The notes beneath the pieces are model-generated. The model did no database searches. It worked only from the letters and a program-made list of their open reading frames with translations, and was not told the DNA's origin. A stretch of DNA of 27,088 bases from a virus. Location of the stretch: positions 1 to 27,088 of the IMG/VR virus record IMGVR_UViG_3300042197_001694. The stretch is one strand, 5' to 3'. Each line of letters starts with the position of its first letter. Within the stretch, counting starts at the first letter, position 1. Both the position numbers and the translations under genes were made by a program. Of this stretch, positions 1 through 27,088 are shown piece after piece.

Positions 1-235
1 CATCTTCTCTAATATCAACTACTCTCTTTTCTCTTCTACCTGTATTTACTACAAGTGCCCCACCTAAAGTGGTAGGAGCAGTAGACACTGCTGGATTTCC
101 ACCAACAGGTATTAAACCGATAGCTTCGTCAAAACGAATAGTTCCCCCAGCTTTATACTTTTTAACAAGCCGTTCTCTCTCTGCACGAAGTCTTTGATAG
201 AGTGCCTCGCCTTTGATTTTTGATTTATTAGACAT
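1..235 (-). CDS. 5' end of a gene of unknown function (partial)
   Basis: The first 78 codons are present and the gene runs off the left edge of the window. It starts MSNKSKIKGEALYQRLRAER with an ATG at 235 preceded by a good Shine-Dalgarno (AAGGA, about 4 nt upstream). The N-terminal 30 residues are highly charged and likely helical; a Gly/Thr/Val-rich stretch follows. I do not recognise the family. It follows the tail-fibre genes, after a terminator and a late-promoter-like octamer, so it probably starts a new late transcription unit. A structural or assembly role would fit but is inference. Confidence 0.75.
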   Translation of the reverse strand, partial: MSNKSKIKGEALYQRLRAERERLVKKYKAGGTIRFDEAIGLIPVGGNPAVSTAPTTLGGALVVNTGRREKRVVDIRED

Positions 236-306
236 GTTTTCCTTAATCTAATTAATAAGTTAATAGTAATAATTTCATTTTAAAATTAAAAATAAAATTT
301 ACTTTG

Positions 307-314
307 TATTTATA
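307..314 (-). promoter_or_regulatory. Late-promoter-like octamer TATAAATA
   Basis: The minus strand reads TATAAATA, identical to the T4 late promoter consensus. It lies downstream of the hairpin terminator and about 70 nt upstream of the ATG at 235, where a promoter for the partial gene is expected. The region is very AT-rich, so chance occurrence is possible. A second copy at 372-379 lies before the terminator and is less likely to work. Confidence 0.45.
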
Positions 315-340
315 AATAATGAATTCAGATATGAATTATG

Positions 341-363
341 AAAAAGTTTTGTTTTAACAAAAC
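341..363 (-). terminator. Rho-independent-like terminator after the 314-aa gene
   Basis: Positions 346-363 form a perfect inverted repeat (GTTTTGTT, two bases, AACAAAAC). On the minus strand it is followed directly by five T residues (341-345). It lies about 55 nt past the stop codon of the gene ending at 417. The stem is AT-rich and so weak by bacterial standards, but the hairpin plus U-tract is clear in the minus orientation and absent in the plus orientation. Confidence 0.6.
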
Positions 364-416
364 ATCACTATTATTTATAATCAAAATATATAAAAAATAA
401 AAATATTTTTAAATTT

Positions 417-1361
417 TTATTCTTTTTCGTATTCTATAACAGTTTCAATAATATAAGTTTCATTTAACAGATAGTTCACACCAAATTGTCTGTAAATATC
501 AACATAATCTTTTCCTCCCCATCTAACTATTCCAGATTCAAAGGAAGTATTAGTTGAAATTGTAGTTGATGATAATATCATATTATCACCATTATTAGGA
601 ACTGGTAACTTAACTCTTATTTTATTATCAGCTACTCCACCCAAATTTATAGAAAATTTAAGTTTAATTTTTACAGTTTTCCCTAATAACTGTTTCTGAG
701 ATTTTAATATTGACGCTGAATTTGTCATTTCATCTTGAGTTATAATATCACTGAATAATAATGAATAATTTCCATAAGTTAGGTTTAATTTATTTGGTGT
801 GATTGATTCATCATTTAATTGCGTTTCCGATAATCTCTCAACTCCCCCAAACACATAAACATCAATAGCATCGTCAATTGATAATGAATTAATAAAATTA
901 ACTTTATTATCATCTAATGTAAAATCAAACCCATATCTTTGTTGTATTCCATTTTTAAATACTATGGTTCCACTCTGAGTCAATACTTCTATATCAGTAA
1001 CAGTTATTTCAAATAAGTTATCTTGATGTGTTATAGTTTTTTGAACTAATAATGGAGATCTATCCAATCTTGCTGGAACTGATAGTTGCTTTCCAAGATA
1101 TATTATATAAAGTCTTTCTTCAACACCTGATACATCTTCAGGTGCATTTACAAACACTATTTTTGTTCCACCATCACTTATTGTGTACTCGTAATTTGGT
1201 TCTAGTATTTTTGTTAAGCCGCCTACGTTTGATATTACTAAAATAGAAGATGAACTACCAACTTTAAAATTTAAAACAAATTCTTTAGTAATACCATCTG
1301 GCATAAGATTTTGTTTTTCAAACATTCCATATGCCATATTTGAACCAAGATAGCTACCCAT
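417..1361 (-). CDS. Putative tail-fibre / virion structural protein
   Basis: A 314-residue protein, ATG start 2 nt after the stop of the upstream collar fibre, so probably translated in series with it. It has no membrane segment or enzyme motif. Two beta-rich modules are visible, roughly residues 20-95 and 105-175. Each has the pattern of a Lys-Glu-Phe or Leu-Phe-Glu beta strand, an Ile/Val-rich strand, an NG or NVGG turn, a short Tyr-rich strand and an Ile-x-Phe strand. The neighbouring 661-aa fibre carries two similar modules at its N-terminus. Such repeats occur in fibre proteins of T4-like marine phages. The C-terminal third is beta-rich and unrecognised. Role is inferred from position and composition; a hairpin terminator follows. 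Confidence 0.6.
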   Translation of the reverse strand: MGSYLGSNMAYGMFEKQNLMPDGITKEFVLNFKVGSSSSILVISNVGGLTKILEPNYEYTISDGGTKIVFVNAPEDVSGVEERLYIIYLGKQLSVPARLDRSPLLVQKTITHQDNLFEITVTDIEVLTQSGTIVFKNGIQQRYGFDFTLDDNKVNFINSLSIDDAIDVYVFGGVERLSETQLNDESITPNKLNLTYGNYSLLFSDIITQDEMTNSASILKSQKQLLGKTVKIKLKFSINLGGVADNKIRVKLPVPNNGDNMILSSTTISTNTSFESGIVRWGGKDYVDIYRQFGVNYLLNETYIIETVIEYEKE

Positions 1362-1363
1362 AC

Positions 1364-3349
1364 TTAGCTCACTTTTATTATAAAATTAACTGATAAATGT
1401 GGAATTGTTTTAGAATCTGTTCCTGGAGATGATGATTCCGTAGAGCTGGTGGATGGGGAGCCGCTAGTCATAGCTGTATTACCATCAACTCCATTTGTAA
1501 CTAAACCTATTCTACCTGTAAATGAGTTTGATGTATGTGTATGCTCTCCTCCAATATGTTGTTTATTTACATTAATTAAATCATTGACAATAATATTATG
1601 AGAATGTTTAGAATCATTTAATGTTATTCCGCAAAACTTTTGATTTGATGTGGCAGATATTCCTGTTAATGCATTATCAATTTTTATTGTAATTTGATTG
1701 GATGAATTTGGTTCTGGACTTCTTGATAGAATATAATTACTTGAGGTATTATGATTATGGACATTATTATTATGCCCTTTAGCTAAAATATCGGAAGATG
1801 TATTTGAACTACTACCGCCACTCCTAGAAAATATGTGAGTGTGCCCAGGATCAATAATATTAATAATATGATTATGACCAGGATCTAATAATGTAATATT
1901 TGATGAATGTTCTTCTGAAAATGCATTATGACCATGTGAAATATCTATATTTGTGGTGTGTGATCCTCCAGAAGTTATATTTAAATCTGATCCAATACCC
2001 ATACTATGATAATGCCCTGGAATTGTATGCGTGTGTGAACTTAATCCATGTGTATGTGAACTTACAGTATGTGAATGAGAAATACTTCTATTTGCAACTA
2101 CTGATACTCCATCATTTGCACCTAATGAATTATTTGAACCTAGAGGAACTCTATTTCTTAAATCTGGAAGATTAAATGTTGTATTATCAATATTCCCAAA
2201 CGTTGTACCAATTTGTGCAAACAATGTAGGATATTGGGATCTACTAATTGAGCTGCCGTCGCATATCAGCCACCCCTGTGGGGTAGTATTACTAGATGAC
2301 AACATAATCATTCCAACTGGAATTATAGAATTTATTTGATTTTGAATAGTAGTTTTAAATGTTTCAAATTCAGATTTAAACGATGAAATATCTATTCCAT
2401 CGACAGTTCCATCTAGTGATATACTCCCAGACATATTAATATCTTTAATTTTTTTGTCGACAGAGCCTAAAGATAAAGTATTTGATGTTGATGGTAATAT
2501 TGAATCTGAATTAATAGTTAATATGTTATTGGTATTAATGTTTATCTTTAAACTATTTGGAGTTATAATTGTAGTATTATCATCAATATCCAATTTAATT
2601 ATTTCAGATTCACCTGTACTACTTTTTTTGGATCTTATAGAGTCACTATTGTTCAATAATATTTTTGATCCACTAACAGAATCATTCTGAATAGCTGCTG
2701 TGTATATAGAATTCTCTTCGATAGTTGCAGGTTCTTGCCCAGGAACAAAACTAGCTCTTCTGGATATTGTGCTAAACGATAGATGTAAAACTCTTATTTT
2801 TGAACCAGATGTAGGTGCACTGGTAAATGTAATTTTATTTCCATTAGATGACAATACACAATCATCAATAATAACACCATCAATAGATATTAATAATGAA
2901 TTTATACTGATTGCAGATTGACTTAATAAAAATTCAGTTTTATTACCATCACCAGTAAATGACTCTGTTATAAAAGTTCTTAAATTTTCCGATAATTGAT
3001 CTGGTCCAACTGATTTTGGAGAAGGTACAAAATTATAAGTTGCCTCCCCCTTATGTAAAACATATACTTGATCATTTACTTGAGGGGCATCTTTCAAAGT
3101 TAATAATCTATTATAAACAGTTTCAGTTCCACCTACAGTATAATCTCCCTCTGGTTCTAATATTTCCCAAAATGTTTCCTCACCCTCTTTGTATAATTTT
3201 CTTATAACAATAATATTAGCTTCATATCCACCAGGAACTTCTTGACTTAATTCAAAAGTTTTTTTAGTCCCATCTGCATTTGGGACGAGATCGTCTCGGA
3301 CATTATTTCCGATAATTAAGACTGATCTTGCATTTCCTATATATGCCAT
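1364..3349 (-). CDS. Tail fibre protein with phage tail-collar domain
   Basis: A 661-residue fibre protein. Residues 1-200 hold two related beta modules (around 22-100 and 130-190) that may anchor it to the baseplate. Residues 200-340 look like a shaft. A Phage Tail Collar domain begins near residue 346 (IPVGMIML, then GWLICDGSSISR, FGNIDNTTFNLPDLRNRVPL), as in T4 gp12 short tail fibres. It is followed by a His-rich region at about 420-610 with many H-x-H pairs (SHSH, SHTH, GHYH, GHNH, GHTH, EHTH). In T4 gp12, HxH histidines bind metal ions on the trimer axis. The end (HLSVNFIIKV) is typical of collar proteins. It probably contacts the host surface. The domain is clear; the exact adhesin role is inference. 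Confidence 0.88.
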   Translation of the reverse strand: MAYIGNARSVLIIGNNVRDDLVPNADGTKKTFELSQEVPGGYEANIIVIRKLYKEGEETFWEILEPEGDYTVGGTETVYNRLLTLKDAPQVNDQVYVLHKGEATYNFVPSPKSVGPDQLSENLRTFITESFTGDGNKTEFLLSQSAISINSLLISIDGVIIDDCVLSSNGNKITFTSAPTSGSKIRVLHLSFSTISRRASFVPGQEPATIEENSIYTAAIQNDSVSGSKILLNNSDSIRSKKSSTGESEIIKLDIDDNTTIITPNSLKININTNNILTINSDSILPSTSNTLSLGSVDKKIKDINMSGSISLDGTVDGIDISSFKSEFETFKTTIQNQINSIIPVGMIMLSSSNTTPQGWLICDGSSISRSQYPTLFAQIGTTFGNIDNTTFNLPDLRNRVPLGSNNSLGANDGVSVVANRSISHSHTVSSHTHGLSSHTHTIPGHYHSMGIGSDLNITSGGSHTTNIDISHGHNAFSEEHSSNITLLDPGHNHIINIIDPGHTHIFSRSGGSSSNTSSDILAKGHNNNVHNHNTSSNYILSRSPEPNSSNQITIKIDNALTGISATSNQKFCGITLNDSKHSHNIIVNDLINVNKQHIGGEHTHTSNSFTGRIGLVTNGVDGNTAMTSGSPSTSSTESSSPGTDSKTIPHLSVNFIIKVS

Positions 3350-3358
3350 ATAAATTTA

Positions 3359-3688
3359 TTAATTAATATTTTCTATTAATGATGCAATAACATCGACTTT
3401 AGAATTGGTAGTATCACATTTTACTTTTAATTTATCGCCAGCTTCTAATACAATTTTTTGCCCATCTATTATTTGTATAGAAGATCCAGCAGGAATTGGT
3501 GCTCCTTTTATTAAGGTTACTGACGTTCCTGCCGATACATCCTCTATTTGTATAGTTACTTGAACGCCACTATCTTCCATACACGCTATATCTAATTGGA
3601 TCAAATATGCAGCCCCAGGTGGTGCTACACACACATCTATAAAACTATTTCCCACATCTTTTTTTAATGCATTTTTAAATACTGACAT
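3359..3688 (-). CDS. Small beta-rich putative virion protein
   Basis: A 109-residue protein with a good SD (AAGGAAA) before the ATG at 3688. The sequence alternates hydrophobic strands with Gly/Pro/Ala turns (APPGAAYLIQLDIACM, PIPAGSSIQIIDGQKIVLEAGD), which suggests a compact beta sandwich. There is no signal peptide, membrane segment or catalytic motif. It sits between the huge DUF4815-type protein and the collar fibre, inside the tail-fibre block. A small fibre-associated or decoration role is likely, but I cannot name a family. Confidence 0.6.
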   Translation of the reverse strand: MSVFKNALKKDVGNSFIDVCVAPPGAAYLIQLDIACMEDSGVQVTIQIEDVSAGTSVTLIKGAPIPAGSSIQIIDGQKIVLEAGDKLKVKCDTTNSKVDVIASLIENIN

Positions 3689-3695
3689 AATTTCC

Positions 3696-3917
3696 TTAAC
3701 TCATTGCAATCGCTTTAATTAACATTTTTTTAGTTTCATTATCAACATGATTTATAGCATCAACTAAATTTGGAGTGTCACTTAATTGTATATTTGCATT
3801 TAGGTTATTTAAATCTCCTTCCTCCTGTGCCACTATTTTTGTTTTTTCCAACCAACTGGAAAAACTATCTTGTTCATAGTTTGGAGTTTTTTGTTGTAGT
3901 GTTTTAGGATTTGTCAT
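3696..3917 (-). CDS. Small hypothetical virion-module protein with a LVDAIN motif
   Basis: A 73-residue protein that overlaps the upstream gene by 14 bases; a GGAG-type SD lies inside that gene. Its middle holds LSDTPNLVDAINHVDNE, a short motif that recurs in phage tail-fibre and baseplate proteins, where a Leu-x-x-AIN-x-hydrophobic helix follows a loop. The rest is polar. Its compact position in the tail-fibre block suggests a minor structural or assembly factor. No specific function can be assigned. Confidence 0.55.
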   Translation of the reverse strand: MTNPKTLQQKTPNYEQDSFSSWLEKTKIVAQEEGDLNNLNANIQLSDTPNLVDAINHVDNETKKMLIKAIAMS

Positions 3918-4143
3918 AACTTAAAATCTCCAAAATTTTATTTAAACTATTTTTAATTTCAACAATTTGTTCTTCTAAATTATTTATTTTTTTATTAGTA
4001 TTTTGTTTTTCTTCAGCTAATAACAATGCTTTATGCTTTTTAATTAAATATTCTTGATATGCAACATCATCATTATTAAGTATTCCATTGGATTTTGTAT
4101 CTCTTTGTAATTTTGGATTTCCCTTTACAATTAATCTAGACAT
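3904..4143 (-). CDS. Small coiled-coil hypothetical protein
   Basis: A 79-residue protein that starts 3 nt after the stop of the 2314-aa gene and overlaps the next gene by 14 bases, so it is probably translationally coupled. The N-terminus is basic (MSRLIVKGNPKLQRD). Residues about 35-75 form a strongly heptad-like helix rich in Lys, Glu, Leu and Ile. Short coiled-coil proteins in tail modules often act in assembly or trimerisation, but that is inference. No family recognised. Confidence 0.5.
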   Translation of the reverse strand: MSRLIVKGNPKLQRDTKSNGILNNDDVAYQEYLIKKHKALLLAEEKQNTNKKINNLEEQIVEIKNSLNKILEILSYDKS

Positions 4144-4146
4144 AAA

Positions 4147-7100
4147 CTACTCATCTAATGCTATAATTTTTAAATTTTTAATTCTTGGGGTTTTTGCAGT
4201 ATTTCCACCAGTCATTACCAATTTTATTTGTACTCCCAAAAATGCTTTCATATTATTTATTGTAGATTCATACGATTTAAATCTTGAAGTATCAGCTTCA
4301 GGTGTCTTTAATATAAAAGTCCCATCACTAAGAATATTAAAATTTGCCATTTTCCATGGATTTGAGTATAATGAATTACTATCTCCCACCAATTCGGTTC
4401 TAATATATAATTTAATATCACATGATAAATCTCTAATAGCATCAAATGATACTTTTAATGCACTACATGGTCTATCTAATACCAATTTTTTACTTACATA
4501 CTTACATGCACTTGAAGACCCTTCTGGAGCTATTTCATCAACAAAGGTATTTTTTACCATTAGTTCTAAATTAGAATCATCTGGATTAAATGTAATATCA
4601 TTATTAGTATTGTTATAATCTATAATTATAGTTGCTTTAATAACTTCTGTTGGGGTGTATTTAACATCTAATATTAATTTATCGGAAAATAATGAATCAT
4701 TATCTAATTTACAGCTCAATAATTTTCCAATAGTTAATTCGGATAATTGGTTTGCAATTATACTATTGGTTGTTGTTATTTTTGTTGATTGTTTATCATT
4801 TTGTAACAATGCACTTGTTGGATTAGGATTAAATGCACTATCAATTTGAAATCCAGTATCAAAAATTTTAACTATTATTCTAGATTGATTATTATACCAA
4901 ATATTATCCCCAATATTAATTTCTGACATATCAAAATCATTAATGTTATCAGCTTCTATAATATTACTACCGATTTCTTGAGTAAATGTACCTGTCAAAC
5001 CATTTGATGATTTATATATTGTGATAGAATTTTCAGAATCTTCATTTATTAATATTGTATTACTTTCAGATTCAAAATCATTAAATGTAATTAAATCTTC
5101 AATATTATCCCCAATAGATCTAGGATCATTTAATCTATGAGATTTTAATGCAACGCTAAGTCTAGAATAATCTAATACTGGAGATAAGTTTGAATTATTA
5201 CTTGAAAATACTCCAACAATATTAAGAGATTTTATATTATTACCATCAATATCTTTCTGTTCATTTACAGAAGATGATATTTTCATTGGAGAATTAAATA
5301 CTATTGGAATATTATAATTAACATTATATGTCAAAATTTTACTTGACGATCTCTCAGTTATTTCATTAACTCCCTTAGATGATATACTTTCTATATTAAA
5401 TTTTAATTCAGAATTGTCTGGAATAAAGGTGTTTGCTAGTATAACAGCTTCTTCAAATCTATTATTAATTAACAATGATATAGAATTATCACCTATTATG
5501 CCATTTGTAATATTATGAAATTCTGTAGGATTTGTTATCTTAATTATTATGTGATCAATTAGAGTTTTTGTAACTAATAACCCTAAAGGATTTGTTAGTG
5601 TTGATTTGTTTATTCCATTTAAATTTGCAGTTGAATTTTCATTTATATGAAAAGTTACTCTATCATTTTTAGATGCTCCATGATTTATTACTCGAACTTT
5701 TAAATAAACATCACTCCCACTTTTTTTAATTTCTATACTATTTTTAGATAACGTTTTAGGTAATATATTTTCATTTTCTAAAGTCAACATTCCAATTGAA
5801 TTAATATTGAAATTTGCTTTTAATAAATTGAATTTCATACTAATAGTATTATCTATTGACCAACCTTTACCATTATTAGATTTGTAAAAATTACCATTTA
5901 AGTAAATGTTATCGGAAAATGTGTTATCCGAACCTATTTTTGTATTAATGTTATCCACATTATTATAATACTTATATTTTAATATATTTTCATCATTTTC
6001 TTTAATTTTACCAGTTTGAGCAATCCAAGTTGTGTATTCATTACTATCTGACAATAAAACTAAAGAGTAGGTTTTTCCCTCTTCAAGATATATTGGAGAT
6101 GAAAACGTAAATCGTGTTGGTATCATTAAAGATGCCATATTATCTATATTCGATATAGACTCTTCTGATATAATTTGACTTTTAATATCGTTAGTAACTG
6201 AGCTGTTAGATGTCCATTTATGTTTACCGTTTATAAGTTCACTAGAGCCTACGTTTCCATCCACATCAGCTATTATTTTTAAAATTTTACTGGTAGATTC
6301 ATATAAAACTTGATTCACAACCACATCTTTACAATTTTTAATCACCCTACCCAATTTACCACTTACCAATTGCATAGATGGAGAGAAGTCATCAGAAACA
6401 GTTCTTAGTTCTAAAATTACTGGAAGTGTTGTAGATTTTGATGCAAAAAATATATCAATATCAGTTATAAAACATCCACCCTTTTCATCAACTCTAAAGG
6501 TTTGAGCAATCGGATCTCTTTCAACAACTTGCCCCAAACTAAAAATTGAAGAGGTTTCTGAAGATGTTGATCCAACCTCAGTGAATGGTGTTGTAATTAT
6601 GGCAAAATCCCTTGTCTGAGTTGTCTTAATAGTGTCAGTTTTTATAAATCCTTTTGCAGAATAATTAATATTACCTGATGTTTCTAAACTACCTTCTTTG
6701 GTTAATATGGAGTTTGTAGATGAGCTGGTTAATATAAATTTTATATCACCTGTTTTAAACCGTATACCCAATTCATTATTATTTGGGTCTGGTATTTTAA
6801 ATGTTCCCGATATATTTCCAGATTCATCGGTAATAATTTCGTCCCCATATATATTTTTTGTTATTGACAATTGTATAGTATTTCCACTATTTAAAACATC
6901 ACCTAATATTTTATTACCAATTTCATTCTTTTCTAAACAATATATGTATGTTTTATTATTAACTTGCTGTATATCGACAATATCAAATCTTCTAATAGAA
7001 GAGTTTAGTTGATGAATAACTTCTGCTCCAATTTTTAGGTTTGAATTAGAATTATTTAATTCAAATTTTCTGATAGAAGTTTTTTGATCAACTAATGCTA

Positions 7101-10100
7101 CAGTAACATCTTTTGCATCAACTAAATCAACACCTAGATTATTAGGTCTGCAAAATTGTGTAACATTAATATCATCAAAAAATGCATATAATTTTTGCTT
7201 AGGTTTAAATAAACTTCCTTTAAATTTTATTTCTCTACTTCTAATATATTTTGCATTACTTATTTCAACATTTTCTATAGTTTTTGATGTGGTTGTACCA
7301 ATTTCTTGTACACTATGTTGAAACCCAGTTCTAATTGTTTGTGAAGTTACAGTTAATGTTTGACTCTTTTGATTTTGTAACTGAGTTACAGATCCAATTG
7401 GGACTAACTCTCCCTCATTTATATATCCTTCAGGAACTTTAATAAATCCATCTGCCAATATTTTTTTTCGTCTGGTTTGATTTTTTATATTATCTAAAAA
7501 TTCGTGCCCAGCAGTTAAAAGTTTTTGTTTTCCAGTTCTTTGTTTTTTTGATAAATCAACGTCTATTACATTTGTAAAATCTTCATTATATTCTTTATTT
7601 CCATATAAAGATCTTGCTGCATTAATATTGGAATCATCAATTATAGTAGGAAGTTCTATTAATTTATTTTCCCACCATTCATCACTCCAAGGTGATAATT
7701 CAATTTCTCCAATATATGTTGATACATTAAATGGATTTACATTTATTAGTTTAGTGGCATGAGCCTGTTTTAAAAATGTTTGTTTTGTATATGGGAGTGT
7801 ATATAGATCCCCAGTTTTTACTACATGACTTTCAGTCGCTTTTAATAATCTAATATTTTCAAAATTAACCATAGGTCTTAAGTCATTATTATCTTGAATA
7901 TCTAATGAACATAAGAAATCTGGAGAGTTTACATCCGAAGAATTGAAAGATGTAAAATTATCAACTAAGAATCCATTCTTAAATCTATCGTTTCCATTGG
8001 CATCTACAATATTCATGTCAGATGTTTCTTTCTCCAACATACTTAATAGTGTATAATATTCCAAATTCTCAATTCTTTTCTCCAATTTTCCAATATCATT
8101 CATTGTATATCTTTTATTTGGAAGCATAGTCAACGAACATGAATTAGAATCTATTCCATATGGTAAATTGTTTAGTTGACAAATTGTCATACCATCGGGA
8201 CTATCACTTGCCACAACAGGCTGTTCTGAAGGTATTCCAAACTTTATTTCAAAATTTTTAGTTCTACTAGATAATATTAAATTATCTATTCTACTTAAAT
8301 ATGTAAAATAATCACATTTTAATGATTGTAATGGAGCACGACCCAAGCTAAGTTTTTTTCTAAAATCTAAACAATCACTTAAATTGTATAATATTCCAGA
8401 GCTAGATAAAAACGAATTAATTTGTTTATAAGATACTCCTGAATTACGATAAGAATCTACAGAGAAATAATCCCCGTCACCATGTTCAAAATATTGAAAT
8501 ATTACTTTAACCCTTCCTATAGGTGCAATTGAATTACTACGAAGACTTACCTTACCTACATCATAAAAATAATCCCGTTGTCCATCATCTAGTTGATATA
8601 GATGGGTAACATCTTCAGAATTATTTTCAGTTGGATCAGTTTCAGCATTTGGAGATGCTAATATTTTAACTAATTTAAATATGTCACATTGACCTAAAGA
8701 AATTTCTTTATTATTTTGCACATTAGCTACAACATGAGTTTCTTGTAAATTTTTAGATCGTTCAAATCCCCCAATAGGGTTCAACATTCCAACTTTTAAT
8801 ACTGGAGCTATTATAGTATATGTGCCATCTATATCTAATGTTATAACAATATTACCTTCTTGAGTTTTTGTAACTAATGCGGTATCGGCAGATGGAGTCC
8901 CACTTTGTACTATTGTCAACCACTTCCCAGCATTGGTAATAATTTTATAATCAGATCCAATCCTATCAAACGATTCACTATCGGATATAGGTTGTAGTGT
9001 AATAGTTTTATCCTCTGTTGTTTTTGTATAAATCCTCTCAATTGTATATGTTATATCAGAGAATTGACTAATATTTCCAGTTTCGGTTGAAGTTCTTATT
9101 GTAGATACATATTGATGCGGTAAGCTAAAAATTAATCCTGGTTCGTTTGTTTCGTTTTGTATATTTGAATATACTAAACTTAATGTAACATTTATCAAAC
9201 CATCAATTTCAGATGAGGTTAATGATGTTGAATCAACGGTTAGTGTTAAATTATTAACAGGAGTTTCCAAAACCCTAACATATTTTTGAATATTACCCAA
9301 TTTTACATAATCATTTTTCTTTATTAATTGTTGAATATCAGTCTTCCACTGAGTACCATTTCCAGATAGTGTCAATATTCCTGAATTATTTTGATCTTTT
9401 GAAATTGATCCATCCAATAACATTTCAGATAAAATCATATTTCCAGAAATATCATCACTATGAAAAGATTTTACATCATAAATTTCATATCCCAGATCTA
9501 ATTTAATATCAGAAACATATAATTTATATAAATTAGATGTAATATCATTTCTAATTCCAACTACAATACAGCTTCCTATTTTTGAATTTGGATTTACATT
9601 GGCTTCATTATCTCTTCTTACATTATGAAGATTAATTTTCATTATATTATCAAATTTTGGAATTCCAATCAAATTACTAACTGTGAAGTAATTACCTAAA
9701 GGAGTAGATATGACTCTATTATTAATAAATTTTACAGTTCTTGATTTTGGAACATCAACAGATGTTCTAGACAATTTTGTTATTTCGTATCCTTTAACAT
9801 ATGCTTTTCCAGGATCTACTCTTAGAGTTAATAAACTGTCGCATAGATTTTTAAATGATGTAGATTCAGAGCCATCATATGAGGTACCAGGATAAAAAAC
9901 CTCACCACCATCGGGATACTGGATAACGGCTGGGGTAATATCTACATTAAATTTATTTTTAGCAAAAGTTTTAGCTTCAATAGAAGTTGAAAATTGAAAT
10001 TCTGATATATCATGAGCACCATTATTTTTTAATTCAGGATCTCTTAAAAAATCTTTTACCTGAATAGTAAAAGGACTTACAACATAATCTCCAGACTCAT

Positions 10101-11091
10101 CATATGTTCTTCTAGCTAATGTATCTTGTATTACATTAAACTCTGTAGTATTGTTGATATAAGATATTTCACCTTGAGTTATATCAAGCAATTTTACAAA
10201 ATCTTCTTCAGCTTGTATATCACTTGGAGATAATCTGGATTGTGTTAATATGGCATCTATATGCAATCTATCAGCACCAGGAGCAGACTGGTTTGGAGAA
10301 TTTAGTGCATTATCTAATAAATTTTCATCATCTTGGAAAGTTTTTATACTTTCTATAATTTTCAAACCTATAGATGCTGTGGGGTTATTATTCCATAATA
10401 TTTCATTTGTTATATTGTCCACATCTTTATTATCCACATCATCGGAAATATTGGGTGATATGAATAATACTTGTTTTTCTACATATATAAAATTTCCATT
10501 GTAGTAATATACACCTTCAGTTATTTCAACTGATGAACAAAACCCCACAGTTTTTCTATCAGTTTCATTTTGTCCTAAAATTTGTAAAGATGTTGATGTA
10601 TCATTTAAAATAGTTAAAATATCACCTTCACTAAAAAATTGTTGATTTGTTACAGAGCCAGTCTTATAATTTAAAAATAATCTTATGGATAAATATTCAG
10701 CATTTTGTTCTCTATTACTTGCAATTCTATATCCAATAATTTCAGCCTCAACTCCACTTGAATTTTTTATTATTTTATTTAAAAGAATGTTTTCAATATT
10801 TGATGCTATAATAATCTTATCATCACTTGATGTAATATTATTTGATGCAATTTTTATAAATCCAATATTATTATTATATTTAATTGATTGTTTATTACCT
10901 GGAAGAATTTGTGTTCCATTTTTAAATAAATTATTTCCAAGTTTTTCAATTTGATTTTGTAATATTGTTTGAAGTTGAGTTAGTTCTCTAGCTTGAACCG
11001 CTCTTCCAGGACGAAATAATATTCTATAATACTTAGAAGAATCTTTAAAATCGTCAAAATATGGAGGTTGATTTAAGTCTTTTTTTATCAT
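4147..11091 (-). CDS. Giant baseplate/tail structural protein, DUF4815 type
   Basis: A 2314-residue protein, by far the largest in the window. The N-terminus (YFDDFKDSSKYYRILFRPGR, then AVQARELTQLQTILQNQIEK) is the hallmark of the DUF4815 domain in large structural proteins of T4-like cyanophages. Near residue 1520 it has DPIAQTFRVDEKGGCFITDI and LPVILELRTVSD. Near 1660 it has FTFSSPIYLEEGKTYSLVLL followed by SDSNEYTTWIA. All are typical of the same protein class. Residues about 2190-2250 form another conserved beta domain. It probably lies at the baseplate periphery and links to the fibres encoded just downstream, a gp10-like position. The start is 24 nt after the gp8 stop; no SD is visible, but a TATAAATA octamer lies 15 nt before the ATG. 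Confidence 0.85.
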   Translation of the reverse strand: MIKKDLNQPPYFDDFKDSSKYYRILFRPGRAVQARELTQLQTILQNQIEKLGNNLFKNGTQILPGNKQSIKYNNNIGFIKIASNNITSSDDKIIIASNIENILLNKIIKNSSGVEAEIIGYRIASNREQNAEYLSIRLFLNYKTGSVTNQQFFSEGDILTILNDTSTSLQILGQNETDRKTVGFCSSVEITEGVYYYNGNFIYVEKQVLFISPNISDDVDNKDVDNITNEILWNNNPTASIGLKIIESIKTFQDDENLLDNALNSPNQSAPGADRLHIDAILTQSRLSPSDIQAEEDFVKLLDITQGEISYINNTTEFNVIQDTLARRTYDESGDYVVSPFTIQVKDFLRDPELKNNGAHDISEFQFSTSIEAKTFAKNKFNVDITPAVIQYPDGGEVFYPGTSYDGSESTSFKNLCDSLLTLRVDPGKAYVKGYEITKLSRTSVDVPKSRTVKFINNRVISTPLGNYFTVSNLIGIPKFDNIMKINLHNVRRDNEANVNPNSKIGSCIVVGIRNDITSNLYKLYVSDIKLDLGYEIYDVKSFHSDDISGNMILSEMLLDGSISKDQNNSGILTLSGNGTQWKTDIQQLIKKNDYVKLGNIQKYVRVLETPVNNLTLTVDSTSLTSSEIDGLINVTLSLVYSNIQNETNEPGLIFSLPHQYVSTIRTSTETGNISQFSDITYTIERIYTKTTEDKTITLQPISDSESFDRIGSDYKIITNAGKWLTIVQSGTPSADTALVTKTQEGNIVITLDIDGTYTIIAPVLKVGMLNPIGGFERSKNLQETHVVANVQNNKEISLGQCDIFKLVKILASPNAETDPTENNSEDVTHLYQLDDGQRDYFYDVGKVSLRSNSIAPIGRVKVIFQYFEHGDGDYFSVDSYRNSGVSYKQINSFLSSSGILYNLSDCLDFRKKLSLGRAPLQSLKCDYFTYLSRIDNLILSSRTKNFEIKFGIPSEQPVVASDSPDGMTICQLNNLPYGIDSNSCSLTMLPNKRYTMNDIGKLEKRIENLEYYTLLSMLEKETSDMNIVDANGNDRFKNGFLVDNFTSFNSSDVNSPDFLCSLDIQDNNDLRPMVNFENIRLLKATESHVVKTGDLYTLPYTKQTFLKQAHATKLINVNPFNVSTYIGEIELSPWSDEWWENKLIELPTIIDDSNINAARSLYGNKEYNEDFTNVIDVDLSKKQRTGKQKLLTAGHEFLDNIKNQTRRKKILADGFIKVPEGYINEGELVPIGSVTQLQNQKSQTLTVTSQTIRTGFQHSVQEIGTTTSKTIENVEISNAKYIRSREIKFKGSLFKPKQKLYAFFDDINVTQFCRPNNLGVDLVDAKDVTVALVDQKTSIRKFELNNSNSNLKIGAEVIHQLNSSIRRFDIVDIQQVNNKTYIYCLEKNEIGNKILGDVLNSGNTIQLSITKNIYGDEIITDESGNISGTFKIPDPNNNELGIRFKTGDIKFILTSSSTNSILTKEGSLETSGNINYSAKGFIKTDTIKTTQTRDFAIITTPFTEVGSTSSETSSIFSLGQVVERDPIAQTFRVDEKGGCFITDIDIFFASKSTTLPVILELRTVSDDFSPSMQLVSGKLGRVIKNCKDVVVNQVLYESTSKILKIIADVDGNVGSSELINGKHKWTSNSSVTNDIKSQIISEESISNIDNMASLMIPTRFTFSSPIYLEEGKTYSLVLLSDSNEYTTWIAQTGKIKENDENILKYKYYNNVDNINTKIGSDNTFSDNIYLNGNFYKSNNGKGWSIDNTISMKFNLLKANFNINSIGMLTLENENILPKTLSKNSIEIKKSGSDVYLKVRVINHGASKNDRVTFHINENSTANLNGINKSTLTNPLGLLVTKTLIDHIIIKITNPTEFHNITNGIIGDNSISLLINNRFEEAVILANTFIPDNSELKFNIESISSKGVNEITERSSSKILTYNVNYNIPIVFNSPMKISSSVNEQKDIDGNNIKSLNIVGVFSSNNSNLSPVLDYSRLSVALKSHRLNDPRSIGDNIEDLITFNDFESESNTILINEDSENSITIYKSSNGLTGTFTQEIGSNIIEADNINDFDMSEINIGDNIWYNNQSRIIVKIFDTGFQIDSAFNPNPTSALLQNDKQSTKITTTNSIIANQLSELTIGKLLSCKLDNDSLFSDKLILDVKYTPTEVIKATIIIDYNNTNNDITFNPDDSNLELMVKNTFVDEIAPEGSSSACKYVSKKLVLDRPCSALKVSFDAIRDLSCDIKLYIRTELVGDSNSLYSNPWKMANFNILSDGTFILKTPEADTSRFKSYESTINNMKAFLGVQIKLVMTGGNTAKTPRIKNLKIIALDE

Positions 11092-11106
11092 AATTATATT
11101 AATAAT

Positions 11107-11114
11107 TATTTATA
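11107..11114 (-). promoter_or_regulatory. Late-promoter-like octamer TATAAATA before the DUF4815 gene
   Basis: A perfect TATAAATA on the minus strand in the short gap between gp8 and the 2314-aa gene. By analogy with T4, transcription would start about 6 nt beyond it, giving a leader of about 10 nt to the ATG at 11091. It overlaps the last codons or stop area of no other gene start. The AT-rich context makes chance matches possible. Confidence 0.45.
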
Positions 11115-11115
11115 A

Positions 11116-12753
11116 TTAAAATTCCACTATAGCTTTAATATCTTCTATTTGATCTTGTGCTCTTAAAATTGGTCTTCTATTTTCAATATATAACATTTCT
11201 CCATGAAATTTTTTAATTTCGGTATTAATATTAATAGAAATGACATTACCGCTTGCATCATTATCATCTATAACCCTTAATGATTGATCGTCATTAGTTA
11301 GTACAAAATTTCCATATCCAGTCTCAGGAGTTTGCACATATGATATTGTTTTTGATCCATCTTCATTAGATATAATTTCAACAATTATGGCTTTAATATC
11401 TCCCTGAGAGATTATGGAATCTACCATAAATTGATCACTCATATTTTGAATTGTAATTTTTTTGGTCGCATCTAAACTATTAGTAGTTGCTAATGTTTCA
11501 TCTGATGATAATACATTCTTAATAATTCCAATTTGTCTATAATCATTAGTTAATGGAAAATCGGAATCATTTGTATTATACTCTAATTTTGCATTTAACA
11601 TTACAAAAATTGCCCCCAAATCTTTTTCAATATCTTTTCCCAAACCTTTAACTGGACTTATGACTGCCCTGATATTTGCAGTTTGATTAGTGTTTTGAAT
11701 TACTTTTAATTTTATAAAACTTATATTTTTTCCATTTGATAATATATCTATTTTTGATAATTGCCCATTATTTAATACAGGTTTCATCTTAACTGGAAAA
11801 TTAGATTCTGTATTGGATTCTATCAAAATATCTGGAAGTAATGTAACATTATTAGATAAAATTCCTTCTTCAGGTATAATACTATCTAATATGACAGTGA
11901 GTATTCCATTATTATCTTGAACATTTAATATTTTTGTCGATATATTAGAATTAATATGAAGTCTAGAATTTATTAAAACTCCAATATTATTTGTGTCTGT
12001 GTTGCTTATAATAGCAGTAGATTGTCCAACTTGAGGTTGGTTATTAACTACGGAACTTAATTGCAATCCAGTTAATTGGACATAATTTTGTCCAGCAGAT
12101 TCTATAACTACAGATAATATACTTCCAGGAACAGAAGATTCTTGCACCTGAAATTGAGCTGAGTCGTCAGGTTGTAATAATGTTTTTACTGGAATCCACG
12201 AATCAGTTAAAAATTTTATTGCATCGCTTGTTTTGATGGTTGTCATATATTTCCACACATATCCATCATCTAATTTTAAAAGATCGTTAGATGTTCCAGA
12301 TCGTTCGGGTTTAATTTGACTTATAGAATTATTGTTATTTTCTAAACATACAAAAATGTCATAATTATCGGTAAGTACATAGAAATTTCCAGCAAATATA
12401 TTTTGTCCCTGATTAGCTGCAAATTCTATTTTTTCTTGTGTTGGTTCATTAAGAAGATCTTTATTTTTATCATCAAAAATTGCATATATTGTATTTGCTT
12501 TCCAATCACTTCTTCTAATAACTAATGAGCTATCTAAAGTTGATATCTTTTTTAGCCCCAACATCTCATCCCAAATTCTACGCTCTTCATCCATGGTGTC
12601 AAGTGCAATAGATGGAGATAATTCTGAATTTAATGTACCCCAAGGGAGAGACTTGCCAATAAACAAATAGTAATTTGATTCGTCAGAATCAACACTCTTC
12701 AAGAATTCTTTAGCATTTTGTAGTCGAAAATTATTTTTTATAATCGCAGTCAT
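11116..12753 (-). CDS. gp8: Baseplate wedge protein, gp8-like
   Basis: A 545-residue protein preceded by a good SD (AGGAAA, 9 nt from the ATG). The N-terminus NNFRLQNAKEFLKSV, YYLFIGKSLPWG, then RRIWDEMLGLKKISTLDSSL and VIRRSDWKANTIYAIFDD match the pattern I know from cyanophage gp8-type wedge proteins. It continues with a beta strand ending in FYVLTDNYDIFVCLENNNN and a DGYVWKYM motif. In T4, gp8 forms a dimer in the baseplate wedge and contacts gp10, gp7 and gp6. T4 gp8 is 334 residues; marine relatives are longer, as here, with an inserted beta-rich C-terminal half. The gene order gp6, gp7 position, gp8 supports the call. Confidence 0.8.
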   Translation of the reverse strand: MTAIIKNNFRLQNAKEFLKSVDSDESNYYLFIGKSLPWGTLNSELSPSIALDTMDEERRIWDEMLGLKKISTLDSSLVIRRSDWKANTIYAIFDDKNKDLLNEPTQEKIEFAANQGQNIFAGNFYVLTDNYDIFVCLENNNNSISQIKPERSGTSNDLLKLDDGYVWKYMTTIKTSDAIKFLTDSWIPVKTLLQPDDSAQFQVQESSVPGSILSVVIESAGQNYVQLTGLQLSSVVNNQPQVGQSTAIISNTDTNNIGVLINSRLHINSNISTKILNVQDNNGILTVILDSIIPEEGILSNNVTLLPDILIESNTESNFPVKMKPVLNNGQLSKIDILSNGKNISFIKLKVIQNTNQTANIRAVISPVKGLGKDIEKDLGAIFVMLNAKLEYNTNDSDFPLTNDYRQIGIIKNVLSSDETLATTNSLDATKKITIQNMSDQFMVDSIISQGDIKAIIVEIISNEDGSKTISYVQTPETGYGNFVLTNDDQSLRVIDDNDASGNVISININTEIKKFHGEMLYIENRRPILRAQDQIEDIKAIVEF

Positions 12754-12772
12754 ATATCATTTCCTATGTGTA

Positions 12773-12780
12773 TATTTATC
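12773..12780 (-). promoter_or_regulatory. Late-promoter-like octamer GATAAATA before gp8
   Basis: One mismatch from TATAAATA, in the 43-nt gap between the gp7-position gene and gp8, with 19 nt to the gp8 ATG and an AGGAAA SD in between. Spacing fits a short-leader late transcript. Weak by itself. Confidence 0.3.
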
Positions 12781-12796
12781 ATAAAAAATTAAAGAC

Positions 12797-14485
12797 TTAT
12801 GGATTTTTTATAACAAAAATTCCATTGTCAAAAAACAAATCATCGGAATTAATTGGACGGTGTATAACAACGGCATCGGGACAAATATTAGTTTTAAATT
12901 TAATAGATCCCTCTATTATAACAGGTTTACCATTTCCAAAATCTTTAAAAGTTTTTATAGGAGTAATTGCATTATAGTCTCCAGCATCAAAATTTCCAAA
13001 ATAGTTTGGATTAGTTATATTAGATAATTCCAAATTTGAATTGTATTTTAAAAATGGTTTATATGTATACTTATCTCTAGATATAGAATAGTTTGATGAT
13101 CCCAATGGAGTAGAGTTTGAATTTCTAGTGATTTCATTTTTAAGTATAATATCAGTTTTTATTTTTGGATTTATTTTAGCACTTGTTGATATATTAATTT
13201 TAGTCTTTACTACCTTTACATTAGATTTAGTAATTATCTTATTTTGTACTTTTACGCCAGCAAAATGTTTAAATCCAATAGGATGAAGAAGTTTTTTTAT
13301 AGAATCTTCATAATTATTTTTTGATATATTTGAATTTGTAACATAAGAAAATTGTTGATAATAATATCCATCGTGAATAAATTTTTTAGCACTAATATGA
13401 CCATCTTCGTTGGCGTAGTAGCCTGGATAATTTGTCATTGTTCCAAATGTTACTATAATTACAGGATCATCTTCCTCCCGTCCTAGTTTGATTTCATTTG
13501 TAGATGAATTATATCCTATTCCATATTTAAAAATATCAATTCGATCTATCTGGCTATCTGGGTTTTCACTGTTTATTTTAACTATTAATTGACATCCTTG
13601 TCCACTAAGAGTATTATTAAAGTCATTAAGATTTATTATATTGAGGATATTACCTGTTGTCGACATTGTCTTATTTTTTTTAATTGAAATTTTTATGGGA
13701 AATTGGCTAATTTTTGCAGTTAATATTTTTTCAGAATCTAATGTATTAGTTTGATCTATAGAAAATGTTTTAGTAGTTACCTCTTCGTTTGGTAAAAAAT
13801 TTCCAGTTATGCTAGATTTATTTAATATAAGTTCTATTCCATTTATTCCATTCTCACTAGCATCTATTATTTTTTCTATAAATGCTGATGAATTACTAGA
13901 TTTTCCATATATTCTTTTACCTCTTAAAAAAGAATATTCTCGTATATCGGAATTTAAAATTCCATTTATTTTAGTATCAGTAATTTTTATGGTTTTATTT
14001 TGTATCCATTTTCCATCAGATACACGAAGAATATCAACTTTAGGATAATATAATTCAACATCTATATTAAATAATATTCTAAATAAAAATTTATATGAGT
14101 TTTCAGTACCTTTGGATCTATAAAATTGTTTTATATGTTTTAATAAAGTCGATTTATTAGTTAAAATATTTCGTGGAATATCAGTTAAATATTCTCTGAA
14201 AAATTGTTCTGTATATTTAATTGAGCTGGTATCTATGTCTTGATTTGACATTAATAATTTTGATTCATTCAATACTCCACCCACCCCTTCCATAAATTTA
14301 TAATATGTTTCTATAAACTTTATAAATTTTGGATGATCTTCATTAATAAAATTTGGAAAATGAGATGCAACTACAGAATCAATTCCAGGTAGTGTTGATG
14401 TTGAGTATATTGCTGGAGTTGGAATTAATTTTCCAGCAATATCTATAAAATTTGGCTTTAGCTCAACAACATTATTTTGTGTCAT
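12797..14485 (-). CDS. Baseplate wedge protein at the gp7 position
   Basis: A 562-residue virion protein. Its ATG overlaps the gp6 stop by 4 bases (ATGA), so it is coupled to gp6. Residues 38-70 (SVVASHFPNFINEDHPKFIK, FIETYYKFME, GGVL) and 115-163 (LLKHIKQFYRSKGTENSYKF, LFRILFNIDVELYYPK, DILRVSDGKW) are motifs I know from a structural protein of marine T4-like phages that lies between gp6 and gp8. The order gp25, gp6, this gene, gp8 matches T4, where gp7 holds this place. T4 gp7 is much larger (about 1030 residues), so this may be a shortened or unrelated counterpart. It probably helps join wedge proteins. Confidence 0.7.
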   Translation of the reverse strand: MTQNNVVELKPNFIDIAGKLIPTPAIYSTSTLPGIDSVVASHFPNFINEDHPKFIKFIETYYKFMEGVGGVLNESKLLMSNQDIDTSSIKYTEQFFREYLTDIPRNILTNKSTLLKHIKQFYRSKGTENSYKFLFRILFNIDVELYYPKVDILRVSDGKWIQNKTIKITDTKINGILNSDIREYSFLRGKRIYGKSSNSSAFIEKIIDASENGINGIELILNKSSITGNFLPNEEVTTKTFSIDQTNTLDSEKILTAKISQFPIKISIKKNKTMSTTGNILNIINLNDFNNTLSGQGCQLIVKINSENPDSQIDRIDIFKYGIGYNSSTNEIKLGREEDDPVIIVTFGTMTNYPGYYANEDGHISAKKFIHDGYYYQQFSYVTNSNISKNNYEDSIKKLLHPIGFKHFAGVKVQNKIITKSNVKVVKTKINISTSAKINPKIKTDIILKNEITRNSNSTPLGSSNYSISRDKYTYKPFLKYNSNLELSNITNPNYFGNFDAGDYNAITPIKTFKDFGNGKPVIIEGSIKFKTNICPDAVVIHRPINSDDLFFDNGIFVIKNP

Positions 14486-16326
14486 GATAATTTAACTTTA
14501 TTTAAATCAATTAATGATATATTAATATCGGATACATCCAAATTTAAAATTTGATTCCTATATGCAATTATATCATTATTTTTTGGTTTAATTAAAATAT
14601 CTATATATGGAATTCCATTTGGAATTGCAGTTACAAATAAATTTTGTATATTAATTTTACCGAGTGCATAATCAACAACACCTATATTTGAATTTAAAAT
14701 AACTTTTTCATTATTCTTTTCATAATAAATTATAAGTTTACCTGACCCATCATCTGAAATTTTTGATAATACCCCTTTGTAAAAAAATGGTGTACTATCT
14801 ATAGAATTGGAAGATGTTAATAAAGATATACTATTATTAAGTTTAATTTCATAATTAATATTGGTATTAAATGTAGGTATTACCCTATATTTAATTTTAA
14901 TTTTTGTATCATTACTTTCAATGGAGTCATCTGATAAATCAATTGCTTTTAACAATTTTGAATATCTAAAATCTGAATCAAATCCCTTTAAATTATTTTC
15001 TTTAAAACTTTTTATAGAATTTAATACTAACTGTTTTATTTCGGCATCAGATTTTCCAGTTTTTTGTGGTAAATAATTTACTGAAGTATCTATTATTAAT
15101 CCCATATAATCTGGTTCAACAATATCTACATCTAACGACAATATAGTTCTAGGTCTAATATAATTATCTATTATATTTTTTTTATCGTCTTGATTTAAGG
15201 AAAATCCTGTTACGGGTTTTATTGCACAAAACACTTTTCCATAATATGGAGGATCATTTTCTTCTCCCCCCCAAACCCTTAAATATTCAATTGATGGAAT
15301 TTCTTTTTTTAATAAAGTTTCATAGTCGGATTTTGTAACTGCCCTATTCTGAGATTGATAAAAATTCGGAGCCATTAATTTTATTGAATTTATAGATTCT
15401 AGATCCATAAATCCATTGGCAGTTTCTTTACATGTTATTGTAATATCTGGATTGCCAATATCCAATACACTCCCATCTATAGAGCCAATTTTAACTTTTA
15501 CAGGTTTAAATAATTTAGCTCCAGTTGCAGCATCGCCAGATGATACTATATAATCTAATACTACAATGTTACCAACATCTAATTTCTTACCCAAAATCCC
15601 ATCACCAAAAATAACTTCATACTTATTTTTATCACAAGGTTGTATGTAATATACAGAATCATTTGCTGATAGAGTTGTTATATCATTAAATTTTGTAAAA
15701 TGTGTAACTGTAGAATTAGTTAAAGACTTCTTAACCTTTACAATTAATGTAGATATATCTACATCAGTATTTGGTATTATAAATTTTTGCTTAGGATTTG
15801 TCTCTTCCGTAACTACATAACTATGTTGAAATCGCTTACCTTCAACTAATTCCACATCTTTTATTGTAACTGTTCTATTATTTTCATTTATTAATATTTC
15901 TTTAGGCGTATTTACAGTGAAATAGTATTTTTTAGAATCTATTAAAGTATATAACTCATCATTTCTGTTAATTTGTATTATGTTATTTGGAACATCAATT
16001 AAAGTTCCACTTATGGTCTTATTATAATTAAATGTTATATCAACTTTAGCTCTTAAAGACTTTACTGAATTTGGAACATATCCCAAATGTTTGGCACGAG
16101 ATAATACATTTTCTCTTAAAAATGCACTATCTAAAAACATTTCACTGGATAGCATATTTAAATAAAATGCATTATATGATGTATTATATGCCAATACATC
16201 TAATAAAATAGACATTGAAGAGCCGTCAAAGTCATAATCTTTAAATTGATTTTGATTTTTTAAAAAATTCTTTAGATTATTTTTAATTTCAGAAAAATCT
16301 AATCCAGAAAATTTAACTTCAGACAT
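14482..16326 (-). CDS. gp6: Baseplate wedge protein gp6
   Basis: A 614-residue protein close to T4 gp6 (660 residues). The N-terminus is diagnostic: an amphipathic helix, then YDFDGSSMSILLDVLAYNTS, YNAFYLNMLSSEMFLDSAFL and RENVLSRAKHLGYVPNSVKS. This helix bundle followed by a beta domain is the baseplate-J/gp6 pattern. Residues around 325-420 (NRAVTKSDYETLLKKE, YLRVWGGEENDPPYYGKVFC, IRPRTILSLDVDIVEPDY) are also typical. In T4, gp6 forms the continuous ring that holds the wedges together around the hub. It starts 5 nt after gp25 and overlaps the next gene by 4 bases. Confidence 0.93.
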   Translation of the reverse strand: MSEVKFSGLDFSEIKNNLKNFLKNQNQFKDYDFDGSSMSILLDVLAYNTSYNAFYLNMLSSEMFLDSAFLRENVLSRAKHLGYVPNSVKSLRAKVDITFNYNKTISGTLIDVPNNIIQINRNDELYTLIDSKKYYFTVNTPKEILINENNRTVTIKDVELVEGKRFQHSYVVTEETNPKQKFIIPNTDVDISTLIVKVKKSLTNSTVTHFTKFNDITTLSANDSVYYIQPCDKNKYEVIFGDGILGKKLDVGNIVVLDYIVSSGDAATGAKLFKPVKVKIGSIDGSVLDIGNPDITITCKETANGFMDLESINSIKLMAPNFYQSQNRAVTKSDYETLLKKEIPSIEYLRVWGGEENDPPYYGKVFCAIKPVTGFSLNQDDKKNIIDNYIRPRTILSLDVDIVEPDYMGLIIDTSVNYLPQKTGKSDAEIKQLVLNSIKSFKENNLKGFDSDFRYSKLLKAIDLSDDSIESNDTKIKIKYRVIPTFNTNINYEIKLNNSISLLTSSNSIDSTPFFYKGVLSKISDDGSGKLIIYYEKNNEKVILNSNIGVVDYALGKINIQNLFVTAIPNGIPYIDILIKPKNNDIIAYRNQILNLDVSDINISLIDLNKVKLS

Positions 16327-16331
16327 ATCAA

Positions 16332-16724
16332 CTACCTAAGTCTTTCTAAAAATAAATTTAAACTTGTTGTTTGCGAAATATCATTTATTATGAATGATAT
16401 TGTAACATCATATCCATTTTCATCACTAGATGTTTTTACTTCAACATTTAGTGTTGTTATTCTGGGTTCATATAATTTTATCAAATCTTCAATTAATAAT
16501 TTTATATTAAGTTCTGCAAGGACTGATATTGGCTCAAATAGTAAAGAATTTAAATTTGCACCAATATTAGGATTGAATAGACGCTCATGCTTGTTAGTGA
16601 ATAATAAATTTTTTAAAGAACGCTTTACTGCATCCGCATCTTTTAATGGGATAATATCACCGGAAGTTGGGTGAGGGGTAAAATTTAAATCCAAATCTGA
16701 ATATTTTTTAATTATATTAGACAT
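16332..16724 (-). CDS. gp25: Baseplate wedge protein gp25 (GPW/gp25 family)
   Basis: At 130 residues it is almost the length of T4 gp25 (132). It begins with a short polar segment, then DLNFTPHPTSGDIIPLKDAD and residues 44-65 (KHERLFNPNIGANLNSLLFE), the core motif of the GPW_gp25 family. The second half gives an alpha-beta fold (LIKLYEPRITTLNVEVK). gp25 sits in the inner baseplate at the sheath-hub interface, works with gp6, and is conserved in contractile injection systems. It starts the gp25-gp6-gp7-position operon; an AATAAATA octamer lies 37 nt upstream of the start. No good SD is seen. Confidence 0.94.
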   Translation of the reverse strand: MSNIIKKYSDLDLNFTPHPTSGDIIPLKDADAVKRSLKNLLFTNKHERLFNPNIGANLNSLLFEPISVLAELNIKLLIEDLIKLYEPRITTLNVEVKTSSDENGYDVTISFIINDISQTTSLNLFLERLR

Positions 16725-16760
16725 GATAATAACATTAAAAACTATAATAAAGTATATTTG

Positions 16761-16768
16761 TATTTATT
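16761..16768 (-). promoter_or_regulatory. Late-promoter-like octamer AATAAATA before gp25
   Basis: One mismatch from the T4 late consensus, in the 71-nt gap between gp5 and gp25, about 37 nt before the gp25 ATG. The gap holds no convincing hairpin. Position supports a promoter for the wedge operon; sequence evidence alone is weak. Confidence 0.35.
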
Positions 16769-16795
16769 TAGGCATTTTACAAGAAATTGAATTTG

Positions 16796-18706
16796 TTATT
16801 TTTTTACAAGTATTTTATCATCAAATCTACCTGCATATGGATGGACTGTTCCACTTTGATGTCTTTCTGAGCTATTTAATATTAATCTAGCTTCTGAAAT
16901 AGGTGCGTTTTTAGCCTTCCAAAATAATTGTTTTGGATATTCTTTTCCAGATTTACTAAATCTATGTAACCATCTTGGTCCACCTTCAAATGGTTCTATA
17001 GGTCTACCACTTCCAGAAGTTTCTATTATATTACCTAATTTATGAATAGGTCTAATAATTTCCCATTCAGTAAATGTATTGTCTATATGTTGATATACAA
17101 TTTTTACAGTTTCTAATTGATCGGTTGGAATTGCTTCAAATAAGTCTACTGGCAACCCACCTCCAGATTCGGTAACAATTACTAATTTTTTATCGCTATC
17201 TGATATAGGTTTCCAAACATCTCCAACATTTCCATTTGGAAATAGAAATCCATATTTTGGTGAAGCATCTGTGGGGGCATCTATAATATCTTCCTCAATA
17301 ATATCATTATGAGGTTCATGTTCCCCTGGATCTGTTATTTTTCCTTGATCTAAAAATATTTTCTCGGAATTTAATAAAATATGTTCACTTGCATTTAAAT
17401 CTATTTTAGATGCATTTATGAACACCCCACCATCATCAGATTCTATTACAATATTATTTTTAACTTTAACATGTAATATACCATCTTTAATATAAAAAGA
17501 TGCACCATCTCCAATTACAGTTTTGAGTTTTCCATTAATTTTTAAATTAGAATTACCACCAACATTAGAATTTAAACTCCCACCAATTTGTTGATTCATA
17601 TTGGATGTTGAGTTTAATACTATGGATTCTCCAGATCTAATAAAAAAATCAGATTCAGCATCAAATGTTATATCCCCCAAAGATGCATTATAATAATTTT
17701 TTTCAATAAAATTATACTCTGAATTTTTTGTTTTATTAACCAAAGTACCATCTGGATGTATTTCTCTAAAACTTCCAGATCTGTGATACCAGTGTAATCT
17801 TTCTGCACCTGGAGTATCATCAACTTCTATAACATGCCCTGATTCAGATTCATATACATGATTAAATGGGTAAGTCGCATCATATGGACTCTCTGGTTCC
17901 GAAAATCCTTTTGATTGAATTTCAGAATCACCTAATCCAGTTTTTTGATAACCAGCTTGCTGACCCGAAGAAAGATCTGATTTTTTATTCTCTACTATAG
18001 TACTTTCAACATGTTCATTTCTACTTAATCTGGATGTTGATGGTTCCATTAATCTATCTTCTAGGGGATATCTTGATACTGGAATGGTATCTTGTTTTAA
18101 TACTTTTCCTGAAAAAAATTTTCCTTGATTAGAATCAATTATTTTTTGAACATCTTTTGCATCAAATATTCCATCTTTATTTAAATCTAATCTATAGTTA
18201 CTTTTATTATATGTGGAAATTAATTCTCCAAATGCAGTATTTTGACCTGGTAATTTTTCCGTATTACCAAACTTTCCTTTATTTTGATTATCATTAGAAT
18301 TATTAGATTTTTTATCTACTGGAATCATTTCAGGTGGTCTAGGAATTTGTTTTAATTGTAAAATATCATCAGTTGTTGGATCGTTAAATCCCATATTTGG
18401 ATTGGACATTTCTTCATCTATTCCTGGAATATATCCAACCACAATTGGCTTCTGTGCGTCATTTCCGTCTAAGAAAAATCCCCAAACCCAATCACCCTCT
18501 TTCAATCCAACTGGATTTCTTCCATTATCTATTGGCAGACTTGGCATAGCCCATGGAAGATCTTGTGTAGGCAATTCTGTTTTATCGTCTGTGTGCCATC
18601 CAAAGATTCGCACACGAACTCTACCTAAAAATATAGGATCTTTTCGGTCCTCTACTACACCCTTCCACCAAACAAATCCATTTTTTCCAACAAATAATCC
18701 ATCCAT
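16796..18706 (-). CDS. gp5: Baseplate hub / tail spike protein gp5, without a visible lysozyme domain
   Basis: A 636-residue protein. Residues 1-95 form the gp5 OB-fold (GFVWWKGVVEDRKDPIFLGR, VRVRIFGWH, LPWAMPSLP, GDWVWGFFLDG, KPIVVGYIPG). T4 gp5 then has a lysozyme domain; here residues 100-270 are a low-complexity linker and no Glu/Asp/Thr lysozyme site is seen. The linker holds a canonical EF-hand or dockerin-like loop at 174-185 (DLNKDGIFDAKD) followed by a short helix. Residues 280-455 show the beta-helix/VgrG-like needle (GHVIEVDDTPGAERLHWYHR, then short Val/Ile/Asn repeats). Residues 480-636 are an extra C-terminal domain rich in Trp and Pro. It should form the trimeric puncturing device below the tail tube. 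Confidence 0.92.
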   Translation of the reverse strand: MDGLFVGKNGFVWWKGVVEDRKDPIFLGRVRVRIFGWHTDDKTELPTQDLPWAMPSLPIDNGRNPVGLKEGDWVWGFFLDGNDAQKPIVVGYIPGIDEEMSNPNMGFNDPTTDDILQLKQIPRPPEMIPVDKKSNNSNDNQNKGKFGNTEKLPGQNTAFGELISTYNKSNYRLDLNKDGIFDAKDVQKIIDSNQGKFFSGKVLKQDTIPVSRYPLEDRLMEPSTSRLSRNEHVESTIVENKKSDLSSGQQAGYQKTGLGDSEIQSKGFSEPESPYDATYPFNHVYESESGHVIEVDDTPGAERLHWYHRSGSFREIHPDGTLVNKTKNSEYNFIEKNYYNASLGDITFDAESDFFIRSGESIVLNSTSNMNQQIGGSLNSNVGGNSNLKINGKLKTVIGDGASFYIKDGILHVKVKNNIVIESDDGGVFINASKIDLNASEHILLNSEKIFLDQGKITDPGEHEPHNDIIEEDIIDAPTDASPKYGFLFPNGNVGDVWKPISDSDKKLVIVTESGGGLPVDLFEAIPTDQLETVKIVYQHIDNTFTEWEIIRPIHKLGNIIETSGSGRPIEPFEGGPRWLHRFSKSGKEYPKQLFWKAKNAPISEARLILNSSERHQSGTVHPYAGRFDDKILVKK

Positions 18707-18715
18707 ATAATCAAT

Positions 18716-18723
18716 TATTTATG
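18716..18723 (-). promoter_or_regulatory. Late-promoter-like octamer CATAAATA before gp5
   Basis: One mismatch from TATAAATA, in the 24-nt gap before gp5, with only 9 nt between the octamer and the ATG. With T4-like geometry the transcript would begin about 3-4 nt before the start codon, so it would be nearly leaderless. This is also the border between the small-gene block and the structural block. Confidence 0.4.
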
Positions 18724-18730
18724 GAAATTT

Positions 18731-19105
18731 TTAAAGGTCTTCCAATTTTGTGTGCGTGTCACATGCTGTGTATAACCAAGAACTTCCTCGTATTTTTCCC
18801 CTCTTACCACAAATCTCACAAGTCTTAGATGATTTTTTATGTGCTTTAGAAATTATATCTTCAATGACATCATCCTCAGATGACATGTATATTCTGAGTG
18901 TTCCATATTTTTCTTTTATTTGAGTCACTACAATTTCTTTAGACTCTATATGTTTAGCATTATATAATTCTCTAACATGTTCTTGTATTTTAGATAGAGC
19001 TTCATATATAATTTTAAACCAACCAGAATTACATTCTAAAAATATAGATCCGTTGAAGATATCGGAAAAATCAGTTTCTATTTTTATAATATCATCTTCT
19101 TTCAT
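18731..19105 (-). CDS. Small zinc-ribbon hypothetical protein (conserved phage family)
   Basis: A 124-residue protein. The N-terminal two-thirds have the pattern CNSGWFKIIYEALSKIQEHV, then a VTQIKEKYGTLRIYMS segment. The C-terminus has a likely zinc site: Cys96-x2-Cys99 (TCEICGKRGKIR) and Cys115-x2-His118 (ACDTH). I recognise this arrangement (ECxxGW, QIKEKFGxLRxY, CExCGxxG, W, CxxH) from widespread uncharacterised phage and bacterial proteins, but know no function. It lies just upstream of gp5 and is the last gene of the small-gene block. The ATG at 19105 lacks a clear SD. Confidence 0.7.
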   Translation of the reverse strand: MKEDDIIKIETDFSDIFNGSIFLECNSGWFKIIYEALSKIQEHVRELYNAKHIESKEIVVTQIKEKYGTLRIYMSSEDDVIEDIISKAHKKSSKTCEICGKRGKIRGSSWLYTACDTHTKLEDL

Positions 19106-19113
19106 ATATTAAT

Positions 19114-19212
19114 TTATTTAACAATAATTTCTTCCAACTCAAACCCTGCATTTTCAATAATTTTTTAAAAGTTGGACTACTTATTGGAGAGTCAGATAAT
19201 ATAACAACTCAT
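19114..19212 (-). pseudogene. Possible decayed small gene with two frameshifts
   Basis: The 114-nt gap between two genes holds no intact reading frame but has protein-like pieces on the minus strand in successive frames. After an ATG at 19212, one frame reads VVILSDSPISSPTFKK. At an A6 run (19162-19167) a shift of one base continues into KIIENAGFELEEIIVK and a TAA at 19114-19116. Adding one base in the A-run and one or two after the ATG would give a protein of about 33 residues. This could be a relic, a sequencing indel or chance. Confidence 0.28.
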
Positions 19213-19219
19213 TCCTATA

Positions 19220-19534
19220 TTAAAAACAATCTTTTAAATTATTTAATTTAATGAATTTATTTTCCTGTTTATCAATTTCGATATAAACTTGATTATAAAA
19301 GTCTCTAATATCTTTTGCTCTTTGAGCACTTCTTAATAGTACATCTTCTTTCTTATTTCTAAATGCCCTAAGAATATCATCTTCATCAACAATAAATCCA
19401 ATTTTAAGTTTGACTATATCTAGCAATCTTCTATCTCCTGTACTAATCATTTTATGAATATTAGCATCAGTTGGAAACAATCGCTTTGCTTGTTTTATAA
19501 TATTATTATCATATTTAATAGTTACTTTATTCAT
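19220..19534 (-). CDS. Hypothetical protein, 104 aa
   Basis: The ATG at 19534 follows an AAGGA SD at good spacing, and the gene starts 15 nt after the stop of the upstream MGCDIH-family gene, so the two are probably co-transcribed. The protein is mostly helical and highly charged, with ILRAFRNKKEDVLLRSAQRA in the middle and a Lys/Asn-rich end. There is no recognisable motif, membrane segment or metal site. Function unknown. Confidence 0.65.
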   Translation of the reverse strand: MNKVTIKYDNNIIKQAKRLFPTDANIHKMISTGDRRLLDIVKLKIGFIVDEDDILRAFRNKKEDVLLRSAQRAKDIRDFYNQVYIEIDKQENKFIKLNNLKDCF

Positions 19535-19549
19535 TCATTTTCCTTATTA

Positions 19550-20200
19550 TTAAGAATCAAACCAAAAAACTACTCTAGCAACATTATCATCATCTACTGA
19601 ACATTTTTCTAAACTATTCATCATGTTAATTGTTGAGTATAATACTTCATCTTCATAGTTATGAAAACAAAATGATAATAATGATATTGGATCTTTACCC
19701 TGAACAAATGCTAGAAGATCTCGTTTCTTTAAAGAATTTGTTGGAAAATTACTATAGTATTCTATATTTTGTATAAGATATTCTTTTCTAATATGTGCCA
19801 ACTCATCAATATTTAACCAAGATGCTGTATGATAATCTGGATTTGCGATTTTTGTTTTCTCGAAGTTTCCATAAGATGTAATACCTTTAGACACCAATTC
19901 TTCAGCTTGAGATCTTACAATAACATTAGTATTACGTTCACCATATAAATTTAAATCCTTATCATCTATAACAGTTGCATAGTATTGGGATGATGTGGAG
20001 TATGACATGTTAGGTGATGTGGGAACCCCCTTAACTGGATATATAGATTTTGAACAACCTCGAACACCTGCCATTAATGAAAACAGATTATAATTTCTAC
20101 CGAAATGTATTTTAGATATACTATTAACCCAACAATGCTTTGATTGTTTTGATTCTTTTTTTGAGTATAACTCTAGGTATGTGTGTATGTCGCAGCCCAT
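19550..20200 (-). CDS. MGCDIH-family conserved phage protein
   Basis: A 216-residue protein with the conserved start MGCDIHTYLEL, then a Trp, FGRNYNLFSLMAGVRG, a PVKGVP turn, and HTASWLNIDEL. This set (MGCDIHxxxE, RNYxLFxxLAGVR, GxP, HSxSWLxxxEL) marks a family common in phages and some bacteria whose function I do not know. Early Cys, Asp and His could bind metal. The ATG is fixed by the family start. A strong promoter (TTGACT, 17 bp, TATAAT) has its -10 box only 6 nt before this ATG, so the mRNA should be leaderless; no SD is present. Confidence 0.85.
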   Translation of the reverse strand: MGCDIHTYLELYSKKESKQSKHCWVNSISKIHFGRNYNLFSLMAGVRGCSKSIYPVKGVPTSPNMSYSTSSQYYATVIDDKDLNLYGERNTNVIVRSQAEELVSKGITSYGNFEKTKIANPDYHTASWLNIDELAHIRKEYLIQNIEYYSNFPTNSLKKRDLLAFVQGKDPISLLSFCFHNYEDEVLYSTINMMNSLEKCSVDDDNVARVVFWFDS

Positions 20201-20206
20201 AATACA

Positions 20207-20235
20207 ATTATATCATTTAATAAAATCAAAGTCAA
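20207..20235 (-). promoter_or_regulatory. Sigma70-like promoter giving a leaderless MGCDIH transcript
   Basis: On the minus strand, TTGACT (20230-20235), a 17-bp spacer and TATAAT (20207-20212), then 6 nt and the ATG at 20200. The -10 box is perfect and the -35 matches five of six bases. The usual start point, 6-7 nt after the -10, falls at the A of the ATG. The promoter overlaps the 3' end of the preceding gene. Confidence 0.72.
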
Positions 20236-20434
20236 TACGCAAACTTATTATTTTTTTACGTTTTTCGTTATCTAACTTATTAAGATTATTATCTATTTTT
20301 GATAATACTATATTAAAAAATTCAGACAAATCTCTAGGTAAAATTAGTAGTGCCAATTTTAATCTTATAGAACCAAGTTTAGTTTCTATACTATTAAAAA
20401 AATATTGAGATATTAATTTAAATGTATTGTTCAT
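20213..20434 (-). CDS. Hypothetical protein, 73 aa
   Basis: A 73-residue mostly helical protein with hydrophobic positions spread along amphipathic helices (FKLISQYFFNSIETKLGSIR). The C-terminus is basic. No known motif. The opposite strand is also open here, but this strand agrees with every neighbour. It begins 10 nt after a small zinc-ribbon reading frame, and its last codons hold the promoter of the next gene. Function unknown. Confidence 0.5.
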   Translation of the reverse strand: MNNTFKLISQYFFNSIETKLGSIRLKLALLILPRDLSEFFNIVLSKIDNNLNKLDNEKRKKIISLRIDFDFIK

Positions 20435-20444
20435 AATATTTACT

Positions 20445-20582
20445 TTATGATTTCTTTTCTTTCTTTTTTGCCCGATATTCTCGTTGTTTATGATTTCTAT
20501 CTTCTCTGTTTTTTACCTGCCATTCTGAAATATTGTCCTTCACACATTGTATACAACTATTTACTGCACGAGGATGCATCAT
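20445..20582 (-). CDS. Small zinc-ribbon protein fragment, EndoVII/HNH-precursor-like
   Basis: From the first ATG this frame gives 45 residues, but the open frame begins earlier (20618) and its first 12 codons encode YCQYCQKKFDVE. Together they form a zinc ribbon, Cys-x2-Cys, 16 residues, then Cys-x2-Cys (SCIQC), followed by a basic helix (NREDRNHKQREYRAKK). This resembles the N-terminal ribbon of phage recombination endonuclease VII/HNH-like proteins. The first Cys pair lies upstream of any ATG, and the frame is separated from the preceding 59-aa gene only by one in-frame TAA. It may be a truncated gene, a broken fusion, or use an unusual start. Confidence 0.42.
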   Translation of the reverse strand: MMHPRAVNSCIQCVKDNISEWQVKNREDRNHKQREYRAKKKEKKS

Positions 20583-20618
20583 CTCAACATCAAATTTTTT
20601 CTGACAATACTGGCAATA

Positions 20619-20798
20619 TTATTTTTTAAATTTAATATTAGTAACAGTCTTATCCAACAATGCCACATCCAAATTAAATATTAATTTCTTTAAATCTTCT
20701 TCATACATAACAAGTTTAAATGTTATATTATCCATTTTAATAATAAGATCAAAAAAATTATTATCGGTTGGAATTACTTCTATTTCTTTTATATTCAT
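20619..20798 (-). CDS. Hypothetical protein, 59 aa
   Basis: The ATG lies 1 nt after the stop of the preceding gene. The protein begins MNIKEIEVIPTDNNFFDLII and continues with short hydrophobic strands and a Lys-rich end. Composition and packing look like a true gene, below the usual length cut-off. Its TAA (20619-20621) is followed in the same frame by a zinc-ribbon sequence, so the two could once have been one protein of about 117 residues. Function unknown. Confidence 0.55.
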   Translation of the reverse strand: MNIKEIEVIPTDNNFFDLIIKMDNITFKLVMYEEDLKKLIFNLDVALLDKTVTNIKFKK

Positions 20799-20799
20799 A

Positions 20800-21015
20800 T
20801 TATTTTTTTGGGGAAGGAATACACAATGAACAAACAGACTCTAACTTATCTTGAATTATTTTATTCAATTCTTGTTCAGTATAAAATACTTTATCACACC
20901 GTCTACCAATAGAAAGTGACTCACGAATAAATTGCAACTCATGTAGTTCTTTACATAACTTAATTATTTTTTTTGTATTTTTTAATTTACTCATACTAAT
21001 TTTATTTTTAACCAT
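20800..21015 (-). CDS. Hypothetical basic protein, 71 aa
   Basis: Starts MVKNKISMSKLKNTKK; an alternative ATG at residue 8 (20994) would overlap a possible 21-aa reading frame by the ATGA pattern. Neither has a clear SD. The protein is basic and helical, with a Cys in KLCKELHEL, one in GRRCDK and a CSLC pair near the end that might bind metal. No family recognised. It ends 1 nt before the next ATG, so translation is probably serial. Confidence 0.55.
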   Translation of the reverse strand: MVKNKISMSKLKNTKKIIKLCKELHELQFIRESLSIGRRCDKVFYTEQELNKIIQDKLESVCSLCIPSPKK

Positions 21016-21056
21016 CCAATATTTAAAATTATAATCGTTACTACTAGCATAATCAT
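20991..21056 (-). CDS. Possible 21-residue membrane micropeptide
   Basis: In the 58-nt gap between two genes a short minus-strand frame encodes MIMLVVTIIILNIGWLKIKL plus Val. It is long enough for a single transmembrane helix and has a basic tail. Its TGA overlaps an in-frame ATG of the next gene in an ATGA pattern. There is no clear SD, and AT-rich DNA often encodes Ile/Leu runs, so it may be chance. Confidence 0.25.
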   Translation of the reverse strand: MIMLVVTIIILNIGWLKIKLV

Positions 21057-21073
21057 TATGACAACATCGATAC

Positions 21074-21472
21074 CTATTTCAGATCTTTTTTTTTAATAGA
21101 ACGAATTTCATCTCTCTTCCGCTTTGCTTCTGGATCAAACGGAATTTTCATATCATCTAATTGTTTGTGTAAAACTCTAAATTTAGAAATATCAATTTCT
21201 CTTTCCAATTCCACAGACATTAATTCTTTCTTCAATTCATACATTTCCATAACATGTTTAAAAACTTGTGAATGCACATACCAATCACAATCTAATCCAG
21301 CAGATTTAATTTGAGATATAACTTTATGCCCAACTCTAATTGATCTTTTCTTATCGCTAATTTTTTTCATCAACTTCTTTCGATGTTTTTTATTATCATC
21401 TAATTTGTTTCTTAGAAATGATATTTGTTGCCGTATTTTTTCTGCCAAGTTCTCTTTAATTAATTTTATCAT
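21074..21472 (-). CDS. Coiled-coil hypothetical protein, 132 aa
   Basis: A 132-residue, strongly basic, helical protein. Residues 10-50 (LAEKIRQQISFLRNKLDDNK and a following KKHRKKLMKK run) and 75-115 look like two coiled-coil segments. They flank a short DCDWYVHSQVFKH linker. The end is Lys-rich (RSIKKKDLK). No enzyme motif is seen. Nucleic acid binding is possible from the charge, but that is a guess. It starts 12 nt after the upstream stop. Confidence 0.6.
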   Translation of the reverse strand: MIKLIKENLAEKIRQQISFLRNKLDDNKKHRKKLMKKISDKKRSIRVGHKVISQIKSAGLDCDWYVHSQVFKHVMEMYELKKELMSVELEREIDISKFRVLHKQLDDMKIPFDPEAKRKRDEIRSIKKKDLK

Positions 21473-21484
21473 ACTTATAATATG

Positions 21485-21805
21485 TTATACCTTTTTTATA
21501 TGCCCACATTCAGTTGCAAGAGGAAATTTAGATTTACACTCTGTACATATCTGTACTGAGTGTTGTTGAGTTGATTTGTGATATGAAAAATATTGTTGAT
21601 ATTGATTATATCTATTAATGTTATTAGTTGCGTGAGAATCAATATCACTATCAACACTACTCTTTAGATATTTTAGAATTGCCTTTGATAAATTCAATTC
21701 ACTGAATTCTGTCTCACTCAATTTATTAACGCTTTGAGTTGAATCTAATATATTAAGTTTTGATGATAACCATTCACTTAATAATTTTAATTCTTTGACA
21801 TTCAT
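21485..21805 (-). CDS. Hypothetical protein with a C-terminal zinc motif, 106 aa
   Basis: I use the ATG at 21805 (MNVKELKLLSEWL); a TTG two codons earlier is also possible. The first 55 residues are helical. The end has a likely metal site: Cys87-x2-Cys90 (ICTECKSKF), then Cys100-x-His102 (ECGHIKK). This Cys2-CysHis cluster resembles tiny zinc ribbons common in T4-like phage accessory genes. Function unknown. Confidence 0.58.
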   Translation of the reverse strand: MNVKELKLLSEWLSSKLNILDSTQSVNKLSETEFSELNLSKAILKYLKSSVDSDIDSHATNNINRYNQYQQYFSYHKSTQQHSVQICTECKSKFPLATECGHIKKV

Positions 21806-21829
21806 AATCAATCAAAATTCTTATTTACA

Positions 21830-22057
21830 TTATTGATGGTTTCGCTGCGAAACCATCATGATACAGTATTTGAATAATTCTATTTGAGCATGGATATGTT
21901 TTCTTAACATTCCAACATTCATTTCACATATACACATACTATCAATATTAATTGGAATATCATCATAACTATGATATGTAGATAAATTGCTTAATGCAAC
22001 TTCTAATTTATCTATACTGTTTTTATATTGTTTAAGTAAGTCATCTTTTGTTTTCAT
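21830..22057 (-). CDS. Hypothetical protein, 75 aa
   Basis: Its ATG overlaps the TGA of the upstream gene by four bases (ATGA), a sign of translational coupling. The protein is helical (MKTKDDLLKQYKNSIDKLEV) with a Cys-rich middle (DSMCICEMNVGMLRKH) and a Met/Gln end. There are too few paired Cys for a confident metal site. Family unknown. Confidence 0.55.
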   Translation of the reverse strand: MKTKDDLLKQYKNSIDKLEVALSNLSTYHSYDDIPINIDSMCICEMNVGMLRKHIHAQIELFKYCIMMVSQRNHQ

Positions 22058-22242
22058 TGAAAGAATTCCCCATTATGAATCCAAAACTTTATTTCTAAAA
22101 ATAAAAATGAAAATTTAAACCCACTAAAGTCATCTTCTGGATAATAAGATGATAACCCAAACTTGGGAATTATGTTCCATGTAAATGGATTAAATCTAAT
22201 GACCAAAATACCGCCACTATGTTTTAACCATTTATACATCAT
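22054..22242 (-). CDS. Small conserved-looking phage hypothetical protein, 62 aa
   Basis: A 62-residue protein rich in aromatic residues (FNPFTWNIIPKFG, GFKFSFLFLEIKFWIHNGEF). The pattern NP, W, P, then an FLFLEI strand and a closing NGE resembles small uncharacterised proteins common in myovirus genomes. The hydrophobic beta strands do not look like a clean transmembrane helix. It starts 2 nt after the upstream stop and overlaps the next gene by 4 bases. Confidence 0.58.
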   Translation of the reverse strand: MMYKWLKHSGGILVIRFNPFTWNIIPKFGLSSYYPEDDFSGFKFSFLFLEIKFWIHNGEFFQ

Positions 22243-22244
22243 AC

Positions 22245-22508
22245 TTAAAACTTATAATCACTTAAATTTTCATTAACTAACTCAAATACTCGTTCCCATT
22301 CAGCATTAGTTAGTTGCAGCGAAATTACAGGTGCTAGTGTATTCATAGCAACACAAAATGTTCTAGCAGATAGTTCCTTTTGCACTTTACTTAGTGCTTT
22401 ATTTTGTGTAGTCTTCTTAAACTCTTTCATAATAAAGTTAGATATCATCATCAATCTATCTTTAGGTTCACTTTTTGTATTCTTAGTTTTAGGGGTTTTT
22501 TTCTTCAT
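22245..22508 (-). CDS. Hypothetical helical protein, 87 aa
   Basis: The ATG directly follows the TAA of the Cys-rich small gene (TAAATG), so translation is probably coupled. The N-terminus is strongly basic (MKKKTPKTKNTKSEPKDR). The rest forms amphipathic helices (MISNFIMKEFKKTTQNKALS) and ends in an acidic helix. A DNA- or RNA-binding tail is possible. No family recognised. Confidence 0.6.
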   Translation of the reverse strand: MKKKTPKTKNTKSEPKDRLMMISNFIMKEFKKTTQNKALSKVQKELSARTFCVAMNTLAPVISLQLTNAEWERVFELVNENLSDYKF

Positions 22509-22649
22509 TTAATTATCTTTTGTTGTATAATATTTTACAGTTCCACATCTGGAGCAATGTCGCTTATATGCAGGGCAAGATCTTTCACAATTCTTACTGA
22601 GAGTTCCTAAGCACCAAGCACACTGAAAATTATGTGCCCTGATAATCAT
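22509..22649 (-). CDS. Short Cys-rich zinc-binding protein, 46-57 aa
   Basis: This gene is short but convincing. From the ATG at 22649 it encodes 46 residues with Cys10-x2-Cys13 (CAWC), Cys21-x3-Cys25 and His31-Cys32-x2-Cys35 (HCSRCGTVKYY). This is enough for one or two zinc sites. In-frame ATGs also exist at 22664 (51 aa) and 22682 (57 aa); the last lies 10 nt after the -10 box of the promoter at 22693-22721. The stop touches the next ATG. It is the first gene behind that promoter. Function unknown; regulatory or nucleic-acid-binding roles are typical of such proteins. Confidence 0.6.
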   Translation of the reverse strand: MIIRAHNFQCAWCLGTLSKNCERSCPAYKRHCSRCGTVKYYTTKDN

Positions 22650-22692
22650 GCAAAAAAATCTCATTAAAAATTTAATCAACATATATTTTATA

Positions 22693-22721
22693 ATAATATA
22701 CTATATTATATTATATGTCAA
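22693..22721 (-). promoter_or_regulatory. Strong sigma70-like promoter for the leftward small-gene operon
   Basis: In an 87-nt gene-free gap the minus strand reads TTGACA (22716-22721), a 17-bp spacer made almost wholly of A and T, and TATTAT (22693-22698). The -35 box is perfect and the -10 has five of six consensus bases. It should start transcription near 22686, upstream of the Cys-rich gene and the run of small genes to its left. Confidence 0.75.
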
Positions 22722-22751
22722 TAACTAATTATTTTTAATATTATTAATGAC

Positions 22752-23081
22752 TTAGCTGACTCTACGCATTAACTCTGCATTACTAATAGGCTTCCCCAAC
22801 ACTTCCATCCATTCATATTCAGCTTTTACTTTATTTAAAAATGCCTTGGCATTATTAGAATTTGCTACTCCCACAAAAGGTGCTCTACTTCCCTTTGCCA
22901 ACAATATAAAGTTTTTTGGAATCTTTTTTAACTTTGGTTTATAATCCCCAACTTTACCCGTATATATGAATGGAAACAATTCAACATCTTTTCCAATAGC
23001 TTTTAATACACCCACCACTCTATCGGATAATTGAATTTCAGTAACAACCGATAATTTCTTATCAGTTAGGAGATTTGGCAT
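22752..23081 (-). CDS. Hypothetical protein, 109 aa
   Basis: Last of three adjacent small genes (23688 to 22752) with 4-6-nt gaps. The protein has a beta/alpha pattern (KLSVVTEIQLSDRVVGVLKA, PFIYTGKVGDYKPKL, NFILLAKG) and a helical end (AKAFLNKVKAEYEWMEVLG). No known motif. It is less AT-rich in codon choice than the baseplate genes. It ends just upstream of the 22693-22721 promoter. Function unknown. Confidence 0.65.
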   Translation of the reverse strand: MPNLLTDKKLSVVTEIQLSDRVVGVLKAIGKDVELFPFIYTGKVGDYKPKLKKIPKNFILLAKGSRAPFVGVANSNNAKAFLNKVKAEYEWMEVLGKPISNAELMRRVS

Positions 23082-23085
23082 ATAG

Positions 23086-23412
23086 TTACTTAGTTACAAA
23101 ATTTACATGAACAACCAAGAAGTCACCATCACTAGTACGAATCTTTGTCTTCTCCACCTTTAATCCAACCAATGCCTTCAAATTAAATACCTTAGTTTTC
23201 AATAGTGAAAACGCTGCACTATCAATAGCGATATCAGATTTAGATGCACTTGAATCTATATCATCCTCTAATATATTCAATGTTGCTTGATTTATAACCT
23301 CTTGCCCATGTTGAACGTGAGATACTTTGACAACCTTTCCTCTAGGCACTTTAGATTCTCTTAATAGCTTTCGTTTACTTAGCAAAGATTTTTTAAACAT
23401 GTTGATATTCAT
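23086..23412 (-). CDS. Hypothetical protein, 108 aa
   Basis: Middle gene of the three-gene set. The ATG at 23412 is preceded by AGGTTTAT; a second ATG lies at residue 5. The N-terminus is strongly basic (MFKKSLLSKRKLLRESKVPR), followed by KVVKVSHVQHGQEVINQATL, an Asp/Ser-rich stretch, and C-terminal strands (KIRTSDGDFLVVHVNFVTK). The DGDFLVVHVNF end resembles the final strands of its left and right neighbours in style but not in sequence. Family unknown. Confidence 0.65.
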   Translation of the reverse strand: MNINMFKKSLLSKRKLLRESKVPRGKVVKVSHVQHGQEVINQATLNILEDDIDSSASKSDIAIDSAAFSLLKTKVFNLKALVGLKVEKTKIRTSDGDFLVVHVNFVTK

Positions 23413-23418
23413 ATAAAC

Positions 23419-23688
23419 CTATTTATCAATTTCCATATATATGGATCCATATGATATCTTAACTGCCAAAACATTCCCATTTGCCTCCAGTGTATCTGTT
23501 GGATTCTTTTCTATACTAACTATCTCCCCTTTGGCAAGAGTTACAGTAGCAGTTACAGCACCATCAGCAGAACGTTGAGTTAGTTCAGTGAGGGAGGTGT
23601 TGGTGTTGTGCAGCCTGACTAGGGATGCGTTAAAAACATCTGTTGGGGAATTTAATGGTGTTTCTTCGGATAATAACTTCATTCTCAT
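23419..23688 (-). CDS. Hypothetical protein, 89 aa, first gene of a three-gene set
   Basis: I place the start at the ATG at 23688 because a strong SD (AAGGAG, 23696-23701) lies 7 nt upstream; a longer TTG start at 23712 would put the SD inside the gene. The protein begins MRMKLLSEETPLNSPTDVFN and then forms Thr/Val/Ala-rich strands (ADGAVTATVTLAKGEIVSIE, LAVKISYGSIYMEIDK). It looks like a small soluble beta protein. Its codons are richer in G and C than the baseplate genes. Function unknown. Confidence 0.68.
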   Translation of the reverse strand: MRMKLLSEETPLNSPTDVFNASLVRLHNTNTSLTELTQRSADGAVTATVTLAKGEIVSIEKNPTDTLEANGNVLAVKISYGSIYMEIDK

Positions 23689-23740
23689 AATATAACTCCT
23701 TCTCAGATTCAATATATCATATTTAGCCTATCCAAAAATT

Positions 23741-23794
23741 ATAGGGGTAAAAAAATTTATGGGGGAAAAAAATTTATGGGGGAAAATTTTTACC
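23741..23794. repeat. Three tandem G/A-rich repeats of 17-18 bp
   Basis: Unit 1 (23741-23758) is ATAGGGGT, seven A, TTT. Unit 2 (23759-23775) is ATGGGGG, seven A, TTT. Unit 3 (from 23776) is ATGGGGGAAAA, then TTTTTACC. On the minus strand each unit reads like a C-run followed by ATAAATT or TATAATT. The ends GGTAAAAA and TTTTTACC also form an inverted repeat. They lie about 50-100 bp upstream of the 23688 start. They could be regulator sites, tandem promoter elements or simple-repeat slippage. Confidence 0.8.
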
Positions 23795-24006
23795 GAGAAA
23801 TCCAGTTACTTTTTAAAATATTGAATACTTTTTTATTTTTATTTAATATGCCCTTTTTGGATTTGGCTGGTCGGCTGCATCTCTTCTCTGCCACTTTAAA
23901 AAATACAAAATCATTTAAAAAAATAATAACATACACTATTTTTGGATTTGGATAATGCCACACGAAATGCCGAATTGGAACAGGCTGCGCAGCCTGTGTG
24001 GGTGTG
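23795..24006. other. Gene-poor spacer
   Basis: Together with the tandem repeats this makes about 295 bases between annotated genes. I see no gene I would call. Two minus-strand frames are open but short: a GTG-start frame at 23790-23894 (34 aa, basic) and an ATG-start frame at 23843-23914 (23 aa, with WQRRDAADQPNPKRAY). Neither has an SD. An 18-bp palindrome lies at the right end. No sigma70 or late promoter is clear. Confidence 0.5.
23980..23997. repeat. Perfect 18-bp GC-rich palindrome
   Basis: ACAGGCTGCGCAGCCTGT is its own reverse complement and stands out as GC-rich in AT-rich DNA. It lies 10 bp past the stop codon of the gene ending at 24007, where a terminator would be expected. On the minus strand TTCC, not a T-run, follows, so it is not a classic Rho-independent terminator. 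It may be a hairpin that protects or ends the transcript, or a site for a dimeric protein. Confidence 0.65.
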
Positions 24007-24306
24007 TTACTTTTTACTTAGCGGTCTTTTATTCCAAACAACCAAATCAAATCTTCTCATAGTTTCATACAATGGAATTTCTGTAAATGTGGTTCTGAGT
24101 TTATACACACTTTCAATATATTCAACAGTTTCTTCCACCTTTTGTTTAGATATTGATGGATATAATTCTACTATAAAGAATGAAGACTGAGAATTTTGGA
24201 ACTGCTGGTAGTTCGCTGGTAGTATTGAGCGTACAATATTTTCTTGTTCCTCAAGTATGTGAAGGAATTTATTATATAAAATTATAAAATTTTCTTTAGA
24301 TGCCAT
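24007..24306 (-). CDS. Small hypothetical protein of a tandem family, 99 aa (member A)
   Basis: Overlaps the upstream gene by 11 bases. N-terminal helix (FIILYNKFLHILEEQENIVR), then a strand SFFIVELYPSI, a helix SKQKVEETVEYIESVYKL and closing strands (RRFDLVVW). This strand, helix ending in a Tyr, and strand order is shared with the three genes upstream of it. Basic tail KRPLSKK. No known domain. It is the last gene of the block, followed by the GC-rich palindrome. Confidence 0.65.
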   Translation of the reverse strand: MASKENFIILYNKFLHILEEQENIVRSILPANYQQFQNSQSSFFIVELYPSISKQKVEETVEYIESVYKLRTTFTEIPLYETMRRFDLVVWNKRPLSKK

Positions 24307-24559
24307 CTTTGTTGAAGTATATTATCATGGCGAAGGATGAGTAAGCTACTTTAATGAAAGGATATTTTTGTTTTAGGTATTGGGTTAAACGGTTCATTGT
24401 TTCTTCAGTTATTTTGTCTTGGTAGAATTCCAAATATATATCTGTGTTATGTGGGAGTAGGCCTTGGAATTTTCTCATGTGACGGATATAGTGTCTGCCT
24501 TTTGGATCGGTGGATAGAGTGTATAGCTCATCCGATAGTTGTTGATATAGATCCAACAT
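24296..24559 (-). CDS. Small hypothetical protein of a tandem family, 87 aa (member B)
   Basis: Starts 3 nt after the upstream stop. N-terminal helix, then RHYIRHMRKF, a strand DIYLEFYQDKI, a helix TEETMNRLTQYLKQKY and a strand AMIIYFN. The core (aromatic/aliphatic strand, Ile-Thr-Glu-Glu helix cap, helix ending Lys-Tyr, final strand) parallels the flanking small genes. Codons here are richer in G than in the rest of the window. Function unknown. Confidence 0.65.
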   Translation of the reverse strand: MLDLYQQLSDELYTLSTDPKGRHYIRHMRKFQGLLPHNTDIYLEFYQDKITEETMNRLTQYLKQKYPFIKVAYSSFAMIIYFNKDGI

Positions 24560-24562
24560 AGA

Positions 24563-24883
24563 TTAAAATAAAATTAATAGTTCACGATTATATGAGCAAA
24601 TCTCAGTACTTAAATTATATTTATTCCAAATATGTTTGCTCAATTTTAATAATATATCTTCAGTGATTGATTCTGAGAATGATACGATTATGAAATCTCT
24701 GGTGGCTGATATTAGTATTTTATCAATTAAGTTTGTTGAGGTTTTACAATAGTTTAGCTCATCTTCAATGTGGGAGAATGATTTTATTTTTTGAGCCTGG
24801 ATATAGTCAGCATCGGAAGCCCAGGTGGTATGGTTGTACCTGGTATGTATGATTGGGTGGAGTTTTGGATCATTAAGTGTCAT
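24563..24883 (-). CDS. Small hypothetical protein of a tandem family, 106 aa (member C)
   Basis: I place the start at the ATG at 24883, which overlaps the TGA of the upstream gene (ATGA); an ATG eight codons earlier would overlap it by 28 bases. After a His-rich N-terminus (LHPIIHTRYNHTTW) come a helix, a strand DFIIVSFSESI, a helix TEDILLKLSKHIWNKYNL and a final strand ELLILF. The SITED helix cap and NKY match members B and D. Function unknown. Confidence 0.65.
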   Translation of the reverse strand: MTLNDPKLHPIIHTRYNHTTWASDADYIQAQKIKSFSHIEDELNYCKTSTNLIDKILISATRDFIIVSFSESITEDILLKLSKHIWNKYNLSTEICSYNRELLILF

Positions 24884-25173
24884 AGGTGCAACTTTAATAC
24901 CCAACACTGCATGTCCATACTATACTTGATGGTTATACTTTTTATAATTTTATACTTTTGTATCAGGTGGTTACGAACTTCTATAACTTTTCCAGATTTG
25001 GTTGTGAATCTATCGAAGAATAGTTGCAACTCTGGTGGCTGCTCAATCGTACTAAACACATTAGCATGTACTAAGTGTCTCCTAGCTTCACTATCTGCAA
25101 TAGCAGATGCAATCTCATCACGGAGAGTATTTATTTCAGAAATATTTAATACCAATCTACTAACTCTATCCAT
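24880..25173 (-). CDS. Small hypothetical protein of a tandem family, 97 aa (member D)
   Basis: The ATG at 25173 lies 28 bases inside the upstream gene; no nearer ATG exists. N-terminal helices (INTLRDEIASAIADSEARRH), a strand ELQLFFDRF, a helix GKVIEVRNHLIQKYKI and two strands (KSITIKYS, CWVLKLHL). The IQKY helix end is the same as in members B and C. Weak similarity suggests local duplication. Function unknown. Confidence 0.62.
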   Translation of the reverse strand: MDRVSRLVLNISEINTLRDEIASAIADSEARRHLVHANVFSTIEQPPELQLFFDRFTTKSGKVIEVRNHLIQKYKIIKSITIKYSMDMQCWVLKLHL

Positions 25174-25376
25174 CTGGCTGGAATCGGATCTGCAGCCCAG
25201 TTTACTTCTTCACGATATGTTATGAATGGTTCATTTTTGGAAAACTCTATACCAGGTGTTTGTGGTGTTGGTTCGTGCGTTATTTGTAAAGTGTTTATTC
25301 TAAATTTTTCGTTTTGTTGGACATATAGGAAGCTGTCTGCATTGTAGTCATTTTGAATAATATTTTTAATCTTCAT
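25146..25376 (-). CDS. Hypothetical protein, 76 aa
   Basis: A 76-residue acidic protein starting MKIKNIIQNDYNADSFLYVQ, with a Pro/Thr-rich middle (THEPTPQTPGIEF) and an aromatic C-terminus (VNWAADPIPARWIELVDWY). Its last codons overlap the next gene by 28 bases. It does not show the strand-helix-strand core of the genes downstream. The NEPFITYREEVNWAADP segment may fold as a small beta domain. Function unknown. Confidence 0.6.
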   Translation of the reverse strand: MKIKNIIQNDYNADSFLYVQQNEKFRINTLQITHEPTPQTPGIEFSKNEPFITYREEVNWAADPIPARWIELVDWY

Positions 25377-25392
25377 TATTTTACGAAAGAAA

Positions 25393-25548
25393 CTATATAG
25401 TTGATCTGTAGAGTTTTTTTTGGAGAGATATACAAAATTCTACAGATATTTGGTTCTCCCAGATGTTTATATTTCTAACACAATCTTTTGCAATGTGTAG
25501 GGAGAGAATTTGATGTCTTAAGTGTTCTATACTCTTTTTACTTTTCAT
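25393..25548 (-). CDS. Hypothetical protein, 51 aa, leaderless start
   Basis: I place the start at the ATG at 25548 (MKSKKSIEHLRHQILSLHIA). It lies 6 nt after a perfect TATAAT box, and a longer start at 25602 would lie upstream of the promoter and inside its hairpin. The protein is basic, with a helix and a strand NQISVEFCI that recalls the core strand of the tandem family to its left. It then ends, so it may be a truncated member. No SD is present. Confidence 0.55.
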   Translation of the reverse strand: MKSKKSIEHLRHQILSLHIAKDCVRNINIWENQISVEFCISLQKKLYRSTI

Positions 25549-25554
25549 GTTAAT

Positions 25555-25583
25555 ATTATACCACAATATTAAAGAACCGTCAA
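25555..25583 (-). promoter_or_regulatory. Sigma70-like promoter with a leaderless start
   Basis: TTGACG (25578-25583), a 17-bp spacer and TATAAT (25555-25560), then 6 nt and the ATG at 25548. Transcription should begin at or next to the A of the ATG. The same geometry is seen at 20207-20235. The -35 box is part of the hairpin at 25574-25600. Confidence 0.72.
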
Positions 25584-25600
25584 ATACTACTTGACAGTTC
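25574..25600 (-). terminator. Hairpin overlapping a -35 box: terminator or operator
   Basis: On the minus strand GAACTGTCAA, a 7-nt loop and TTGACGGTTC form a 10-bp stem with one G-T pair, followed by TTTAAT. It lies 14 bp past the stop of the gene ending at 25614 and could end that transcript. Its 3' arm contains the -35 box of the next promoter, so in DNA form it could also bind a dimeric repressor. Confidence 0.55.
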
Positions 25601-25613
25601 AACTATCAAATAC

Positions 25614-25823
25614 CTAGTCTTCTTGAATAGTTATACTAAAAGATGTGTCATTTCCATCTCTTATCTTAATGGTTCTCTTTTTTGGATTTACCTTACCATC
25701 TTGCATATCAAATTTTATTCTGCTTATATAACTTAAAGACTTCTCTATATTGAGAGTTTCAATCAATAGTTTTTGGATTTTCATAGCAATAGTGTCTGTA
25801 GTAATATCTTTGGATTTTTTCAT
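25614..25823 (-). CDS. Hypothetical protein, 69 aa
   Basis: Starts MKKSKDITTDTIAMKIQKLL, a helical N-terminus, then KFDMQDGKVNPKKRTIKIRD and a closing strand (SFSITIQED). The end is beta-like with a Gly-Asn-Asp turn. The promoter at 25856-25884 is upstream and the hairpin at 25574-25600 is downstream, so it may be a single-gene unit. No SD seen. Function unknown. Confidence 0.6.
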   Translation of the reverse strand: MKKSKDITTDTIAMKIQKLLIETLNIEKSLSYISRIKFDMQDGKVNPKKRTIKIRDGNDTSFSITIQED

Positions 25824-25855
25824 TGGGTTGACTTTTAAAATTTAATGTATGATTT

Positions 25856-25884
25856 ATATTAACATTAAAATTTTTATCAGTCAA
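25856..25884 (-). promoter_or_regulatory. Probable sigma70-like promoter
   Basis: TTGACT (25879-25884), a 17-bp spacer and TAATAT (25856-25861) on the minus strand, in the 110-nt gap before the gene starting at 25823. The -35 is good; the -10 matches four of six bases. The leader would be about 26 nt. Confidence 0.5.
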
Positions 25885-25933
25885 TATATTTTAATACCAT
25901 TTTTTCACAGGCTGCTCCATGACACCAATTTTT

Positions 25934-26365
25934 TTATAAATGCCCATTTTCCAAAAAACTAAAATAAGAGTCATCAGTAACTATTACATGATCTAGTAGG
26001 GGAATTGATAGCAATTCTCCAATACGTTTTAATTGTTCAGTTACGTTATGATCTTCTTTACTTGGTTGAGTTGAATTTGATGGATGATTATGTGCGACTA
26101 TAATTTTTATCGCACCTGCTATTAGTGCTGGTTGAAACACCTCTCTTGGATGTGCTAAAGTTTGAGTTGCAGTACCAATAGAAACTATATTATATGCAAT
26201 AATTTCATGCGATCCATTTAAACACAGCAGTATAAAATGTTCTTTGGAATTATTTTTTAAGATTTTGGTTCTAATAAAATCAACGACACAGGAAGCCTGT
26301 TTAACTTTAATCGGAGATGTTTTAGATTTTCCATATATAACATTTACTTCTCTTAGATATTTCAC
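25934..26365 (-). CDS. radC: RadC-like JAB/JAMM-domain protein (MPN+)
   Basis: A 143-residue protein made only of the RadC C-terminal domain. The JAMM zinc site is visible: Glu42 in SKEHFILLCL, then His92-x-His94-Pro-Ser96 (AHNHPSNSTQPSKEDH) with Asp105. The LLDHVIVTDDSYFSFLENG segment is also typical. Bacterial RadC is about 220 residues and has an N-terminal HhH-like part that is missing here. RadC-type JAB proteins occur in many phages and plasmids; their reaction is not settled, though metalloprotease-like chemistry is possible. The GTG start has a strong SD (GGAGG) and overlaps the upstream stop by 4 bases (GTGA). Confidence 0.9.
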   Translation of the reverse strand: MKYLREVNVIYGKSKTSPIKVKQASCVVDFIRTKILKNNSKEHFILLCLNGSHEIIAYNIVSIGTATQTLAHPREVFQPALIAGAIKIIVAHNHPSNSTQPSKEDHNVTEQLKRIGELLSIPLLDHVIVTDDSYFSFLENGHL

Positions 26366-26544
26366 GATTCCTCCGTTAAGTGTTTTAATATATTCTCAAT
26401 ATCTTCAATTAATTTATCATCAACTGGTTCTATTAATGGAGATGGATGGTTTCCAGTCTCTTTATATTTTTGGATAATTGCAAGTTGCTCTGCAAGTTCT
26501 CGCAATAGGATGTCTCTTTTAGTAGTGTTCTTTACTTCCGACAT
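26362..26544 (-). CDS. Hypothetical acidic protein upstream of radC, 60 aa
   Basis: I use the ATG at 26544 (MSEVKNTTKRDILLRELAEQ); an ATG four codons earlier (26556) is possible. Either start overlaps the upstream gene. The protein is helical and ends with an acidic helix (DDKLIEDIENILKHLTEE). Its TGA overlaps the GTG of the RadC-like gene, so the two are coupled. No family recognised. Confidence 0.6.
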   Translation of the reverse strand: MSEVKNTTKRDILLRELAEQLAIIQKYKETGNHPSPLIEPVDDKLIEDIENILKHLTEES

Positions 26545-26884
26545 AGTTAAAATCATCTATTGAATTTACTGGTTCTTCTTTTGGTTCCTGAGAGTAAATA
26601 AACAATCCACCCTTCTTACCACGATAAATACTCTGCATAACCAATACTTGATTGTCTTCCAAATTCTCTGGTGACTTTAGATTTAACCTGTCAAACATAG
26701 TTCCGTTTTGTGGGACTGAAGTGTATTGCCCAGTTATTACATTAACGAAGAAGAAGTAGTCACGGCAACCTTCAGACCAGTAGGAATTTAAACACATTCC
26801 TGGTGAGTATTTTCTAAGATAGATTTTCTTACCACGATAACCAAGACTGGACTTTACTACTGCAATTTGTTTTTCATTTATCAT
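26519..26884 (-). CDS. Hypothetical protein, 121 aa, first gene behind the right-end promoter
   Basis: I place the start at the ATG at 26884: an AGAGAGG SD lies 5 nt upstream, while a longer TTG start at 26914 would lie inside the promoter. The protein reads MINEKQIAVVKSSLGYRGKK, then RKYSPGMCLNSYWSEGCRDY, FFFVNVITGQYTSVPQNGT and a YRGKKGGLFIYS strand. YRGKK occurs twice. It looks like a small beta-rich protein with aromatic residues and two Cys. I do not recognise the family. Probably an early gene. Confidence 0.65.
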   Translation of the reverse strand: MINEKQIAVVKSSLGYRGKKIYLRKYSPGMCLNSYWSEGCRDYFFFVNVITGQYTSVPQNGTMFDRLNLKSPENLEDNQVLVMQSIYRGKKGGLFIYSQEPKEEPVNSIDDFNYVGSKEHY

Positions 26885-26904
26885 ATAAACCTCTCTATAC
26901 TCCC

Positions 26905-26933
26905 AGTATATCAATGTATGGTGTGGGTGTCAA
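26905..26933 (-). promoter_or_regulatory. Strong sigma70-like promoter at the right end
   Basis: TTGACA (26928-26933), a 17-bp spacer and TATACT (26905-26910) on the minus strand. Transcription should start near 26898, giving a leader of about 14 nt that holds an AGAGAGG SD and the ATG at 26884. It lies immediately downstream of the 79-bp-period tandem repeats. Confidence 0.8.
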
Positions 26934-26942
26934 TATGGTTTT

Positions 26943-27009
26943 TTGGAAATGTAGAACTGTGTAATATACGAAAAATTCGTAGATGAAACATAGCGGCAGC
27001 AAACATCCA
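26943..27009. repeat. 67-bp direct repeat, copy 1
   Basis: Identical over all 67 bases to the copy at 27022-27088, at a period of 79 bp. Each copy holds an inverted repeat TACGAAAAATTCGTA (here 26967-26981; 6-bp stem, AAA loop) and an AGCGGCAGC patch. The repeats lie 10 bp upstream of the -35 box of the right-end promoter. No credible protein is encoded. Confidence 0.95.
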
Positions 27010-27021
27010 CTGTGTTTAATA

Positions 27022-27088
27022 TTGGAAATGTAGAACTGTGTAATATACGAAAAATTCGTAGATGAAACATAGCGGCAGCAAACATCCA
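27022..27088. repeat. 67-bp direct repeat, copy 2 (reaches the window edge)
   Basis: Perfect copy of 26943-27009; its inverted repeat is at 27046-27060. It is cut by the window edge, so the array may continue or the repeat may be longer. The 12-bp spacer between copies is CTGTGTTTAATA. Confidence 0.95.

Follow-up and report, generated by a model that had tools for sequence, protein, structure and literature searches.

The window analysed here is the whole stretch of 27,088 bp, which is a complete IMG/VR record classed as linear without end repeats. Genes for T4-like myovirus structural proteins (baseplate hub/lysozyme, baseplate wedge, and tail fibre) take up its left part, its right part holds small hypothetical genes, and nearly all genes of the window lie on the minus strand. 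No close isolate is available, the gp5 matches listed from the phage collection being only about 34–43% identical. Related contigs, designated below by G and L numbers, were first gathered by a gp5 protein search, and some of those found in this way are syntenic with the right part of the window, sharing a RadC gene and distant homologues of a gene for a 121-aa protein. The RadC-like gene, at 25934–26365, encodes a JAB domain (Pfam E = 3e-40); G004 and G010 carry it in a syntenic position at about 50% identity. The right-hand end of the record is occupied by a tandem array, which is followed on the minus strand by a predicted promoter and the 121-aa gene (Table 1).

Table 1 Features of the array locus and of a second composite site in the window
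Feature	Position	Strand	Remarks
Perfect tandem array, 79-bp unit, 1.85 copies	26943–27088	−	Non-coding, upstream of promoter, cut by contig end
Stem-loop/palindrome copy 1, TACGAATTTTTCGTA in transcribed sense	26967–26981	−	33 bp upstream of TTGACA; common to related phages
Stem-loop/palindrome copy 2	27046–27060	−	112 bp upstream of TTGACA
Predicted sigma70-type promoter TTGACA-17-TATACT	26905–26933	−	TG before −10; 11/12 consensus
Inverted repeat TATACT-GGG-AGTATA over −10 box and expected start point	26896–26910	−	G005 promoters alike: TATACTTATAGTATA, TATACTATAAGTATA
Gene behind promoter, 121-aa protein	26519–26884	−	No Pfam or PHROGs family
Terminator-like hairpin (25600–25574) and promoter TTGACG-17-TATAAT (25583–25555)	25555–25600	−	T-rich stretch after hairpin

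A preliminary description of this DNA had reported two identical copies at a 79-bp period, a TACGAA-AAA-TTCGTA hairpin in each, an adjoining TTGACA-17-TATACT promoter, and an extension of the copies to the window edge, and our analysis bears out each of these observations. Aligning 26943–27009 with 27022–27088 gave two 67-bp copies that are 100% identical and lie 79 bp apart from start to start, and TRF returned a period of 79, 1.8 copies, a 100% match, and a score of 292, far above those of the other arrays in the window. The second copy ends at 27088, the last base of the record. Because it is broken off there by the contig end, 67 bp does not represent a natural boundary, and the 67-bp unit proposed earlier is corrected to a truncated 79-bp unit. 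As the contig stops inside the array, 1.85 copies is a minimum, and the array probably holds more. Read along the minus strand, the array is followed by 9 bp, the promoter, 20 nt, and the ATG of the 121-aa gene.

Within the window, the palindrome TACGAA-AAA-TTCGTA is confined to the two units, with one in each. Since 5.5% of shuffled 79-bp units contain a 6-bp hairpin, such a hairpin is unremarkable by itself; the features that are not due to chance are the perfect duplication and the recurrence of the hairpin sequence in relatives. The hairpin is weak (−2.8 kcal/mol), has no U-tract, and was not called as a terminator, and thus it is not a standard intrinsic terminator. A coding role for the array was considered and rejected: the minus-strand frames are open throughout, but a period of 79 cannot be divided by 3, so that the frame shifts between copies, and no family matches were obtained.

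The TTGACA-17-TATACT site is among the three top-scoring (11/12) sites in the region from 22 to 27 kb. Its TATACT-GGG-AGTATAGAGAGG segment forms the same inverted repeat across the −10 box and the expected start as is found in the promoters of G005, where sister promoters read TATACTTATAGTATAGA and the homologue of the 121-aa gene is preceded by TTGACA...TGATATACTATAAGTATAGA. The strict form of this promoter occurs 10 times in G005 compared with 0.15 times in shuffles, and the same kind of promoter stands in front of the 121-aa gene homologues of both G005 and G016. This resemblance to a phage promoter family of the relatives supports the view that the promoter is real. Homologues of the 121-aa protein were found only in related uncultured phages, at 37–47% identity, and the neighbourhoods of the gene differ among G010, G005, and the window. 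In many promoters of the clade (at 26896–26910 in the window and in L095, L096, and L097), the −10 box and the expected start are spanned by an inverted repeat, TATACT-N3-AGTATA, which is possibly an operator for early transcription shut-off.

Two other sites in the window were noted. The composite site at 25555–25600 lies about 14 nt past the stop of the gene at 25614–25823, and the 3′ arm of its hairpin contains the −35 box of the accompanying promoter; it looks more like a classical promoter-early stem-loop (PeSL) element, as discussed below, than the array locus does. In addition, a short tandem array (17-bp unit AAAATTTATGGGGGAAA, 3.1 copies, 91% match) is present at 23734–23786, just upstream of the minus-strand gene at 23419–23712.

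The 79-bp unit itself was not recovered from any collection searched, although close neighbours of the window may be missing from these collections. No match was obtained in IMG/VR (exact 28-mer and 21-mer), in GTDB genomes (exact 23-mer), or in 16 related contigs, and phage and plasmid records gave no convincing match, with blastn E-values of at least 0.7. Likewise, no Rfam model of a known structured RNA family matched 26400–27088 up to E = 5, and a tRNA scan found nothing.

The palindrome, on the other hand, recurs in the clade. Among the contigs gathered through gp5, TACGA-N5-TCGTA is present in the window (two sites), G005 (two), the strains G006 and G008, G002, and G004 (two), and at this N5 spacing it is found in none of 68 T4-like loci that are more distant. 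The exact 15-mer TACGAGTTTTTCGTA has 4 independent sites in 0.54 Mb of relatives that were not chosen by motif, compared with 0.002 expected. The copy at G005:58129 lies inside a long ORF, which by inspection is presumably a ribonucleotide reductase; it was counted among the exact copies but not taken as evidence of an intergenic role. When up to two mismatches are allowed, most clade contigs have 1 to 4 sites compared with 0 to 0.4 in shuffles. Scanning 2.9 million viral contigs blindly with the 15-mer gave 76 stretches, a number that a rough estimate places near the chance level for the whole collection; about a dozen of them fall in the small clade, including the newly recovered relatives G011, G014, G015, and G016. 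Contigs fetched through the motif are subject to ascertainment bias, whereas the first, gp5-based set is not. At least two intergenic element sites per contig were seen in G004, G005, G011, and G016, and the window fragment has one such locus. Perfect 6-bp hairpins in general are only slightly above background upstream of promoters, and the case therefore rests on the specific palindrome. In bacterial genomes, a 17-mer search for the palindrome gave 32 stretches compared with an estimated 30 or so expected at random, which looks like chance; several of the contexts inspected look coding, and the palindrome can read YEKLV there.

The recurring palindromes are associated with two kinds of position. 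A stop codon precedes the palindrome by no more than about 10 bp in G004, G014, G015, G016 (two sites), and L315, and the stop codon falls at the edge of the palindrome in G002, G012, and G013; these stop-codon-linked copies have an A-rich loop in the sense strand. The T-rich orientation is found ahead of a promoter in the window, L247, G005:100785, and G011:27904. An extended −10 box is present within 150 bp of the palindrome at 11 of 21 sites, the window included, compared with 7% for positions drawn at random from these contigs. This rigid pattern misses G011:27904 and L247, where promoters are visible by eye. L247 carries the exact palindrome variant of the window in the same orientation and as a single copy, 42 bp before TTGACT-18-TATACTGTAAGTATAGAGA, and it is the closest match to the window. 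In G016, a pair of stem-loops (CTCGTA-AAAA-TACGAG and GGCTAAGTA...TACTTAGCC) and then TTGACA-17-TGTTATACT stand in front of the homologue of the 121-aa gene (47% identical). The first stem-loop is a stem variant in which the pairing is kept, as is TAAGA...TCTTA at G005:99152. Another word, TAAGTAGCTG, also recurs in front of several promoters (L096 near 19070, L097 near 1460, L093, and L198), and upstream of position 3091 in L198 it forms the 9–10-bp stem GGCTAAGTA...TACTTAGCC.

Tandem arrays are also present in sister strains. In G005, a perfect 54-bp unit is repeated three times between genes, just before TG-TTATACT, and L119, which is the same phage from another sample, ends inside this array. 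A further gap contains a 28-bp unit in two copies in G005 and five copies in G006, and a 37-bp unit in 3.7 copies in G008; the 37-bp unit is the 28-bp unit with an internal 9-bp duplication, and the flanks in the three strains are 97.5–99.8% identical. Hence, close strains of the clade differ in the copy number of the non-coding arrays that precede promoters. Different arrays have units without sequence relationship to one another. All three clear non-coding arrays lie in gaps before promoters, and coding sequence makes up about 90% of the genomes concerned. Among 82 records, only the arrays of the window and L119 stand at a contig end, and both were found by routes that select for this. The first 127 bases of L119 (1–730) are identical to L096 (1–127) and are followed in L119 by about 600 bp with no counterpart in G005; the 127-bp start shared by L119 and G005 is consistent with an assembler k of 127 beside a strain-specific insertion. 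As for the break itself, the 146-bp length of the array does not discriminate between assembler k-mers, and the end of L119 inside its array fits no simple k-mer rule.

Several known systems resemble the locus in part. PeSL elements of T4-type phages were reportedly described by Arbiol et al. in 2010 and Comeau et al. in 2014. In PMC4503421 and PMC3950731, they are presented as cassettes that combine a promoter with a stem-loop and are linked to the shuffling of genes. When compared with that account, the locus has a similar setting, namely a T4-like genome with a stem-loop and a predicted strong sigma70-like promoter (11/12, 17-bp spacer, TG before −10) in an intergenic gap among small hypothetical genes, and in relatives the element appears to recur at several loci per genome. 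The differing neighbourhoods of the 121-aa gene would be compatible with recombinational shuffling but are no proof of it. However, the stem-loop of the window is weak, lacks a U-tract, and is tandemly repeated. The suggestion of the preliminary description that this could be a PeSL-related cassette is partly supported, in that the palindrome recurs in the gaps and at the gene ends of relatives, often before promoters of the same type. The locus resembles a PeSL in layout, but its stem-loop is weak and without a U-tract, and we do not file it as a member. A passage of PMC3950731 also describes a promoter-like box with an inverted repeat before many genes of the haloarchaeal myovirus HGTV-1, which is likened there to PeSLs; a conserved promoter-like box with an inverted repeat is common to that motif and the window, but HGTV-1 is an archaeal virus with a TATA-box type motif, and tandem amplification is not mentioned in the passage. 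Intergenic minisatellites of the VNTR type are similar in having perfect head-to-tail copies, and the copy number of comparable arrays in the clade is likewise strain-variable; they differ in that the unit of the window carries a palindrome conserved in relatives outside the array.

Taken together, these results suggest, with a probability of roughly 0.6, that the array is the stem-loop half of an intergenic PeSL-like promoter/stem-loop cassette of an uncultured T4-like myovirus and has been tandemly duplicated. The host RNA polymerase would use the TTGACA-17-TATACT promoter early in infection, and the stem-loop may mark or protect the 3′ end of the upstream transcript or insulate the promoter from read-through, because the same element sits a few bases from stop codons in relatives. 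The gene upstream of the array lies off the contig, and the relation to stop codons is seen in the relatives only. Recombination of the T4 type favours slippage and recombination between repeats, and the array may have arisen and may vary by replication slippage or by such recombination. The absence of the 79-bp unit from every collection searched, the weak hairpin without a U-tract, and the mixed orientation of the palindrome (A-rich loop at stops; T-rich in the window, L247, G005, and G011) count against this cassette, as does the choice of several relatives through the motif itself. A more far-reaching and quite doubtful variant is that TACGA-AAAAC-TCGTA is a clade-specific stem-loop that marks gene ends and promoter fronts, while the strain-variable copy number of the arrays tunes or insulates early expression; the arrays would then be a phage counterpart of phase-variable promoter repeats.

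Almost as probable as an even chance is the alternative that the array is a neutral minisatellite, in which a segment was duplicated by slippage and the second copy has no function, although the palindrome itself may matter. The changes of copy number in near-identical strains, including the nested 9-bp expansion, agree with this, as do the unrelated units of the different arrays and the single copy of L247 in an otherwise similar layout. That all three non-coding arrays stand before promoters argues against it, but weakly, as nearly all gaps may hold promoters. It is less probable, and on balance unlikely, that TACGAATTTTTCGTA is a duplicated operator, a site for a phage or host regulator of the adjacent promoter whose occupancy would be raised by tandem copies. 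A perfect palindrome that occurs in both orientations relative to the promoter, lies upstream of promoters at distances of 11 to about 110 bp, and shows tighter sequence conservation than a stem alone would require is what such a site might look like; however, its spacing to the promoter is variable, many copies adjoin stop codons rather than promoters, and the variation of the stem with pairing kept at G005:99152 and in G016 fits structure over a fixed binding sequence.

The position of the array also raises the question of assembly. De Bruijn assemblers are expected to break at repeats. A contig ending exactly with the second copy, and a sister contig likewise ending inside its array, could mean that the assembler made the second copy or that the contig broke at a unit with further copies dispersed through the genome. 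We consider such an artefact improbable: comparable arrays lie inside the contigs of three strains with differing copy numbers, and L119 shows that a real array, present in three copies inside G005, can yield this kind of contig end. For the same reason, the reservation of the preliminary description that the copies might come only from assembly overlap is unlikely to hold. Its further proposals, an iteron-bearing origin or a terminal repeat of the genome, are by far the least probable readings. Tandem repeats and a palindrome in non-coding DNA by a promoter do resemble some origins, but an iteron origin would combine several short iterons with an AT-rich unwinding region and a skew change, whereas only 1.85 copies of a 79-bp period are seen; the skew profile is undistinctive at the array, which admittedly lies at the contig edge, and a palindrome at several gene ends per genome in relatives is unlike an origin. 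A terminal repeat would place the same sequence at both genome ends, whereas nothing at the left end of the contig matches the array, and the class given to the record is linear without end repeats.

If the reading as a duplicated stem-loop half of a PeSL-like cassette is right, the idea of promoter/stem-loop cassettes would be extended beyond cultured T4-type phages and would take in an uncultured clade that has a conserved stem-loop of its own. Promoter-front segments could then be tandemly amplified, with copy number differing between strains, and this would account for possible breaks of short-read contigs from these phages in gaps of this kind. The 15-bp tag would also serve to recognise members of the clade, as the scan with it recovered relatives outside the loci kept from the gp5 search.
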